A stretch of DNA of 64,000 nt. Origin: Sulfolobus sp. S-194. Its GTDB lineage: Archaea > Thermoproteota > Thermoprotei_A > Sulfolobales > Sulfolobaceae. The position numbers were made by a program, and so were the translations under genes. The stretch spans positions 372,001 to 436,000 of the forward strand of contig NZ_CP035730.1 in NCBI RefSeq assembly GCF_012222305.1, read 5' to 3'. Positions within the stretch are counted from its first letter, which is position 1, and each line of letters opens with the position of its first letter. The notes under the pieces are model-generated. The model did no database searches and was not told the DNA's origin. It was given only the letters and a program-made list of their open reading frames with translations. Positions 1 to 64,000 of the stretch are shown here, piece by piece.

Positions 1-380
1 TTTAGAACAAAGATAGAATAATCAAGAATTTTCGATATATCTTCTTTATTTTTTACTTTTTTTGAAACATAACTTATTGCCTTATAAGGAGATATAGTTA
101 TTACATTCCCCCTTATTTTTAGACTACCCTCACCAATCTTTACCTTGTTTAAAAGTAAGTCAATTACATAACTTCTACCAATTATTTTATACGTTGATTT
201 TGATTTTATATAGTCGTGCCAGTTCTGCAATTCATTAATATTATTAAATTCCTTAGGAACTTCAACACATTCTGGGCAATATTTTTTTACTAAATTTTCC
301 ATGTAGGGAAGAACTCTTATTATTATCCTGTCCTTCTTCAATAATGCTCTAAGACTTGTAAGAGAAGTAATTTTTCTCAT
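1..380 (-). CDS. Hypothetical protein, truncated by the window edge
   Basis: An open frame begins with an ATG at 380 (N-terminus MRKITSLTSLRALLKK) and stays open for 126 codons to the left edge, so the C-terminus is missing. It is basic, contains a CPEC pair near residue 40 (KKYCPECVEV), and has a predicted mixed helix/strand character with no membrane segment or signal peptide. An AT-rich stretch with TATA-like words separates it from the divergent gene at 464. I do not recognise the family; the CxxC pair alone is too little to call a zinc site. Confidence 0.55.
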   Translation of the reverse strand, partial: MRKITSLTSLRALLKKDRIIIRVLPYMENLVKKYCPECVEVPKEFNNINELQNWHDYIKSKSTYKIIGRSYVIDLLLNKVKIGEGSLKIRGNVITISPYKAISYVSKKVKNKEDISKILDYSIFVL

Positions 381-463
381 ATCTTGAGTATTTTATAGGA
401 TAAGGTATAAAACCATTAGCCAAAGACTCAAAACCTAAAATGTTAGGCTATATATATTAAATC

Positions 464-1405
464 GTGAAGAGAAAAAACAAAAACATGACTGTTAAGGAAA
501 TAGAACCTTGGGGAGTAAACGTACCCTACATTTATTTGTCAATCATAATGTTTCTTCTAGGAGGGTTATCTCTCATTAAGTTCCCGTTTTACCATCCATA
601 CTTTATGATGATTGGTGCATACTCACTATATTTTGGGATGATACAAAGACTATTTTTCCCTGCTAAAAACTACTTACCGCTTCATATTTTAACCTTAATC
701 CTTTTAGCAATACCAATCTCACATTACTTTCAATTTTTAGCCTCTGTGGTACTAGTAATTACCGAAATTAAGGCACTTAAAGATGTTAAAAGTTATGGGA
801 GTAAATTCCCAATTAGCACTTTAGTATTATCCTCTCCATTTTTGGCCGCAATATTATGGTACTTCTATATAAATTATTGGAGCTTGATAATACCATTAGC
901 AGTTTATATTTTTGGGGTAAATATAGGAGTTTTTACGGCAACACTAGGAGTAAAACCATTCTTTGGACTATATCAAGTACCAGTCCTTATTCTATTAATT
1001 ATCTCTATATTTTTACCATACTTTCTAGCAATTGCATTGGTATATTATTTTGCATTTTTGATGAGAAAAGGAATAAAGAGGATGAATTGGACTTCCATAT
1101 CAGTGATTCTGATTTCTTTAACATCAATGTCTGCATTATATTTAGGAGATTTTCCTCACGCATTTTTCTTAGATGTCATGTTTCCATTATTCTTCTCATG
1201 CATTACCTATTCTACAGCCAGATATAATCATGAAAAAGTCGTTTACATAATTCCTCTTTTACTCCTTGCATTCTTTACTAGATTTATCAACTTACAGTTC
1301 TCAGCAATCTTCCTTCCAATAGCATATATTTACTTCCTATACCTAATAAAAGACACATTGGGAATAACTGGGATAAAATTGGGCATATCGAAAAAATACT
1401 TATAA
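464..1405 (+). CDS. Polytopic membrane protein of unknown function
   Basis: Codes for up to 313 residues, nearly all hydrophobic, with roughly nine or ten membrane-spanning stretches separated by short loops and a short basic C-terminus (KLGISKKYL). The longest frame starts at a GTG (464); an ATG at 485 (residue 8, MTVKEIEP) is an equally good start and leaves a short cytoplasmic N-terminus. No transporter signature, catalytic motif or cofactor ligand pattern is visible. It stands alone between a divergent gene and the GC-rich block that follows. Probably a Sulfolobales-specific membrane protein. Confidence 0.7.
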   Translation: MKRKNKNMTVKEIEPWGVNVPYIYLSIIMFLLGGLSLIKFPFYHPYFMMIGAYSLYFGMIQRLFFPAKNYLPLHILTLILLAIPISHYFQFLASVVLVITEIKALKDVKSYGSKFPISTLVLSSPFLAAILWYFYINYWSLIIPLAVYIFGVNIGVFTATLGVKPFFGLYQVPVLILLIISIFLPYFLAIALVYYFAFLMRKGIKRMNWTSISVILISLTSMSALYLGDFPHAFFLDVMFPLFFSCITYSTARYNHEKVVYIIPLLLLAFFTRFINLQFSAIFLPIAYIYFLYLIKDTLGITGIKLGISKKYL

Positions 1406-1416
1406 TAAAATAAATA

Positions 1417-1728
1417 GGTTCACTTAGGGCGAAGCATAGGTTTGCGGTTTACCGCCTTCATTCTCATCACTTCATAGCTAGTGGGTGCGTATAGCACTTA
1501 CCCCGCTTCACTCGTCCAATGATAGACCACAGGCTGCGTCTTCAGCCCGTTACGCCTATCCCTCACCGCGGAGAGCCCTCCATCCGCGGTTCTTTGGGAC
1601 TCTGGGATATGTAGAGCCCTTATCGGGCATCCCCTTACGGGGACACGTTTTACTATACTTATTAAAAAATGTTTTAGAATTTTAAGCTTTACCTGCCTCA
1701 GGAAGGGGCGAGGCTTGTCGTTCGTTAG
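1417..1728 (-). mobile_element. GC-rich structured block, probable decayed transposon end
   Basis: This stretch is far richer in G+C than its surroundings and holds short perfect hairpins: GCGGT/ACCGC at 1444-1455, ACCGCGG/CCGCGGT at 1565-1590 and CCCC/GGGG at 1631-1642. A plus-strand frame at 1485-1685 looks spurious (low-complexity Pro/Ser/Arg composition). Read on the minus strand it gives short, repeatedly interrupted peptide pieces and ends at about 1417 with a structured tail, which is how the 3' end of an IS200/IS605-type tnpB element and its omega-RNA region tend to look. No intact transposase is present. A free-standing structured RNA is the main alternative. Confidence 0.4.
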
Positions 1729-1808
1729 AGATAATTCACAATGTTAATTATTCTCCATTTTAAAGATTAGGAAATATATTTATAAATCACCTAAGCGAAG
1801 AGTTATTT

Positions 1809-2051
1809 ATGAAGAAAGAAAGGGTTAGTTTATCTCAAATACTTGATCCTAAACATAAATTTAATTTAACTTTATACACAGAATACGGAACAGTAACTTT
1901 CAATTCACTCACAGTTACACAGTTAGCTTCTCTTCTTTATCCTTATGTTAGAAAATTTAGATTAAAAAACGGCGAATTAGATGGTACTCAAGCTACTTTA
2001 ATATTTGAGAGAAATAAAAAGAGATTTTACGTTACGATTGAAATCATTTAA
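1809..2051 (+). CDS. Small conserved-looking hypothetical protein
   Basis: An 80-residue soluble protein with alternating short strands and helices and a strand-rich C-terminus (ATLIFERNKKRFYVTIEII). The start is the ATG at 1809; a TATA-like run (aatatatttataaat, about 1770-1784) lies some 30 nt upstream, so the transcript probably has little or no leader. It sits 23 nt before the TrmO gene and may be cotranscribed with it. No family recognised; base composition is that of ordinary coding sequence here. Confidence 0.6.
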   Translation: MKKERVSLSQILDPKHKFNLTLYTEYGTVTFNSLTVTQLASLLYPYVRKFRLKNGELDGTQATLIFERNKKRFYVTIEII

Positions 2052-2074
2052 TATTTTTCCACCTAATTTATATT

Positions 2075-2539
2075 ATGCTTAAGTATATTGGTATAGTGAG
2101 AGAAAATAAAGATGGAAAAGGAATTATCGAAATATATAAGGAATATACACAAGGATTATATAGATTAGAGGAATTTTCTCACATAATTGTAATATCATGG
2201 CTTAATAAAGTATCCGAGGAGCAAAGAAATACGCTTATTGTAAAACCTAGAGGTCTTCTAAAATATGGTTTCAAACTTGAAGATCTACCAGAAGTAGGAG
2301 TTTTCTGTACTGATTCACCACATAGACCCAATCCCATAGCTGTATCTATAGTTAGACTAATAGAAAGGCAGGAAAATATACTTCATGTAGAGGATTTAGA
2401 TTTATTTGAGGAGACACCAATACTGGATATAAAAGCTTTTACTCCAGCCAGATGTCCAGATGATGTTAAAGTACCTAAATGGGTAGAAGAGTTCGAGAAA
2501 AAACTGGAAGAAATAAAAAGAAGAAAAATACCATTGTAA
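2075..2539 (+). CDS. trmO: tRNA (N6-threonylcarbamoyladenosine-37-N6)-methyltransferase TrmO
   Basis: The 154-residue protein belongs to the TsaA/TrmO family, SAM-dependent enzymes that methylate N6 of t6A at position 37 of tRNAs reading ACY codons. The hallmark motif HRPNPI is at residues 83-88, preceded by the family-typical VFCTDSP, and the C-terminal part carries the DIKAFTP stretch found in the beta-barrel. Length fits the single-domain archaeal form. The ATG at 2075 gives the expected N-terminus (LKYIGIVRE). The substrate assignment comes from family knowledge of the bacterial enzyme and is inferred here. Confidence 0.85.
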   Translation: MLKYIGIVRENKDGKGIIEIYKEYTQGLYRLEEFSHIIVISWLNKVSEEQRNTLIVKPRGLLKYGFKLEDLPEVGVFCTDSPHRPNPIAVSIVRLIERQENILHVEDLDLFEETPILDIKAFTPARCPDDVKVPKWVEEFEKKLEEIKRRKIPL

Positions 2540-2706
2540 GTCTTTTTAAAGTTTTCTCTTAAAAAATTCTTAGCTTAACATTAGCTTAATTAAAAACTAC
2601 TTAAAAATTTTTCTTAAATAATACGATAACCGTTAAAAAGAATTTACTCTAAGAAGAAGAAAAATACGACATAATAATTAATATATCATGAAGAGAATTA
2701 AATGTT

Positions 2707-2988
2707 ATGGAAAGCGTATTACCAGAATACATATATGATATTCAACACATACTCTCAATAATTAAATATAATACGAAATTAGATATTAAGATAAATCATA
2801 ACGATCCGGTTCAATTACAAGAATTATATGAGTTTTTAGATGATCTTTTAAATATGTTAGAATTTATGTCAGCCTATAAGTTAATTAACTTAGAAGAAAA
2901 TGAAATAAGAGAAGTAAAAGATAAAATAAGAAAAGACATGGAGTTAATCTCGGAGAGTATAGATAAACTGATGTATGAAAGTGATTAA
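2707..2988 (+). CDS. Small acidic helical hypothetical protein
   Basis: A 93-residue, strongly acidic, mostly helical protein (for example LEENEIREVKDKIRKD near residues 61-77) with no cysteines and no membrane segment. The ATG at 2707 is used because the ATG five bases upstream is out of frame. It precedes the radical-SAM pair by 70 nt in the same orientation but there is no sign of translational coupling. Helix pattern could suit a small adaptor or coiled-coil protein; the family is not recognised. Confidence 0.6.
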   Translation: MESVLPEYIYDIQHILSIIKYNTKLDIKINHNDPVQLQELYEFLDDLLNMLEFMSAYKLINLEENEIREVKDKIRKDMELISESIDKLMYESD

Positions 2989-3058
2989 CAAAGTTAATTA
3001 TTTTTACGCCTAACTATTTAACATGCGAAATTTAAACTTTATATCAAATTTATAATTA

Positions 3059-4192
3059 ATGATTCCAATTAGCGTTTTGGTATCGAATAGTGGTACTGTA
3101 TCTTTTACGATTAAAGGAGAATATAATCCTAAAAACCCAAGTAAATTTAGTCAAGTATTTAGACCAGTAATTACGTGGAATATGACATATAAATGCAATT
3201 TAAAGTGCTTACATTGTTATATAAACGCATCACCTCAAGGAGATGAAGGATTAACTAAAGATGAAGCGTTAAATCTAGTAGATCAAATGGCTGAAATTAA
3301 GATTCCCTTACTTATTATGAGTGGTGGAGAACCGTTAATGAGAAGAGATTTCTTTGAAATAGCAAAATACGCTTCAGAAAGAGGGTTAAGACTTGCGTTA
3401 TCTACTAACGGAACATTAATAAGTAAAAAAGTTGCTGAAGAATTAAAGGAAATCGGTTTTCTCTATATCGGAATAAGTTTAGATAGCCCTTACCCAGAAT
3501 TTCATGATAAATTCAGAGGAGTTGAGGGAGCATTTGATTTAACAGTTAAAGGTATAAAAAATGCTATAGAAGCTGGACTTAACGTTGGTCTAAGATTTAC
3601 TATAACTTCAAGGAATATTGATCAAATTGATGATTACATAAGATTATCTCTAAATCTTGGTGTAAAGAGAATAACATTCTATCATATTTCAGCAAGTGGC
3701 AGAGGTAAAGAATTGAAAGATTGGATGTATAACCCAGAACAATATAAAAAATTTATTAATAAATTAATAGAATACGCGAAGGAGTTAAAGGGAAAAATTG
3801 AAATTGAAACAACACTAGCTCCCTTTGACGGAATTTATATTGCTAAGATATTAGCTAAAGATGAGAAAGAGCTTGAAGAATACCTGAAATTTGTCGAAAA
3901 TAGTGGGGGATGTGGGAGGAAAATGATCTCAATATATCCAAACGGTGACGTTTATCCTTGTCAATTCATTGACTTTTATAAACTAGGTAATGTGAGACAA
4001 AAACCATTGAAAGAGATCATTCAAAATATTCCAGACTTCTTTGTTAATACTGATAAATACTTAACGGGGAAATGTGCTACTTGTGAATATAAATCTGCTT
4101 GTAAAGGAGGAGATAGAGCTAGAGCGTATTATTGGAATGAAGACATTTACGGAGATGATCCGTTATGCCCTTTGAAAACGCTCCACATTTAG
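3059..4192 (+). CDS. ahbC: Radical SAM/SPASM protein, probable AhbC (heme pathway)
   Basis: A 377-residue radical-SAM enzyme. The N-terminal extension ([16 protein letters not shown]) leads to the cluster motif C46xxxC50xxC53 (CNLKCLHCY), then an MSGGEPL SAM-binding motif, and a C-terminal SPASM region with CGRKM, YPCQF and [13 protein letters not shown] cysteines for auxiliary Fe-S clusters. Architecture and the neighbour fit AhbC, which decarboxylates 12,18-didecarboxysiroheme to Fe-coproporphyrin III in the siroheme-dependent archaeal heme pathway; the related NirJ/peptide-maturase families are alternatives. Sulfolobales need heme for their terminal oxidases. The next gene overlaps its 3' end by 28 bp, so the two are almost certainly cotranslated. 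Confidence 0.6.
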
Positions 4193-5208
4193 TCTTCTGG
4201 GAAGTAACTAAAGCTTGTCCATTGAGTTGTAAACATTGTAGAGCTAATGCCATAGATAAGCCATTACCAGGGGAACTAACAACTGAAGAAGGAAAGAAAC
4301 TACTCGAAGAAATATCTCAATTTGGTAAAGTAGTTGTAGTATTTACCGGTGGGGATCCACTTTCAAGAGACGACATTTTTGAGCTAATGGATTATGCGAA
4401 ATCTTTAGGCTTAATAGTTTCTATTGCACCAGCACCTTCATACAGACTTGATGAAGATACAATAAAAAAGATCAAAAACTCAGCACTTTATATGTCAATA
4501 AGTTTAGACGGTTATAAGCCTGAAACGCACGACTGGCTTAGGGGTTTTGGTAACTATAAGTATGCTATTAATGGTATTAAACTCGGACTTAAGTATGGTA
4601 TTCAAGTTCAAGTCAATACCCTAGTTTGGAAGAAGAGTTATGAAGAATTACCTTACATGGTTAAGCTTCTTAAAGATTTGGGAGTAAGAGTCTGGGAAAT
4701 ATTCTTTTTAATCCCAGTAGGGAGAGGTACTCTAGAATTGGATATTCCTAGAGATAAATATAAAGATGTTATAGATTTTCTTGTGGAAGTAAGTAGATAT
4801 AACATTGTAGTCAGAACTGTTGAAGCACCATTCTTTAGAAGAGCAAAGCTTGAATATAAAGAGGTAGAAAATGAGTTAATTAGAAAGCTTAGAGAATTAC
4901 TAGGAGAACCTAAAGCACCAATAGACAAAAGCGTATTACCAACTAGAGATGGGGCTGGAGTCATATTTATCGCGCATAATGGGGATATTTATCCAAGCGG
5001 ATTTCTTCCATTAAAATTAGGTAATGTAAGAGAAGATAGATTAATAGATGTTTATAGAAATTCAGAATTATTAAAAATGATTAAGGCTGGAAAACTTAAA
5101 GGTAAATGCGGAATTTGTGCATTTTCAAATATTTGTGGTGGGAGTAGAGCTAGAGCTTATGCAGTTTACGGTGATCCATTAGCAGAAGACCCAGCATGCC
5201 CTTATTAA
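4165..5208 (+). CDS. ahbD: Radical SAM/SPASM protein, probable AhbD heme synthase
   Basis: A 347-residue radical-SAM protein starting inside the end of the preceding gene. Cluster motif C18xxxC22xxC25 (CPLSCKHCR), FTGGDPL motif, SISLDG strand, and a C-terminal [10 protein letters not shown] region followed by the [19 protein letters not shown] signature. This pattern matches the TIGR04053/AhbD-like group; AhbD converts Fe-coproporphyrin III to heme b by oxidative decarboxylation of two propionates. Two positions that are cysteine in many SPASM relatives are not here (YPSGF, GGSRA), so only four C-terminal cysteines remain, which is usual for this subgroup as I remember it. Heme function is inferred from family and pairing. 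Confidence 0.6.
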
Positions 5209-5230
5209 CTTAAAAGATAAAAAATTTGGT

Positions 5231-6034
5231 ATGAAAAAGTTCAAATGGTTTTCAATTTCTCCATTAGCATTAGGAACTTGGGGAATGGGAGGAGGTTATT
5301 GGTCAGCGGATTATTCAAATGATGAAAATGATATAAAAGCAATTATAAGAGCGATAGAACTTGGAATTACAGCAATAGATACTGCCGAAATGTATGGGAA
5401 TGGCCATTCTGAAGAACTTGTTGGAAAAGCTATTAAGAATTTTAAGAGAGAAGAGCTTTTCATAATTACAAAAGTTTGGCCTAATCATGCTAAGTATGAA
5501 GATGTTATAAGATCTGCGATTGCAAGCTCAAAAAGGCTTGGTACTTATATTGATCTTTACCTTTTACACTGGCCCTCAAACGTTCCAATATGTGAAACAA
5601 TTAAAGCCTTTGAAGATCTACTTGATAAAGGAGTAATTAGATATTTTGGATTAAGCAACTTCAAATGGAGAGAAATTGAAAAAGCTTCTGAATGTGTTAA
5701 AAAATATGAGATAGTTGCAGTAGAAAACCATTATAGTTTATGGGATAGAAGTGATGAAGAAACCTTAGAATATGCCAATAAAAAAAGGTTACTTTATCTA
5801 GCTTATACGCCAATTGAAAAAGGAAGAATAAAAAATGACAAATTCCTTTCTGAAATAGCAAAGAAATATAATAAAACTCCTATTCAAATTGCTCTAAATT
5901 GGTACATTAAAATTCCTAGTTTAGTACCTATAGTTAAGAGTAGTAATATTTCGCATATAGAAGAAAATGTAGGAGCATTAGGATGGGAATTAAGTGATGA
6001 AGATTGGGAAAAGATAAATAAGTATTTCAAATAA
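5231..6034 (+). CDS. Aldo/keto reductase
   Basis: A 267-residue TIM-barrel NAD(P)H oxidoreductase. The catalytic tetrad is visible: D50 and Y55 (DTAEMYGNG), K81 (ITKVW) and H113 (LLHWP). The C-terminal half has the nucleotide-binding pieces VPIVKSSN and the usual GLSNF motif around residue 140. Shorter than bacterial AKRs (about 300-330), as common in archaeal members. It follows ahbD by 22 nt on the same strand, so may be co-transcribed, but the substrate cannot be told from sequence. Confidence 0.85.
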   Translation: MKKFKWFSISPLALGTWGMGGGYWSADYSNDENDIKAIIRAIELGITAIDTAEMYGNGHSEELVGKAIKNFKREELFIITKVWPNHAKYEDVIRSAIASSKRLGTYIDLYLLHWPSNVPICETIKAFEDLLDKGVIRYFGLSNFKWREIEKASECVKKYEIVAVENHYSLWDRSDEETLEYANKKRLLYLAYTPIEKGRIKNDKFLSEIAKKYNKTPIQIALNWYIKIPSLVPIVKSSNISHIEENVGALGWELSDEDWEKINKYFK

Positions 6035-6132
6035 GAACTTCTTTCTTTCTCTTTTTCTATAACTATACAAAGTTAAAGGACAAAATTTAAATTATAATGA
6101 TAAACATTAAATAAAATAATAAAAATTATTAC

Positions 6133-6684
6133 TTAATTAGCTGTCATTACCTCTTTAGGTAATGGTAAGAATGACACTGCTAAAACCATAAAAATTACCG
6201 TCAATGTGAGAAAAGCTAAACCCACAACAGAATAAAGACGAATCTTACTTTGTGTCACCCTTATATCATCAGCTACAGACGGATCTAACGACTTATATAA
6301 CTTGAATAACTTCTCAAAATTACTGGCAATATAAAGTCCCATTGAAAATCCTATAATTCCTAATATACCTCCTATAAACACGCATAAACCCCAACCTGTA
6401 GAGAAAAGGATCTTTTCTACTTCTATTATACCTCCATTCCTATAATACCCAATCATATAAAAGAAGAACTCTCCAGCACCAAATACTATAGTTATCATAC
6501 CTGAAGCTTCGATAAAACTCATTAGATTTGGAAAAACAGTTAACATTAAATCTGATACAGTACCTTCAGATAACTTAGAAAGTTTAGGTCCAAATAAACC
6601 AAAAATTAATACAGCACCAAAATATATAAGAGAGAAAAAACCGTGAATTACATTAAGTAAAAAATTAATTGGAACTGAAGGCAT
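6133..6684 (-). CDS. Membrane protein of the soxL-side cluster (183 aa)
   Basis: The frame is open from 6720 but the ATG at 6684 is preferred: it gives 183 residues (MPSVPINFLLN), avoids overlap with the upstream gene and has an AGGTG ribosome-binding site five bases upstream. Five hydrophobic segments are evident; a histidine sits in the first (NVIHGFFSLIYFG), and a loop carries the acidic stretch KSLDPSVADD. Family not recognised. Together with the next gene it forms a two-gene unit behind the soxL operon, which suggests but does not prove a respiratory role. Confidence 0.65.
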   Translation of the reverse strand: MPSVPINFLLNVIHGFFSLIYFGAVLIFGLFGPKLSKLSEGTVSDLMLTVFPNLMSFIEASGMITIVFGAGEFFFYMIGYYRNGGIIEVEKILFSTGWGLCVFIGGILGIIGFSMGLYIASNFEKLFKLYKSLDPSVADDIRVTQSKIRLYSVVGLAFLTLTVIFMVLAVSFLPLPKEVMTAN

Positions 6685-6692
6685 AAAAACAC

Positions 6693-7097
6693 CTATAAAG
6701 AGTATACAATACATCCACAAGAAGATATTATCGATATCAATAATGATAATGCCATAACATAAGAGAAAGCGTAATTATAAGTAGCATAAAATGCTAAACC
6801 ACCAGCAGCTGCTATAGCAACAAATATCACTGTAACAAGAGAAAGGCGAAAGAGATCCTTCCTGTCACTCAAGTATGATAGAGTAAATAGTAAAACTGCA
6901 CCTAAACCACTTAGAAGCCCTAAGCTTAAGTGGGATGAAAGCAAAGCTGCCAGCCATGTTTGATTAATGGGGAACTGAGCATTCAACATTGTGGCTGTGC
7001 CAGCTATGAAAGCACCCATAAGTAAAATAGTTTCGACAGTTGAAGCAATAAGGACTGGAGTATTTCTCCCCGTGATAGACTGTGTCATAATTATCAT
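6693..7097 (-). CDS. Four-helix membrane protein of the soxL-side cluster
   Basis: A 134-residue protein with four hydrophobic helices and small polar loops (for example NAQFPINQTW, LSDRKDLFR). A TATA-like element (aaacatataaataaa on the plus strand, about 7112-7126) lies roughly 20-25 nt before the ATG at 7097, so translation is probably leaderless from 7097; an internal ATG at 7088 is possible. It ends 8 nt before the next gene. No cofactor motif is obvious. I do not recognise the family. Confidence 0.6.
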   Translation of the reverse strand: MIIMTQSITGRNTPVLIASTVETILLMGAFIAGTATMLNAQFPINQTWLAALLSSHLSLGLLSGLGAVLLFTLSYLSDRKDLFRLSLVTVIFVAIAAAGGLAFYATYNYAFSYVMALSLLISIISSCGCIVYSL

Positions 7098-7174
7098 ATA
7101 AGATTAATGAAAAACATATAAATAAATGTTTCGTTAAAATACATCATTTAATAAAAATAAAATAACTTTTATAA

Positions 7175-7594
7175 TTATCTTCTAATTGAATAAAACATTA
7201 TTACCGAAGTAAAAACTACAGTAAAGACGAAACCAACACCCATTCCTAAAGCATAGTCTGGAATTACAAAACCACCGAAATAAAATAGTCCTTCGAAAGC
7301 TCCAGCCAGAACAGAAATTATATCTAGAACCGCGAGGACTCTAAGAGTAGTATTATTAGCCCTTGTTGCTGAACCATATATGGCTATTGCAAATATTACA
7401 GCAAAAGCGGCTGCATATATATGAGCAGTAATTAATGGACCTAGTAAAGGAAGCCTGTAAATCGCAATATCCATTCCAGCTATATAAATGATAATTAGGC
7501 ATGCTAATTCTGCTGCAGCTAATGCTGGAGTATATTGATTCTTTGAAAACATTGATGCTAAAGAATTATATGAATCTAACAAAGATTTTGCCAT
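7175..7594 (-). CDS. Four-helix membrane protein of the soxL operon (139 aa)
   Basis: The frame opens at 7636, only 3 nt after the preceding gene stops. The ATG at 7594 (MAKSLLDSYNSLAS) gives 139 residues with an amphipathic N-terminus followed by four membrane helices and a basic C-terminus (SIRR); the longer 153-residue start at 7636 would add a fifth short hydrophobic stretch. Histidine lies in helix 2 (ITAHIYAAAF). Tight spacing to the 62-residue gene upstream argues for cotranscription with soxL. Function unknown; an accessory subunit or assembly factor of the Sox oxidase is an inference from position. Confidence 0.6.
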   Translation of the reverse strand: MAKSLLDSYNSLASMFSKNQYTPALAAAELACLIIIYIAGMDIAIYRLPLLGPLITAHIYAAAFAVIFAIAIYGSATRANNTTLRVLAVLDIISVLAGAFEGLFYFGGFVIPDYALGMGVGFVFTVVFTSVIMFYSIRR

Positions 7595-7639
7595 GTTAGT
7601 TAATAAGAAAAAGGGATATAAAAAACTTAACTTCAAAAT

Positions 7640-7828
7640 TTAGTAGAAATCCTTGTAAAAAATTAAGCCAAACGTTATGCCAGTTAAGATAATATAAATT
7701 GCTGCTAATACTGCTGTAGAGTTTTCAACTCCAATGACAGAAGATAATGCATAATTCAGCGGTAATGATATTGCAAAAAAGAAAACTAAGGTAGCAATTA
7801 ATAGCATAATTCTCATCGGGAATCTCAT
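7640..7828 (-). CDS. Two-helix membrane miniprotein of the soxL operon
   Basis: A 62-residue protein with two hydrophobic helices joined by a short polar turn (SSVIGVENSTA) and a lysine/aspartate tail. It is preceded by GAGGTGA five bases before the ATG, a good archaeal ribosome-binding site that overlaps the end of the 43-residue gene. Small one- or two-helix subunits such as SoxD are known parts of Sulfolobus quinol oxidases; membership here is inference from operon position only. Confidence 0.6.
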   Translation of the reverse strand: MRFPMRIMLLIATLVFFFAISLPLNYALSSVIGVENSTAVLAAIYIILTGITFGLIFYKDFY

Positions 7829-7832
7829 TTTT

Positions 7833-7964
7833 TCACCTCAGCAATAATGGTAGTATTTCCCTTATGGGTGACGAATCCCATAAAATTGTATAAACTAAAA
7901 AACCTATCATTGCTGCAGTTGCACCAAATATTAATAAAACTATAGCCAAACCCATTCTACTCAT
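7833..7964 (-). CDS. 43-residue single-helix membrane protein coupled to soxL
   Basis: A very short gene. Its ATG at 7964 overlaps the TGA of soxL (ATGA), and it ends at a TGA at 7833, five nt before the next start. It encodes an N-terminal MSRMG, one hydrophobic helix of about 25 residues, and a tail with LWDSSPIREI. Stop-start overlap with soxL implies translational coupling and a protein needed in similar amounts. Size and topology recall the small SoxD-type subunits of the S. acidocaldarius SoxABCD oxidase, but the sequence alone does not prove homology. Confidence 0.65.
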   Translation of the reverse strand: MSRMGLAIVLLIFGATAAMIGFLVYTILWDSSPIREILPLLLR

Positions 7965-8944
7965 GAGGAACCACCTTGAAAAGTATTACCAAAATCTTCC
8001 AAAGTAGTGTAACAATTTGTTACACTTTGACCTTTCTTTAATAATAATTTAGGACAACCAGTTTTTTCATCATATCCATCTAGGTATGCGACCCCTTCTA
8101 AATCAGAGGAATGATCCATTATGGGTGGTGCATGAAGATTCATCCCAACAGCATATAAGTAATCGGTACTGGAATCCCAGTATAATTCAACATAAGGAAG
8201 AGGCCTTACTGTAGGCCCAGTAAGTACAGCAGCCCCATGCCATGGATCATAAGTTGATCCGTGACAATCACAATGTATAATACTTATGGCATTAGCAGCT
8301 TGTGCAGCCTGATAAGCATCTGGTGGAATATAGTTGGGAGTTGCACCTCCAACTTTAAAGTACTGTGGAGGGTAAAAGTGAATTTCTGGTGGTACACATC
8401 CTAAATGTTGACAAATCGCACTATATGCAACTATTGACTTATATGGTCCTACTCCGCCTGGGAAATGATAAGTTTTACCGGTCTCTGGAATAAGAACTTC
8501 TGTTGGGGGTACTGCTACAGGATTGTTATTTTCATCACCCATGTTAATTAGAAAAGTTATATCACCAAGCATAGGATATTCAAAAAGTAAGATTGCTGGA
8601 TCGTTAACTGGTATTTTAGATGCTTCTATTGGATTTCCATTAGAATCCACAATAATCATCCATGGAAAAGACTTCAAGTATATTTCTTGCGGATTAAGGG
8701 AATTGATTAAGGGAATTGCTGAAGCCACAGCAAAAACACCAATACCAATAAGCAAACCTTTAAGAAATGCTCTCTTTGAAGGATCTAATGGACCTACATT
8801 CTGTTCAGCATAATTATATAAGTAATCCCTTCCTTTCTTTATAAATTCTTTTGTATCAAACTTTGAGTTTTTATTCCTCATTTTCCATAAAAGTTTCTTG
8901 GCAAATATAAAGTCGTCTCTTTTTATGATGATTTTGTCCTTCAT
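7961..8944 (-). CDS. soxL: Rieske iron-sulfur protein SoxL
   Basis: A 327-residue membrane-anchored Rieske protein. Residues about 57-80 form the N-terminal anchor after a basic KRAFLKG stretch (Tat-like but lacking paired arginines). The [2Fe-2S] ligands are C178 and H180 (CQHLGC) and C225 and H228 (CDCHGSTYDPWHG), with C183 and C227 as the stabilising disulfide. The protein would transfer electrons from quinol between cytochrome b (SoxC-type) and the oxidase on the outer face of the membrane. It is divergently transcribed from soxABC and heads an operon of small membrane proteins. The Rieske identity is certain; the soxL name rests on context. Confidence 0.92.
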   Translation of the reverse strand: MKDKIIIKRDDFIFAKKLLWKMRNKNSKFDTKEFIKKGRDYLYNYAEQNVGPLDPSKRAFLKGLLIGIGVFAVASAIPLINSLNPQEIYLKSFPWMIIVDSNGNPIEASKIPVNDPAILLFEYPMLGDITFLINMGDENNNPVAVPPTEVLIPETGKTYHFPGGVGPYKSIVAYSAICQHLGCVPPEIHFYPPQYFKVGGATPNYIPPDAYQAAQAANAISIIHCDCHGSTYDPWHGAAVLTGPTVRPLPYVELYWDSSTDYLYAVGMNLHAPPIMDHSSDLEGVAYLDGYDEKTGCPKLLLKKGQSVTNCYTTLEDFGNTFQGGSS

Positions 8945-9180
8945 ACTCTCTACATGTTTTGAGTTATTTTTGCATATATAAAAACTTTACTCATATACAA
9001 TTTTGCAAATATTTATTAACTATACAAATATTCTTTTTAACTAAAAATCGTAAAAGATTTTTTATTTAAAATAAACTTATTAGATTTAGTAAATTATACT
9101 ACGCTAATTTTTAATGAAAATATTGCAAACTTGATTGTTATTAAAAATAATGTTTTTAAACTCTATTAACTATTATAGTC
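8945..9180. promoter_or_regulatory. Divergent soxL / soxABC promoter region
   Basis: The 236-bp gap holds promoters for both directions. Toward soxL, the minus-strand box TTTTTATATATG (8973-8984) is about 35 nt from the ATG, leaving a leader of under ten bases. Toward soxA, TTTTTAAA (9153-9160) is centred 25 nt before the ATG at 9181, so that message should be leaderless. The remainder is extremely AT-rich with repeated aaaat/attaa words and could host regulator sites, but I see no clear palindrome. Confidence 0.6.
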
Positions 9181-9699
9181 ATGATTATAATGAGCTTTAT
9201 CAAAGAGCATGCAGAATTAGTATGGTTTGTAATAATGTTAACATTAGTAGCAATTTTTAGCGGATGGAACATATATGGAGTAACGCATGGAACGAGTACA
9301 AGTTATAGATATGGATTGCCTTGTTTTTCTGGTTTACCACAACAAGCACAGCAAGCAGTACTATATTTTGATTCTCATCCTCCATCTGGACAACCATATG
9401 AAGTTATTAACGGAATATTAGTAGTTAATATGACAATAACCCAGCAAAATGGATTTGTACCAAATTTAATAATAACAAACACAAGCGAGCCAGTAGTCAT
9501 AATTTTAAATTCACCTCAAGTAATTACTGGTTTCTACTTAAGACTACCAGATGGTGTTGTACAAGTAAATGCAGTTCCTGGAACTCCAAGCTATATATAT
9601 TTCGTAACACCCTCCGCTCCAGGCAATTTTACCTGGAGGGATTCTGAGTATTCTGCATATAATTTCTCTTACTTTAATGGAACATTAGAGGTGATATAA
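9181..9699 (+). CDS. soxA: Quinol oxidase subunit II (SoxA)
   Basis: A 172-residue subunit II: one N-terminal membrane helix (about residues 11-30) and a cupredoxin-like outer domain. The Cu-A ligand cluster (CxxxC...H...M) of cytochrome-c oxidases is absent; the corresponding stretch reads FTWRDSEYSAYNF. Loss of Cu-A is the rule for quinol oxidases, and the length agrees with the 168-residue S. acidocaldarius SoxA. Start at 9181 is favoured by the TATA spacing; an in-frame ATG follows at 9190. Ends 2 nt before soxB. Confidence 0.88.
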   Translation: MIIMSFIKEHAELVWFVIMLTLVAIFSGWNIYGVTHGTSTSYRYGLPCFSGLPQQAQQAVLYFDSHPPSGQPYEVINGILVVNMTITQQNGFVPNLIITNTSEPVVIILNSPQVITGFYLRLPDGVVQVNAVPGTPSYIYFVTPSAPGNFTWRDSEYSAYNFSYFNGTLEVI

Positions 9700-9701
9700 A
9701 A

Positions 9702-11276
<1,575 letters not shown>

Positions 11277-12968
11277 ATGGAAGAAAGACAGGAGAAAAAA
11301 GAAGAAGAACAAAAGAAAGTAGGATTTTTTGACGCAATTTTAGATAGAATAGGAATAAATGAAGCACCATTATTTAGAACACCAGATTATATGTATAACG
11401 TTTCATATTGGCTTGGGGGATTAGTAGCCGCAAGCTTTGCATACACAGTAATTACTGGACTAATTCTCCTCCTCCTTTATAATCCAGCCAATGCATACCA
11501 ACAAACCCAAACAATAATCAATGATATACCATATGGGGCAGTAATACTATTCAGCCATCTTTACGGAGCTTACATTATGATCATTCTTGTTTATGTACAT
11601 ATGTTCAGAAACTTCTATAAGGGGGCTTATAAAAAACCAAGAGAATTACAATGGGTTACTGGGGTATTACTCCTTGCATTAACATTAGGAGCTTCATTCT
11701 TTGGATATAGCTTAGTAGGAGATGTATTAGGAATAAATGCAGTAGATATAGGAAGTTCATTACTTATAGGAACAGGTTTTCCAGGTGCTACTACAGTAGT
11801 AGGTTGGTTATTTGGTCCCGGAATAGATGCAGTACAGTCAAGTAACCCAGCAGTTAGAGCAGAGTTCTTCAGTAGAATACTAGGCTGGCACATAATAATG
11901 GTAGCATTAATTGGTTTACTATTTGTCTTCCACTTAATGTTAGCTGAAAGATACGGAATGACACCATCTGCAAAAGAAAAGCCTAAAGTACCAGCTTACT
12001 ACACAAAGGAAGAACAAGAGAAGTTTAACCAATGGTGGCCTAGAAATTTCGTGTACATGTTGTCCTTAGTATTAATGACATGGGGAGTAATACTAATTGT
12101 TCCGGATGTATTAGCAAACTTAAACTCCATTGTTAGCTTACCGATAGTAATTAACCCGTTCCCTGCACCACAAGCGTTTACACCAGCTGCAAATAATGTT
12201 CAACCATATCCTCCATGGTTCTTCTTGTTCCTTTATAAGTTCGTTGACTTCTTACTACCAAACGGAGTACCAATATTACCATCGATGGTAATTGCGGTAC
12301 TTATTATAGGCCTAGTTATCCTAATGTTGATACCATTCTTTGAAAACAGTAACTTAATGTATATAAGTAGCAGAAAGTTCTGGACATGGGTGATGTCACT
12401 ATTAGCTTATTCACTAGTAGCACTATCAATTTGGGGATATCTATATCCCGGTGTACCAGCTCCTACAAATGATCAAATCTTGGTTTTAGGAATACCCGCA
12501 TTGATCTTAGCTATTATCATAGGTTTGTCTGATAAGTTTAAGAGAAGAAAAGAAAAAGTACCAACACCAACTCAAATACCTAAGATAACGCCAACCTCAA
12601 TTCTGGGAACATCTGTGGTAACGCTATTATTTGCAGGGACATTTGGTGATTTCATAATAAGACCTAGTTTACTAGGCTTATTCTCACTATTCCCGCTGGG
12701 TATTTTAGTTTATCACTTCGTTAGTAAAATGGTAAAGGCATTTAATAACAATAACAGTGGTACAGTAACTTACCCAATAACGAAGAAAATGGCACTTGTT
12801 GCAATACCAGCAATATTTGTCATTACAATATTCTTATTTGCACTATTCCTAGAGTTACCTAGCGTTGGGGTGCAAAGCACATATGCCGGAATTGACCTAG
12901 GTGTAATCTTCTTCCTATGGGGCTACGCGATAAACTTATACCACTACCTAGTTTATGTGAAAGGTTGA
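11277..12968 (+). CDS. soxC: Cytochrome b (SoxC)
   Basis: A 563-residue cytochrome b/b6-type protein, exactly the length remembered for S. acidocaldarius SoxC. Two histidine pairs with 14-residue spacing ligate the hemes: H94/H108 and H205/H219. The quinol-site PEWY motif appears as PPWFFLFLYKF around residues 305-315. A long charged linker (KFKRRKEKVPTPTQ) precedes three further C-terminal helices. An AGGAGGTG ribosome-binding site lies inside the soxB 3' end, directly before the ATG at 11277. Together with SoxL it would act as a bc1-like module feeding SoxB. Confidence 0.92.
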   Translation: MEERQEKKEEEQKKVGFFDAILDRIGINEAPLFRTPDYMYNVSYWLGGLVAASFAYTVITGLILLLLYNPANAYQQTQTIINDIPYGAVILFSHLYGAYIMIILVYVHMFRNFYKGAYKKPRELQWVTGVLLLALTLGASFFGYSLVGDVLGINAVDIGSSLLIGTGFPGATTVVGWLFGPGIDAVQSSNPAVRAEFFSRILGWHIIMVALIGLLFVFHLMLAERYGMTPSAKEKPKVPAYYTKEEQEKFNQWWPRNFVYMLSLVLMTWGVILIVPDVLANLNSIVSLPIVINPFPAPQAFTPAANNVQPYPPWFFLFLYKFVDFLLPNGVPILPSMVIAVLIIGLVILMLIPFFENSNLMYISSRKFWTWVMSLLAYSLVALSIWGYLYPGVPAPTNDQILVLGIPALILAIIIGLSDKFKRRKEKVPTPTQIPKITPTSILGTSVVTLLFAGTFGDFIIRPSLLGLFSLFPLGILVYHFVSKMVKAFNNNNSGTVTYPITKKMALVAIPAIFVITIFLFALFLELPSVGVQSTYAGIDLGVIFFLWGYAINLYHYLVYVKG

Positions 12969-13008
12969 AAGGTAAAACTTTTTTTACTTTAACTTCAAAT
13001 TTATATTT

Positions 13009-13566
13009 ATGGAAATTGATAAGAAAAAATTAAAAGTTACACACTTTATATTCCCTCTGGTTTTATTTATCATATTTCTTAACCCCGTGGTAGAGAGCTA
13101 CGAGACATTATATCAATGGTTATTTATGCTAGCACACTACTCACTTTTCATCGGAGGACTATTAACTACATACAGACTAATAAAAGGAACTCCGTTCCTA
13201 ATTATACCCTCCGGAATAATAGCAGTATTTTGGCATTTACCACTTTATTTTAATTTAGCCGCAGCCTTCTTAAGTTATAGAATATTAAACGATGTAACGC
13301 TGATACTTGCCGGTATCTTAGCCGGAATAGGTAGTGGAAAACTCTCACTTTTGCAAAAATTTTCACTAGTAATTCTTTGGATGACAGCTGATACAGCATA
13401 CTCAATAGTCTTTCTCTTAGAAAACTCGGCATACTCGAACTTGGTTTACAATTTTTCACCTTATACTCCTTCACAAGAAATAAACACAGCAATAGTAATG
13501 TGGATTATTATGTCGATAATCATTGCTTACATAGCCGGTAAATTCCTTAAAGAACTCCTTTCTTAG
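13009..13566 (+). CDS. Membrane protein downstream of soxC, possible DUF1404 family
   Basis: A 185-residue protein with about six hydrophobic helices, a histidine-containing helix (MLAHYSLFIGG, FWHLPLYF) and a polar loop (YNFSPYTPSQEIN). It starts 40 nt after soxC; tttatattt 10-18 nt before the ATG could be a promoter, so it may also be transcribed alone. Size, topology and lineage fit the Sulfolobales membrane family DUF1404, recalled without a search. Histidines in helices make heme or quinone binding conceivable. Confidence 0.6.
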   Translation: MEIDKKKLKVTHFIFPLVLFIIFLNPVVESYETLYQWLFMLAHYSLFIGGLLTTYRLIKGTPFLIIPSGIIAVFWHLPLYFNLAAAFLSYRILNDVTLILAGILAGIGSGKLSLLQKFSLVILWMTADTAYSIVFLLENSAYSNLVYNFSPYTPSQEINTAIVMWIIMSIIIAYIAGKFLKELLS

Positions 13567-13758
13567 AGATCTCCTACGGTTTTAAATTAGTTCGTTGGGG
13601 TCATGACATGTAGTGCCTCCTACGATTAAAAGCTTAGTTAGAAGCGAAATAGTAATGAGAGTCTCAAAGTAAATGAACTTCCTTTTTAGCTGGTAAATAC
13701 CTACTATGAAATTTTATTTTTATCTCATTAAATTAAATTATTTTGCCAAATAAACATA

Positions 13759-14199
13759 TTATGGTAACTTTGGTTCTACGTATTTAGTTAGAATATAATT
13801 AACACTTTCTTCAATAATAACACCAGAAAGAACTGGATGAAGAATGTAAATAATTTTTACCTTCTCTAGTACTCCTAAAAAGCATGCTAAAATCGAAGGC
13901 GGATGTTCGATATTAGTGATAACTTCCGTAATAAATGAAACGAAAGATGCGAGAAGAGCCATTACTAAACCAGTAAAGCCAATATACACAAATAGAATTG
14001 CGACTACAGATGATATAAGGTACGAAAATACTATAGTAAAGAAACGAATTCTCCTCCAATCTGGGTCTGGATATTTAGTAGCCGCTGTTGCTAAGAAAGG
14101 AGGCAGAATAAACTCAGTATGAGTTATTATTGTAACAAAAGTAAGTAAGGACATCGAAGTTATTAAATTAACGATAGAAATAACCTTTTTCTTATTCAT
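13759..14199 (-). CDS. HPP-family integral membrane protein
   Basis: 146 residues with four to five hydrophobic helices. The family signature is visible as NIEHPPSILACFLG near residues 96-109, and the N-terminal half has the typical LPPFLATAATKYPDPDW segment matching the PPFGASAV-like region of HPP proteins. HPP proteins are bacterial and plastid membrane proteins, some of which transport nitrite. Substrate here is unknown. It is followed by an unrelated leftward gene and separated from the soxC locus by about 190 bp without an obvious gene. Confidence 0.7.
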   Translation of the reverse strand: MNKKKVISIVNLITSMSLLTFVTIITHTEFILPPFLATAATKYPDPDWRRIRFFTIVFSYLISSVVAILFVYIGFTGLVMALLASFVSFITEVITNIEHPPSILACFLGVLEKVKIIYILHPVLSGVIIEESVNYILTKYVEPKLP

Positions 14200-14230
14200 A
14201 GAAATATGAAAAGGAGAAAAATAAAAAACG

Positions 14231-16537
14231 TTAACTACTACTCTTTCTTCTTACCAACAAAAATAAGATTAGAGCGTAAAAAAGAACATTAAGAATAATA
14301 ACTGGGACTAAGTGATAACCTGGAGGTTTCTCAGCCTTACCGAGAATAATATTATAACCAACGCTGGAAATAACATCACCAACAACTGGATAAGTTACGA
14401 CAGTTACGTTCTTAGGGTGAAGATTTATAGTGTCATTAACCCACAAAGAGTAGGGAATAAGTTCAAGATTTACAATATACGTTATCTTATTATCTGGATG
14501 AATGATCTCTATCTCTCCATTAGAAGAAATAATGCCTAGATATGAGGAAACAACAGAAAGAGTAGTATTAGCAGTATCTACACTTAGAGAAACACTACCA
14601 TTACAAATTTCAATAACACCTCCTTCTGAATAAGAAATATAAGTCAAAACAACAGCATACTTACCAGGAGAAACAAAGATATTCTCGCTTGCAGGATTAC
14701 CTACCTGGATTAGCGAAATACCCGGGAAAGCTGAGAGAATTTGGAGAGTATGAGCATTAACGTAAATAGTGCATGAAAAGTTAGTAGGATAGGGTAAGCG
14801 CTGAGCAGGAATCTTAACACTATAATTACGGAAAACATCAGCCTTAATATATATTTCACTACCTCCAATAATTCCAGCTAAATACTCTGGAGGTACGTAA
14901 AGGTAATACGGAACAGCAGCTACATCTTCATTTAAATCATTTACGTTATAGACTAGATAAATACCTCTTGAGGAGAAAGTTGATTTATAATCAAGGTTCT
15001 TAAAAACGTATATACCACTAAAGTTTTTAACAAGCTCGAGGTCTTTCTGGGAAAGGAAATAGGAGAGATTTTCATTAGCTATGACATATTCCACACCATA
15101 ATATTCGAGGATATTGCCTAGGTGAGTAGTATTAAAGAAAGGAATAAAAACAGAATTCGGAACACCGGCAAAGACCTCGGGATCATAGTACTTACCGTGA
15201 TAATATATTGTAGTGCCGTAGACTGCTACTTTAGCTCCATGTAAATACTCAGCAGCTTGAACTAAGTTTTGAGGCACAGGTAAAGGTACGTAATTGTATT
15301 CATAATTACCAGAAGCAAATGAGGGAGATGAGAAGACTAACTGAGCCGAAATTACCAAAATTAAGATAATAAGAGAGATTAACCTTTGAATCTCACCTTT
15401 TTCAGTAAGCAGAAAGTTTATTTCGTAAACAAAGGTAAGAAATAAAGGAGCGATAATCATCTCACTTAAATAACTTGGAATAATAACCCACATGTAAGGA
15501 AACAGAGGTGAGTCCTTTAGCCAATTATTCAGATAATAAATCAAGTTTAGGTTAAAAACGTGGTTAAACACCACTATGTAAGAGGATATTGAAATTACTA
15601 AGAAAGAATATAGAAAGAAATAGAAAACAGCATCTGTACGTATAATTTTAAAGAACAGATAGAAAAAGGATAAAACAACAAAAACGGGTAAAAAGAAAGA
15701 GAAAACATAGGAAAAGAGAGTGTTACCGGAATAAAAATTTATTAAAGGGGCGAATAACCCAATTCCCCTTAAATTATCTGAGAGTGAGAATGTATAATAA
15801 TTTAACCAGAGTTGCACAACAGAAATTGAAGAACCAGTAGAAACGTAGACATTATGTTGAACAAGTAGAGAATAGAAAGTTCTTACATTTTCCATTATAT
15901 AGAACGGAAAAGAGAATAGTACAATTTTCAGAAAATAAAAATCCCTTTTAATTACTCTGTACATGACATAAAGAAAAAGAGTGAGAAAAGAGAAAATAAA
16001 ACCTCTCGGATCTGTAGTAACTAGTGTTAACAACAACGAGAGAAGAATACTACTACGAAGGAGAGAAAAGTTCTTTTTGTTCACATAATCTAGACCAACT
16101 AGAAACAATGGGTATAAAGCAACAAAAGTAGAGTAATCAGTCCAGTAAGTGAAATACATGAAAGTTGGCGAAATTATGTACAAAAAAGCTACTATCAAAG
16201 ATATTATTTCCTTATACCTAGTTCGGAGAATATAATAAGATGCAAAATACATGGAAACAAAACCTAAGAAAATTGGGTAGGCATAACTTAGTTTATCCCA
16301 TATTTCTGGATAGAGAGAAAAAATGTAAATAGGAAGATCCGAAGTATCCATAATGAAAAGTAAATTTATTTGACCATTATTAACCAAAGTAGGAAAATAA
16401 CCTATAATTGATGGATAAGAATCTCTCACATAAACTAAACCGGGAGAAAACAACATAGATCTAAGAATAAAGAATGTAGATAAAAGCCCGCATAAAAAAG
16501 GAATTAACAATTTGTACTTTTTTATGTTCATTGACAT
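14231..16537 (-). CDS. Large polytopic membrane protein with C-terminal ectodomain (GT-C-like)
   Basis: A 768-residue protein. Residues 1 to about 400 contain roughly a dozen membrane helices; the first outer loop has VYVRDSYPS and later DTSDLP, acidic motifs in the place where GT-C glycosyltransferases keep their catalytic Asp. Then come about 340 residues of extracytoplasmic, strand-rich sequence with several NxS/T sequons, and a final membrane helix with a basic tail (LLVRRKSSS). Topology resembles GT-C enzymes and YfhO-like proteins that handle lipid-linked sugars, but no definite family is recognised. It ends 57 nt downstream of the minus-strand pilin and could serve surface glycosylation. 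Confidence 0.6.
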   Translation of the reverse strand: MSMNIKKYKLLIPFLCGLLSTFFILRSMLFSPGLVYVRDSYPSIIGYFPTLVNNGQINLLFIMDTSDLPIYIFSLYPEIWDKLSYAYPIFLGFVSMYFASYYILRTRYKEIISLIVAFLYIISPTFMYFTYWTDYSTFVALYPLFLVGLDYVNKKNFSLLRSSILLSLLLTLVTTDPRGFIFSFLTLFLYVMYRVIKRDFYFLKIVLFSFPFYIMENVRTFYSLLVQHNVYVSTGSSISVVQLWLNYYTFSLSDNLRGIGLFAPLINFYSGNTLFSYVFSFFLPVFVVLSFFYLFFKIIRTDAVFYFFLYSFLVISISSYIVVFNHVFNLNLIYYLNNWLKDSPLFPYMWVIIPSYLSEMIIAPLFLTFVYEINFLLTEKGEIQRLISLIILILVISAQLVFSSPSFASGNYEYNYVPLPVPQNLVQAAEYLHGAKVAVYGTTIYYHGKYYDPEVFAGVPNSVFIPFFNTTHLGNILEYYGVEYVIANENLSYFLSQKDLELVKNFSGIYVFKNLDYKSTFSSRGIYLVYNVNDLNEDVAAVPYYLYVPPEYLAGIIGGSEIYIKADVFRNYSVKIPAQRLPYPTNFSCTIYVNAHTLQILSAFPGISLIQVGNPASENIFVSPGKYAVVLTYISYSEGGVIEICNGSVSLSVDTANTTLSVVSSYLGIISSNGEIEIIHPDNKITYIVNLELIPYSLWVNDTINLHPKNVTVVTYPVVGDVISSVGYNIILGKAEKPPGYHLVPVIILNVLFYALILFLLVRRKSSS

Positions 16538-16593
16538 ATAATCCAGATATAGATTTAAAAAGTTAATCGGAAGAAAATAAAAAAGGGAAAACT

Positions 16594-17019
16594 TTATTGT
16601 GCTATTACTGAGACTTGCACAGTTGATCCATCACTTAAGGCTATAGAGATTGTATAAGTACTACCAGTTTGTAAACTACTTAATGCTGAAGTACTAAAAC
16701 CGATACTTACTACATTTATACCTGCAGTTAAAGTTGTTACATTAATAGAACTAGTACCCGCACTATATGATGTTCCAGAAATTGTCGCACTAAGTATTTG
16801 TACATTTCCAGAAGACTTTAAAGTAATTACTGCATAACCCTTACTGACGTAAATATATCCTGTTCCTACTTGTGTTACTGTTGGTGTTCCTCCAAAAGCT
16901 CCGAAAAGTCCGAAAGCAAATCCAACAACTACTAATGCTATTATTACTGATGCAATTACTAGAATTAGTGCAGTTACAGCACCACTCAATCCCTTCTTAG
17001 CCTTCCTCCTCAACAACAT
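16594..17019 (-). CDS. Type IV pilin-like protein, copy 1
   Basis: 141 residues. A class III signal ([18 protein letters not shown]) with a probable PibD cleavage after G10 is followed by a 25-residue hydrophobic alpha-helix and a small Ser/Thr/Gly-rich beta domain, the layout of archaeal type IV pilins. The first 86 codons and the last 16 or so match the plus-strand copy at 20995-21432 exactly at DNA level, while the stretch between (about residues 87-127) differs ([11 protein letters not shown]). Its promoter region also resembles that of copy 2. It could be the Aap-type adhesive pilus subunit or a related filament. Confidence 0.8.
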
Positions 17020-17037
17020 ATTTACTCACAAAAATAT
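16760..17037 (-). repeat. Perfect 278-bp inverted repeat, left arm (in pilin copy 1)
   Basis: Reading the minus strand from 17037 to 16760 gives the same 278 bases as the plus strand from 20977 to 21254: 18 bases of leader and the first 260 bases of the pilin gene. Upstream sequence is similar but no longer identical. A second shorter identity of about 49 bases covers the gene ends and a few bases past the stop. Exact identity in a third-codon-position-rich coding stretch points to recent duplication or ongoing gene conversion. Confidence 0.9.
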
Positions 17038-17412
17038 TCATTAAATATCTATATAAATTTTTCTGTGCGTTAACAGAGTGTGAATAGTAGTGTAGTTATT
17101 TGTATATAACTTAATTAATTTAAGGGAGATCTCCTTATGAAGCGATCACTAAAATGAGGTCCTCATATACTTTATTTTAGGATAGGAAAAATAGATAAGA
17201 GAATATCGTATCAGTTACTGAATTTAATTAATTGCCATTAGCTGACTACACTATTCAAATAAGTATGAAACAAAACAAGGGAATAACAAGCTAATTTTTA
17301 AAATTCCTTTAATCATGGTTAAATATAAATAACAAATCGAGAAATTATAATGGATGATTTAAGTGGCCAGGACTGATATTATGATGAAATGTTTTTATGA
17401 TGAGGTGATAGA
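17038..17412. other. Intergenic region between pilin copy 1 and ectodomain protein
   Basis: About 375 bp. It contains the minus-strand pilin promoter (TATA-like aaatttatatag read on the minus strand, near 17049-17060) and two short palindromes, GGAGATCTCC at 17125-17134 and ATGAGG/CCTCAT around 17154-17166. The end of the interval provides a GAGGTGAT ribosome-binding site for the gene at 17413. No open frame or tRNA-like fold is apparent otherwise. Confidence 0.5.
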
Positions 17413-18069
17413 ATGTTGTTACCCTTCCTATTATTATTTTTACTAATTATACCTCATCACCCCTTCTTTATAGAATATAAAACTATATCTTATTTCGTAT
17501 CATCTAATAGTACATTATATGGTTTAATTATAGAAAATATCACAAATATTTATAGTAATGATACTGTAAAATTTGAATTTTATTTAATTAATCTTAATTA
17601 TTCTGAATATATAGGTCCAATGATTGAGTTTAACAATCTTTCTTCTCCTACCATACTTTATTATTTCCCTCAAGTCGGGAGTAACATTGTGCAAAGGGGT
17701 AGTTTAGTGTTTCAATTAGTAGGGGATAAAAACGGTTGTTATATTTACGAGAATGTTCAACACCCAGTTTCAACAGTTTCAGTAGTAACTTATTATTACG
17801 TTAATGATTCTGGTATTCCTTCTAAGATTGTATTTCTTCAATACGGGCTTAATGGACTTGTGAGTAATAATACATATATTCTTTATTCTAGTAATTTGAT
17901 CAACTCAAATGAAAAAATTTATTTTCCTAGTGGGTTGCAAAAGGTTAGTCGGGCTTTTTCTCTTAACGCATTCGAACATGAAGTGGAAAATATTGTTTTT
18001 TCGGTCATACTACTTGGAATTCCAGTGCTTCTTCTATTTTCTAAAAAGAAGTATTATAATAATTCCTAA
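17413..18069 (+). CDS. Secreted membrane-anchored ectodomain protein, paralogue A
   Basis: 218 residues: hydrophobic signal segment at 1-16, an outer domain of about 170 residues rich in Asn/Ser/Tyr with many N-glycosylation sequons, and a C-terminal membrane helix (about 191-209) with a Lys-rich tail. A GAGGTGAT site precedes the ATG. It aligns with the convergent protein at 18034-18729 (shared patterns LYY-P, V-RGS, VN-SG, LVSN-T), so the two are diverged paralogues facing each other; their 3' ends overlap by 36 bp. Function unknown; surface protein likely. Confidence 0.65.
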   Translation: MLLPFLLLFLLIIPHHPFFIEYKTISYFVSSNSTLYGLIIENITNIYSNDTVKFEFYLINLNYSEYIGPMIEFNNLSSPTILYYFPQVGSNIVQRGSLVFQLVGDKNGCYIYENVQHPVSTVSVVTYYYVNDSGIPSKIVFLQYGLNGLVSNNTYILYSSNLINSNEKIYFPSGLQKVSRAFSLNAFEHEVENIVFSVILLGIPVLLLFSKKKYYNNS

Positions 18070-18729
18070 AACACCTGCAATGAGTATGTATTCTAAGAGC
18101 TTATGAGAGACAACAAGAACAGTCTTATTTAAATTTGCACTAACTACATGAGCTTCAGTATATCCTGGAAATTTTGGTAAAGGAGTTGCAGGGTCAAAAT
18201 AGTTCGATTTCCATAGGACTGCTGTAGCATTACTTACTAACTGTAGAGTAGCTCCTATCTGAAGTGTCTGTACCTTAACAGCAACACCCGATGAGTTAAC
18301 CCACATAAAGAATTCTATAACAACATCTTGAATGTTTGATTTACTCTCATAAACGTATAAGCCATTACTATAATTTACAAAACATATTTCAGAACTCCCT
18401 CTAGTAACGTTTTTGCCTAATAAGTGTGGGGGTATGTAATATAAGTTAGTTGGAAAGGATAAATTACTAAGGGAAACTACTGGAGGTAAATAGTACTTTT
18501 CATCAACATTATAAATTGTTAAATTTACTGCTATAGTATTATTAGGATATACTCCAACAATTCTCTGTAAGAGAACTTCATGAATAGTTGTTGTACTCCC
18601 GTTTGGTAATGTCATAATAACTGTTTGGTTATAGGCAAAGAATATATTAGGGGCAAAACTTACGCTTGCATGTAATAAACCCGCAAATAAGGGAAAAGTT
18701 AATAATAGAAAAAGTAAGAGAGATTTCAT
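18034..18729 (-). CDS. Secreted membrane-anchored ectodomain protein, paralogue B
   Basis: 231 residues with a signal peptide (about 1-22, ending near LHASVSFA), an outer domain of about 180 residues with numerous NxS/T sequons, and a C-terminal membrane helix followed by RK. It is recognisably homologous to the protein encoded head-on at 17413-18069 (for example LYYIPPHL, TRGSS, VNSSGV, LVSNATAVLW). Unlike paralogue A it carries the extra region PATPLPKFPGYTEAH before the anchor. No catalytic motif is seen; a cell-surface or pilus-associated role is inferred from neighbours. Confidence 0.7.
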   Translation of the reverse strand: MKSLLLFLLLTFPLFAGLLHASVSFAPNIFFAYNQTVIMTLPNGSTTTIHEVLLQRIVGVYPNNTIAVNLTIYNVDEKYYLPPVVSLSNLSFPTNLYYIPPHLLGKNVTRGSSEICFVNYSNGLYVYESKSNIQDVVIEFFMWVNSSGVAVKVQTLQIGATLQLVSNATAVLWKSNYFDPATPLPKFPGYTEAHVVSANLNKTVLVVSHKLLEYILIAGVLGIIIILLFRK

Positions 18730-18920
18730 ATTTAAGAATTTATTCCCTAGTTATTTAAAGTTTTATGAGAAGAAGTATAGCGTAAAATATCATTTAATTA
18801 ATTAATATAATTTCTATCTAATTTATCTTCTTAAAGAACAACAATAGTTTTATCTATATAATATCTCTTGATACTATCTAGTTTTTAACACATTAAATAA
18901 ACTGGTGCATTAACTTTAGT

Positions 18921-20786
18921 TTATTTTCCGTACTTTTTCCATTCGGCTCCAGTAATTACCCCAAACCTTTTCAAAATTTCAACTCTAGGATCGTTTTGGT
19001 CAATCTCTTTTCCATAATTCTCATTAACAAATTTTCTTAGTTCTTCATGAAACTTTTTACACTCAATTCCATTAATATTAAGTATATCTTTCATGATACA
19101 TGCTTCATCAAAACTCTTGACGTTTAGTTGGAGAAGTCTTTTAGCCTCATCCTTAGATAAACCAGCTTTCACCATTTCTATTCCCTCTTTTGGTAAGCCA
19201 TATTTTACTCTCTCATAGAATTCAAGGGCTTCCTTTGCCTTTGGATGATTTAACGCTTTTAATACTCTATAAAGAGCAAAGGCTATCCATCTAGCGTTTG
19301 AAATTACATCATCGATGTCTTTTGCCGAAAGTTTTAGGCAAATAGACGCTATATCCCCTCCATTAATCCATCTTTCAATAAGTTCTTTTCCTTCTTCGCA
19401 CCCCCTTAATGATTGCAGCACAGCTGGTGATGAATATACAACGTCTAGTGGATTAAAGTCTTGTATGTTCACTGGAAAGCCGTTCAACGCTGAAACGTCA
19501 ATATAACTTAACGCTACAGCCTTTCCTAAGGGTGTTAGCTTTAGCATTTCCCTTTTCTCTACTAGATTCTGTTTTACTAGATAGTCTATTGCTGGTTTTA
19601 CTTCTTTCTCCTTAAATGTAAATGAACTCTTCCTTATTAGTTCCTCAACTTCTTCCTCCATTCTACTGAACCAGCTTATAACACCCAGCGTTAGGTTCTC
19701 AAGTTTAAAGTTAGCGTTATTAGTCTTATTCAGAAAGGAAGAAAAATAAGTTTTTACTACCTTATCCATTTCCTTAATTGTCTCTGTTATAACTATTGCC
19801 AATCCTTCTTCATCAAATCCAGGTCTCCCTGCCCTTCCTGCAATTTGCTTAAATTCTGCTAATGACAGATCCCTCCATCCTTTAAACTCTCCTTTATCAT
19901 CTGAGTCAGGCAATGAGATGTCATAAAAGACCGTAGCATAAACGGGTAAATTTACTCCTTGACCCAATGCCGTTGTAGACACTAATACTTTAACTTCGCC
20001 CTTCATAAAAGAGTCTATTACTTTATCCCTAATGTCATAAGGTAATCCGGAATGATAGGGTAGGGCTGGTATTGAGAACTTTCTAAGAGTTTCTGCGAGT
20101 GTTTCTGCGGAGTTTCTGCTTCTAACGAAGACCAATGTATTCTTTCCTAAAGACAGAATGTAATTCAGTACTCCTAAAAGTAGGTCTAATTTAGTGTTTT
20201 TCAGTCTTCTTTTCTCTATCGGTATAATCTTGTTATTGTCATAGCATTTAATTATGTAAGGAAATGCAATGCACTCATGGAGTGGCACTTTTCTTTTTTC
20301 TATTTTAATCAATTCCGCATTTAACCACTTCTTGTATTCCTCTACATTGCCTACTGTTGCACTTAATCCTATTATCGGGACTGAGTTCTCTTTTGCCCAA
20401 AGTACTATATTTTCTATTCCTAGTCCTCTATCACTTTCAACATTATGTATCTCGTCAATAATGACTAAGCTTATGTTTTTTAACCAACTGTAATTATGTC
20501 TAATAGCGCTATCAAATTTCTCGTAAGTTGTTAGTAAAGCCTCTGTTGACAGATATCTTAAATCGTCTTCATATACATCAGAATCTACATATTTTGCTTT
20601 CCTCTTTGTTGCCTTATAAACTTCTCTTGAAAGTGCCTTTAATGGTGAAGTATAAACTACTATTCCTTTTTCTTCATTAAGCAAATACTTGGCAATATGT
20701 GTTTTACCAGATCCAGTAGGAGCTACTATTAGATAATTCTTGCCATAAACGTAAGAGCTTTTGAACTGAGTAAATAATTCACTCAC
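18921..20786 (-). CDS. Ski2/Hel308-like superfamily 2 DNA/RNA helicase
   Basis: 621 residues. Motif I APTGSGKT (22-29), motif II DEIH (111-114), motif III SAT (142-144), motif V region TTALGQGVNLP and motif VI QIAGRAGRPG are all intact, followed by a winged-helix region (LTLGVISWFSR onward) and a helical C-terminus. It is about 80-100 residues shorter than Hel308/Hjm, lacking part of the N-terminal and C-terminal domains, so it is probably a separate Ski2-like paralogue. ATP-driven unwinding of forks or structured nucleic acid is the expected activity. It lies between the two inverted pilin genes. Confidence 0.85.
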   Translation of the reverse strand: MSELFTQFKSSYVYGKNYLIVAPTGSGKTHIAKYLLNEEKGIVVYTSPLKALSREVYKATKRKAKYVDSDVYEDDLRYLSTEALLTTYEKFDSAIRHNYSWLKNISLVIIDEIHNVESDRGLGIENIVLWAKENSVPIIGLSATVGNVEEYKKWLNAELIKIEKRKVPLHECIAFPYIIKCYDNNKIIPIEKRRLKNTKLDLLLGVLNYILSLGKNTLVFVRSRNSAETLAETLRKFSIPALPYHSGLPYDIRDKVIDSFMKGEVKVLVSTTALGQGVNLPVYATVFYDISLPDSDDKGEFKGWRDLSLAEFKQIAGRAGRPGFDEEGLAIVITETIKEMDKVVKTYFSSFLNKTNNANFKLENLTLGVISWFSRMEEEVEELIRKSSFTFKEKEVKPAIDYLVKQNLVEKREMLKLTPLGKAVALSYIDVSALNGFPVNIQDFNPLDVVYSSPAVLQSLRGCEEGKELIERWINGGDIASICLKLSAKDIDDVISNARWIAFALYRVLKALNHPKAKEALEFYERVKYGLPKEGIEMVKAGLSKDEAKRLLQLNVKSFDEACIMKDILNINGIECKKFHEELRKFVNENYGKEIDQNDPRVEILKRFGVITGAEWKKYGK

Positions 20787-20976
20787 AGAGGATATAAAGT
20801 GTAAAAGGATATAATTGATTTCCTTTCTTCACTCATGATTAGTAGTAACGTAATCTTGATAAAAAGTACAAAGTTTTGAGCAGGACATTTAATATAGTTT
20901 ATGTAATGTAGGTTTTACTTATCTTTCTTTTTCTTTCTACATTTATATAGGAAAAGTTTATATAGATGTCTACTTC

Positions 20977-21254
20977 ATATTTTTGTGAGTAAATATGTTG
21001 TTGAGGAGGAAGGCTAAGAAGGGATTGAGTGGTGCTGTAACTGCACTAATTCTAGTAATTGCATCAGTAATAATAGCATTAGTAGTTGTTGGATTTGCTT
21101 TCGGACTTTTCGGAGCTTTTGGAGGAACACCAACAGTAACACAAGTAGGAACAGGATATATTTACGTCAGTAAGGGTTATGCAGTAATTACTTTAAAGTC
21201 TTCTGGAAATGTACAAATACTTAGTGCGACAATTTCTGGAACATCATATAGTGC
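20977..21254 (+). repeat. Perfect 278-bp inverted repeat, right arm (in pilin copy 2)
   Basis: Same bases as the reverse complement of 16760-17037. It starts in the leader (atatttttgtgagtaaat) and ends at codon 87 of the pilin gene, exactly where the two proteins begin to differ. The interval between the arms is about 3.9 kb and carries the ectodomain pair and the helicase. Confidence 0.9.
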
Positions 21255-21432
21255 ATCTACAATTAGCGTCATCGGTGCTTCTAGCTCTAACTCTCTAACT
21301 GCTGGAGTTAATACGGTGTCGATTTATTTTGGTACATCAGATACATCTGGTTTGCAATCGGGTAGTACTTATACTATCTCCATAGCATTAAGTGATGGAT
21401 CAACTGTGCAAGTCTCAGTAATAGCACAATAA
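20995..21432 (+). CDS. Type IV pilin-like protein, copy 2
   Basis: 145 residues, with the same class III signal and hydrophobic helix as copy 1 (residues 1-86 identical) and the same C-terminus ([13 protein letters not shown]). The central part differs: residues about 87-128 read ASTISVIGASSSNS... instead of [10 protein letters not shown]..., with four extra residues. A TATA-like gtttatatag (20956-20965) lies about 30-39 nt upstream of the ATG and is shared with copy 1. Both copies look intact and expressible. A filament subunit exported and processed by the PibD peptidase is expected. Confidence 0.8.
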   Translation: MLLRRKAKKGLSGAVTALILVIASVIIALVVVGFAFGLFGAFGGTPTVTQVGTGYIYVSKGYAVITLKSSGNVQILSATISGTSYSASTISVIGASSSNSLTAGVNTVSIYFGTSDTSGLQSGSTYTISIALSDGSTVQVSVIAQ

Positions 21433-21978
21433 AGTTAGTTCTTTTTTCTTCTTATTCTCTTCTAATCAACTTTTTAAATCTATCAATGAACAATTAAATT
21501 TCTATTACTGATTATTTAATTTTTTAATAATAGTATATCTTCTTGTCCCTTAATACTTAATAGCATTTAATCGGAAAATCCTTGCAGTGAATAATTATTT
21601 CGAAAGATATCATAGATATTTATACTATATTTCATCTCAAAGAGAGTAAATTTATCAGTATTAGATGAAAATTTTATACAATAGAATCGTATTTGTTTAA
21701 AAACTGTTTCAACGTAGAATTTTTACGTAAAATGCTAACTTAAAAAATTTAAACTATTTAATTTAATTATTTGCAATTTTATATTTTGTCAGACTTTAGG
21801 GGACAAGATATTCTTCTTAATATCCTTATAAACTTAGAGAGACTTTTGTACTTTAAGTTATGAGCGAGTATAATTTAGAGTGAATTAAATTGGTTAAGGA
21901 TATTGTTATTATTCCTAGATTAAAAAAGTTTTAGTGCTAAAAATACTCTAGTGTTTTAAAATTCATGTAATACAAAGG
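21433..21978. other. AT-rich gap between pilin copy 2 and tRNA-Gln
   Basis: About 545 bp with no convincing gene. Frames are short and broken by stops in all directions. The first bases after the pilin stop include a pyrimidine-rich tract (cttttttcttcttattctcttct) that could end transcription. Two short matches around gacaagatattcttctt and tcttcttgtcc suggest minor internal repetition but nothing structured. Confidence 0.4.
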
Positions 21979-22051
21979 TAGCCGGGCTGGGATTTGAACC
22001 CAGGTCCGAGGGGCCAGAGCCCTCGATCCTTGACCACTAGACGACCCGGCT
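21979..22051 (-). tRNA. tRNA-Gln (CUG)
   Basis: A 73-nt cloverleaf on the minus strand: acceptor AGCCGGG/CCCGGCT with discriminator A, anticodon stem GAGGG/CCCTC enclosing loop CTCTGGC, which places CUG at positions 34-36, and T-arm TGGG-TTCAAAT-CCCA. No intron and no encoded CCA. The CUG anticodon assigns glutamine (CAG codons). Confidence 0.88.
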
Positions 22052-22250
22052 AATAATAATACTAGAAAGTAGATTTAAAAAGTGAATGGTTCTTTTTTGT
22101 TGTAAACTCTCTGTATAAATACTTTTTTATTTACTAAGAAGCAAAGCACTAAAAATTCTATTTAAAATTTATAAATTCTAAAGCTTGTTGAAGGAGTGAC
22201 GAAGTATTTTATAAATCAAGCTTTAAAACTAGTACGCATTCTTCGTTTCT

Positions 22251-22580
22251 ATGAAAGTGGTTGTACAGATAAAGGATTTGGATAAAGTAACTCAAGCATT
22301 AAGATCTGTTATTAATCTTTATAATGATATTAATGATGCTGAAATAGAAGTTGTTTTCCACCAATCTGCTATAAAGGCTTTGTTGAAAGATAGTGAAACT
22401 AGAAGTGTTATTGAAGATTTAATGAATAAAAAGAACATTAACATTGTTGGTTGTGAGAATAGTATAAGATCTCAAAATCTTTCTCACGATCAGCTTATTC
22501 CAGGAATTAAGATTGTGACTTCTGGTGTTGGTGAGATTGTTAGGAAGCAAAGTGAAGGTTGGGTTTATTTAGTTTTATGA
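22251..22580 (+). CDS. DsrE-family protein
   Basis: A 109-residue single-domain protein with the DsrE/DsrF Rossmann-like pattern: N-terminal strand KVVVQI, long helix, VVFHQSAIKALL, a conserved cysteine C68 in IVGCENSIRS, then LIPGIKIVTSGVGEIVRKQ and an aromatic end. Family members take part in sulfur transfer (persulfide on the cysteine) or simply bind small ligands. It lies 37 nt upstream of a solute-binding-like gene on the same strand. A sulfur-trafficking role in this sulfur-metabolising lineage is plausible but inferred. Confidence 0.8.
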   Translation: MKVVVQIKDLDKVTQALRSVINLYNDINDAEIEVVFHQSAIKALLKDSETRSVIEDLMNKKNINIVGCENSIRSQNLSHDQLIPGIKIVTSGVGEIVRKQSEGWVYLVL

Positions 22581-22617
22581 GTGAATATTTTTTATATTCT
22601 TTCATCTAATTTACGTT

Positions 22618-23337
22618 ATGGATATAACTTTATCTAATTTTGATATATTGGAAGATTTTTGGGGCAGTACTGACGGAATAAAGATGTCATTCTCTGGTAA
22701 TCAGTGGTTTGTAGTACCGGATTTGATCACTTTACTTAACAAAAAAGGATTCACCGTGTATATAGAAACTATTCCTCCCGGAATTGTTAGGAAGAGGGCT
22801 GGGGGTGAAAATCTTAAGGTTGGAAATCTGGAAATTACTTTTAAACCGGAAATCGTTTCCTTACCTCCTTCTCTCCTAGAGGGATTAAAAGTTAAGAAGA
22901 TGAAAGAATATGTTGAAAATGAATTAGCTATTGTTTATTCTTCAAAAGTCAATGATTGGTGTGATTTAAAGGGAAAGAAGGTTGCTGTACCTAACCCAGA
23001 AACTGAGGGGATAGGAGTTCTTTTTAAACAACTGTATGAGGAGTATTGCGGCAGTTACGAGGAGTTTATTTCTTCAGCGTATTTAACTAAAGTTCACCAT
23101 AGAGAAATACCATACATGTTGTCTAAAGGTTTAATCGAGGCTGGAGTTGTCTGGAAAACTGAGGCAATTTACTGGAAATTTAACTACATAATACCAGCGT
23201 TTAATAAGAAAGGAAAATTGGCTTTTGCGTTGCTGAGTAATAGTAGTGAGATCTCAGAGATATTATTTGATTATCTCTTTTCTTCAGATGTTCAGGCGAT
23301 TTATGAGAAATATGGTTTCAAATGGATTACTATCTAA
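22618..23337 (+). CDS. Periplasmic-binding-protein-like protein without signal peptide
   Basis: 239 residues with the type II substrate-binding fold pattern: ELAIVYSSKVNDWCDLKGKKVAVPNPETEGIGVLFKQLYEEY resembles the hinge and ligand loop of molybdate/tungstate (ModA/WtpA) proteins in three conserved steps, and the C-terminal third (EAGVVWKTEA...IIPAFNKKGKLAFALL) completes the second lobe. No signal peptide or lipobox is seen and the start at 22618 fits the spacing from dsrE, so the protein should stay in the cytoplasm. No permease gene is adjacent. It could be a ligand sensor or carrier acting with the DsrE partner. Confidence 0.6.
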   Translation: MDITLSNFDILEDFWGSTDGIKMSFSGNQWFVVPDLITLLNKKGFTVYIETIPPGIVRKRAGGENLKVGNLEITFKPEIVSLPPSLLEGLKVKKMKEYVENELAIVYSSKVNDWCDLKGKKVAVPNPETEGIGVLFKQLYEEYCGSYEEFISSAYLTKVHHREIPYMLSKGLIEAGVVWKTEAIYWKFNYIIPAFNKKGKLAFALLSNSSEISEILFDYLFSSDVQAIYEKYGFKWITI

Positions 23338-24064
23338 GGATTTTCTCACAATCTGGATTAACACAGGTTAAAGTTCACTGAAGATTTATTGTCAAATGCT
23401 AAAAACTCAGAGTTAACATAGTCTTTTTCATAGTAAATGCGAAGAGAAAATGATATTTGCCAATTATTTTGTTACTCCAATATTTCGTATTGGGCACATA
23501 ACTATCCTTTTATTCCTTTGCAACTAATACGAAAAAGAGTATAATTCGAGTTAGTTTAATAGAATAGAGAAAAACTAGAAACAAGGGCTGTTAAGAGCGG
23601 AAATTATGAGAGACATTAGTAAGTAAAAATGCTCAGAAGCTTTGCAACTTAGTAGAACTTATTTATTTCAGTAGATCCAGTGAACTTTCAAATTATTTAT
23701 AAAGAAAATATGAAGGATAATATATATATATATAAACTGTAAATAATATAAAGTAGAGTTTCATTATAGAGCGATTCAGGTTTTCATTGCGTATTCATTT
23801 TATTTTTATCACTATAAGATTAAATAATTGGTTACACAGTTGGTATTTGTTAGAGAAGCTAAGAGGTTATAGTACAAATTAAATCTCGTAATGATATGTA
23901 ATCAATTATTTCTTTATGCAATTATTCTAGTTATAAGAAAAATATTGCTTTTTGGGGAAGATATCTTAACTATCGTCAGTTTAATATTCTGTAGAAAGAG
24001 AAAAATTTAATATTTATATATCTTTTACACAAAAAAGAGTTTTTAATTCTTGGATAGAAGATTT
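23338..24064. other. Long AT-rich gap without a recognisable gene
   Basis: About 725 bp between the binding-protein-like gene and the permease end. All frames are short and stop-rich. There is a (ta)n run near 23720-23732 and several TATA-like words but no cloverleaf, no box C/D pair that I can place and no clear inverted repeat. It may hold a decayed gene; I cannot identify one. Confidence 0.4.
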
Positions 24065-25420
24065 TTAAATTTCAGCTACTTTCTTATTTGCTACCATCCT
24101 ATAAATAGCACCAGCTACTATCCATGCTATGAACGATAATACTCCTATTAATACGTATGCGTTCACAGATGTAGTTACAATGTTAGCAAATATCACAAAT
24201 GATAATATTAAATTTATTGCAGCAGTGAGAGCAATATTCCAAATTGATAGGTCATTGTTTTTCTTTAAGATAAATAGTAAACTTATATTAGCAGTAAATA
24301 GTGCTATTAAGAACCCAAATGTGGTAGTTATCCCAACTGATAAGAAAACGTTTTCTGGGCCAATTATTAATGAGAAGATTAAAGTATATGCTAAGGAAAA
24401 TACAAGCGAGAATAGTATAGCCTTATGTGGAGTCCTATTAGTTTCATGAACCTCATATAATCTCTTATCTAATACACCATCCCTCGCCATAGCAAATACT
24501 ACTCTAGATACTGTATTGAAGAAAGTTACGGAATCAGTTAAACCGCTATTTATAAGAAGAATTGTTAATATTATTCCCAGAGCTGTTCCACCATATCTTA
24601 CTCCTAAGATTATACCGGGTACTAGCTGAGTAAAGAAAGAAGACATGTTATTTACACCCCAGCCTACTACAAATGCTTCACTTGCCATTAGATAAGTTAC
24701 TCCAACAAGTAGGGCAGCAGTAAAAACTCCTTTAGATATCGTATTCTTAGGATCCTTAGCCTCTTCTCCTAAAACAGATGTTGTCTCGTATCCAGCGAAA
24801 GCTAGAAATACAAATGCCATACCTACACCAACATTAAATGGTGAAGCATACTTAAACGTGAACGTATCTGGATCTGGAGGAACTTTAGTAAATATTAGAA
24901 AAGATGTAGCCAATATAAAAACTATTTCAAGAATACTCATCGTTAACGTAAATCTTAAAGAGGGCCTAACTCCCAAATAAGATAAGATACCTCCAAATAA
25001 GGCTACCATTATTACCAATGGGATCCATAACCAAGATGGAGTTGAAACACCTAGGGCTTGTAATGCACCGGGGAGAAAGACGCCAATTGACAAATAGATG
25101 AATACTAATGCAGTTAAAGCATAAAGCACATAAGCCCATCCTATGAAATAACCTGTAGTTCTTCCTAATCCGGCAGAAATGAATGCATATATTCCACCGG
25201 CGCTTTGAACATACCTACTTGTAATAGATAATCTAGTTGCATCTAACAAAACTCCTAAAGTTGCAATTATAACTGCCAAAGGAAGTGAGGCATAAGCATA
25301 AGCAGCGGCCCCAGTTAATGTTACTAAACTAGCCATTGCTGGAGCAGCACCACCAATACCCTGAGCAACAACTTCTCTAAATGAAACTGTACCCTTAGCT
25401 AACTCCTTGTTCTCTTTCAT
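24065..25420 (-). CDS. APC-superfamily amino acid permease
   Basis: 451 residues with twelve predicted helices. The N-terminus carries the APC signature (VAQGIGGAAPAMASL, then AGGIYAFISAGLG), and helix 6 has FVFLAFAGYETTSVLGEEAKDPKNTI, the region that binds the substrate amino group. Amino acid or polyamine uptake by ion symport is expected; specificity cannot be told. It is 86 nt downstream of the acetamidase/formamidase gene, same strand, and near a glutamine-synthetase-like gene, which together suggest a nitrogen-scavenging set. Confidence 0.88.
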   Translation of the reverse strand: MKENKELAKGTVSFREVVAQGIGGAAPAMASLVTLTGAAAYAYASLPLAVIIATLGVLLDATRLSITSRYVQSAGGIYAFISAGLGRTTGYFIGWAYVLYALTALVFIYLSIGVFLPGALQALGVSTPSWLWIPLVIMVALFGGILSYLGVRPSLRFTLTMSILEIVFILATSFLIFTKVPPDPDTFTFKYASPFNVGVGMAFVFLAFAGYETTSVLGEEAKDPKNTISKGVFTAALLVGVTYLMASEAFVVGWGVNNMSSFFTQLVPGIILGVRYGGTALGIILTILLINSGLTDSVTFFNTVSRVVFAMARDGVLDKRLYEVHETNRTPHKAILFSLVFSLAYTLIFSLIIGPENVFLSVGITTTFGFLIALFTANISLLFILKKNNDLSIWNIALTAAINLILSFVIFANIVTTSVNAYVLIGVLSFIAWIVAGAIYRMVANKKVAEI

Positions 25421-25506
25421 AAATCTAAGACGATTCTGTTATCTTAAATCTCTTTCTTCAAAACATAAAAATATGAGATTTAAATTTTTTAAAAAATCAA
25501 ACTTTG

Positions 25507-26463
25507 TCAGAACAAATTAATATTTATGTCAAAAATGTTTTTTGGCAAATATGCTGTAACTATCCAATTAGGAACATCTACTACCTCACTAACCCTAAGA
25601 TTTACTGCAACACTAGCTAATATGTAAGCCTCTACTGGAGTCATGTATTTGGATAAAATGGAGATTATCCCCTTAATAGCTTTTTTCGCAGCACTCCACA
25701 GATTAGGATCTATGCCAGGATATGCTATATATTCCTCATATTCCATCTCCTTTACTTTCTTAGCTACAAAGAGTGGTTGGGTTAAACCCACATTTTTGAT
25801 TAACCTAACCTTCATTGTAACTTCCATGGGAGCTTCTATTGCAGTTCCGCAAACCTCACCATCACCCTGAGCTAAGTGAGTATCACCTATGGAAAGTAGT
25901 GCTCCGTTTACAAACACTGGAAGATATAACTTAGTGCCTATAGTTAAGTGCTTTATATCCATATTTCCTCCGTTTTCCCTAGGAGGTATAGTGCTTAACT
26001 TTCCTCTATATGGTAATGCAGTACCTATTACGCCAGGGAAAGGATATATTTGGACTTTAACGTTTAAATCACCAAATTTTGCGTAGGCATATTTCTCATC
26101 AACTTTCCAAATTTTGAGGGCTGGGCCTTGAAGATCTATAGGTGCAGTGTATTGCTCATCAGCAAGAAATCCGAATCCTGGAAGTACCCCAGTCCATCCC
26201 CATCCCTTATGCTTAAATTCTAAGAACTCAATCTCTAAAGCGTCTCCTGGTTCCGCACCTTTTACCTCTATTGGCCCTGTTAATGGGTGAATTTTAGAGA
26301 AGTCTAATTTTAAGAGATCCTTTTCTGTAGATGAAGGTGTAACTTGACCATCAGATGCCTCTTTGGTTTCCACAGTTATAACATCTCCATCGCTTATTGT
26401 CATAATTGGAGGTATGGAACTATCCCACTTATTATGTGTTATTGCATGAATAGTATATTGCAT
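25507..26463 (-). CDS. Acetamidase/formamidase family amidohydrolase
   Basis: 318 residues of the FmdA/AmdA family that release ammonia from short aliphatic amides. Visible family marks: LTGPIEVKGAEPGDALEIEFLE (the GPI-x-V-x-GAEPGD core), GVLPGFGFLAD, HLTIGTKLYLPVFVNGALLSIGDTHLAQGDGEVCGTAIE with the metal-associated DxHxAxGDGE segment. Length matches the archaeal and bacterial enzymes. The start at 26463 (MQYTIHAITH) agrees with the family. Substrate could be formamide, acetamide or another simple amide. Confidence 0.88.
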   Translation of the reverse strand: MQYTIHAITHNKWDSSIPPIMTISDGDVITVETKEASDGQVTPSSTEKDLLKLDFSKIHPLTGPIEVKGAEPGDALEIEFLEFKHKGWGWTGVLPGFGFLADEQYTAPIDLQGPALKIWKVDEKYAYAKFGDLNVKVQIYPFPGVIGTALPYRGKLSTIPPRENGGNMDIKHLTIGTKLYLPVFVNGALLSIGDTHLAQGDGEVCGTAIEAPMEVTMKVRLIKNVGLTQPLFVAKKVKEMEYEEYIAYPGIDPNLWSAAKKAIKGIISILSKYMTPVEAYILASVAVNLRVSEVVDVPNWIVTAYLPKNIFDININLF

Positions 26464-26648
26464 ATAATGTTAATTCTCTTTCTTAACTTATAAGTATTAA
26501 GTCCTCATTTACCCTAATTTCCTAGTATTATTTTTATCAAATTCCTTATGTATTTCTTGTTAAATCAGCTAATACTAAGTTTTAAGTACTGGGTTCTCAA
26601 ATATTATCTAACAACTGTTATGAGTGTGTATGATAAAGGGATACTGGA

Positions 26649-26881
26649 CTGAATCCTTTTTTTATGTTAATAGAAATCTTTTTATATTCATTTATTTTAC
26701 ATTTTATTGATATAAAGATTATCTCTCAGACCGATGTAGGCTATGTCCAAAGGGTAATAGTGTAGATGTAAGCCCCGTGCCTTTGGGCTCTAAGGAGTCC
26801 CATGACCCACCTACTGAGGGTTAGGTCCCTACACTCAATCATGATTGAAGATAAAATGAGAAATGAAAGTGTAAAGACAAA
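26649..26881 (+). repeat. Structured repeat, copy A (candidate ncRNA with own promoter)
   Basis: About 230 bp homologous to 30182-30428 in the same orientation. Shared parts in order: CTGAATCC, a TATA box (TTTTTATATT, 26679-26688), ATCTCTCA-ACCGATGT-GGCTATG-CCAAA, GGGCTCTAAGGAGTCCCATGACCCACCTA split over 26784-26812, and a 3' inverted repeat GTCCCTACACT (26825-26835) with AGTGTAAAGAC (26868-26878). Copy A lacks the CCACCTA/TAGGTGG hairpin arm of copy B. The conserved promoter position suggests transcription from about 26710. No coding capacity is conserved between copies. Confidence 0.55.
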
Positions 26882-27380
26882 AGGTTATTTTTTAAATCCC
26901 TATTTTGCTGAAGAGTTGGAAAAGAGTAAGAATTTAGAGAACCTAATGAAATTCCTTAAGTCAATATCACATAAAGAGTTAAAGAAAATTTTTAGGGAAA
27001 CTATATATGAAAAGATGAGGCCCTCATAGATATAAATGCATTTATATTTAGAAAAGTAGGAAAAGTAAAGTTAGTATAGTAATACTGATAGAAATTATGG
27101 AATTGGCTTTAAGGAAGTATATTGAATATAATAAAAAAGTGAAAGATTAAGGGCTTTAGGTTATCCGAACATCGTAACCTCACTTCCGCTAATTATTGAT
27201 AAAATAGTTGAGTTAAAAGATAATGAAATACGAGATCTGGTTTATTACGTAATTTAGAGAGATCTAGATCTGCAGATGCCTACCTTGTGGTTTAAAGCAA
27301 GAGGTTTAAAATACCTAGAATTACCATAGATAAGGATTTCTAAAGAGGTAAGGATGAGATAGAAGTTATAGACTCGCGAA
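26826..27380 (+). pseudogene. Gene remnants next to structured repeat A
   Basis: A short frame from an ATG at 26841 gives MIEDKMRNESVK... ending MRPS at 27029, helical and charged. Beyond it, peptide-like pieces appear in changing frames with stops between them: ALIDINAFIFRKVGK near 27030, then ELALRKYIEYNKKVKD from about 27100, RALGYPNIVTSLPL near 27150 and DLDLQMPTLWFKARGLKY near 27260. The mixture of coding-like composition and frameshifts suggests one or two decayed genes; the parent family is not recognised (a toxin-antitoxin pair is a guess). A GTAGGAAGTT/AACTTCCTAC inverted repeat (27467-27502) follows. Confidence 0.4.
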
Positions 27381-27715
27381 TATTGTTATACATAGTTTAA
27401 ATAAATGTTATCAAATCCCTACTTTTTCTCCGCAATAAGTCACTTCTGTCCATTAGGAATGTGGAAGTAGGAAGTTAATGTTCGGAATTGTGAACTTCCT
27501 ACAACTTATGAGATAAGACCATATTTTTGTTGTAATATAAAATAACTTAAAATTAATAAAAAAGTGAACTTTACGCATACTCTATTATCGGAAAAATTTA
27601 TCAACTTAACCTGAATAGTTATAAATTGAAATCACGTAGGAAACTTTGAAACCAGAAACTCCTTATTTCTATTTACTGGTGACGATGAGATTACTTAAAA
27701 AGTCTTAAAAGTTCT

Positions 27716-28777
27716 TTAGAAATCATAAATTTCTTCAGCGTTTTTATAAAAGAATCTTTCCTTAAACACTTCTAAGTCATCTTCTGATAACAGATCTCTC
27801 TTTAAAAATTCTGACTGTAATTCCTCAAAACTTTCTTTGGCTAATTTTGCACCTAACCAAGCAATTTCTGGAATGTTAAACGCATCGGAACCATACAGTA
27901 CTTTATTAGCCGGTGATACTTCAAATATCTCTTTCATTACGTTGAATGTTGAAAGTGGTGCTAACGGGTTAAACTGTGAAATATCAAGATACACTGAAGG
28001 GAAAATGTAGCTCATCCATGCGGATTCCCTATGGTATGGATAGCCAGCGTGTACAAGGATTACTTTTCCTTCATATTTTCTGACAACATCAGTAAGGTAA
28101 GAGGGCCTTGATAAATCAAGTTTTATGTCCCTATCTCCAGCCCCAGTGTGTATTTGTACCGGTACTTTAAGCTCCTTAGCTATTTCTAACGTTTTACAAA
28201 CTAGGAAATCCCTAAAGGCTTTAGCTTTTTTACCAAACCAATCTCTTTCTCCGCTGTAGAACTCTTCAAAAGCTTTACTCTCATTACATGAAATTTTTAA
28301 CCCAGTTCTATAAGCTATAATAGTCTTAAAACCGGCATAGCCTATTCTAATCTTCTCCCTCAGAGTCTCTTCAAAATATTCTATTGCTTTATCAAAAGAT
28401 TTCTTAAATATTTCATCGTTTATAATCTTCTCTATCCTAAATAAGAGTCTATATTTTACTGGTGGTTCAATTTCTTTTTTTCCGAAACCTTCATCAATCA
28501 CTATACCTTCTATATTAGCATCTTGAAATAGGAATCTCATGTAGTTTATTGGGTCGTCCTTAATCATTCTGTTTCTTTCATCTATAAAATTCTCTCCTAA
28601 AAGTTTCTTCAATCTGTGTTTTAGAACTAGGAAAAATGGTTTTAACAAATTCATTGTAACTACATCAGCATTAATCTCTCCTTCAAGCCAACTTTCTGCT
28701 GATTCTAATGCTAAGCCCTTCTCATCTAGGGGTTTTACACTAAACCAGTGAGCATGGTCATCGATTACCTTAAACAT
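27716..28777 (-). CDS. Amidohydrolase (FluG N-terminal-type)
   Basis: About 353 residues of a metal-dependent TIM-barrel hydrolase. Metal ligands by motif: DDHAH near the N-terminus, QIHTGAGD in the middle, VHAGYP and YGSDAF toward the C-terminus. The ATG at 28777 (MFKVIDDHAHWF) is preferred over the frame start at 28792. In fungal FluG and nodulin-like proteins this domain is fused in front of a glutamine-synthetase domain; here the GS-like gene lies directly upstream and overlaps by a few bases, so the same partnership exists as two proteins. Substrate unknown; a gamma-glutamylated or amide compound is a reasonable guess. Confidence 0.8.
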   Translation of the reverse strand: MFKVIDDHAHWFSVKPLDEKGLALESAESWLEGEINADVVTMNLLKPFFLVLKHRLKKLLGENFIDERNRMIKDDPINYMRFLFQDANIEGIVIDEGFGKKEIEPPVKYRLLFRIEKIINDEIFKKSFDKAIEYFEETLREKIRIGYAGFKTIIAYRTGLKISCNESKAFEEFYSGERDWFGKKAKAFRDFLVCKTLEIAKELKVPVQIHTGAGDRDIKLDLSRPSYLTDVVRKYEGKVILVHAGYPYHRESAWMSYIFPSVYLDISQFNPLAPLSTFNVMKEIFEVSPANKVLYGSDAFNIPEIAWLGAKLAKESFEELQSEFLKRDLLSEDDLEVFKERFFYKNAEEIYDF

Positions 28778-30050
28778 ACCTATATACCTCATATTCCCAA
28801 TCTGTTACTAGACTTTCATATTCTTCAACTTCAGCCATCTTTACTTTTATGAACTCTTCCATAATCTCTTTCCCTACTCTTTCAATCAGTCTCGTATCCT
28901 TCTTTAGCTCATTAATTGCTTCTCTCAAGTTTCTGGGAATATCATCTATGTCTTTTCTGAAATATGCGTTCTCATTTACTGGCGATGGGGGTTTTAATCC
29001 TCTCTCAATACCGTCCATCCCAGCTTCAATAAATGCCGATAATAGGAGATAGGGATTTGTCGTTGGGTCTGGTACCCTATACTCTATTCTTCTATCTTGC
29101 ATATTCATCCCAGGATATGGTGTGGGTATTCTTAACATAGCACTTTTGTTATTGTAGCCATAGGTTATTTTAGTTGGTGCCCAAGAACCAGGAACAAGTC
29201 TTTTATAGGAATTTATTGTTGGTGCAGCTATCGCTGTTAATGCCTTTGCATGTTCAATTATTCCAGCTATGAAGTTATAAGCTAAGTCACTTAAACCGTA
29301 TTTATCACTGGGTTCGTAGAAAAGGTTCCTCCCATTTTTCCACATGCTAAAGTTTAAATGGAGTCCAGATCCAGCCAATTTATTAAATGGTTTTGGCATA
29401 AAGTTCGCTTCAATACCGTATTTTGACGCAACTTGTCTTGCAATTTCTTTAAATAGAATTACTTCATCTGCACTTCTCATCGCATCTTTATGTTGTATAT
29501 CAAATTCGTATTGTCCTGGACCGTATTCTTTTATAACACGTAATGGGATTATTCCTACACTTCCCGCAACTTTAGCAATTTCTGGGATTATTTGATTGTT
29601 ATAATAAGCCCTTGAGTCAAAGCATTTAGTATCATCATAAGGTTTTCTATCCTTAACGAGGTAAAACTCTATCTCAAATGAGGACCTAAACTCATATTCT
29701 CCGTATTTTTCTAATGTCTTTTTAAGAGTACTTCTAGGATCGTATATCCATGGAGAGCTATTTTTATAAAGATAGCATAACACTACTGCAGAAGGAGGAA
29801 AAATAGAGAGTGTGGATAAATCTGGTGTTAAGAAAACATCTTCATCTTGAGGACCGAAAGTGCCGTAAGGGGAAATATAATCCATGGGTGTAAAGCTCAA
29901 CATTGCCATTGTTAAACCTATCCCAGTTTTTATTAGGTTATCTACTTCATCGATGTAAGCACCTTTAGATCTTATTATGCCATCTAACCCTACCCATGTA
30001 AAACGTAAAATTTCTACGTTATTCTTTCTTAATAATTCGCTTACGCTCAT
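28770..30050 (-). CDS. Glutamine-synthetase-like ligase (GlnA/PuuA/FluG C-terminal type)
   Basis: The frame opens at 30152, but the ATG at 30050 (MSVSELLRKNNVEILRFTWVGLDG) gives the family N-terminus and 426 residues. Catalytic elements: SFEIEFYLV, GPGQYEFD, GSGLHLNFSMW, NSYKRLVPGSWAP and RIEYRVPDPTTNPYL. The PGxEAP motif has tryptophan instead of glutamate, and helper residues differ from true GS, which points to a gamma-glutamyl ligase acting on an amine rather than ammonia. Overlap with the amidohydrolase gene downstream implies a shared pathway. Flanking repeats A and B bracket the pair. Confidence 0.82.
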   Translation of the reverse strand: MSVSELLRKNNVEILRFTWVGLDGIIRSKGAYIDEVDNLIKTGIGLTMAMLSFTPMDYISPYGTFGPQDEDVFLTPDLSTLSIFPPSAVVLCYLYKNSSPWIYDPRSTLKKTLEKYGEYEFRSSFEIEFYLVKDRKPYDDTKCFDSRAYYNNQIIPEIAKVAGSVGIIPLRVIKEYGPGQYEFDIQHKDAMRSADEVILFKEIARQVASKYGIEANFMPKPFNKLAGSGLHLNFSMWKNGRNLFYEPSDKYGLSDLAYNFIAGIIEHAKALTAIAAPTINSYKRLVPGSWAPTKITYGYNNKSAMLRIPTPYPGMNMQDRRIEYRVPDPTTNPYLLLSAFIEAGMDGIERGLKPPSPVNENAYFRKDIDDIPRNLREAINELKKDTRLIERVGKEIMEEFIKVKMAEVEEYESLVTDWEYEVYRYV

Positions 30051-30181
30051 ATTTTTAATAACTCTATGGGAAATTATAAGCAATGATGAAGTATAAATTC
30101 TGAATAGTGATGAAGGTCTTGAGCTCTGAGGAACTTTCGTTCTTCGTGACATATTTACATTTGCGTAACTACGCTAAAAGG

Positions 30182-30428
30182 GCTGAATCCTTTTTCATGT
30201 TAGTAAAAATCTTTTTTATATCTATTTATAACAAAAAATTGATTAAGGATGATCTCTCACACCGATGTGGGCTATGCCCAAAAGGGTGAGAATGATTACG
30301 GAGATGAGGGCCTTGTGCTGTTGGGCTCTAAGGAGTCCCATGACCCACCTATCGTTAAGTTTGGTAGGTGGTTGAGGGCTAAGTCCCTACACTTAATAAC
30401 ATGAGTGAAATGAAAGTGTAAGGACAAA
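30182..30428 (+). repeat. Structured repeat, copy B (candidate ncRNA with own promoter)
   Basis: Fuller copy of the repeat at 26649. A TATA box TTTTTTATAT (30212-30221) sits some 25-30 nt before GGATGATCTCTCACACCGATG. Hairpins: CTCTCAC...GGTGAGA enclosing GGGC/GCCC, CCACCTA/TAGGTGG (30345-30351 with 30365-30371), and GTCC-TACACTT (30383-30394) with AAGTGTA-GGAC (30414-30425), one mismatch. The GC-rich, multi-stem body against an AT-rich background and a positionally conserved promoter argue for a structured RNA of about 170 nt or a non-autonomous transposable element carrying one. Not a tRNA, SRP or RNase P RNA. Confidence 0.55.
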
Positions 30429-30545
30429 CGGGTTCAATGTTAGTTCTATTAGTTAGGAGAAATAAATTGAATACATGTTGAATAATGATATTTACTAACT
30501 ATTATTATTATAAAATTTATTTGCTCAAATATCCAAGATTAATCT

Positions 30546-31163
30546 ATGAATGAGGAGATTAAAGGTATTAGGAAACTAAAAATTGGGGCCTTGCTCTTAA
30601 CTCTTGCAGGGATAATACCAATTACTGGAACTTTAACTAATTTAAGTATTTTCCTAAGCGTAATAACTAAGTCTAATCATAATGTTTCCGAATTTAACAG
30701 TAATTTTGCAGGGGTTAAACCAACTATTGTGGGAATAGCAATAAGCATGATGGTAGTAAGTGCTATTCTAGGTTTGCTATCTATTATAATATTCAGAAGT
30801 GGTTTTATTACGTTAAAGAAAATAGATCATAAGCTAGGAATAGGAAGTACCGGAGTATATTTAATATTCGGAGCTATAGTCGCATATTTTATTTCAAGTT
30901 CAAGTGAGATAACCAAATTCCCGTTAGTATCTAATTCGTTATTCCTATTGAGTGTAGTTATGTTTATAACTGGTGGTACATTCATAATTATAGGGTTCTA
31001 CAGAGTAGGGGAGAGATACGGGGAAAGTCTAGTAACTATAGGAAGTATACTAAGTATAATATTTCCCATTATAGGTATAGCTTATTTCCTAGTTTATCTT
31101 GGTTTAGGAAGTATAGAGAAAAAGTTAATACGTGAAGAGAATAAAGTAATTAAGCCCGGATGA
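30546..31163 (+). CDS. DUF973-type membrane protein
   Basis: 205 residues, five to six hydrophobic segments. The N-terminal amphipathic EEIKGIRKLKIGALLLT, a central GFITLKKIDHKLGIGSTGVYLIFGA and GGTFIIIGFYRVGERYGESLVTIGSILSI match my memory of the Sulfolobales-specific DUF973 family. Function is unknown for the family. It stands alone just downstream of repeat B; a TATA-like tataaaattta lies about 35 nt upstream of the ATG. Confidence 0.7.
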   Translation: MNEEIKGIRKLKIGALLLTLAGIIPITGTLTNLSIFLSVITKSNHNVSEFNSNFAGVKPTIVGIAISMMVVSAILGLLSIIIFRSGFITLKKIDHKLGIGSTGVYLIFGAIVAYFISSSSEITKFPLVSNSLFLLSVVMFITGGTFIIIGFYRVGERYGESLVTIGSILSIIFPIIGIAYFLVYLGLGSIEKKLIREENKVIKPG

Positions 31164-31435
31164 GTTAGCTAGTAAATTTTGCAAGAATTGAAAAGGAGTG
31201 TAGCTCACTAAACACTCCTAAAATTAGTTATTTTCTATGCATGTTAAGAAATATTCTATAACTAAATACTTAAAAAAGCAAAAGCTTACACAGATATTTG
31301 CCTATGTTAATGATTTTCATACCTTAATACATAATCAGTAAAATGAAGATATGACTTAAAATCACTCTCTTGATTATTTGACTGACAAGTTTATACTACT
31401 GTAAAATACACTAAGACCCTTTGGTTAAAGTAATC

Positions 31436-32622
31436 GAGTGTGGCGTTCAGTAATAAACCTTTCGGTCATACTTCAAACATAGTGTTAGCTAACATTGCCA
31501 CGTGAGTCCTTTCAACCCACGTGGCGATTAAGGGGAAGGGTTTCTTTAATTATTTGGCCTCATAAGGCCTATTATTATACCAAACACTCCAAACAATCCT
31601 AGCCAACTTCCTAGCCAAAGCAGTATACAACTTCCTACCTTTCAACCTATCCTTGTGTGTCTCATAAAACTTCAACAAGGTTGGGTTCCTAGAATAATTC
31701 ACCTAAATCAAAAACAAACTACGCAAATACTTACTACCCCTCTTAGAAATTCCTTTACTTATTACAGCCCCACCACGCCTCTCAACACCACAATAAGCAA
31801 CAAAAGACTCTGGTTTAGGAAAACGCTTAACCAACAATACCAATAATAATACCAGCTGCAAACCTCCCAACACCCGGGATTGTTAACAAAACATGGTCCT
31901 CGGGAACTTGCCCCTCAATCATCCTCCTAACCTCTCTTGCGTTTCTAGGAGTGTTTTTGCCAATACTCTGATTTCTTCAAGCACTATTGGTGTGTATTCC
32001 AAGTTGTAGAGTTCTTCTTGTGTAAAATCTCCTATTGCAAGCTTTTCCAACCTTTCCTTATTTATCTTATCATTGTCACTTACTAGGAATAGTGCCCTCT
32101 TTAGCCTATTCTTGTATTTCGTCTCTATGCCCTTTAGGAAGAGGTAGAGTGTTACTAGTTCTCTTAAGGGGTTGTACTCGTACTCCTTTGCCTTATGAAC
32201 CATGTTTTCTAATTTTCGCGTAAAAATCTGTTTTCTTTCCCCTAAACTCCTTTTCCCTTGATAACACGTTTGGAGGAACTTGTGGTACTCTTATCCCTTG
32301 AAGTATTGTGAAGGCCTTATTGAGTAAACTCCAGTTGGCTCTAGGACTATTGTACAGGGTTTCGTTTCAAGTATCTCTTCGTATCCCTCTTTGTTGTTCT
32401 CGTATTTCCTCACCCTCCCCTACTTGTAATTAGGTGATCTTTTGATACGTCTATTCCTAGTACCCCTACCTCTTTATCACACCTATATCGGTGGATTTTT
32501 CCACAATGTTCAGTCCGATAGTATGGGTGTGTCACACCCTCGTCCGAAGATTTCACTTCAATTTCTAGGTCGACCATGTTTCCCAGCCGAGGATTTTTTC
32601 CTCGGCTAATATAACCACACTC
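31436..32622 (-). mobile_element. Decayed IS110-family insertion sequence
   Basis: About 1.19 kb bounded by inverted 8-mers GAGTGTGG (31436-31443) and CCACACTC (32615-32622). Just inside are hairpins: GCCACGTG/CACGTGGC near 31498-31527 at the left, AGCCGAGGA/TCCTCGGCT (32585-32607) at the right. The body is a broken IS110 transposase read leftward. The roughly 105-nt noncoding segment between the left 8-mer and the transposase stop is where an IS1111-type element could keep its bridge RNA. The right edge falls exactly on the stop codon of the neighbouring HTH gene. Confidence 0.75.
31550..32577 (-). pseudogene. IS110-family transposase, multiply frameshifted
   Basis: Starting at the ATG at 32577 the product reads MVDLEIEVKSSDEG and reaches GVLGIDVSKDH, the DEDD-type N-terminal catalytic start, before a stop. 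Later pieces in other frames match the family: NKERLEKLAIGDF and LEEIRVLAKTLLETQERL (the 94-codon frame 31919-32203), then KPESFVAYCGVERRGGA, ISKRGSKYLRSL and LARKLARIVWSVWYNNRPY, the transposase_20 C-terminal domain, ending at a TAA at 31550. At least four stops or frameshifts separate the blocks. The full span of about 342 codons fits Sulfolobus IS110 transposases, so decay is by point lesions and small indels rather than deletion. Confidence 0.85.
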
Positions 32623-32987
32623 TAAGTATTGGTAGCGGTCTTTAGATAATCCTCCATATACTGGTATAGCAGTGTTAAAAAGAAGTTGCGAAAGTCCTCA
32701 TCCCTCAAAGCCTTTATTATGACGCTTAACGCAGTGGTGGGATCCACATATACCGTTTTCAACCCGTAAAGTGTATCGCTTAGCTCTTCTAAACTAAGTA
32801 TCTCTACAGCGCTACTTATTACTTCATCTGGGGCTTTTTTCATTTTACTTGCAACATATCTATATAAAGTACTTCTGTCTACTCCCAGTTTTTGTGCAAC
32901 ATAACTTAACCCGTATTTATTCACGGCCTTTTTGAGTACCCGAATTTTTTGCTCATTATCGAGTCTATCTAAGTCAATCTTTACCAT
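32622..32987 (-). CDS. HTH protein, probable integrase N-terminal fragment cut by the IS
   Basis: The ATG at 32987 (MVKIDLDRLDNEQKIRVLKKAV) gives 121 residues; the frame is open further to 33047. It has a helix-turn-helix (KYGLSYVAQKLGVDRSTLYRYVA) and a helical segment ending LLYQYMEDYLKTATNT. This layout resembles, from memory, the N-terminal domain of pNOB8-type archaeal plasmid integrases, where a tyrosine recombinase domain would follow. The stop codon TAG shares its G with the first base of the IS110 terminal repeat, so the C-terminus was probably lost by that insertion. It lies about 110 bp from tRNA-Glu, a common integration target. Confidence 0.6.
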   Translation of the reverse strand: MVKIDLDRLDNEQKIRVLKKAVNKYGLSYVAQKLGVDRSTLYRYVASKMKKAPDEVISSAVEILSLEELSDTLYGLKTVYVDPTTALSVIIKALRDEDFRNFFLTLLYQYMEDYLKTATNT

Positions 32988-33100
32988 AATCTCACATTCT
33001 ATTACTAAACTGACACACTGTTGCAAAAATATCCTTTGCTGTTGCAAATCTCTTATCTCTGTAGAGAACGTAATTTTCTTTCAAATTATCATAAAATTAG

Positions 33101-33190
33101 TGCCGCGGCCGGGATTTGAACCCGGGTCACGGGCTCGAAAGGCCCGCATTCTTTCGGTGCCTGCGCTTGACCGGGCTAAACTACCGCGGC
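33101..33190 (-). tRNA. tRNA-Glu (UUC) with a non-canonical intron
   Basis: Minus-strand cloverleaf: acceptor GCCGCGG/CCGCGGC with discriminator A, D-arm GTTT/AAGC, anticodon stem CGGGC/GCCCG around loop CTTTCGA (anticodon UUC), T-arm CCGGG-TTCAAAT-CCCGG. The gene is 90 nt; a mature molecule needs about 74. The surplus of about 16 nt (within GCAGGCACCGAAAGAATG) lies between the D-arm and the anticodon stem, around position 25/26, not at the usual 37/38 site. Splicing by the archaeal endonuclease at a relaxed bulge-helix-bulge is expected. Confidence 0.85.
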
Positions 33191-33255
33191 GTCTCGTAGT
33201 AAAAATAAGATGTAGGTAATATTTAAGATTAACTAATAAAAGGAGAAAAATAGTT

Positions 33256-33570
<315 letters not shown>

Positions 33571-33632
33571 TCAAATCCCCAATTACTAAATTGCAATGCT
33601 TTAAAATATTTTAATCCCCTAATATATTCGGG

Positions 33633-34211
33633 ATGTTACTTCACGTCACTTTAAAAACTCCTATTGAAGATTGGATTTCTATAAATAACATCTATACAAC
33701 TTCTATTACTATTTTGGATATAAGACCAGACTCTTCTTTATATAGAGTTTTAATCGAATATAAGGGGAAGGATAATGAAAAGTTTCTTTCTTCGTTTACA
33801 AAAGTTTCGAAAAATAGTTATTTAGGTACTCTACAAGTTAATTCCAAAATAATTTCTATTCTTTCAAAATATACTATTATGCAAGGAAATGTTGTGCCAG
33901 ATTCTATAATTTGGACTGTTATAGTCGATGGTTACCAAGAGCTTAAAAGGTTATTGAAAGAATTTGTAGATAATAAAATCGATGTTAAGGTTCTAAAAGT
34001 TGTTAAGGCTAAATCCGATGCTACAATAACTGCAAGACAAGAGCAGATTATAAAAATTGCTTTAGAGGCGGGTTATTTTGATTTTCCTAGGAGGATAACC
34101 TTAAATCAATTGGCTGAAAAATTAAATATAAGTTCTTCTACGTTGGCTGAGATATTGAGAAGGGCTGAAAAGAATATTATTGAGGCTTACTTTAAGGAGA
34201 GAGGCTTATGA
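33633..34211 (+). CDS. Bacterio-opsin-activator-type HTH regulator
   Basis: 192 residues. The C-terminal region ATITARQEQIIKIALEAGYFDFPRRITLNQLAEKLNISSSTLAEILRRAEKNI is the HTH_10 (Bat-type) DNA-binding domain in its typical form, with TxRQ and the Y/FFxxPRxxxLxxLAxxLxIS pattern visible. The N-terminal 120 residues form an unrecognised sensor-like domain. Its stop overlaps the start of the next gene by 4 bp (ATGA-type overlap), so it may regulate or respond to that aminotransferase pathway. Confidence 0.8.
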   Translation: MLLHVTLKTPIEDWISINNIYTTSITILDIRPDSSLYRVLIEYKGKDNEKFLSSFTKVSKNSYLGTLQVNSKIISILSKYTIMQGNVVPDSIIWTVIVDGYQELKRLLKEFVDNKIDVKVLKVVKAKSDATITARQEQIIKIALEAGYFDFPRRITLNQLAEKLNISSSTLAEILRRAEKNIIEAYFKERGL

Positions 34212-35170
34212 AGCATGGAGGAGTAAAGTGGAGTAAGAATGGACCAGAAGATATTAATGATTTCAGTGTTAATTTGAATCCTCTAGGAACTTTATCTAGG
34301 ATACATGAACTTATAGAAGAAGCTGTAAAGAAGAGGATTTACTCATTTTATCCACCGGAAGATTATAGAGAAATAAAGGAGTTTATAGCGGAACTTTATA
34401 ATGTTGATATTGATTTAATAGGTGTTTTTAATGGTTCCTCAGAAGTAATAAAACTACTTGATGTCTGTGATGTTCCGGAACCAAACTTTTCTGAATATAA
34501 AAGAAAAAGTAGTTATTTTGCAATAGAAAAGGAAAATTACTTTGAATATTATCTCTCTGGGGATTGTGTCATAACTAGTAATCCGGTTAATCCTACTGGA
34601 AGTATGATTAAAGAGAAGGATATTATAGATTTTCTATCCTTTGGAAGAAAATTAATACTAGATGAATCTTTTGCAGATATAAGTCTAGTAAAGAGTTCTA
34701 TTAAATATACTAAAGAGTTTGATAATCTTCTTGTAATTTCATCCTTTACTAAGTCCTTATCTATTCCAGGGTTAAGAATAGGTTTTTCTATTGGCAAAAA
34801 TTCGAGAAAATTAGAGGAGAAAGCACCGCCTTGGAGGATAAATAGTATTGCGTATTATGTTTTTGTTAATCTAGATCATAAAGAGGTTAGGGATTTCTTT
34901 GAAAGATCTAAAAGAGAGGTTGAAAAGCTTATTAATGTTTTAAAAAGCGTGAAAGCTAGATTTAAAGTCTATGATACAGTAGCCCCATACTTTTTGGCAG
35001 AATTTCCTATCCCTACTAAAGAGTTAAATATGAAGCTAAGGAAATATGGATATCAAATTAGAGAACCAGAGGGCTTTTTAGGTTTAAGATCAACCCATGG
35101 TAGAGTTTCTTTAAAAAATGACTTTAAAGAGCTAATATTTTTAATAAATAAGATTCTTGATTGCGAATAA
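34208..35170 (+). CDS. PLP-dependent aminotransferase, CobD/HisC-like
   Basis: 320 residues of the fold-type I aminotransferase class. N-terminal HGG...DFSVNLNPLG is the start seen in CobD (threonine-phosphate decarboxylase of cobalamin synthesis); NPVNPTG binds the cofactor phosphate region, LILDESFAD gives the PLP aspartate, and SSFTKSLSIPGLRIGF has the Schiff-base lysine. Shorter than usual (about 350-360). CobD-like function is favoured, with histidinol-phosphate aminotransferase as the alternative. No other cobalamin gene is nearby. Confidence 0.72.
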   Translation: MKHGGVKWSKNGPEDINDFSVNLNPLGTLSRIHELIEEAVKKRIYSFYPPEDYREIKEFIAELYNVDIDLIGVFNGSSEVIKLLDVCDVPEPNFSEYKRKSSYFAIEKENYFEYYLSGDCVITSNPVNPTGSMIKEKDIIDFLSFGRKLILDESFADISLVKSSIKYTKEFDNLLVISSFTKSLSIPGLRIGFSIGKNSRKLEEKAPPWRINSIAYYVFVNLDHKEVRDFFERSKREVEKLINVLKSVKARFKVYDTVAPYFLAEFPIPTKELNMKLRKYGYQIREPEGFLGLRSTHGRVSLKNDFKELIFLINKILDCE

Positions 35171-35202
35171 CTTTATTAATCATTACCTTTTATTATCTAC
35201 TT

Positions 35203-35637
35203 GTGTTAGAAAAAGTTATTAAATATGCTATTGTTGGTGGATTAGGTACTATAGTTAATGAGGGGATTCTTTTATCTACTAAACCTTTTATACCTATTGC
35301 TATATCATTAGCATTAGCAATTGAAATATCTATTTTATTTAATTTCATCCTAAACGATATATGGACTTTTAAAGATTCGAGAAAGGGTAAAATCATGACT
35401 CGATTATGGAAATTTCATGTTTCGTCTCTAGTCGGTGGTGTAGTACAGTATATTATTGTGATTGCTCTCGTAGTTTTGTTTATACATTTTGGTAATCTAA
35501 CTCAGTTATTATTTCTTCTATTCTTTTCTAGCTTGCATTTATCCTCTTTATATTTAGCTATAATTAATTTTCTAGGTATAGTTGCTGGTTTTGGAGTGAG
35601 GTTTATTCTTAGTATAAGGTATGTTTGGGAAATTTGA
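35203..35637 (+). CDS. GtrA-family membrane protein
   Basis: The open frame begins at a TTG (35161), but the in-frame GTG at 35203 gives the family N-terminus (VLEKVIKYAIVGGLGTIVNEG) and 144 residues. Four helices with the GtrA marks: GGLGT in helix 1, FNFILNDIWTFKD after helix 2. GtrA proteins move lipid-linked sugars across the membrane or assist glycosylation of cell-surface polymers. The gene follows the aminotransferase directly, but a functional tie is not apparent. Confidence 0.75.
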   Translation: MLEKVIKYAIVGGLGTIVNEGILLSTKPFIPIAISLALAIEISILFNFILNDIWTFKDSRKGKIMTRLWKFHVSSLVGGVVQYIIVIALVVLFIHFGNLTQLLFLLFFSSLHLSSLYLAIINFLGIVAGFGVRFILSIRYVWEI

Positions 35638-35642
35638 ATATT

Positions 35643-36344
35643 TTAGGGTTTTACAGTATAATATATTCTTTTTTTACCTTTTCCTCTGTTCTCTATTTTT
35701 ATAGGTACTATTTCTCCTATTTCTAATGTATTAGAAACGTGAGGTCCACCATCAGCTTGGATATCTATTCCTTCAATTTCTACAATTCTCCATGTGTCTA
35801 TGTTTGGTGGCATTCTTTCAGCTAACTTTACAATTCCAGGTATTTTGAGTGCTTCTTCTTTCTTCAAGAAGTAAATCTTTACTGGTAGTCCTTTTTTAGC
35901 TATTTCATTGGCTTCCTTTACTATCTCTAATAGTTTATTCTTATCATCTATATCGAAATCATCTTTAGCATATTCAGGTGAAATGTTTCCCCCAGTTATT
36001 TTAGAATTATACTTTGAATAGGCTATCGCAGCTATTATATGCGAAGCGGTATGTAATCGCATCATTCTATATCTTCTGTCCCAATCTATTACTCCAATGA
36101 TTTCGTCTCCTTCCTTAAATGATGCTGAGGTAACTTCGTGTGCTATCTCTCCATCTATCTCTTTTACGTTAGTAACTTCTATTTTATTTCCGTTAAAGAT
36201 AAAGGTACCCTTATCATTTTCTACCCCTCCTCCTCCAGGGTAAAATGCCGTTTTATCTAAGAATACAAGATTTCCGTCAATTTTTGTGATTTTTGCCTTA
36301 AATTCCTTTATATAACAGTCTGTCAGATAAAGTTTCTCTACCAT
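35643..36344 (-). CDS. alaX: Alanyl-tRNA editing protein AlaX (AlaX-M)
   Basis: 233 residues, the medium-length AlaX type: an N-terminal beta-barrel (TAFYPGGGG is the typical TxFYPxGGGQ motif with glutamine replaced by glycine/valine) and the editing domain with HTASHIIAA (zinc histidines). The C-terminal zinc region reads IQADGGPHVSN, with alanine where many homologues have cysteine, so metal binding may rely on three ligands or another residue. The enzyme hydrolyses Ser-tRNA-Ala (and possibly Gly-tRNA-Ala). Confidence 0.88.
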   Translation of the reverse strand: MVEKLYLTDCYIKEFKAKITKIDGNLVFLDKTAFYPGGGGVENDKGTFIFNGNKIEVTNVKEIDGEIAHEVTSASFKEGDEIIGVIDWDRRYRMMRLHTASHIIAAIAYSKYNSKITGGNISPEYAKDDFDIDDKNKLLEIVKEANEIAKKGLPVKIYFLKKEEALKIPGIVKLAERMPPNIDTWRIVEIEGIDIQADGGPHVSNTLEIGEIVPIKIENRGKGKKRIYYTVKP

Positions 36345-36359
36345 AACTTAAATTAGTAC

Positions 36360-36617
36360 TTACGTTTTTTTAAGCGTAATTATATAGGTTCCAAATTTTT
36401 CTGAAAATGAGACCGAATTTGGATCTACTAACGTTGGCAACTTTATCACTTTTATTACGTTATTACTTTCCTTATCAAAAATGTAAACCCCTTGTTTATC
36501 TGCTTTAACTATCAAATTTTCAGATTTTAGGTTTCTCCCTCTTAGATCAATTAATACTTTTAAAAGATTGCCATTCATGAGTATATCAACATCTGGATCT
36601 TCAGTAATGGTGGGCAT
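36360..36617 (-). CDS. Small Hsp20/CS-fold-like protein
   Basis: 85 residues, almost all beta-strand. The segment [28 protein letters not shown] is the typical end of an alpha-crystallin/CS domain (xLPxxVDPxxVxAxxxxGxLxIxLPK). The preceding part, [16 protein letters not shown], matches the start of that sandwich. It lacks the N-terminal arm and C-terminal IxI of true small heat-shock proteins, so it may be a stand-alone CS-like module. The gene ends 15 nt before alaX and may be coexpressed. Confidence 0.6.
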
Positions 36618-36703
36618 ACTATATACTTATTTTCTTTCCTTCACTTTTAAACCTATATTATGTATGGAAACCCCTTTATAAGTTTACCAGGACAAGATAT
36701 AAA

Positions 36704-37333
36704 TTGCCCATGTTAGGAAAAGAAGACTTCCAAAAGATTTGGGCTGGAAACGAAAAAGTAAAAATGCCAAAAAGCAAAGAACCATTAAAATATAGGTTAA
36801 TTCAAGCTCAGTATAAAATTAGGTCAATGATAAGTAGATTAGACTCTTACATTGCTAAGATGCAAGAAAGAGACAGAACATTATTTGAGAGAGTAGTAGA
36901 GGCTCAGATGAGTAAGGATCATACAAGGGCAGCAATGTATGCTAATGAGGTAGCTGAAATTAGAAAAATAACGAAGCAGTTAATAACAACTCAAATCGCA
37001 TTAGAGCAAGTTGGATTAAGATTAGAGACTGTCGGCGAATTAGGAGATATTTACGTAAATCTAATACCAGTAATGGGAGTTATTGGCGAGTTAAAGGCTG
37101 CGTTAAAGGGAGTAATGCCAGAGTTATCAATTGAACTTGGTGAATTAGGAGATAGCCTACAAGAAGTCGTAATTGAAGCCGGTGAATTCAGTGGTGTAGG
37201 TGGTGTAGGAGTTACCTCATCACCAGAAGCAAGAAAGATTTTAGAAGAAGCATCAATGATTGCAGAGCAAAAGATGAAGGAACAATTCCCAGAGCTACCA
37301 GCTGGCGGATTGGCTTCTTCACAAAAATCATGA
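36704..37333 (+). CDS. cdvB1: ESCRT-III/Snf7-like cell division protein, CdvB paralogue
   Basis: 209 residues, helical core of the Snf7/Vps24 type: basic helix [29 protein letters not shown], long hairpin partner with [16 protein letters not shown], followed by [21 protein letters not shown]. It lacks the C-terminal winged helix that CdvB uses to bind CdvA, so it belongs with CdvB1/CdvB2, and a short proline-containing tail ([11 protein letters not shown]) may bind the Vps4-like CdvC. These proteins form the constricting ring during cytokinesis in Sulfolobus. Assignment to B1 over B2 is uncertain. Adjacent downstream to trpS. Confidence 0.82.
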
Positions 37334-37379
37334 ACTTTCTTACCACATTTTTAAATTTCTCATTTTTCTTTTTTATATT

Positions 37380-38525
37380 ATGGCTCAAGATTTTAATGTT
37401 ACCCCTTGGGAAGTTAAGGGTAAAGTTGATTATGATAAACTAATTGTTCAATTTGGTACTCAGAAAATTACCTCAGAATTAAAGGAAAAAATTAAGAGTA
37501 TTATTAATGATGAACTTCACGTCATGCTAAGAAGAGATGTTTTCTTTTCTCATAGGGATTTAGATTTAGTTTTAAATGACTATGAGAAAAGTAAAGGATT
37601 CTTCCTATATACTGGAAGAGCGCCTTCCTTAGGTATGCATATAGGACATCTGATACCATTCATATTTACCAAATGGCTACAAGAGAAATTTAATGCTAAT
37701 TTATACATTGAGATAACTGACGACGAGAAGTACATGAGAAATCCAGAATTTACATTAGATCAAACTAGGAGTTGGGCTTACGATAATATTTTAGATATAA
37801 TCGCTGTTGGCTTTAATCCCGATAAAACGTTCATCTTCCAAGATACAGAGTACATAAGGAATATGTATCCTATTGCAATAAAAATTGCTAAAAAGCTTAC
37901 ATTCTCTGAAGTTAGGGCTACGTTTGGTTTAGATACTTCTTCAAATATAGGAATAATTTGGTATCCTGCATTACAAATAGCTCCTACCATGTTTGAAAAG
38001 AAGAGATGTCTAATACCAGCCGGTATAGATCAAGATCCCTATTGGAGATTGCAAAGGGATATAGCGGAAAGCCTTGGGTATTATAAGGCTGCGCAGATAC
38101 ATAGTAAATTCCTTCCCCCATTAACTGGACCAGAAGGAAAAATGAGCTCATCCCAGCCTGAGACAGCAATTTATCTTACTGATGATCCTAAGACTGTAGA
38201 AAGGAAAATAATGAAATACGCATTTTCTGGAGGTCAACCCACAATTGAATTACATAGAAAATATGGTGGTAATCCGGATATAGATGTGTCATTCCAGTGG
38301 CTGTATATGTTCTTTGAGTCTGATGATAATAAGATAAAGAAAATAGAGGAAGATTATAGATCTGGTGCACTTTTAACAGGCGAGTTGAAACAGATCTTAA
38401 TAGAAAAATTGAATGATTTCTTGGAAGAGCATAGGCAGAAAAGAGAAGAAGCTAAGAAATTAGTGAATGTTTTCAAATATGAAGGAGAGCTTGCTAAAGA
38501 GATGTGGAAGAAGATTCACGAATAA
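37380..38525 (+). CDS. trpS: Tryptophanyl-tRNA synthetase
   Basis: 381 residues of the archaeal/eukaryotic class I TrpRS. HIGH motif (MHIGHLIPF, residues 87-90) and KMSSS motif (GKMSSSQPETAIYL) are intact, along with the family stretch GIDQDPYWRLQRDIAE. It charges tRNA-Trp. Starts 46 nt after the CdvB-like gene; its 3' end overlaps the converging HTH gene by 32 bp. Confidence 0.94.
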   Translation: MAQDFNVTPWEVKGKVDYDKLIVQFGTQKITSELKEKIKSIINDELHVMLRRDVFFSHRDLDLVLNDYEKSKGFFLYTGRAPSLGMHIGHLIPFIFTKWLQEKFNANLYIEITDDEKYMRNPEFTLDQTRSWAYDNILDIIAVGFNPDKTFIFQDTEYIRNMYPIAIKIAKKLTFSEVRATFGLDTSSNIGIIWYPALQIAPTMFEKKRCLIPAGIDQDPYWRLQRDIAESLGYYKAAQIHSKFLPPLTGPEGKMSSSQPETAIYLTDDPKTVERKIMKYAFSGGQPTIELHRKYGGNPDIDVSFQWLYMFFESDDNKIKKIEEDYRSGALLTGELKQILIEKLNDFLEEHRQKREEAKKLVNVFKYEGELAKEMWKKIHE

Positions 38526-38934
38526 TACCGTATTTCTTTAAGTAATATACGACTAGGTTGGTTGATCTATTCAACTTTTTAGCGATCTCATATATAGATT
38601 TACCCTCTTTATACATGCTAATAATTTGGTTTATCTCTTCTTGGCTCATCTTTTTTACTCTCTTTCCTAAATTATGCTCCTTTAAAATTCTAAGTACTGT
38701 AGTTTCATTCATATTTAATTCTTTACTTATTTTTCTAGCACTATAACCTTGCTTAGCCAATTCCACTACTCTTTCTATTAATTCTTTAGGTACTTTATTC
38801 CTCATTTTTACTCCTTCTCTAATAAGAATGTTCCTCACTTTTCCATAACTCATATTCATCTCTTTAGCTATCTCTCTTATTGTATAACCACTATTATACA
38901 GATTTTTAATTTTTTCTATAACTTCTCTTTCCAT
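38494..38934 (-). CDS. Protein made of three tandem helix-turn-helix repeats
   Basis: About 146 residues (ATG at 38934, GTG at 38937 also possible) built of three units of about 48 residues, each of resolvase/homeodomain-like HTH type: GYTIREIAKEMNMSYGKVRNIL, GYSARKISKELNMNETTVLRIL and GKSIYEIAKKLNRSTNLVVYYL. Nothing else is present: no catalytic or dimerisation domain. Such a string of HTHs could read a long or repeated DNA site. Its 3' end overlaps trpS convergently. Likely a DNA-binding regulator; mobile-element origin is possible since this HTH type is common in transposases and recombinases. Confidence 0.72.
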   Translation of the reverse strand: MEREVIEKIKNLYNSGYTIREIAKEMNMSYGKVRNILIREGVKMRNKVPKELIERVVELAKQGYSARKISKELNMNETTVLRILKEHNLGKRVKKMSQEEINQIISMYKEGKSIYEIAKKLNRSTNLVVYYLKKYGIIRESSSTSL

Positions 38935-38937
38935 CAC

Positions 38938-39433
38938 TTTTTAAAACTAAAAACCTAAAAATAAACTTTTTTCCATATCCAGTTATGATAAAGAAAGGAA
39001 TCATGGGTTTATTGATAGTGTCGTCATTTGCATATAAATTCATTATTGATGCTAATCTCCAGCAAGTGAAGATACTAAGATAAAGTTATTGTATACATTG
39101 TTTTAATATAGAAATATAAATAGCTTAACGACAACACTATGGGTTTATTTAACAAATATCCTAAGGTTAAAGATGAACTTCTTTTTTATATTATAATTAA
39201 TGAAGAAATTATAAATTGAGAAAAAGTGAAAAGTCGAGTTTACAATAAAAAGAAACACGTGAGTTGCATAATATTTATAAAAACTAAAGTTAATTGTCTC
39301 ATCAAGAAATATAATTAGCAAAAGCTTGAAAATAGTAAAGGCTCTATTATGAAGTTTATTTAATATTTAACAGCATATACCCTCTCACTAATACCTTAAG
39401 ACTTAAAAAATTAATAATTAACTTCAATATACA
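38938..39433. other. AT-rich gap with no secure gene
   Basis: About 495 bp before lysE. A 32-codon frame begins at the ATG at 38985 (MIKKGIMGLLIVSSFAYKF) with a hydrophobic N-terminus; it could be a miniprotein or a remnant and is not strong enough to call. The rest is broken in all frames. The lysE promoter presumably lies in the last 50 bases. Confidence 0.4.
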
Positions 39434-40000
39434 ATGAATATTTTTTATGCTTTTAGCCTAGGCATAGTAATGGGTTTGTCTATTGCTGCACCACCAGGAC
39501 CTATAAATGCAATGATGGCTCATGAATCTGTAAGGTCTTCATTACACGGAACTGCGGTAGGAGCTGGAGCAATGACCGCTGATTTCATATTCTTTTGGCT
39601 AACTTACTTTTTTAAGAGTATTATTCCTTCTTCAGCTCTCATCTTCTTCTATTTTATAGGAGGAGCATATATGCTTTATTTAGCTTATGGGGTGCTTAAG
39701 ATAAAAGGATTTAAGGCTACTATAAAGGGAAGTTATGTTAAGGGGTTAACCACGGCTATAGTTAATCCATACCAGATTAGTTGGTGGCTCACTTTTGGTA
39801 TTTCAATGCTTCAGCAATTTTCTGTTTTCATAGCTCCAGGTTTTTTCACTGGAATTGTTATTTGGATATTCTCTTTCCCAATAATTATTAATAAAATTGG
39901 AGAGAAATATGTTATAGGTGTTAAGATTTTCTCATTCATAGTACTTTTAGTCTTTGGAATATATATTTTATATCAAGGTATTTATGCTCTCAAAATCTGA
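39434..40000 (+). CDS. LysE-family amino acid exporter
   Basis: 188 residues with six predicted helices. The N-terminal [19 protein letters not shown] contains the family PGP signature, and the short basic loop ([17 protein letters not shown]) followed by [12 protein letters not shown] is typical (family NPK/NPY motif). Exports basic or other amino acids; the physiological substrate is unknown. The following gene starts 17 bp inside its 3' end. Confidence 0.85.
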
Positions 40001-40703
40001 AATTAGGGAAAAGATTTGGAAACTCCTTGAAGATACTAACATTGCTTCCTTTCCAAGACCAGTATACGGCAGGATTCCTAATTTTAAAGGAGCCGAAGAA
40101 GCTGCAAAAAGATTGGCAGAAACTAAGGAGTTTAAAGAGGCAAAAATAGTAAAAGTTAATCCGGATTCTCCTCAAAGACCTGTTAGAGAACTAGTGCTAA
40201 GGAGTGGGAAAATTCTTCTCGTACCTACACCTAGGTTGAAAGGAGAGTTTTATTTACTTGATCCTAATGAAATAAAGGATTATAAAGAGGCTTCAAAGAT
40301 AAGTGGTTTCTCAAGGTTTGGTGAAGTAGTTGATTTAAACTCAATTTCAAGAGTTGATTTTATAGTTGCAGGTTCTGTGGCCGTAACTATCTATGGGGAT
40401 AGAGTAGGTAAAGGTGAAGGATATAGTGAGTTGGAGTTTGCAATTTTAAGGGAATTAGGTAAAGTTAACGAAAATACCCCTATAGCTACTACTGTACATG
40501 ATATACAAATTGTTGATTTTATTCCAACAGAACCTTATGATGTACCTATTGATATTATAACTACACCTACAAGAGTTATTTACACAAAGAGAAAAAGAGA
40601 GAAACCAAAAGGTATTTATCTTGAATACTTAACTAAAGAGAAAATTGAAGAAACTCCATTTTTGAAGAAATTTTTAACCCAGAGAGGATATAAGTTGTTT
40701 TAA
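39984..40703 (+). CDS. 5-formyltetrahydrofolate cyclo-ligase family protein
   Basis: The ATG at 39984 ([36 protein letters not shown]) is chosen over the longer frame because it fits the family N-terminus; 239 residues. Family marks include [34 protein letters not shown] and the phosphate loop [20 protein letters not shown] seen as [19 protein letters not shown]. Members interconvert folate-type C1 carriers, or bind related substrates in archaea that use modified pterins. Overlaps lysE upstream by 17 bp and the converging regulator downstream by 30 bp. Confidence 0.8.
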
Positions 40704-41024
40704 TTGATCACATAATTCATTAGCTTTTTTCTCTAATTTAACTCTTATTTCATCCTTGTTAACGTAATACATGAATTTTGGCCTTCCTCCTTTGTTATTT
40801 CCACTTTTCTCTTTCTCGATCAAGCCAGCATCTGAAAGTTTTTTAAGAATTAAACTCGCTCTGCTTTTACTAATTCCTAGTTCACTAGAAATTGTATCAA
40901 CATTCTTACCTTCTTTGCTTTCCATGATTTTAAGAAAAGCTTCTATTTCAGCCTCCGAGAGACCATAGGCTACAGCAAGGAATCTCTTAAAAATTACGCT
41001 TTTTTCAGTAATTTCAATACTCAT
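40674..41024 (-). CDS. Winged-helix regulator (TrmB/Lrs14-like)
   Basis: 116 residues: N-terminal helices ([23 protein letters not shown]), a winged HTH ([34 protein letters not shown]), a glycine/lysine-rich wing ([14 protein letters not shown]) and a C-terminal dimerisation helix. The size and organisation match Sulfolobus Lrs14-type and MarR/TrmB-like repressors, which regulate their own promoters and, in some cases, biofilm genes. Target unknown. Converges on the 5-FCL gene with a 30-bp overlap. Confidence 0.8.
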
Positions 41025-41131
41025 TTTTTACCACCTATCATCTTTAATATTAAATAAACTATTTTTTAAATTTAACTACTATTCTGACTAATAACTTTTT
41101 TATACTTTATACGTATTGTATTATACTAAAT

Positions 41132-41350
41132 ATGAATAAGGATGAATTAAAAAAAGTTATTATAGATTTACTTAGTAAAGAGGGACCAAAAACATCTACA
41201 GAGATAAGAGATATTTTGATAGAAAAAGGTTATGAGTTTGATATGATAAAATTTAGAGAAGCATTAGCTGAACTTGTAAGAGAAGGAAAAGTAAAGAAAG
41301 AGGCTAGCTACGAGAGAAAGAGGTTTTTATTTTATGTTACTGCTGATTAG
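41132..41350 (+). CDS. Small winged-helix DNA-binding protein
   Basis: 72 residues forming one winged helix: LLSKEGPKTSTEIRDILIEKGYEFDMIKFREALAELVREGKVKKE, then two wing strands with basic residues (SYERKRFLFYV). TATA-like tttatactttata lies 22-34 nt upstream of the ATG, which suggests a leaderless or nearly leaderless message. It overlaps the end of the converging Mrp gene by 14 bp. A small regulator or chromatin-associated protein is expected. Confidence 0.72.
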   Translation: MNKDELKKVIIDLLSKEGPKTSTEIRDILIEKGYEFDMIKFREALAELVREGKVKKEASYERKRFLFYVTAD

Positions 41351-42230
41351 AGTTTTCCACTATATGTATAACTTGTTCAGCAATTCTCATAAATTCTTTT
41401 GAGGCTGGATTATCTGGATATTTTAAGAAGAATGGTTCTCCTAGGTCATTAGCTTGAGCAACAATTGGATCTAAGGGAATCTGTCCTAACAAGGGTACTC
41501 CCATTTCTTCAGCCATTTGCTTTCCTTTTCCTTCTCCGAAAATATAATATGGTTTATTATCTGATGGACATAAGAAGTAACTCATGTTTTCTATTACTCC
41601 TAATATTTTAGCGTTTATTGTTTTTGCGAAATTGATTGACTTCTTTACAGCTAAAGTTGACACTTCCGAAGGTATAGTGACTATTATCATCCCGGTTAAA
41701 TTAGGAACTAATTGTGCTACTGATAAAGCCTCATCGCCAGTGCCAGGAGGCATATCAATGATTAAATACTCTAGTTCACCCCAATTGACATCGCCTAAGA
41801 ATTGCTTTATTGCTGAATGTTTTATGGCCCCTCTCCATACTACTGGGGTATCATCTCTAGGTAATAGAAAATCAATTGAAACAACTTTTATTCCGAAAGG
41901 TCCTATAACTGGATTTATTCCCTTATCATCAGCAGTTAACATTTGTCCTCTAACTCCTAACATTTTAGGTACAGAAGGACCATGAAAGTCTACATCAACG
42001 ATACCCACACTTCTTCCTGCAGCAGCTAATGCCATTGCTAGATTAGATGAAACGAACGATTTACCTACTCCACCTTTTCCGCTTAGCACAGCTATCTTAT
42101 ATTTAACTGTTTTCATTTTCATTTGTATTTTTAAATCCGCTGCTTGAACTTGCTGATTAACTTTTCTTAAGTCTCTTGGTTGTTTTTGTGGTTGTGGGGA
42201 TGATATTCTAAAAGGATTACTGCTCATCAC
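41337..42230 (-). CDS. Mrp/NBP35 (ApbC)-family P-loop ATPase
   Basis: 297 residues. Deviant Walker A GKGGVGKS at 51-58, switch I VDVDFHGPSVP, Walker B IDMPPGTGD. The C-terminal CxxC that binds a bridging Fe-S cluster in classical members is missing; the site reads LCPSDNKPYYIF with one cysteine. Scaffold or carrier role in iron-sulfur cluster assembly is the family function, and the lost cysteine makes it less certain here. The upstream kinase gene overlaps its start by 14 bp. Confidence 0.88.
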   Translation of the reverse strand: MMSSNPFRISSPQPQKQPRDLRKVNQQVQAADLKIQMKMKTVKYKIAVLSGKGGVGKSFVSSNLAMALAAAGRSVGIVDVDFHGPSVPKMLGVRGQMLTADDKGINPVIGPFGIKVVSIDFLLPRDDTPVVWRGAIKHSAIKQFLGDVNWGELEYLIIDMPPGTGDEALSVAQLVPNLTGMIIVTIPSEVSTLAVKKSINFAKTINAKILGVIENMSYFLCPSDNKPYYIFGEGKGKQMAEEMGVPLLGQIPLDPIVAQANDLGEPFFLKYPDNPASKEFMRIAEQVIHIVENSNQQ

Positions 42231-42786
42231 TTATACTATCTTCATACGAACTAATAACCTTATCTAATGAAATTAATAGATCTTGAATTTCCTCTATATT
42301 TAACCAGTCTACATTATCACATATATTTGAAAGAATTTGTTCTACCACTTCCTCTGGTTTTTTATTAGTTACATCAATTTCACAAATATTACCGAAGTAT
42401 TTTTTGGCCTCACCACTTATTACCCCTAAAATTTCAGCTACAACGTTTTCTGCAACTTTTAGCTCTCCCCATCCTCTTCTTTTTAATTCCACATAAAGTA
42501 TTCTTGGATCTTTTCTTAATACTATTACTTTATCTGCATTGGAGATTAATGAAGGATATATAGTCTCAATTACAATATTCTTATCCTTAATAAATGAGTC
42601 TATTAATTGGAATGCTTTTTCTTCATCAATAACATAACTCTGCCTTAATTCATCATATTCAGAAAAAGCCTTATTTTGAATTAAAAATGACGAAACATGA
42701 AGCTTTTCATAACCCAGTTTTTTAGATAGTAAGTCTACAATAGTACTCTTACCACTCCCTGGTGTTCCGGTGATAACAATTATCAT
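42217..42786 (-). CDS. Adenylate-kinase-like NTPase (Fap7/AK6 type)
   Basis: 189 residues. P-loop GTPGSGKS (7-14), a short NMP-binding region (YDELRQSYVID), and LID-like RGWGELKVAENVVAEILG, the pattern of Fap7/hCINAP. Those proteins act as adenylate kinases and as ATPases in small-subunit rRNA maturation with uS11. A helical C-terminal extension of about 30 residues (NVDWLNIEEIQDLLISL) is added. Overlaps the downstream Mrp gene by 14 bp. Confidence 0.85.
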   Translation of the reverse strand: MIIVITGTPGSGKSTIVDLLSKKLGYEKLHVSSFLIQNKAFSEYDELRQSYVIDEEKAFQLIDSFIKDKNIVIETIYPSLISNADKVIVLRKDPRILYVELKRRGWGELKVAENVVAEILGVISGEAKKYFGNICEIDVTNKKPEEVVEQILSNICDNVDWLNIEEIQDLLISLDKVISSYEDSISDEQ

Positions 42787-42797
42787 AAGTATAAAGT

Positions 42798-42959
42798 CTA
42801 CTTTAATGCTAAAATAGTCTCTATTATATACAATATTACTGAAATACCAATAACTATGATCTTCATTTGTTTATCCCCACTACCTCTCCATATTTCATAA
42901 ATTCCATAGGGAAACATTAGTATTCCGATGATTAGAAGTACCTCTTCTATTATGTTCAC
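42798..42959 (-). CDS. 53-residue two-helix membrane protein
   Basis: Starts with a GTG at 42959 that overlaps the rhomboid stop (GTGA) and ends with TAG at 42798. The product begins with an amphipathic stretch (NIIEEVLLIIGILMFPYGIYEIW), has a short basic loop (RGSGDKQMK) and a second hydrophobic helix. Stop-start overlap with the rhomboid gene and tight spacing to fap7 make it part of the protease operon. No family recognised; possibly a protease partner. Confidence 0.6.
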   Translation of the reverse strand: MNIIEEVLLIIGILMFPYGIYEIWRGSGDKQMKIIVIGISVILYIIETILALK

Positions 42960-43510
42960 ACTGTTCCTCTTGTTTTATTTATCTTAAAAAATAGTAGTGA
43001 CAGTAATACTCCAGTTAGGATTCCCCCAGTATGAGCCCAGATATCAACGTCAAAAAGGGGTAAAGTATCGCTCAAGATGAACACAGAAATAAGAAGGATT
43101 ATTGCAATTTGATTTAATTGTTTATCTTTGAGATAATCAGTAACAGTATAGTAAGCAAATAAACCGAAAATTCCTCCGGAAGCACCTGCTGATGCAACAA
43201 ATGGAGGATATAAATAAAGTGAGAGAATATTTCCTATAATCCCAGAGATAAGAAAAATTATATATTCTAACTTGCCTGCCTCTCCCTTATAAAGCCAGTA
43301 AATAAAGTACATTGCGATAGTGTTAAATGCCCAATCGAAAAAGTTAGGTGTTATGAAAATAGATGTAAGTAACTGCCAATAGAAACCATGAAGGACTAGA
43401 TAATTTATCTGTATTAGATAATAAATCAGCGAGGATTTTTCTAAGGATAAAATTTGTCCTATTATATATCCAATAGTTATAAAAATAGTCAATATTACTG
43501 TAGATTTCAT
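42956..43510 (-). CDS. Rhomboid-family intramembrane serine protease
   Basis: The frame is open from 43582, but the ATG at 43510 (MKSTVILTIFITIGYIIGQ) overlaps the upstream stop (ATGA) and gives 184 residues with six helices. Catalytic serine in ASAGASGGIFGLFAYY (GxSG type) and catalytic histidine in IWAHTGGILTGVLL. Also present are the helix-2 residues HGFYWQLLTSIF (His-rich loop with W). Cleaves membrane proteins within the bilayer. It forms a unit with the site-2 protease gene upstream. Confidence 0.88.
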   Translation of the reverse strand: MKSTVILTIFITIGYIIGQILSLEKSSLIYYLIQINYLVLHGFYWQLLTSIFITPNFFDWAFNTIAMYFIYWLYKGEAGKLEYIIFLISGIIGNILSLYLYPPFVASAGASGGIFGLFAYYTVTDYLKDKQLNQIAIILLISVFILSDTLPLFDVDIWAHTGGILTGVLLSLLFFKINKTRGTV

Positions 43511-44139
43511 AATACATAATAAGGTACAAAGGTTAATATAAGTGCAAATATTAATGCGACACCCCATATTGCTGAATTCCATCTCAGAACTTTTTGCCCG
43601 TCTAGTGGGGGAAGAGGTATTAAATTGAAGAATGCAACATAACTATTAAATGTAAATATTTCTGCTAGCAAATACAAGAGATAAATGTTCGAAATTGGTA
43701 TAAATAAGAGAGATAAGAGGGACAGGATTGCGATAACTAAATTGGTTAATGGACCAGCAAAAGCTGTTTTACCTTCAACATCTTTTGTCATTATACCAAA
43801 TCTACAAAATATCCCAGTATAACCAGAAACGAATACTAAAAACCCAAAACCCGTAAGCCCACTTATTAAGTTTATTAATAATGTAGCAAGAAAACCTTTA
43901 AAGCTTAATGTAAATCTTGAAGCACATCCGTAATTCCTTGCAGATTGCCTATGTGCAATTTCATGGGGAACTATAGCAGTTGTGGCAGTTATTATAGGTA
44001 TTAATACACCTACTATAACTCCGTATCTTAAGTAATGTGGCCCTACAAATGCTACAGCTAAAGATAAAATAGCTAAGAGAAAAGATAAGCCTTCATTAAG
44101 GTTTCTGAATCTCCATTCTAAGTAATCAATGTAGCTCAA
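43507..44139 (-). CDS. Site-2 protease-type membrane metalloprotease (M50)
   Basis: 210 residues, about six helices. Zinc site HEIAH (H59, E60, H63) and the second-half motif FNLIPLPPLDGQKVLRW, which supplies the aspartate ligand. The core is of the short archaeal S2P type without PDZ domain. Intramembrane cleavage of signalling or misfolded proteins is the family activity. The rhomboid gene follows with a 4-bp overlap. Confidence 0.88.
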   Translation of the reverse strand: MSYIDYLEWRFRNLNEGLSFLLAILSLAVAFVGPHYLRYGVIVGVLIPIITATTAIVPHEIAHRQSARNYGCASRFTLSFKGFLATLLINLISGLTGFGFLVFVSGYTGIFCRFGIMTKDVEGKTAFAGPLTNLVIAILSLLSLLFIPISNIYLLYLLAEIFTFNSYVAFFNLIPLPPLDGQKVLRWNSAIWGVALIFALILTFVPYYVL

Positions 44140-44158
44140 ATTATCACTACTTGAATTA

Positions 44159-44758
44159 CTAATAAGTAGATAAAATTTTTTTCGAAATTGAACTTGTATA
44201 ATCTATCGTAGTAGAATCAATCTCCCAAATTATACCCCTATCCTTATAATCAGTGACAATGAGATTTTTATCTATTATACCCTCAAACTTAATCTTAGAA
44301 ATTTTTCTGAATGAACTAAATATTTCAAATATAATAAATTTATATAGAAAAGGCATTTGCACTCTTAAACAGTTTAAATAATTCACGCTCTTACGCATAA
44401 TATCAAAAATTACTCTATCAAACAGTTCTGGTTTTGAAATTGAAATTTGAATACTACCAGAATAGTTTACTATCGCAAGAAAGTGTTGAGTTGATTTTTC
44501 TGCATCGGTAATCCATAATTCAAGGAAAATTCCAGAATTTGGACAAATAAATGAATAAGGTTTTCCGCTTACATGGATGGTTAACATATGGTTATTTTCT
44601 TTTATATAATCTATTATAAAATCAGAAAATATATTTATATTTATTCCATTCTGCTCTATAATCTCTCTTAACTCCCTAGTTAACCCTACTAAGTCACCGC
44701 TGCTACTTAAAAGTCTACTATCTCCAGCAAAAATATCTACATAAGCTTCGTATCTCAC
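44159..44758 (-). CDS. Hypothetical soluble protein
   Basis: 199 residues, mixed alpha/beta, without a membrane segment or signal. Hydrophobic core strands such as HMLTIHVSGKPYSFI and FLELWITDAEK alternate with helices; three cysteines are scattered (C72, C129). It starts 11 nt after the small coiled-coil gene and ends 19 nt before the site-2 protease, so it belongs to a leftward operon running from the ThiN regulator. Family not recognised. Confidence 0.6.
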   Translation of the reverse strand: MRYEAYVDIFAGDSRLLSSSGDLVGLTRELREIIEQNGININIFSDFIIDYIKENNHMLTIHVSGKPYSFICPNSGIFLELWITDAEKSTQHFLAIVNYSGSIQISISKPELFDRVIFDIMRKSVNYLNCLRVQMPFLYKFIIFEIFSSFRKISKIKFEGIIDKNLIVTDYKDRGIIWEIDSTTIDYTSSISKKILSTY

Positions 44759-44769
44759 AAAAATAAATA

Positions 44770-44934
44770 TTATTTATTTCTCCTTAAATACTTTGTATAT
44801 ATTTCAGCCTCTATATTCATGTTCTTTAACAGAATTTTTTCTACGTATTCCCTATCTTCATCATTTATTTCAATATTCTTTATAATCTCCTCTACTTCCT
44901 CTAATCTTCTTATTGCTTCTTCCAATTGAGACAT
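44770..44934 (-). CDS. 54-residue helical (coiled-coil) protein
   Basis: ATG at 44934, TAA at 44770. The N-terminal part, SQLEEAIRRLEEVEEIIKNI, has a clear heptad pattern, followed by NDEDREYVEKILLKNMNIEAEI and a basic end (RRNK). Coding-type composition and tidy spacing (11 nt to the next gene, 67 nt after the ThiN regulator) support a real gene. A small interaction or antitoxin-like partner is possible; no family recognised. Confidence 0.6.
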   Translation of the reverse strand: MSQLEEAIRRLEEVEEIIKNIEINDEDREYVEKILLKNMNIEAEIYTKYLRRNK

Positions 44935-45001
44935 AGGAATAAATCGGAATAAGAGGTAATTAAGTAATTTGCAAAACAGATTTAGTATTACTTACTCCTA
45001 A

Positions 45002-45922
45002 TTAATTTTCGGTCAACTCTCTGTATTTTTTACCGATTTCTATAACTTTCTTAACCACTTCTACTGGATCCTTACCTAAAACGTATGTTATAGGCTCTAA
45101 TCCTTTTCCTCCAAGATGAACTACACAATCAATACCGCTATAAAAGGCAGAGTATATTAAGTTAGATATACTTTCGTCATCATTCTCATCGCTTGGTCCC
45201 ACATAAACTATCTTAAAATTTAGAAGATGTAATACTTCATCAATCTTCTTATCATATTTTATATTCATAATTGATCTTATACTAGGATCTTTCTGTGTAA
45301 TCTTAAGAAGTATTCTGGCAAGATGTTTACTAGACCCCCAAGACGGGTTTGAAGCTGGAGTTGGTATTCCCTTAACTTTTGTAATTCTGCCTTCAACTGC
45401 TAACACATCATTTATTCCTTTTGGATTTTTTCTTGCAAAAGCTAAGTTGCTTAAAACCTCCGGTATTAATGGAGTTACAAACTCATTTTGTAACATGCTT
45501 AAAGCTATTTCCATCCTTTCTTCCTCGTTTTGCCTATAAATATATCGGCAAATATCACAATCTTGAGGAATGTATTTATCATTTTCTTTATGAAATTTGC
45601 AAAATTTGAGTTCTGATAAATATCTTAATCCTATATCGGTTATATAATACATTGCACTCTTAGTATCATTTTTACTCAAGATATTCACTAAATCTTGTAT
45701 TATGTCTTCTATTTCTTCGTCTTTTAATCCTAATTCTCTTAATTTTTCGTATTGGAAATTCTCATCCTCATCTAAGTATTGCTTTACTGCTGGTTGAGTA
45801 ACACCTAGTAAAATTGCTATTCTATTTTGGCTCATACCAAGTTCTCTAAGTTTTTTAGCTATCAATACTTTAATTGTTGGTAGGAGATTATCCGTAATGA
45901 GCTCTAATGGAGTTTTTACCAC
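45002..45922 (-). CDS. HTH-ThiN thiamine-type transcription regulator (ThiR-like)
   Basis: 306 residues: an N-terminal lambda-like HTH (AKKLRELGMSQNRIAILLGVTQPAVKQYL), a middle part with cysteine pair CKFHKENDKYIPQDCDICRY, and a C-terminal ThiN domain (GRITKVKGIPTPASNPSWGSSKHLARILL, HLGGKGLEPITYVLG). The HTH plus ThiN arrangement is that of archaeal thiamine-phosphate-sensing repressors. ThiN alone is a thiamine-phosphate synthase; whether activity remains here is unknown. It starts with GTG at 45922, 26 bp inside the divergently transcribed NurA-like gene. Confidence 0.8.
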   Translation of the reverse strand: MVKTPLELITDNLLPTIKVLIAKKLRELGMSQNRIAILLGVTQPAVKQYLDEDENFQYEKLRELGLKDEEIEDIIQDLVNILSKNDTKSAMYYITDIGLRYLSELKFCKFHKENDKYIPQDCDICRYIYRQNEEERMEIALSMLQNEFVTPLIPEVLSNLAFARKNPKGINDVLAVEGRITKVKGIPTPASNPSWGSSKHLARILLKITQKDPSIRSIMNIKYDKKIDEVLHLLNFKIVYVGPSDENDDESISNLIYSAFYSGIDCVVHLGGKGLEPITYVLGKDPVEVVKKVIEIGKKYRELTEN

Positions 45923-46595
45923 AATTATTAATTTGATTAAAGGTAAATATGATGAATGGAATTTCTCATTTTCTGCAATAGACGGGAGTTTTCATGAAGT
46001 ACAGTACATTGGAGGAAACTTAGCTTACGTTGTAGTTAGTAAAATTGAAGGAGAAGTTAAGCGAAATAAAATCTTAACGTTAAAAATCGATTATGAAGAG
46101 AAAATTTGTGAAAACTGTAAAGTAGAGGATGAAATGAGAGAGATGGAATATGAAAAAGCTAGAAATGCTTCCTCAGACATAATATTTCTAGATAGGAAAA
46201 TTAGTATAGATAATTTCGAGGAAGATAACGTGATAGCAATAGTTAAAGACCCTTCAGAAAGAATTAGTATAAATGGAGAGACTCCTTGGTTATTACCAGT
46301 TTATGAAAAGGGGAAAATAAGGGGGGCGTACTTTAAACTTTTCCCGTTTAGTTGGATATTTCTAGTTGAGACAACATTAAATATGGATTGGAGTAAGATT
46401 TTATATATTCTTTACTTTTTGGGTAGTGAACCCATTCCAGAGGCTCTTGGATATAATTATCCACTGTTTCTAGCTGATAAAGTAGCTAAATTTTATAGGG
46501 ATAAAATGGTTAAAACATTAGATTTATTCGTATCAAAATTTCCTCAAAGATATAGGCAATTTAGAAGCTTAATAGAAAGAAATAGGAGGAAGTAA
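45897..46595 (+). CDS. Short NurA-like nuclease (second NurA paralogue)
   Basis: 232 residues, about 100 shorter than canonical NurA. The catalytic start [24 protein letters not shown] has the family D29-G-S, and the end [20 protein letters not shown] fits the NurA C-terminal helix. An extra CENC pair (C71, C74) sits in the middle. It lies 2 nt before a HerA-like ATPase, the standard NurA-HerA partnership for 5'-end resection, yet no rad50/mre11 is near. The gene may be a specialised recombination or defence nuclease. Confidence 0.68.
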
Positions 46596-46597
46596 AA

Positions 46598-48331
46598 ATG
46601 TCCTTGTTTATTGATACTGAAGGTAGACTAAGGGAAATAAAAGTATTTACTAGACCTACGGCTGATGGTAGAGGTTCGGTATCTTTCAGAACGTTTATAA
46701 TTGAGTTCCCTTTTAAAAGAAATATTGAGATAGATACTGGCAAATTACTAGCTGTAGAAACCATTAAAGAAAATAAATATTTAGTACTAGAAGTAGTAGA
46801 TTATCTCCCATTACACTATGCGATGATTAATCTTGACGGAACAATACCAAAAGAATTACGAGATGAAATAATGAGAAGAGTTGAAGAAAGTTGGAATTCT
46901 AACGAGTCTTGGATAGAAACTTATGCATCTCCAGTAGGGTACATAATGGAAATTAATGACAAAAATATAAAATTTACAAAGGGATATATACCGCCATTAC
47001 TAGGTTCAAAGATAAAGTTATTCACGCCGAAAGCATATGAGAATTTCATTTTTTATGAAGATGGAGAGAGTATAGGAAAAGTCGTTAATGAGAACATAGA
47101 TCTAAAGATAAGTTTAAGGAAGGCTATAAAGTATCACATAGGAGTATTTGCATATACTGGCTCTGGAAAATCTAATTTAACTGCTTTCTTGGTTAGAAAA
47201 GCCTTAGAGTCAATACCAGAATTAAAAGTAATAATAATAGATGTTTCAATGGAATATGCTGTGCTTCTTCTTGATCAATTAGTGAAACTTAACTCTAGAT
47301 TAATAACTATGGATAGATTACCAAACAATGAGATTGATGCTGGAAGGAGATTAATTAGAACACATGTTATCCCAGAAGAACTTTCTGAACTCAAAGAAGA
47401 AATTAGGAAAGCTTTCGAAACTCTTTATACTCAAAACAAGTTAAGAAAACTTTACGTTCCTCCGCAAGGTATAACGTATTTAACCTACGGATATTTAATA
47501 GAAATGGTTAGGTCTCAAGTTGAAGATAAATACGTAGCTACAGCACAAAAACCATTCTTCCTTATGTTACTTCAACAAATAGACAAATTAATGAGAGAGA
47601 AAAAGATGACTAAGGACGATATAGTTGATGATAACATAAATGAGATATTAACTGAAGTTGAACTTAAGGCTAGAGAGGCTAACTTAAGAGAGAATTCTGC
47701 GATATTTTCCTTTATTTCTGCAATAAAGAGTTATATAAACCAAGAACCAGTAACAAGTGAAGAATATGATATAGAGGCATTAGCAATAGAAACTCTTGAT
47801 AATTCACCAGAATCAGCTAGGTTATTTATAGTTGAGTCACCAAATATGGACGACGCTAGAATGATAGTCTCATTACTTATAGACCAAATATTTATGAGGA
47901 GAAAGAGATCCTATTCATCATCCCCAATAATTCTGTTTGTTCTTGACGAAGCCCAAGAGTTTATTCCATTTGATACAAAACAAAAGGATAATAGTGAAGC
48001 ATCATCAGCAGCAGTTGAGAAACTGCTTAGGCATGGAAGAAAATATTACCTACATGGTTTAATTAGTACGCAAAGATTAGCATATTTAAATACTAACGTA
48101 TTACAACAAATTCATACTTACTTTGTAAGCACTTTACCAAGGCCGTATGATAGGCAGTTAATTGCAGAAACGTTTGGAGTATCAGACTCCTTAGTTGAAA
48201 AAACTTTAGAATTCGATGTAGGACAATGGATGATAGTGAGTTTTAAGGCTGCACTAAAAGAAGATATACCAGTTATATTTAAAGCTGAAAATAACATAAA
48301 TGAGCTTAAAGAATGGCTGAAAAAGAAATAA
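46598..48331 (+). CDS. HerA-like bipolar DNA translocase (paralogue)
   Basis: 577 residues. An N-terminal HAS-type barrel (residues 1-130), Walker [10 protein letters not shown] (G188-S192), Walker [13 protein letters not shown], and the sensor/arginine region [17 protein letters not shown] are intact. HerA hexamers thread DNA for the NurA nuclease. The gene follows the short NurA by 2 nt and overlaps the PCMT gene by 19 bp. Together they form a compact three-gene unit. Canonical HerA of the Mre11-Rad50 operon is expected elsewhere in the genome. Confidence 0.82.
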
Positions 48332-48948
48332 TTAATTATATAAGGACTTTAATAGCAAGCGAAGAGTTAATAAAGGCATTTACGAAAGTAGATAGAAGAA
48401 AATTTCTTCCAGATAAACTAAAAGAAAAAGCGTATTCAATTAAACATGTAGATGAGCCATTACAAATAACTAAAAACTATACAACTACTGCCTTAAGCCT
48501 TGGATTGAAAATGCTTGATTTACTTGAGCTAAAAAAGGAAGACAAGGTGTTAGAAATAGGTACTGGAATTGGTTATTATACAGCATTAATTGCTGAAATT
48601 GTTGGAGGAAAAAATGTTTATACAGTTGAGTATGATGAAGAGATGTTTAACATAGCAAAACAAAACCTCAAGGAATACAATGTCAACCTTATTTTTGGTG
48701 ATGGAAGTATTGGTTATGAAGAAGCAAAACCATATGATAAAGCTATAATTTGGGCCGCATCGCCAACATTTCCTTGTCTAATTTACAATCAAATTAAAGA
48801 TCAAGGAATAATTATAGTTCCAATAACAGATAAAAAGGATAGACAAGGATTATACAAAATCGTGAAAGGAAAATCACCAGTAATAATTAGATATTTTGAT
48901 GTTATTTTTTCTCCATTAAGAGGTATTTGTGGTTATTGGTTAAATTAA
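48313..48948 (+). CDS. Protein-L-isoaspartate O-methyltransferase family (PCMT)
   Basis: 211 residues with the PCMT pattern: N-terminal VDRRKFLP, catalytic-loop region [14 protein letters not shown] (QTIS-type motif altered), SAM motif [19 protein letters not shown], and post-[19 protein letters not shown]. Repairs isoaspartyl residues in damaged proteins; the altered QTIS segment leaves room for another substrate. Coupled to the herA-like gene by a 19-bp overlap. Confidence 0.85.
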
Positions 48949-48962
48949 AAATCAATATTGAC

Positions 48963-49012
48963 TTAGATTCTTCTAAAGAGCTTAGCGTTAAATGCGAAGA
49001 ATCTAATTTTTT
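48963..49012 (+). terminator. Hairpin with U-tract after the PCMT gene
   Basis: A perfect 11-bp inverted repeat, TTAGATTCTTC (48963-48973) and GAAGAATCTAA (48996-49006), 22-nt loop, followed at once by TTTTTT (49007-49012). Located 15 nt after the PCMT stop codon. Archaeal termination usually needs only the T-tract; the stem may add a processing or stability function. Confidence 0.55.
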
Positions 49013-49088
49013 CCTACTCATTCCTAGACCATAAAAGATAAAACTAAAAACTACAGTCCTTTTTTATATTATTAATATATGGTGAGAG

Positions 49089-49853
49089 CTAAAATACACT
49101 AAGAACTTTGAAAAGCTCACTAATTGATGTAACTACAAATACACTCCCTAAAAACATGTAAATATAATTTGGATGCATCTTATTTGCTATCCTTGCAAAA
49201 TAATAACCCGATATCAAGGCAGTTATACCAATTATTATTCCAGCTATTATATCGATCCTTCCAGCACTTATATATGCTGTAGTCCCACTAATTGCTGAAA
49301 ATAGCATAGCTAAAGTAGCTGTACCAATCATTCTTTTGATATCAATCGAAAATAAAAGCATCATAACAGCAATAAACATTATACCGCCACTTGCCCCTAA
49401 GGTCCCAGTTACAATGCCTATAATCATTGCTAAAATTATAGCTATTAAGAATTTCATTTTCCCTATCTCAACCCTCTTTATATTAAGCTTTGGATTTTTA
49501 GATCTTTTAAATGACACATATGCCATGTATGAAGTAAATATTGTAAATGAGGCTTCTAAACCCCTTTCTGGTATTGCAAATGCTATTCGTGAACCTAATT
49601 GTGCACCTACTATCGCACCTAAACCTAAGAGTAAAGAAACCCTATAATCAACATTTCCGTTTTTAAAATAGACAAAGATAACTGAAAGTGTAGTGATCAC
49701 GTCTACAAGTAGACTCGAACCAATTGAGTCATAATAGGAAAGACCTAAGTATGATAGAGTTGGAACTACTATAAGAACGCCACTAGATCCAGTAATTCCA
49801 GTGAGAATTCCTACAGAAATTCCGATAAGAATAAGAAAATAAATTGGGATCAT
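49089..49853 (-). CDS. TauE/SafE-family sulfite/anion exporter
   Basis: 254 residues, seven to eight hydrophobic segments in two repeated halves. The first repeat shows GILTGITGSSGVLIVVPTLSYLG and the second GIVTGTLGASGGIMFIAVMML, the paired motif of the family. Likely exports sulfite, sulfoacetate or similar organosulfur anions. In a sulfur-oxidising organism a detoxifying role is plausible, though substrate is unproven. Confidence 0.85.
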   Translation of the reverse strand: MIPIYFLILIGISVGILTGITGSSGVLIVVPTLSYLGLSYYDSIGSSLLVDVITTLSVIFVYFKNGNVDYRVSLLLGLGAIVGAQLGSRIAFAIPERGLEASFTIFTSYMAYVSFKRSKNPKLNIKRVEIGKMKFLIAIILAMIIGIVTGTLGASGGIMFIAVMMLLFSIDIKRMIGTATLAMLFSAISGTTAYISAGRIDIIAGIIIGITALISGYYFARIANKMHPNYIYMFLGSVFVVTSISELFKVLSVF

Positions 49854-49927
49854 AAGTAACCACGAGATAAAAACATTTAAAGAGTTTCTAACATAGCATA
49901 AGTTATTACTCTTCCTTCTATTTTAAG

Positions 49928-49962
49928 ACTTATACTCTCAAAATGAGAGTTCCTTTATAAGT
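49928..49962. repeat. Nested palindrome
   Basis: ACTTATA...TATAAGT surrounds ACTCTCA-aaa-TGAGAGT within 35 bp. The outer arms are offset by a few unpaired bases. It lies in the gap between the exporter and tRNA-Lys, about 75 bp upstream of the exporter start; an operator or a small RNA hairpin are both possible. Confidence 0.4.
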
Positions 49963-50132
49963 GATATTTTCACCATTAATTTAACGTTACATTCAGTAAA
50001 CACTCGGAATACTTGTAAAGTCTCCATTTAAGTCTTAGCAAATAAAACAAGAGAAAAATTTAAAATATTTAAAAATATTCTTTATTTAAAATAAAAATAA
50101 AGATATATATTTAAATATTTTTAAAATAATAC

Positions 50133-50231
<99 letters not shown>

Positions 50232-50507
50232 CAAAAATGAAGTATTGTAAGAAATATTTAAAGTTAGCTTAAGGCGAAAACATTTACAGAAACCATTTTT
50301 GTTATGACTTAAAGTACCATTTAAAATATTTACTAAGACTAATTTTAGATCATAACCCAAAATTACTATCGAATATATTATGATTATTCACAGCTCTAAT
50401 ATTAATTTAAGAATAGTATTTGTTGTAAGTTAATCTAAATCTATAACAGAGAAAATAATCATGCTATTAATATAGTTATTCTATGTTAAAATTTAAAGCA
50501 AACCATT

Positions 50508-51392
50508 CTATGACATTTTTCTCAGTTTTAAATTATAAAATAACCCATAAGGAAACGATATAGCTAATGCTAAACCCGGTATTAAATTCAATAGATATTT
50601 TTTAAATCCTCCATAATAGTAAATACCATACCCTATCAAAGGTATATAAAGAGTAGAGATTAACGGAAAAAATGCAGAAAAAATAGCTAGTATATAATAA
50701 CTACCATAATATGTGTAGCCAGTCAAAAACGTAATATCTGTTAATCCATCAAATAACAACATTAAATCATATTTACTTCTCCATAAATTTCTTCTGGCCT
50801 CCTTTACTGAAGATTTAAAATTAGTCCTAGCATGAACTTTATTTAAATGTAAACATCTTCCATTTGTAGGTTCTACTCTATATCCTAGTTTTTTTAGTTT
50901 TGCATAAAGCCAAACATCTTCATCTCTCTCATATTTTTCGTCAAATCCACCTATTGTTTTTATATATTCACTATTAATCCCAGCACATCCCAGATTAGGA
51001 TTATGCTCTCCTTTAGTGATAGGCTTTTCAATTTCTTCACTTGAGTAGGCATAATGCATCCATGTAAATGCAACCCCTTCTAATAATTTTTCCTCAATCT
51101 TCTTACTAAAATTACTAGGTAAAACTACGTCACTATCAAGAAATATTACATATTTTTCAGATGTTAATTCTAGCATTTTATTTCTTAATTTAGCCATATT
51201 AACTTTTTTCATTCTCTTATCTTTAACATAAGTAATTTCAGAGCGAAGTGATAAGAAATATTCCTCTATATCTTTTCTCTCACTATTATCATAAATTATA
51301 ACTCTATTAACTTTTTGAGATAAAGCAGAGGTTACAGATTGTTTTACCCAATCTAGTTTATCACTAGGACCGACTGGTATAATAATTTCCAT
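50508..51392 (-). CDS. Family 2 glycosyltransferase with C-terminal membrane helices
   Basis: 294 residues. GT-A fold with nucleotide-sugar start [39 protein letters not shown] carrying the DxD metal motif (DSD), [28 protein letters not shown] (acceptor loop and catalytic ED) and, after residue about 225, two membrane helices. Adds a sugar to a lipid carrier or glycan on the inner face. It diverges from the GT4 gene with only 17 nt between starts. Confidence 0.82.
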
Positions 51393-51409
51393 TAAGTAAT
51401 TGAATATAA

Positions 51410-52477
51410 ATGGAAGAAATAAAGGTAGCCGTAATTGCTCATGGTCTAGGAATGAGTAGAGGTTATAGTGGTGAGGGTTATGTTTATAAAAATATTTTTG
51501 AATTACTTAAAGAAAAAAATGTAAATTTTGTAGCAGTAAGCTTTTCTAAACCATACGATACTTCACTAAATTCTATTTACTCTTTACCTTTTCATTTACC
51601 GAGGTTTGATAAATACCAAAGGCTTCTCGTTTATTTTACTGCTAAGAAAGTAAAACCTAAGTTGTTTTTTAACGCTTCTGGTATTTTAATTCCATTATCT
51701 AATATTGCCCCTCATATTATTTACGCAGGGGCACCAGCTATATCTTCTGTACCTAGTAAATATACAAGATCACTCTTTTGGAGACTTTATCTTTTACCTT
51801 TCAAAATAATTATAAGCAGAATGAAGGATGAGGCTAAGAAAGCCACAATAATTGCGAACTCTCTTTACTCTGCTAAAGCAATAGCTAAAGTATTTGAAAT
51901 ACCTCAACCTCAAGTTATTTATCCTCCAGTTGATGTTGAATTTTACTCAAAAGCTTTTAAAAATGAGGATAGAGAAAATACATTCGTTACAATTGCTAGG
52001 TTTGAAAGGGGTAAAATGATAGAGAATGCGATAAAATTTTCACATCTTAGCGGAATTAGGGGATTTTTGATTGGTTCTTTGAACGATAAAAGGTATTATA
52101 AAGAACTTATGAGATTGAGGGATAGGCTAAACGCTGATATTAAGTTTTTACCTAATTTACCAAGAGAAGAAGTTTTAAAAATACTTTCTAAAGTTAAACT
52201 ATATTTTCATCCCACTATTGGTGAACATTTTGGAATACCCATCATAGAGGCTATGGCATCAGGTGCTGTTCCCATTGTTCCTAAGGAGAGTGGTGGTAGT
52301 GAAATAGTCCCTCAATTCTCTTACAATAACTTAGAGGATGCTGTTAGGATAGGTAAAGAAATCATTGAAAAATATTCGAATAATTTAAGAAAGGAAATAC
52401 ATGAAAAAGCTATAATGTTTGGCAAAAATAACTTTAAGGAAAAAATTTACGACGTTATAAGTAAATATTTAATGTAG
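51410..52477 (+). CDS. Family 4 glycosyltransferase
   Basis: 355 residues of the GT-B fold. N-terminal [20 protein letters not shown], linker strand [12 protein letters not shown], donor-site [12 protein letters not shown] and [34 protein letters not shown] with the E-x7-E motif (EHFGIPIIE) typical of GT4. Transfers a nucleotide-activated hexose, probably to build N-glycans or exopolysaccharide. The epimerase gene follows after 18 nt. Confidence 0.88.
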
Positions 52478-52495
52478 AGTATTTTATTATTTCCC

Positions 52496-53416
52496 ATGAT
52501 TTACGTGATAACTGGTGGTGCTGGTTATATTGGTGGGCATTTAACAGATTATTTAGTAGAAAAAGGAGAAGAGGTTGTCGTAATTGATGATTTTTCTTAT
52601 GGAAAGTATGTGAATAATAAAGCTGTTTATAAAAAGACAGATTTAAGATTTAATGCTGACGTAGAAATACCAAAAGATTCAATTCTTTTTCATTTAGCTG
52701 CTAATCCAGATGTAAGGACTTCAATGATTCACGTGCAAGAACATTTTGAAAGAGATGTAAAGGTTACTCTTAATACGTTAGAAATAGCGAGAAAATATGA
52801 TGTTAAAAAGTTTGTTTTTGCCTCTTCCTCTACAGTATATGGAGAGGCAAAAGTTATTCCTACACCAGAAGATTCCGAATTAAAACCAATTTCAAACTAT
52901 GGACTTTTTAAATTATTAGGAGAGAAAATGGTAGAATATTATTCTAGGGTTTATGGTATAAAAGCAGTTTCGATTCGTTTAGCTAACGTAACTGGCGGTA
53001 GAATATCTCATGGTGTGATTTATGATTTCGTAAATAAGCTCTTGAAAGATAATAATAAACTAGAAATTTTAGGAAATGGAAAACAGAAAAAAAGTTATAT
53101 TTATATAACTGATACAATAATAGGATTAGTATTGCTAGCAGAGAAAAATACTGGTTTATATTCAGTATATAATCTTGGTAACGAAGATTGGATTACTGTT
53201 GATGAAATTGCTAAGATAGTGGAAGAGGAAATGGGCGTATCCCCCAAACATATATACGTTGATGCTGGAGAAGGAAGAGGATGGTTTGGTGATGTTAGAT
53301 TTATGTTACTTGATATAAAAAAGATAAAAGAAATTGGATGGAAGCCTAAATATACTTCTAGAGATGCTGTTAGACTTGCTGTGAGGGATTTACTAAATGA
53401 ATTACATAAAAATTAG
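52496..53416 (+). CDS. NAD-dependent sugar-nucleotide epimerase/dehydratase (GalE-like)
   Basis: 306 residues of the extended short-chain dehydrogenase family. Rossmann motif [19 protein letters not shown] (NAD ribose), SSSTVYG with catalytic serine and [11 protein letters not shown] with the YxxxK pair. Interconverts UDP-sugars such as UDP-glucose/galactose or makes a related donor for the two adjacent glycosyltransferases. The small membrane gene starts inside its 3' end (20 bp overlap). Confidence 0.88.
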
Positions 53417-53624
53417 GCTACTAGGCTTAGGTTTACTTATTCTCTCTATAACCGTAGTAATATTATCCTTTGAAATATTATTTCTAGGATTACAGATAAA
53501 GCTCGGTAATTTTAGACTGTCTGATTACTTCATAAAAGTTATTAATTTTTTAATTATTTTAGGCGTTTTTGGTTATTTAGGATATGTTGGATATGTTATG
53601 CTTAGTACTGGAGAAAGGAGATAG
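53397..53624 (+). CDS. Small two-helix membrane protein
   Basis: 75 residues with two hydrophobic helices (about residues 7-29 and 47-66) separated by a polar loop ([13 protein letters not shown]) and a basic end. Overlaps the epimerase gene by 20 bp, so it is translationally coupled. No family recognised; probably part of the glycan gene group. Confidence 0.55.
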
Positions 53625-53665
53625 TAGCGTTTAATTTAAATACTAGACATTATATTGATTTTTGT

Positions 53666-53762
<97 letters not shown>

Positions 53763-53765
53763 GTA

Positions 53766-54041
53766 TTATTTTAAAATTTCTTTCATAATCATTTTAATAA
53801 TCTTATATTTTCCTTCTATTTTATTTACCATAATTAAACCTGGAATACCAGTTGCGGGATGGATTTTATCTGGAAATGGAACAGGATCTAGGCCAAGTTT
53901 TTGGCAAATAACAAGCAAAGAATTAAAATCAATTCTTTTTTCTCCAATTTTTTTAACTTTTCTTCCTTTACCCCTACTACTAGCTAAAAAATAAGCTAAC
54001 CATATGGCTACTTTTTCTCCTTTATAGTCTCTTAAGCTCAT
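53766..54041 (-). CDS. srp19: Signal recognition particle subunit SRP19
   Basis: 91 residues with the compact SRP19 fold: basic start (SLRDYKGEKVAIWLAYF), RGKGRKVKK in the RNA-binding loop, LLVICQKLGLDPVPFPDKIHPATG and IKMIMKEILK at the end. Binds the SRP RNA tetraloops and helps SRP54 to load. Its ATG overlaps the end of rps8e by 4 bp. Confidence 0.9.
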   Translation of the reverse strand: MSLRDYKGEKVAIWLAYFLASSRGKGRKVKKIGEKRIDFNSLLVICQKLGLDPVPFPDKIHPATGIPGLIMVNKIEGKYKIIKMIMKEILK

Positions 54042-54424
54042 TCTTTAATCAGTATAGCATTTATTGTTCCGTCTTGGCCTGGCCTAGAAGTTACCTTTGC
54101 TTTTCCTAATTCTGTTTGAATTATTGATCCTTTTACAATTATTCCTCTTCTAGCATATTCTTTATTTGCTGGAGTTTCTATAACTGATAGTATTTTTGTT
54201 TTCTTGCTTACCTTTTCTTGAGGGTCATATACGTTTGCAAATGTAGCATATTTTACTCTTATTTTTATATTTCCTCCCATACCTCTTTCTTTTTCTATTA
54301 ACTCCTCACTACTAAGTTTTGTTTCGGTAGGAGGAGAACCTAGTTCAAACTTCCTTTTATCTCTATGTTTTCCTTTTTTACCACCAGTTATTTTCCTAAA
54401 ATCATTGCCTTGGAAATATCCCAT
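54038..54424 (-). CDS. rps8e: Ribosomal protein eS8 (S8e)
   Basis: 128 residues; the signature GYFQGNDFRKITGGKKGKHRDKRK at the N-terminus and the C-terminal GAIIQTELGKA-like (GSIIQTELGKAKVTSRPGQDG) stretch match archaeal eS8. A small-subunit protein on the 30S body. It follows uppS by 32 nt, which opens a translation/secretion segment at the end of the lysine gene run. Confidence 0.95.
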   Translation of the reverse strand: MGYFQGNDFRKITGGKKGKHRDKRKFELGSPPTETKLSSEELIEKERGMGGNIKIRVKYATFANVYDPQEKVSKKTKILSVIETPANKEYARRGIIVKGSIIQTELGKAKVTSRPGQDGTINAILIKE

Positions 54425-54456
54425 ACGAAACTTATTTAAGGAGGTAGCTTATAAAT

Positions 54457-55245
54457 TTAAGCACCGAAATTTCTTTTCCTCTTTTGATACGATCTTATTG
54501 CTCTCCATAAATCTATCTTTCTAAAGTCTGGCCAATATGTGTCTACAAAAAAGAGTTCTGAATACGCTATATGCCATAAAAGGAAATTACTTATTCGTAT
54601 TTCACCAGAAGATCTAATTACTAGATCTATATCTTCTAGCTCTTTATCATAAAGGTATTGTCTAAATATATTTTCATTAATATCATCTAGTTTTATTTTT
54701 CCTTTCTCATAATCTGCAATGATTTTTTTTGTAGCATCAATTATTTCTTGCCTTCCTCCATAACAGATTGCGAGAGTAAGCTTTCTCTTATTAAAATTCT
54801 CAGTTCTTTTACTTAATTGATTTAATACATCTAATAAATCTGGCGGAAGTTTATATATTAGACCTATTGCACTTACTTTAACTTCATATTTGTAAATTAT
54901 TTCGCCATAGAGTAACTCTTCTAATCCTGCCTTAATGTAGTTGAATATTGTATTAAGCTCAAGATTTGATCTCTTGTCACAATTTTCTGTAGATAGCACA
55001 AAAACTGTTATATTTTTTATACCCATCTCCAGTAACCATAGTAATACTTGTTTTAACTTTCTGTAACCATTATAATAAGCATCATTTATACTTAAGTTGT
55101 TGGCTCTTGCCCATCTCCTATTCCCATCTGGGATAATTCCAACATGTTGAGGAAATGGACCCTTTTTTATCTCATTCCATAAAATTTTTTCATAGAACTT
55201 ATAGACTGGATATAGTATAATCTTCCCTACTTTTTCTTTAAGCAT
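54457..55245 (-). CDS. uppS: cis-Polyprenyl diphosphate synthase (UppS-type)
   Basis: 262 residues. [14 protein letters not shown] gives the pyrophosphate-binding Asp and DGNRRWA motif; further marks are [16 protein letters not shown] and the C-terminal [35 protein letters not shown], the family's substrate site. It makes the long dolichyl-type lipid carrier for archaeal N-glycosylation. Overlaps the lysK gene by 19 bp. Confidence 0.92.
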
Positions 55246-56214
55246 AATTCTTCTATCGCATTGATATAAGTTGTTAAAGCTATAAATATTTCATCGATAG
55301 AAATCTTTTCATTATTCGTATGCTCTAGCATAGAATTCCCAGGTCCGTAGGTTACTATTTCTTTTGATATATTTTTTAATATATTCATATCACTTGTCCC
55401 TGCTTTTCTAGCTAGTTTTGGCTTATACCCTTGCTTTATTATACCTCGCATAACCGCTTTAACAATATTACTATTTACATCAACTTTGACCGGTTCTATA
55501 TCTTCTACTATTTTTATGTCACATGTTTTAAACTCATTACGAATAAGACCTAGAATCTCATCCTTAGAGTTTTTAGTAGAGTATCTTATATCTAGATGTA
55601 AATATCCTTCTGAAGGTGTCATATTTATATAATCACCAGATTTTATTATGGTAGGTACTATAGAAAAATCATCATAATTAATTGGTTCTCTATATATTTC
55701 TAGAATTTTTTTCGATAAGTCAATTATCAAGTTCTCCTTAGATGAAGAAGAATGTTGAGAATTTCCTTTACATAATATATCTAAATGCAATACTCCCCTA
55801 TATTCCACTATAACATCGAAAGTATTACTGGGCTCACCCACGATAATATAATTGTACCTAATACCACTATTAACTAATTCCCTTGCCCCCTTGCTTTTTC
55901 CCTCCTCGTCTGCAAGTGCAGCAAATTGGACTTTATATCCCCTCTCATTTAGTATATAAGTTGCTAAAAGCATAGCAATCAAAGGGCCTTTTGCATCAAC
56001 AGCTCCCCTACCATATATAAATCCTCCTTCTACTTTAGGTTGTATAAATCCTGGAACTGTATCTATATGCGATGCTAAGAGTATATCCCCTTTTCCCAGA
56101 AAATATGAGTTATGTTTAGAAATTTCAAGAGGAAGATTAAATTCCTTTGAGACTTTCTCAAAAAAATCCTTAGCTCTTTCTTCTTCACCAGAAGGAGTGT
56201 AAATTGAAAGTATT

Positions 56215-57374
<1,160 letters not shown>

Positions 57375-57378
<4 letters not shown>

Positions 57379-58232
57379 TTTTTAATCCACTCTTCAATTT
57401 TTCTAATTAAATACTCTGATACATTAAAATTGTTTACTCTTACAGTATTTTTGTATTCTGGTACTCCATTAACTTCATTAATTATATAACCTCTTTCTGG
57501 ATCTTCAAATACATCGATACCTAAAAAGAAACCCCCTATTATGTCCTTTACTTTTAATGCAAGATCTTGTAATTCTTCGTCTATCTTTAAAGGTTCTGCC
57601 TTAGCACCTAAAGCTGTGTTTGTTTTCCAGTTCCTTGAATTCACCCTATAAATTCCAACTGGTGCCTCATCACCTATGGTGAATATTCTTATGTCCCTAT
57701 CTGGTTTTTTCACAAATTCTTGTATTAAATAAATATATCTAAATTGTAACGTAGTATATTCTTGATATTCTAAGAAGTTCCTTAATGTATCCTCATCAAC
57801 GGCTCTAGCTACCATCCTGCCCCAACTACCTTCAACTGGTTTTATTACAACAGGATAACCTAGTTTATTTGCAAGTTCGAGAGCTTTTTCCTTAGAAAAA
57901 GCTACTATTGTTTTAGGAACTCTTATCCCATGCTTTGATAATAATGATAATGTGTAAAGTTTGTTTTCACATTTTATTAAAGTTGAGGAGTCATTAATGG
58001 TTTTGTAACTTAAGTTTTCAAATATGGCAGATGTTATTGCTGCTCTAGCATGAGAAGTATTTCTTTGTATTGCAACATCAAGATCTCCTAATGATTCATT
58101 ACTATCGTTATTATAAAAATAATAAAAATCTTTAGTATAGATTGGAATTACAGTATGCCCTAATTTTCTCGCTTCTTGTATAAGATTTTTTTCTTCCCAT
58201 CTTAGGAGATCATATATTACCCCTAAGATCAC
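57375..58232 (-). CDS. lysX: [LysW]-aminoadipate/glutamate ligase LysX
   Basis: 285 residues, ATP-grasp fold of the RimK-like type: [19 protein letters not shown] (ATP-binding lysine and glycine loop), [16 protein letters not shown], and [26 protein letters not shown] (metal-binding E/N). Joins the LysW C-terminal glutamate to the amino group of alpha-aminoadipate (lysine branch) or glutamate (arginine branch). Starts with GTG at 58232 in a GTGA overlap with lysW. Confidence 0.94.
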
Positions 58233-58399
58233 TCTCCCCAGTCCTCTCCTACTTGCTCGGCTAGTCTTAGTGCGAGTCTTCCATGATCGTTATACACTTC
58301 TAATTGAGCTCCACATTCATGCTCAACTATTTCCCCAGGCAATGCATCGTCTGGAACATTTACATCTCCATTACATACGGGGCACTTTAGGACTACCAT
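58229..58399 (-). CDS. lysW: Amino-group carrier protein LysW
   Basis: 56-residue acidic carrier. N-terminal zinc ribbon [32 protein letters not shown] and the invariant C-terminal EDWGE, whose last glutamate receives the substrate. It carries aminoadipate and glutamate derivatives through LysX, LysZ, LysY, LysJ and LysK. ATG at 58399, TGA at 58229. Confidence 0.96.
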
Positions 58400-58466
58400 T
58401 TTTGGATCAAATATATCATAAAAAGTAAGTAGTTGATAAGCTTTTATGAAAATAAATGGTTCGATT
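58400..58466 (-). promoter_or_regulatory. lysW promoter, presumed LysM control region
   Basis: 67-bp gap between lysM and lysW. Read on the minus strand it has ACTTTTTATGATATAT (58411-58426), a TATA box centred about 20-25 nt before the lysW ATG, so the transcript would have a very short leader. In S. solfataricus the LysM protein binds upstream of this operon; a pyrimidine/purine-rich stretch with partial dyad (aaagcttatcaacta) lies just upstream of the box. The binding site here is inferred. Confidence 0.5.
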
Positions 58467-58889
58467 TTAAAACCAGACTCTAAGAACTATTGTACTATTT
58501 GTACTTAATACCCCTTGAAGGCTTCTTATATCATCTATTGTTTTATTAATTGAAGAAATGTTAGTACCCCTAACTACTGTTAAAATATCATAATCTCCAG
58601 TAGTTTCATATACTACTTCAACTCCTGGAATTTTTGCTATCTTTTTAGATATTTCTGGTGTCGGTATTTGTGGCGTAGATTGAACCATAACTATTGCTCT
58701 AATCTCATTTTCTAGCTCATATTCTATAGTAAATCTCTTAATTACACCCATCTTTATTAGTTTTTCAATCCTTTTCCTTACTGCTGCTTCACTAATTTTA
58801 AGTTCTTTAGCTATACTAGTATATGGAGTTCTTGCATTTTTCCTTAATATTTCAAGAATTTTTAAATCACTTTCATCTACATCTGCCAT
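58467..58889 (-). CDS. lysM: Lrp/AsnC-type regulator LysM
   Basis: 140 residues: N-terminal HTH (DLKILEILRKNARTPYTSIAKELKISEAAVRKRIEKLIKMGVI) and a RAM effector domain (IVMVQSTPQIPTPEISKKI, GVEVVYETTGDYDILTVVRG). By position between lysZ and lysW it is the Sulfolobus LysM protein, a lysine-responsive activator/regulator of the lys genes. The lysZ stop and the lysM start overlap (TAATG). Confidence 0.93.
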   Translation of the reverse strand: MADVDESDLKILEILRKNARTPYTSIAKELKISEAAVRKRIEKLIKMGVIKRFTIEYELENEIRAIVMVQSTPQIPTPEISKKIAKIPGVEVVYETTGDYDILTVVRGTNISSINKTIDDIRSLQGVLSTNSTIVLRVWF

Positions 58890-59674
58890 TACATGATCAC
58901 CGTTCCCTTTAATTGTAACGCATTTGAAATTGGGTCTTGCACAAGACCCGAGGAGATTATTACTTTTTTTACTCCATTTTCAATAGCTTCTCCAGCCATT
59001 AATAGTTTTCTGTTCATACCTGGCCCTATTCTTTTAGATAATTCTTTAGCCTCTTTAGACGTAAGCTTATTTATTACTTTTCCATCAATCAAAACTCCTT
59101 CAACATCAGTTAGAAGTATTAAAGTATCAGCTTTCATAGTAGTAGCGATTGCAAAAGCCATTTGATCTCCATCAACATTAAGTAACGTTTTTTCTTCTGG
59201 ATCATACGCCAAGGGAGCAAAAACTAGAAGATCAAAACTCTTTAACAAATCTGAGATCACTAGTGAATCCACTTTCTTTATTTTTCCAGTATAACCGCCA
59301 TCAACTATTCTTTTTCTTCCTCTTTCATCTATTATTATTATTTTTTTCTTTCTCTCCGCAATTACAGAGTTACCATCAGCACCAGTTAGTGAAATTACTT
59401 TCTTTTTATGAGCTAACTTTGATACTATTTGTCTTGAAATTAAACTCATAACCATTATAAAAACTTCTAATTCTTCTTTTGTAGTGTATCTGCTTCTTAT
59501 ACCTTCTGGTGATGTTACGAAAACTGGTTCAATTCCTAATTTCTTAGAAGTCTCAGTTACTTGGTCTCCACCACCATGAACAAATATAGCTTGTTCTCCT
59601 ACATTAGATAAACTTTCAATAATCCCATCCAAATTATTTTTTATTACTCTTCCTCCAGCTTTCACAACTATCAT
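58889..59674 (-). CDS. lysZ: [LysW]-aminoadipate/glutamate kinase LysZ
   Basis: 261 residues of the amino-acid kinase (ArgB-like) fold: N-terminal VVKAGGRVIKNN, FVHGGGDQVTE (carboxylate site), LLNVDGDQMAFAIATTMKADTLILLTDVEGVL and C-terminal GMNRKLLMAGEAIENGVKKVII. Phosphorylates the side-chain carboxylate of LysW-bound aminoadipate or glutamate. Ends 2 nt before lysY's stop region begins upstream, so the genes are continuous. Confidence 0.94.
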   Translation of the reverse strand: MIVVKAGGRVIKNNLDGIIESLSNVGEQAIFVHGGGDQVTETSKKLGIEPVFVTSPEGIRSRYTTKEELEVFIMVMSLISRQIVSKLAHKKKVISLTGADGNSVIAERKKKIIIIDERGRKRIVDGGYTGKIKKVDSLVISDLLKSFDLLVFAPLAYDPEEKTLLNVDGDQMAFAIATTMKADTLILLTDVEGVLIDGKVINKLTSKEAKELSKRIGPGMNRKLLMAGEAIENGVKKVIISSGLVQDPISNALQLKGTVIM

Positions 59675-59675
59675 T

Positions 59676-60725
59676 TTACGCAGGCCTCAGAGGAGGTATT
59701 CTTAAACCCTCATCCTCTTCAAAACCTCTTGATATGTTAAAAGCTTGGACAGCTTGGCCAGCAGCGCCTTTCATTAAATTATCTATTGCAGAAAACATTG
59801 TTATTCTTTGCATCCTCTTTTCTATTGCAAAACCTATATCTGCAAAATTACTACCTATAACAAATTTTGGGTCTGGGTAAGGATGTACATTACTCCTTAT
59901 TATACGTACGAATTTTTTTCCTTTGTAGAATTCTATAGATTTTTTCCACATATCCATTTCGCTTATATCACTATTTAACCAACCATGAACTGAAGCTAAA
60001 GCACCTCTCACACTGCTAACGGCATGAGGAACTAAACTTACTTTTACATCCCTTTTTGCTACTAAACTAAGTTCTTGCTCAGCTTCAGCTGCATGCCTAT
60101 GTCCATCAGCCTCGTAAGGTCTTATCGCATTTTGCCTTTCCGGATGATGACTACCTTCATGAGGTTTAGCACCTCCTTCACTACTTCCAACTTTTACATC
60201 GCTGATTAATTTGTAAGTCTCTAATAGACCTGATGCAACTAAAGGAGCACCAGCTAATATAGTTGCAGTAGCATTACAACCCGGAGAAGCAATAAGTTTT
60301 GCATTTTTAAGTTCTTCATAGTGAAGTTCTGGTAAGCCATATACAGCTTTTTTCAGTAAATCTGGATATGGGTGTTCATAACCATACCATATCTTATATA
60401 GAGTAGGATCTTTTAACCTAAAATCTGCACTTAAATCAATTACCTGAATTCCTGTTTCTAGGATTTTTGGTACATATTCTATTGAAACTTTGTGTGGTAA
60501 CCCAAGAAATACAACGTCTGCTTTATCTCCCAGTTTATCAAATGAAAACTGAGAAAAATTCATATTATAAAATCCTCTTAAATTCGGATGTATCAATGAT
60601 ACTGGTTTTCCCGCATATTCTCTAGATGTTACATATGTTACTTCCACTTTGGGATGAACTGCCAGAATTCTTAACAATTCTCCACCAGTATAACCTGAAC
60701 CTCCTATTACGGCAACTCTTATCAT
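59676..60725 (-). CDS. lysY: [LysW]-aminoadipyl/glutamyl phosphate reductase LysY
   Basis: 349 residues with the ATG at 60725 (MIRVAVIGGSGYTGGELLRIL); the frame extends to 60743 but this start matches the family. ArgC-like: Rossmann motif GGSGYTGGE, catalytic cysteine in IASPGCNATATILAGAPL, and GSHHPERQNAIRPY, HAVSSVRGALASVHGW. Reduces the acyl phosphate to the semialdehyde with NADPH. First gene of the leftward lys run; 57 bp separate it from a divergent gene. Confidence 0.94.
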   Translation of the reverse strand: MIRVAVIGGSGYTGGELLRILAVHPKVEVTYVTSREYAGKPVSLIHPNLRGFYNMNFSQFSFDKLGDKADVVFLGLPHKVSIEYVPKILETGIQVIDLSADFRLKDPTLYKIWYGYEHPYPDLLKKAVYGLPELHYEELKNAKLIASPGCNATATILAGAPLVASGLLETYKLISDVKVGSSEGGAKPHEGSHHPERQNAIRPYEADGHRHAAEAEQELSLVAKRDVKVSLVPHAVSSVRGALASVHGWLNSDISEMDMWKKSIEFYKGKKFVRIIRSNVHPYPDPKFVIGSNFADIGFAIEKRMQRITMFSAIDNLMKGAAGQAVQAFNISRGFEEDEGLRIPPLRPA

Positions 60726-60782
60726 CTTTTGACCATAAAGCAATAGGATTATAAGTAATTTAAGCGTATATAGTATTATATT

Positions 60783-61211
60783 ATGAGTATAACAACAGAC
60801 GAATTGAAGAAATTCCTAGAAGAAAAAATCGCTGATTTAAAGAAAGAATTAGAGTTTTATGAGTATTTACTTAGTTTAATTGAAGCAGAGGGATATAAGG
60901 GTATTGTAAAGGGGAACAAGGGGAGTATGGATGTTCTTAAAAGTAGCAGGGGAGAAATATTAGCTGAAATATATTATATGCCCCCTATTATGAGGGTAAT
61001 AATTAAAGGAAAGACTACTATAAATAAAATTTATGTTAATGTACTCACAAAGATACTAGAAAATGAAAAAAATAGAAATAAAATAGATTATGATATTGTA
61101 TTAGAAAGGGATGAACTTAAAGAAATAATTATAAAAAATGTTAAGGATGAAATAATTTATAATAAAATTAAGGCTGCTTTACAATCTATTTTAGAGAGAG
61201 TCTCTTACTAA
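60783..61211 (+). CDS. Helical hypothetical protein beside cedB
   Basis: 142 residues. A coiled-coil start (TTDELKKFLEEKIADLKKELEFYEYLLSLIEAEGY) leads to a mixed alpha/beta domain (EILAEIYYMPPIMRVIIKGKTTINKIYV). No cofactor or catalytic motif. Its end overlaps the converging cedB by 21 bp. From memory a gene of this position lies between lysY and cedB in S. acidocaldarius as well, so the arrangement seems conserved. Function unknown. Confidence 0.65.
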   Translation: MSITTDELKKFLEEKIADLKKELEFYEYLLSLIEAEGYKGIVKGNKGSMDVLKSSRGEILAEIYYMPPIMRVIIKGKTTINKIYVNVLTKILENEKNRNKIDYDIVLERDELKEIIIKNVKDEIIYNKIKAALQSILERVSY

Positions 61212-63005
61212 TGTATCTAATGAAATTACTACTGGCCTAGGATCTGTTATAAATCTAATTAAAGCTTCGCCTCTTCCTAGAAATGATAACTCGTTTGAAA
61301 TTTCCTTATCAGATATGTTTACAAATCTTAAAACTTCTTGCCAGAATTTTTTATCTCCATTATTCATAAATACTGATAATCCTATGTTTTGTAAATAAAT
61401 ATCGCTATAATCTCCTAAATCGATTATATTCTGAGTAGCTAATAATAGCATAATACCAAAACCCCTCCCTCTCTTTATAAGATCAAGTATTATTGAATAC
61501 TCTGAAGAATCCTTTATTATAGTCCAAGCTTCATCTATAACAACAGCTATTTTCAATTTATCGTCAGCTATGTTATATTTATTATAAATTTTTGTTAGTA
61601 CTGACATCATTATTAGTCGCCTAATTTCTTCAGACTTTACTAGTGAAAGATCAATCACATATATATTATCTTCATTAATCATGCTGATTAAGGAGTTTTC
61701 TTTATCTATATCAAGTTCTTTTACTTGAGATATTATTCTATAGAGATATGTTTTAACTTGATAAGGGATATCTAATTTTTCAATTTCAGTCAGAATGATA
61801 TTCCATGTGGGATTTGTGTACCTATAAAATACGTCTTTTATTACTTTATATAAGATAGAAGAGGTATACTTATCCAGTTTAAAACTGTTTGACAATATTT
61901 CCTCTATTTGTGATATATAAGATTCTAAGTTAATACCATCAACTTTCAATAAACCTAAACTATATACAAGAGGGTTGAGAATTTTGAATCGTATATAATA
62001 TCTTTTTAATCTTATTTTTATATCACTTTTTGTATCAAAGAAAATTACTGGAATATTTGAAAATATATTAATTTTATAACCTAGACTTATCAAAAATTCT
62101 GTTTTTCCAGCACCAGTTGGACCAATAAGTAGAACGTGGGGATTTAGCATAGTTTTATAGTTCCAAAAAACAGCCCTATTATTACCTATTTCTCGTCCTA
62201 TGTAGATCCCATCTTCAAAAAACTCAAATTTTGGAGACTTAGGTAATGAAAATACGGACAAGAATGGTAATTGAGTTGGGAAACTTTGCTTCTTTAACTT
62301 AATTTTATCTTGAAGTAATTTTATTATCTCATCTTTTGTAGCTAACCTAGCTTTTATTCCTAAACTTTCTAATCCTTTCCTTAGAAGTTGTATAGAAGCT
62401 ATTACATTTTCTTCTGTTGTAGAATTAATTATAAAGAATATTAAGTATCTGAAAGGAGTTTCTCCTTCACTTATTTTCTTAATCATCGACTGAACAATTT
62501 CTAGCTCATTTTTTGCTCTTTCATTAGATGGATCAGCCTCAGTAATAACTCTTAAATTTTGGGCTCGCAAAAATAAATTTTCTAAAAATTTATTTTTATC
62601 TATGGATTGCTTCTTAAATACTATGTCTATATCCCCTAATACATCTAAAACTTTATGAAATGATATTATCTTATTTCTTAGACTTTCATCACTTAAATCC
62701 CGATAATCAAAAGGAATATCGTCTACTACAAGAACACCTCTTATGCTTTCTCCGTCTCTTATTATTCCATCTTTTACAATTATCTCCGACTTTACTTCAT
62801 TTTTGTTTATTTTACCCCGAATATATGTAGTAAAAAATTTACTGAAAAATCTATGATTTTCTTTTTTCGACATAATCAAAAAGAGAAAAAATAGCAATAT
62901 ATCTAAAATAAAAAATATTAAATTTCTACTAATAACTCCTAAAATTAAAAGGATTACTACAAAGATTATGAGAACTTTATGATTTTCGCTTATATTATCA
63001 GCCAT
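61191..63005 (-). CDS. cedB: Membrane-bound VirB4/HerA-type ATPase, probable CedB
   Basis: 604 residues. Two hydrophobic segments at the N-terminus (about residues 9-30 and 31-46) anchor it; then a helical domain, Walker A HVLLIGPTGAGKTEFLISLG, and Walker B IAVVIDEAWTIIKD with GRGFGIMLLLATQN. This is the layout of CedB, the ATPase of the crenarchaeal Ced system that imports chromosomal DNA after UV damage together with CedA, CedA1 and CedA2. None of the CedA genes is in the window. The lysY-orf-cedB order fits the S. acidocaldarius locus as I remember it (Saci_0748 being cedB). Confidence 0.78.
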   Translation of the reverse strand: MADNISENHKVLIIFVVILLILGVISRNLIFFILDILLFFLFLIMSKKENHRFFSKFFTTYIRGKINKNEVKSEIIVKDGIIRDGESIRGVLVVDDIPFDYRDLSDESLRNKIISFHKVLDVLGDIDIVFKKQSIDKNKFLENLFLRAQNLRVITEADPSNERAKNELEIVQSMIKKISEGETPFRYLIFFIINSTTEENVIASIQLLRKGLESLGIKARLATKDEIIKLLQDKIKLKKQSFPTQLPFLSVFSLPKSPKFEFFEDGIYIGREIGNNRAVFWNYKTMLNPHVLLIGPTGAGKTEFLISLGYKINIFSNIPVIFFDTKSDIKIRLKRYYIRFKILNPLVYSLGLLKVDGINLESYISQIEEILSNSFKLDKYTSSILYKVIKDVFYRYTNPTWNIILTEIEKLDIPYQVKTYLYRIISQVKELDIDKENSLISMINEDNIYVIDLSLVKSEEIRRLIMMSVLTKIYNKYNIADDKLKIAVVIDEAWTIIKDSSEYSIILDLIKRGRGFGIMLLLATQNIIDLGDYSDIYLQNIGLSVFMNNGDKKFWQEVLRFVNISDKEISNELSFLGRGEALIRFITDPRPVVISLDTLVRDSL

Positions 63006-63043
63006 ATGTTTATATATTTACTTAAAAATGAGAGAGATAATCG

Positions 63044-63631
63044 CTATAATTCAATATTAGCATGTATTACGCGTAAATCATCCTCGGTCTTTTTAAGCTT
63101 CATCATTAATTCAGCTACTACACCATCTAGAAATATTTGCGTAGTATCCTCAAATAGTGTACCTAATGGTGCTAACGGCTCAGTAATCCCTAAAATTTGC
63201 CTTGCAAAATAATCCTCATTTTGTGAATATTTTGTTCTGCCAGGGATTTCTACAACTACATCTGCTATTTTTGCAATAGGACTGTCCGAATAACTCGTTA
63301 TTGCTATTAATGTTGCTTTAGCTTCTTTTGCAGCCTCAGCAGCGGTTAATATTAACTTTGTTCTACCGGAACCTGATATTGCAATCGCAATATCTTTTTC
63401 ACCAATTGCTGGAACTATTGTCTCACCTAATACATATGCATTATAACCTAAATGAAGAAGACGCATTGCAAAAGCTCTTCCTACTAGTCCGCTTCTCCCA
63501 GCCCCCATTACCAATACCTTTCCATTTCTATTATTATAATAGAAATTAGTTAGAACTTCAACCATTTTATTTACTTGTTCGGGTTTTATCATTTGAGCGG
63601 CCCTTATAATGAACTCGGCAATATCAAACAT
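63044..63631 (-). CDS. hxlB: 6-phospho-3-hexuloisomerase
   Basis: The ATG at 63631 ([19 protein letters not shown]) gives 195 residues; the frame is open to 63676 with a serine-rich extra N-terminus. SIS-domain marks: [46 protein letters not shown] and [22 protein letters not shown]. It isomerises 3-hexulose-6-phosphate to fructose-6-phosphate; with hexulose-phosphate synthase (not in the window) it supplies pentoses in archaea lacking the oxidative pentose pathway. Confidence 0.9.
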
Positions 63632-63775
63632 AGTTTTTATACTAAGCGGGGCCTGGAGAAGTGAGGATGAAGACAAATTATTTCTCCGATTAAATTATAT
63701 CATGATTACTTTAAAACATTATTGCTATAAAGTAGCAATTAAAGTTTAATATTTTACATGATAAATAACACTATT

Positions 63776-64000
63776 ATGTCGTCAACAACAAGATGGATTC
63801 CAAAATGGACCCTAGTAAGCATAGAATTAGAAGAGGGAAAGAAAATAGAAGCTTGCTACGATGAGATAACAAAACTCTACGCATGCCCTTACTGTACCCC
63901 AATATGTAAAAAAGGTGGCATCCCAGAACAGGGATCTTATTTCTTCAATAAAGAAGACTTAAAGGAACATATAAAAGCTCACAGTTTTAATTATTGGATA
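63776..64000 (+). CDS. Zinc-finger-like protein, truncated by the window edge
   Basis: ATG at 63776, open to the right edge (75 codons seen). The product begins MSSTTRWIPKWTLVSIELEEGKKIEACYDEITKLYACP and then has CPYCTPICKKGG...NKEDLKEHIKAH, a C2H2-like finger (CxxC, HxxxH) with an extra cysteine. The end lies outside. A DNA-binding or zinc-binding role is likely; family not recognised. Confidence 0.6.
   Translation, partial: MSSTTRWIPKWTLVSIELEEGKKIEACYDEITKLYACPYCTPICKKGGIPEQGSYFFNKEDLKEHIKAHSFNYWI

Follow-up and report, generated by a model that had tools for sequence, protein, structure and literature searches.

An inverted pair of adhesive pilin genes in a Sulfurisphaera species, with identical fronts, divergent heads and an interval that is reversed in a relative

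How do two neighbouring genes come to be identical at both ends and different in the middle? The question is raised by two type IV pilin genes that face outward, 3.9 kb apart, in a stretch of 64,000 nucleotides from Sulfolobus sp. S-194 (contig NZ_CP035730.1), called the window below. A first-pass annotation of this DNA had described perfect 278-bp arms, 49 identical bases at the 3' ends, and a differing centre with a four-residue length gap. It had also proposed recurrent gene conversion, possible flipping of the enclosed segment, and a form of antigenic variation. The description of the repeat is correct, and its coordinates are exact to the base:

16594..17019, minus strand: left adhesive pilin gene pilA, an open reading frame for an intact prepilin of 141 aa
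20995..21432, plus strand: right adhesive pilin gene pilB, an open reading frame for an intact prepilin of 145 aa
16760..17037, minus strand: left exact arm, 278 bp, with the 18 bp leader, signal peptide, core helix and early head
20977..21254, plus strand: right exact arm, 278 bp, which pairs with the left arm
16639..16759, minus strand: left divergent head cassette, 121 bp, including positions aligned to O-glycosylated pilus residues
21255..21387, plus strand: right divergent head cassette, 133 bp, including positions aligned to O-glycosylated pilus residues
16590..16638, minus strand: left identical 3' tail, 45 coding bases including the stop codon, and 4 bases downstream
21388..21436, plus strand: right identical 3' tail, 45 coding bases including the stop codon, and 4 bases downstream
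17038..20976, no strand: enclosed segment, 3.9 kb, in one orientation here and in S. tokodaii and flipped in S. ohwakuensis (gene order, blastn)

The exact arms, in inverted orientation, begin 18 bp upstream of the ATG and end at base 260 of the coding sequence. If small mismatches are allowed, they grow to 304 bp at 98%, reaching upstream over the TATA-like TTTATATA. The full repeat is 534 bp at 86.5%, including some 50 bp 3' of the stop codons. Overall the left pilin is 89% identical to the right one, and the four-residue difference in length lies in the head cassettes. With four relatives as the reference, the two copies agree at 128 polymorphic sites in a row. No shuffle reached such a run, which gives p = 1e-4, the lowest value that 10,000 shuffles can yield.

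What the genes encode can be read from homology. The right copy was used to search the solved pili, and the left copy is covered through its 89% identity. The matches are the Aap pili 8tib (E=8.5e-26), 8fjs, 6nav and 6w8x, from S. islandicus and S. solfataricus, and the first of these spans residues 1-143 of 145, so that the homology extends over the whole subunit, as for Aap/PilA. Both copies carry a class III signal, KKG/LSG: charged residues, a cleavage site in front of LSG, and a hydrophobic helix. The chains of 6nav and 6w8x begin at LSGAV, in agreement with the predicted cleavage site. On this homology the pair encodes adhesive (Aap/PilA) pilus subunits of a thermoacidophilic Sulfurisphaera species. 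The Pfam label DUF973 on these pilins stems from a shared C-terminal domain. Elsewhere in the genome there are seven matches to PF00437 (assembly ATPase), five of them above the cut-off, and these are candidates for AapE.

In S. islandicus the pilus carries O-glycans at T95, S97, T102, S104 and S106 (PMC11178852). All five positions align inside the divergent cassettes; T102 is a T in one copy and a V in the other. By homology, then, the differing part contains the exposed, glycan-bearing strand, which agrees with the first-pass view that the exposed part of the protein is where diversifying pressure acts.

The strongest contrast between ends and middle is in synonymous changes. Over the roughly 59 synonymous sites of the arms (helix and early head), dS between the copies is 0. 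In the divergent part of the head dS is 0.88 and dN 0.30, for a dN/dS of 0.34. At between-species rates, with sites treated as independent, the absence of synonymous arm changes has p ~2e-9. The helicase gene in the enclosed segment has a dS of 0.73 against S. ohwakuensis. Since this is similar to the value for the heads, these would be about as old as the split from S. ohwakuensis, with the fronts copied much later.

Purifying selection or codon constraint alone might be thought to keep the arms identical, given that the helix protein is nearly invariant across the family. This is hardly credible, because between this genome and S. ohwakuensis or S. tokodaii 7-10% of helix nucleotides differ, as do 22-30% in the next stretch, which is identical between the copies here. 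Synonymous differences between species in the very same stretch already contradict it.

Another conceivable history is a recent duplication, after which the heads diverged quickly under selection and no conversion took place. The identical arms would suit this, as would the closeness of the pairs in many genomes. It is nonetheless very unlikely: selection on amino acids cannot produce a head dS of 0.88 next to an arm dS of 0, and both pilin positions, one beside a 768-aa membrane protein and one beside dsrE, are common to this genome and S. ohwakuensis, which already contradicts a recent origin.

Gene conversion between the copies is supported by the same numbers, and by comparison with relatives. 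In a tree of helix DNA, copies from the same genome cluster in 10 of the 10 genomes tested (support 67-99%), yet in several genomes they occupy separate conserved positions. The copies thus evolve in concert, homogenised within genomes as in the S. islandicus type of pair. The earlier claim of gene conversion is supported by the arm and head dS values and by these conserved positions. Trees of the variable head alone are poorly supported, the sequences being short, and were not used for head orthology. A search of the literature for conversion in Sulfolobales pilins found none with the terms used.

In the Saccharolobus-genus genomes G012-G015 the two pilins of each genome match fully or almost fully along the entire head, and lie 23-27% away from the nearest other genome. 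Judged by these alignments, conversion there also covers the head. The pattern in the window is therefore one state of a general process, and not a special device. The orientation of the pair was considered as a cause of homogenisation and rejected: G007 has an inverted pair without homogenisation, and in G015 a pair that is direct and far apart has been homogenised.

The inverted repeat also bears on the DNA that it encloses. The genes in and around the pair are:

14231..16537, minus strand: 768-aa membrane protein, directly 3' of the left pilin, with a predicted GT-C-like fold
17413..18069, plus strand: tm218, a conserved pilin-locus protein with an N-terminal hydrophobic stretch and a C-terminal TM, homologous to tm231
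18034..18729, minus strand: tm231, a paralogue of tm218, convergent and overlapping with it, with a predicted beta-rich external domain and one C-terminal helix
18921..20786, minus strand: divergent Hel308-related helicase, at 220 bits against a Hel308 cut-off of 1200
21977-22051: tRNA-Gln gene, right of the pilin pair

Along the locus this genome has, in order, membrane protein (-), pilin (-), tm218 (+), tm231 (-), helicase (-), pilin (+), dsrE (+). The S. ohwakuensis locus reads membrane protein (-), pilin (-), helicase (+), tm231 (+), tm218 (-), pilin (+), dsrE (+). The blastn alignment of positions 8805-12984 of this locus (L037) to 6808-2627 of the S. ohwakuensis locus (L038) is on the minus strand, with both flanks on the plus strand. 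S. tokodaii has the order of the window. As in the S. islandicus pilA1/pilA2 pair, two inverted pilin genes surround an interval found in both orientations among relatives. These comparisons support an inversion of the enclosed 3.9 kb between species, and bear out the earlier suggestion that the long repeats could flip it between unchanged flanks. They cover one genome per species. The gene orders of G012 (Sa. caldissimus) and G018 also fit a pilin-bounded inversion, as far as gene order goes.

In which line the flip occurred can be judged from the helicase. For S. ohwakuensis its dS is 0.16 when compared with S. tokodaii and 0.73 when compared with this genome. S. ohwakuensis being the closer to S. 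tokodaii, the flip most likely took place in the S. ohwakuensis line. The left head of S. ohwakuensis is closer to the right head of the window (79% of amino acids, gaps excluded) than to the left one (62%), as would be expected if the crossover lay 3' of the heads or if conversion followed later.

An exact repeat of 278 bp can mislead short-read assembly, and the arrangement at the repeats could in principle be an artefact of this. That is very improbable indeed. The present genome shares its order with S. tokodaii, which is single-copy there. PacBio reads served to close the S. ohwakuensis genome (PMC7067957); there the longest exact repeat between the pilin copies, which are 79% identical, is 62 bp, so that misassembly is unlikely in that genome as well.

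There are further observations on the neighbouring genes. The 768-aa membrane protein is a neighbour of pilins in many of the genomes examined across the family, and it had no match in Pfam or NCBIfam. Its structural model (mean pLDDT 67) is best matched by AglB (3waj, E 2.2e-4), STT3 and ArnT, with low TM-scores (0.3). As a lead, this makes it a candidate pilin glycosyltransferase. The model of tm231 has weak LolA/LmcA-like matches. In S. javensis (L040) tm218 and tm231, as one block, have the opposite orientation with respect to the helicase. The helicase itself is present in 16 of 31 family genomes. Right of the locus in S. ohwakuensis, an amino acid permease gene is split by an inserted ORF (L038:10919-11869).

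Pilin diversity was also compared among the relatives. When S. ohwakuensis is aligned with S. tokodaii, most of the surrounding windows show about 90-97% identity, and the sites of the two pilins drop to 76% and 74%. The trough extends into the adjoining membrane protein gene, at 82-87%. For this species pair the dS of the pilin head is 0.72 versus 0.16 for the helicase. The heads are therefore probably imported or ancient alleles, and not merely fast-mutating.

Positive selection on the heads in the window is not claimed, given their dN/dS. Ratios above 1 occur only in some young pairs elsewhere and stem from few changes (24.3 non-synonymous versus 3.7 synonymous in G016, and 5.5 versus 0.5 in G012).

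Not every relative has the pair. The right-hand pilin is absent in S. tokodaii (L039:12960-14196) and S. javensis (L040:13155-13918), each of which has one close copy in the region. This contrasts with a published statement that there are two copies in every Sulfolobales genome, and means that the pair is not essential. At the expected pilin site, before tRNA-Gln, S. tokodaii has unrelated DNA, possibly from an integrated element. G016 (locus L041), placed in a Saccharolobus-like genus, has three pilins with mosaic heads. These are 69-77% identical to the pilins of the window, versus 43-59% for its genus-mates, and a transfer between genera is likely on this evidence.

Taken as a whole, the locus is in our judgement very probably explained by conversion within an inverted pilin pair, without crossover, plus an occasional inversion through crossover. 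Two intact pilin genes would be maintained as an inverted repeat. Homologous recombination without crossover would copy one gene onto the other from the leader through the signal peptide and core helix into part of the head. An occasional crossover between the copies would invert the enclosed 3.9 kb, and no DNA would be lost. Conversion would in this way keep the assembly-critical helix and the promoter-proximal DNA uniform. The glycan-bearing part of the head would drift and be exchanged, so that one pilus system would have two types of pilin. The recombination route may be of the RadA type, a constraint from co-assembly presumably keeps the helices uniform, and viruses that bind pili may be the pressure on the heads.

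Does the locus also vary the pilus by design? In Neisseria, pilE and pilS combine a constant pilin start with a variable exposed part, and conversion proceeds by homologous recombination. The likeness to the window is in the constant start, the variable exposed part and the conversion. The differences are that silent cassettes are absent from this genome, both copies are intact, and frequent change is not in evidence.

An active inverted pair could, Neisseria-like, vary the pilus within a population by shuffling heads or flipping the segment. The geometry is suitable, identical ends flank heads that are old and distinct, the three copies of G016 are visibly mosaic, and both orientations are found among species and among S. 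islandicus strains (PMC9319562). We still consider this improbable. A search of the genome with both cassettes gave no match better than E 0.1 beyond the two copies; matches below that threshold were chance ones of at most 30 nt, and the other pilins found are distant, at most 41%. The genome thus lacks the store of silent promoterless cassettes of a pilE/pilS system, and the further central cassettes that the first-pass annotation had suggested looking for were not found.

Nor is there a dedicated recombinase among the enclosed genes (tm218, tm231, helicase) or the flanking ones (membrane protein, DsrE-like protein), such as adjoins a site-specific inversion switch of the fim or hin type. The dN/dS of the divergent part is below 1. 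In S. islandicus, resistant clones of K00 16-4 had neither the inversion nor a pilA change by PCR and sequencing, and both were excluded as the cause of resistance in that strain (PMC9319562). With two intact copies only, antigenic-type variation as first proposed is not established.

Contrary to the first-pass supposition, the arrangement also has a precedent in archaea. In S. islandicus, pilA1 and pilA2 are inverted repeats, crossing over can flip the interval, and both orientations exist among genomes; that sections of the two genes are swapped was raised as a possibility (PMC9319562). These genes (M164_2742/2746; Sil_2603/2606; SiRe_2654/2659) are homologous adhesive pilins in two inverted copies, and their interval varies in content and, among strains, in orientation (PMC9319562, PMC7217056, PMC11178852). 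In some strains the two copies are the same, in others they differ (by 26 nt and 16 aa in M16.4). The window differs in belonging to another genus, with an interval that holds the helicase, tm218 and tm231, and in having identical arms with heads as divergent as between species. It is a further member of the known S. islandicus arrangement, now traced across the Sulfolobaceae, and not a new switching system. S. acidocaldarius AapA/AapB is the same kind of adhesive pilus with two pilins per locus, but its two pilin genes share a strand and lie to either side of the assembly genes (PMC7217056), and the filament is built by AapB only (PMC11178815).

A single one of the two genes, pilA1 or pilA2, is enough to restore pili, adhesion and virus susceptibility in S. 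islandicus, and adsorption of SIRV8 requires pilA1/pilA2 (PMC7217056). The M.16 population has five alleles among 12 genomes, with identical pairs in 7 of the 12 (PMC7217056). These alleles would fit conversion and allele exchange under virus pressure; for the window, this is suggested by analogy.

A bolder reading makes the inverted pair a device by which two genes diversify a filament that viruses bind. Conversion would maintain the common assembly part, heads would be swapped between the two genes and with other strains, inversion would alter the pairing of heads with upstream DNA, and populations would hold shifting pilus types. We regard this as unlikely, if somewhat less so than the Neisseria-like scheme.

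An Aap pilin in a relative is needed for infection by rod-shaped and many spindle-shaped viruses, and change in its exposed part bears on the means by which archaea alter a filament that viruses bind. The locus is a clean natural test of this: its fronts are freshly copied, its two heads have the age of a species split, and recombination in this geometry loses no DNA. It extends the S. islandicus observation to several genera of the Sulfolobaceae.

Follow-up and report, generated by a model that had tools for sequence, protein, structure and literature searches.

PATEs and other non-autonomous IS200/IS605 elements are derivatives of TnpB-bearing transposons, as SMN2 (Sulfolobus miniature noninverted repeat element) appears to be, but they carry IS200/IS605 (HUH TnpA) ends, unlike the IS607 ends of SMN2. 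SMN2 is known from the virus SMV1 and the plasmid pMGB1, and the excerpted text of PMC3839810 describes it as mobile, related to SMN1, carrying 'small putative ORFs' and likely to be moved by an IS200 transposase. Also described from the Sulfolobales are RNA-257_1-4 of S. solfataricus, intergenic, promoter-driven RNAs that were seen on northern blots and are reportedly derived from ISC1904 (PMC3674436, in extract). In the portions of the CC-licensed PMC literature that were covered, no link between SMN elements or IS607 mini-elements and omegaRNA was recognised.

This study focused on two structured repeats, copies A and B, in a 64,000-nt stretch of the genome of Sulfolobus sp. S-194 (the window). 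Judged by alignment, they are copies of SMN2, the non-inverted-repeat element for which SMV1 already has an annotation: the SMN2 named in the SMV1 record is 79.4% identical to the window repeat (98% of the query covered) and that named in the pMGB1 paper 79.2% (97% covered), so the same element is present in all three. What is new here is that SMN2 is, from its ends and core, a derivative of about 215–285 bp of an IS607 transposon, the parent encoding a serine recombinase (TnpA) and TnpB. We consider it probable that the repeats, as SMN2 mini-elements, are stand-alone omegaRNA (reRNA) genes carried on IS607 ends, and we infer that SMN2 is transcribed and guides TnpB in trans.

Both copies are dispersed mini-elements, neither with a complete protein gene, and lie within 3 nt of where the sequence-only reading had placed them, at 26648–26884 (A) and 30182–30431 (B) with the terminal GG counted in; the TATA box, core and tail inverted repeat which it had seen in both are real. 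All parts of both copies are on the forward strand. Copy B is preceded by a GG crossover dinucleotide (30180–30181), the predicted TAM, and begins with a left end (LE, 30182–30242) carrying a promoter with a TATA-like box at 30212–30221. This left end can be aligned to that of autonomous IS607 copies, which carry the same TATA upstream of their tnpA start. It is followed by a hairpin, P1 (30254–30292), the putative 5' domain of the RNA, which shows covariation and is homologous to the zinc-finger codons of tnpB, and then by the scaffold helices P2 (30308–30328), P3 (30345–30371, variable in length) and P4, the right-end hairpin (30383–30425), which are helices 3, 4 and 5 of the covariation analysis. 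The right GG is at 30430–30431, and by analogy with IS607 reRNAs (PMC10711439, in extract) the guide of copy B would be the host DNA from 30432 onward. The region 30240–30440 has a folding energy of −66.8 kcal/mol (z −2.98), better than 200 of 200 shuffles. In copy A, the left GG (26646–26647) and right GG (26883–26884), assigned from the flank counts given below, enclose a left end with promoter (26648–26708; TATA-like box about 26679–26687) and, by alignment A1, a broken P1 (26722–26765), P2 (26770–26790) and P4 (26825–26878). The same alignment shows P1 without its 3' arm and P3 with only one of its arms. Of the 39 pairs of the whole fold, gaps have removed 15, and 20 of the 24 that can still be scored are kept; 47 of 200 shuffles fold equally well (z −0.73). 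Copy A has decayed, whereas B is still well folded and nearly intact. The repeats were assigned to no known Rfam RNA: they had no match at the gathering threshold in the window nor, in five loci, at E ≤ 1, although this counts for little because Rfam 15 may simply not contain such an RNA. A match to sR14 at 30079–30131, adjoining copy B, is a separate C/D-box match.

Between the copies, on the reverse strand, lies a gene pair (27716–30152) for an amidohydrolase, called FluG-type in the earlier reading, and a glutamine-synthetase-like protein. The pair is conserved and adjacent in four other genomes (G001, G002, G003 and G011), with identities of 96/90/86% and 94/92/86% in G003/G002/G001, and none of the four has a copy of the repeat beside it. 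A composite transposon around the pair is rejected on this basis, as is the suggestion that the repeats are meaningful flanks of it: the pair is a bystander in conserved synteny and its flanking by repeats is a coincidence.

Further copies, as had been anticipated, are numerous. With copy B as query, its own genome gave 13 matches at E ≤ 0.001, among them copy B itself and fragments of broken copies, and 16 of 41 genomes were matched, its own included, at the same threshold; with a covariance model derived from 37 copies, there were 15 matches in its own genome and matches in 25 of 41 genomes. The copy number is far above chance expectation. Autonomous elements of 1911–1946 bp with the same LE and right end (RE) were found at eight loci, the ends being common to L060–L067 and L069, so that a transposase element sharing them does exist: it encodes an IS607 TnpA (NF033518: E 1.6e-74, 249.5 bits, cut-off 110) and a TnpB whose gene supplies, at its 3' end, the core of the RNA. 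The ends of SMN2 are identical to those of this serine-transposase element. Besides its exact GG-bordered ends, SMN2 has kept the LE promoter, which precedes tnpA in the autonomous element, as well as P1 and the putative omegaRNA scaffold formed from the tnpB 3' end and the RE; tnpA is gone, as is the greater part both of tnpB and of the spacer between P1 and the scaffold. Both mini-elements and autonomous elements are inserted at GG. In flank counts that include L003, whose right end was misassigned to the other strand, and L113, whose left end has been replaced, G occurs at −2 of the left flank in 72 of 78 copies and at −1 in 74 of 78, and at the right end the two positions are G in 78 and 84 copies out of 86; beyond the GG on either side the bias is weak. 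Since the intergenic DNA at both window sites is too diverged, a clean example of the orthologous site without insertion, bearing one GG, was taken from another locus. Terminal inverted repeats (TIR) and target-site duplications (TSD) beyond the GG were looked for at the ends and neither was found, which excludes a MITE in the strict sense; the tail hairpin, once thought a possible transposon end, is therefore not supported as a classical TIR, and the ends are GG junctions of the IS607 type. The dispersed copies, and their absence beside orthologous genes, are consistent with mobilisation by TnpA in trans.

Compensatory base changes are present, most strongly in P1, in the alignments of both mini-elements and autonomous-type 3' ends. 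In the former (alignment A1: 37 copies hand-picked from 53 to thin mostly near-identical ones, the 53 being without L003, L009, L113, L114, L127, L128 and the G019 set), 94.9% of fold cells are paired, compared with 33–45% in slid controls, and six of the nine pairs of outer P1 have changes on both sides. One slid control (−1) ties with the mini-elements at 10 both-side-changed pairs, but in 12 cells as against 29. Among the autonomous-type 3' ends (alignments A2 and A3, drawn up without L070 and without L066, whose 3'-end coordinates are those of L065; A3 also without L257, one of six G020 copies read, and with some rows, L072, L076 and L078, that are broken tnpB genes), the P1 hairpin can be read in the tnpB DNA in 17 of 17, and 98.0% of whole-fold cells are paired (34–46% in slid controls), with a number of pair types no higher than in shuffles (192/500). 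The consensus from RNAalifold by itself is weak, at −14.2 kcal/mol, with both-side changes in 4 of its 23 pairs. The scaffold, like the guide-adjacent GG, is kept in most copies; it comes, as in omegaRNAs and reRNAs, from the tnpB 3' end and the right end and reaches the element boundary. The proposals of an RNA gene family, or of a non-autonomous element encoding one, are thus borne out by the autonomous relatives with shared ends and by the compensatory changes, and the omegaRNA-like role offered as one possibility appears largely right, given the IS607 ends and tnpB 3'-end core, because the tnpB-derived scaffold covaries and the same layout recurs in other lineages.

In the parent element, P1 is encoded within the zinc-finger codons of tnpB, and the spacer that separates it from the scaffold measures 77 nt at all 17 autonomous-type ends, versus 13–19 nt in 37 of 37 mini-elements. 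By local alignment, with shuffles that preserved base composition only, its homology in L060, L061, L062, L063 and L067 scored above all 300 shuffles but did not do so in L069 (7 of 300 shuffles as good) or L065 (72 of 300 as good; best match elsewhere), yet alignment A3 places the hairpin at the same position in the latter two. Of the ISC1904 type, 37 matches occur in G016 and G000; 11 non-autonomous-looking copies were read, four with the left end in front and seven without, and the spacer is 67 nt in six of six autonomous copies as against 9–28 nt in L222, L224, L230 and L212. The same layout is seen with tnpA start codons in the G019 type (L129, L131, L140), and promoter, P1 and scaffold are also combined in G031 and G038. 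These other lineages, ISC1904 included, are apparently independent, and the repeated shortening of the spacer, with P1 and scaffold both retained, suggests that coding sequence conceals a 5' domain of the guide RNA.

The proposed partner resembles known TnpBs. The proteins of the autonomous relatives, 412 aa long in L067, score above cut-off for both PF07282 and TIGR01766, and reach 88.3 for guided TnpB (NF040570), short of the cut-off of 100. D183, E267 and D357, which by known motifs would be the RuvC residues, do not vary among the 11 aligned TnpBs. In Foldseek, a model of modest quality (mean pLDDT 74.8, pTM 0.46) matched Cas12f, the IS607 TnpB of ISFba1 and the ISDra2 TnpB (8iaz, 8h1j and 8exa among the entries; E 8e-16 to 1e-10), significant matches whose full-length TM-scores, to both TnpB and Cas12f, are low at about 0.3–0.4. 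The invariant residues and the predicted structure fit a TnpB/Cas12f fold with the RuvC D-E-D residues. In the genome of the window copies, no cognate TnpB was found (best match 32% identical), nor a cognate TnpA, its four IS607 TnpAs belonging to other subfamilies; A being decayed and B nearly intact, both are most likely orphans. G020 (Metallosphaera yellowstonensis) and G002, in contrast, each have SMN2 together with an intact cognate TnpB. In several genomes RNA-model matches, autonomous copies included, outnumber the nuclease: at least 60 versus eight near-complete TnpBs in G020, and 31 versus five TnpB matches in G038. One nuclease may therefore serve many guides. Whether mini-element scaffolds track the resident autonomous element received weak and mixed support in a comparison without L070: the nearest autonomous scaffold was in the same genome for 17.25 of 50 (ties split; label-shuffle mean 8.4, p 0.018), and the mean distance to the own-genome element was smaller in only three of eight genomes.

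It can be envisaged that a resident IS607 element provides TnpA in trans for excision and insertion of the mini-element by GG crossover, and also lends its TnpB. From the SMN2 promoter, an RNA of about 190 nt would be made, its 3' end being flanking host DNA that serves as guide. TnpB loaded with this RNA is predicted to cleave, beside a GG-type TAM, either the donor site left empty by excision or an allele without the element, and repair would then restore the mini-element.

The mini-elements might instead be plain internal-deletion derivatives with a functionless RNA, the RNA part and promoter surviving as overlaps of ends needed by TnpA. Transposition does require the IS607 ends, copies in the S-194 genome decay without TnpB, and the old tnpB C-terminal frame is open in 36 of 59 mini-elements, which may hence be young, part of their conservation perhaps reflecting recent origin. 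Copies in genomes with an intact TnpB have a higher paired fraction (0.964, 24 copies) than those in genomes without (0.906, 11 copies; p 0.032; SMV1 and pMGB1 copies left out), a difference confounded by age, left-end divergence being 0.137 versus 0.170. What makes this explanation unlikely is P1: in the autonomous element some 240 nt separate it from the right end, yet it was kept in several lineages from which spacer and remaining tnpB were removed, and carries compensatory changes in the mini-elements. A regulatory RNA, acting on host or transposon mRNAs as antisense or by titrating TnpB, not as a guide, is more doubtful still. RNA-257 is reported to lower a phosphate-transporter mRNA with an ISC1904 insertion at its 3' end (PMC3674436, in extract), and locus L197 fits that description, but the complementarity stems from one IS insertion in one species, and most copies keep the scaffold and the guide-adjacent GG. 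The earlier statement that the copies have no reading frame needs qualifying, as copy B has a 51-codon relic frame (30249–30404) over P1 and in frame with the tnpB 3' end, although variation by codon position is not protein-like. A gene for a micro-protein of about 51–66 aa, beginning near the transcription start and ending as the TnpB C-terminus, is highly improbable: an open frame beginning close to the 5' end of the RNA extends to the tnpB stop codon in 34 of 58 copies, and 'small putative ORFs' were noted in SMN2 (PMC3839810, in extract), but substitutions in the P1 part are 0.139, 0.118 and 0.088 at codon positions 1, 2 and 3, the compensatory changes are not silent at the protein level (DVGYAQ to DVDYVQ), the frame is missing from the well-folded L002 (39/39 pairs), L089 (38/39) and L123 (36/36 scorable), and residues 374–412 of TnpB, its C-terminus, are modelled at pLDDT below 50.

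A stand-alone omegaRNA gene remains the preferred reading of SMN2, and it could be speculated, with slightly less than even confidence, that across the order IS607 elements have repeatedly given rise to guide-only mini-elements, SMN2 and RNA-257 among them, that parasitise TnpA for movement and TnpB for retention, P1 being a required 5' guide-RNA domain normally hidden by the coding gene. If so, RNA-257, the first antisense RNA to be reported from a hyperthermophilic archaeon, would be a stand-alone omegaRNA, and stripped-down elements with a promoter and a guide-RNA part could borrow the RNA-guided nuclease of another element. An annotated but unexplained element of the Sulfolobales would gain a mechanism and a link to TnpB, the ancestor of Cas12, and this reading is directly testable since Sulfolobales are genetically tractable.

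Mini-elements that match the description of RNA-257 were found in G016 and the S-194 genome. Like SMN2, RNA-257 is intergenic and promoter-driven and takes its core from the distal portion of a transposase (TnpB) gene of IS607 type, but it belongs to a different IS607 subfamily; the extract of PMC3674436 presents these RNAs as antisense regulators with promoters arisen by small changes, whereas in the mini-elements seen here the ISC1904 left end itself stands in front. For SMN2, the published IS200 transposase contrasts with the match of its ends to IS607 and its reading here as a guide-RNA gene. Also close are the IS607 reRNAs of ISFba1 and ISXfa1. As described in the extracts of PMC11061315 and PMC10711439, their guide RNA comes from the 3' side of tnpB together with the right end, crossover is at GG and the TAM is G-rich, features that SMN2 shares or, for the guide and the TAM, is predicted to share. 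Those reRNAs belong to an element that encodes TnpB, whereas the RNA of SMN2 would be free of tnpB, driven by a left-end promoter and extended upstream by the P1 domain.

The two repeats flanking the FluG-type gene pair, copies A and B, were delimited from the family alignment at 26648-26884 and 30182-30431 (right-hand GG included), with left GGs at 26646-26647 and 30180-30181. Their nearest annotated records are virus SMV1, where the label reads 'MITE-SMN2, Sulfolobus miniature noninverted repeat transposable element', and plasmid pMGB1, and on sequence grounds both copies are SMN2. Having neither TIR nor TSD, they are not MITEs in the strict sense. With copy B as query there were 13 matches in the 2.79-Mb host genome, G000 (E<=0.001; itself and pieces of broken copies counted), and 16 of 41 genomes, G000 included, were matched at this threshold. 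A covariance model of 37 copies gave 15 matches in G000, at least 60 in G020, and extended the family to 25 of the 41 genomes. The further copies that the sequence-only reading proposed to count are plentiful, and an intact transposase element with the same ends exists as well. In several genomes some 1.8 kb separates the query's left 55 nt from its last 130 nt, both on the same strand, and in between are genes for a 213-aa IS607 transposase (NF033518, 249.5 bits, cut-off 110) and a 412-aa TnpB, and query nt 126-257 are the 3' end of tnpB. The parent of the mini-elements is an IS607 element, and they are its non-autonomous derivatives.

In this TnpB, D183, E267 and D357, which we take to be the RuvC residues, are invariant in 11/11 sequences. 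A PDB sequence search retrieved no chain at E<=0.001. The predicted structure (mean pLDDT 74.8, pTM 0.46; below 50 for residues 374-412, whose codons make up the RNA scaffold) matched Cas12f, ISFba1 TnpB (8iaz) and ISDra2 TnpB (8h1j, 8exa) in Foldseek at E 8e-16 to 1e-10, yet with full-length TM of only about 0.3-0.4.

Autonomous and mini-element ends were pooled (78 left and 86 right, two rows, L003 and L113, being mis-set). The left flank has G at -2 in 72/78 and at -1 in 74/78 ends, the right-end GG is kept in 78/86 and 84/86, and flanks beyond show at most a weak bias. For an insertion common to G003 (L108) and G002 (L118), the orthologous site in G000 is empty and carries a single GG in the same context. 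These ends show the IS607 pattern of a GG crossover (PMC10711439, PMC4058570). By analogy, the guide would be taken from the nucleotides 3' of the right GG, with a GG-type motif as TAM. In L003 (G000:C1 1581767-1581998) the right-end hairpin loop is inverted relative to other aligned copies, as if by recombination through the hairpin arms. L098 (G020) combines the left flank of L094 with the right flank of L083, either a recombinant of two SMN2 copies or a small-contig assembly artefact. At L008 (G000:C1, about 1936270-1936490) a GACGACACTATC-type inverted repeat, seen by eye, borders a partial SMN2 right end, which suggests the insertion of a further small element.

The 5' part of the mini-element is the left end of the autonomous element itself. 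In the two autonomous copies measured, tnpA starts at the 62nd nucleotide; mini-elements have the same TATA box, and at the tnpA-start distance from it comes the region just 5' of P1, the RNA's 5' hairpin, followed by P2, P3 and P4. P1 is no new invention, since the same hairpin lies in the zinc-finger codons of autonomous tnpB, and local alignment exceeded all 300 shuffles in 5/7 autonomous elements tested. In 17/17 autonomous-type ends the P1-P2 spacer is 77 nt long and includes the codon for the third invariant Asp; in 37/37 mini-elements it measures 13-19 nt. In the alignment of those 17 autonomous-type ends, pairing holds in 98.0% of cells (34-46% in slid controls), with both-side changes in 6 pairs (as high in 1/500 shuffles) and a number of pair types no higher than in shuffles (192/500). 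In the 37 mini-elements 94.9% of cells pair (33-45% in slid controls), and the covariation score was 0.142 against 0.118 +- 0.004 (0/500 shuffles as high). Both-side changes, counts of which are inflated by shared ancestry, fall in 10 pairs and 29 cells; a -1 slide likewise gave 10 pairs, but 12 cells. RNAalifold alone, with decayed copies in the input, gave only 23 pairs. Compensatory changes, whose absence would have counted against the earlier RNA interpretation, are present, including in 6/9 pairs of the outer P1 helix.

The sequence-only reading saw no reading frame in the repeats, and this needs amending. The tnpB C-terminal frame is open in 36/59 mini-elements (17/19 autonomous-type copies), and in 34/58 a frame whose start lies close to the 5' end of the RNA reaches the tnpB stop. 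P1 variation at codon positions 1, 2 and 3 (0.139, 0.118, 0.088) is nonetheless least at the third, opposite to the pattern under protein selection; for the scaffold (0.073, 0.084, 0.099) the third varies slightly more.

The origin, ends, promoter position, structure and recurrent layout of SMN2 are established at the level of sequence. By its descent from the tnpB 3' end and its fold with both-side changes SMN2 is an omegaRNA, and it may also have the omega-RNA-like role raised earlier. Transcription has been reported for RNA-257 of a sister lineage (PMC3674436); SMN2 may likewise be transcribed, and it may be bound by TnpB, used as a guide with a GG-type TAM, and retained through the cutting of empty sites.

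In G000, three of four IS607 TnpAs adjoin TnpBs 30-32% identical to the cognate TnpB, and L202, the remaining one, belongs to the ISC1904 type, which probably leaves copies A and B as orphans. Copy B keeps 37/39 pairs and folds well (z -2.98); copy A keeps 20/24 scorable pairs, has lost 15, and has no stable fold (z -0.73). L202 and the stand-alone L212, an ISC1904-type pair, could still be working together. The placing of the repeats around the FluG pair no longer looks meaningful, as the pair is conserved in other genomes without the insertions. Between copy A and the pair, about 26885-27390, a 76% alignment with G002 begins at the right border of copy A, and by eye this stretch is relic-like. 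About 50 nt before copy B, at 30079-30131 (+), is an Rfam sR14 C/D-box sRNA match (score 38.5, gathering 38), antisense to the 5' part of the glutamine-synthetase-like ORF.

The same layout is found in other lineages. In G016 (3.03 Mb), the IS607 element L197, with a TnpA matching PDB 3ilx ('First ORF in transposon ISC1904', 254.9 bits) and 3lhf (265.1 bits), converges on a truncated MFS transporter frame (PF00083 and PF07690 above cut-off; best NCBIfam match phosphate:H+ symporter TIGR00887, under its cut-off). The arrangement agrees with that described for the SSO1181-1183 locus (PMC3674436), and G016 is accordingly taken as S. solfataricus or near. Among 11 further ISC1904-type copies read, four (L222, L224 and L230 of G016, and L212) carry the ISC1904 left end 5' of P1 and scaffold, with spacers of 10, 9, 28 and 9 nt, versus 67 nt in 6/6 autonomous copies; L226 (11-nt spacer) and L214 are without this left end. 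L214, a stand-alone RNA fragment, lies about 230 nt from L002, the best-folded SMN2 copy of G000, in opposite orientation (L253, G000:C1 2175733-2176386). Twelve loci were read in G019: L129, L131 and L140 retain the first codons of tnpA, followed by P1 (arms AACCC/GGGTT, as in autonomous elements) and, after a short spacer, by the scaffold; in L138 the outer 3' arm is gone; others, of 309-331 nt, have a longer spacer containing a further hairpin. An upstream block, common to the copies within each genome, precedes the scaffold in 2/2 hits read (of 5) in G031 and 6/8 (of 31) in G038. In L275, one of the six, P1 is mostly lost; L278 of G038 is autonomous. The stand-alone guide-RNA elements L269 and L270 (G031:C1 197140-197347 and 1482562-1482769) are nearly identical, despite G031 having no relative of the SMN2-parent TnpB and no IS607 TnpA at E<=1e-20. 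Since their left ends differ, these lineages probably arose independently.

The 309-331-nt loci of G019 are near in length to SMN1, given as 320 bp (PMC3718332). The paper describing SMN2 presents it as kin of SMN1 with small putative ORFs, and the IS200 transposase was proposed as its mover (PMC3839810). The parts were already known, but searches of CC-licensed PMC papers yielded no account that interprets SMN2 and RNA-257-like elements as guide-only derivatives of IS607 that are driven by a promoter and bear a P1 domain.
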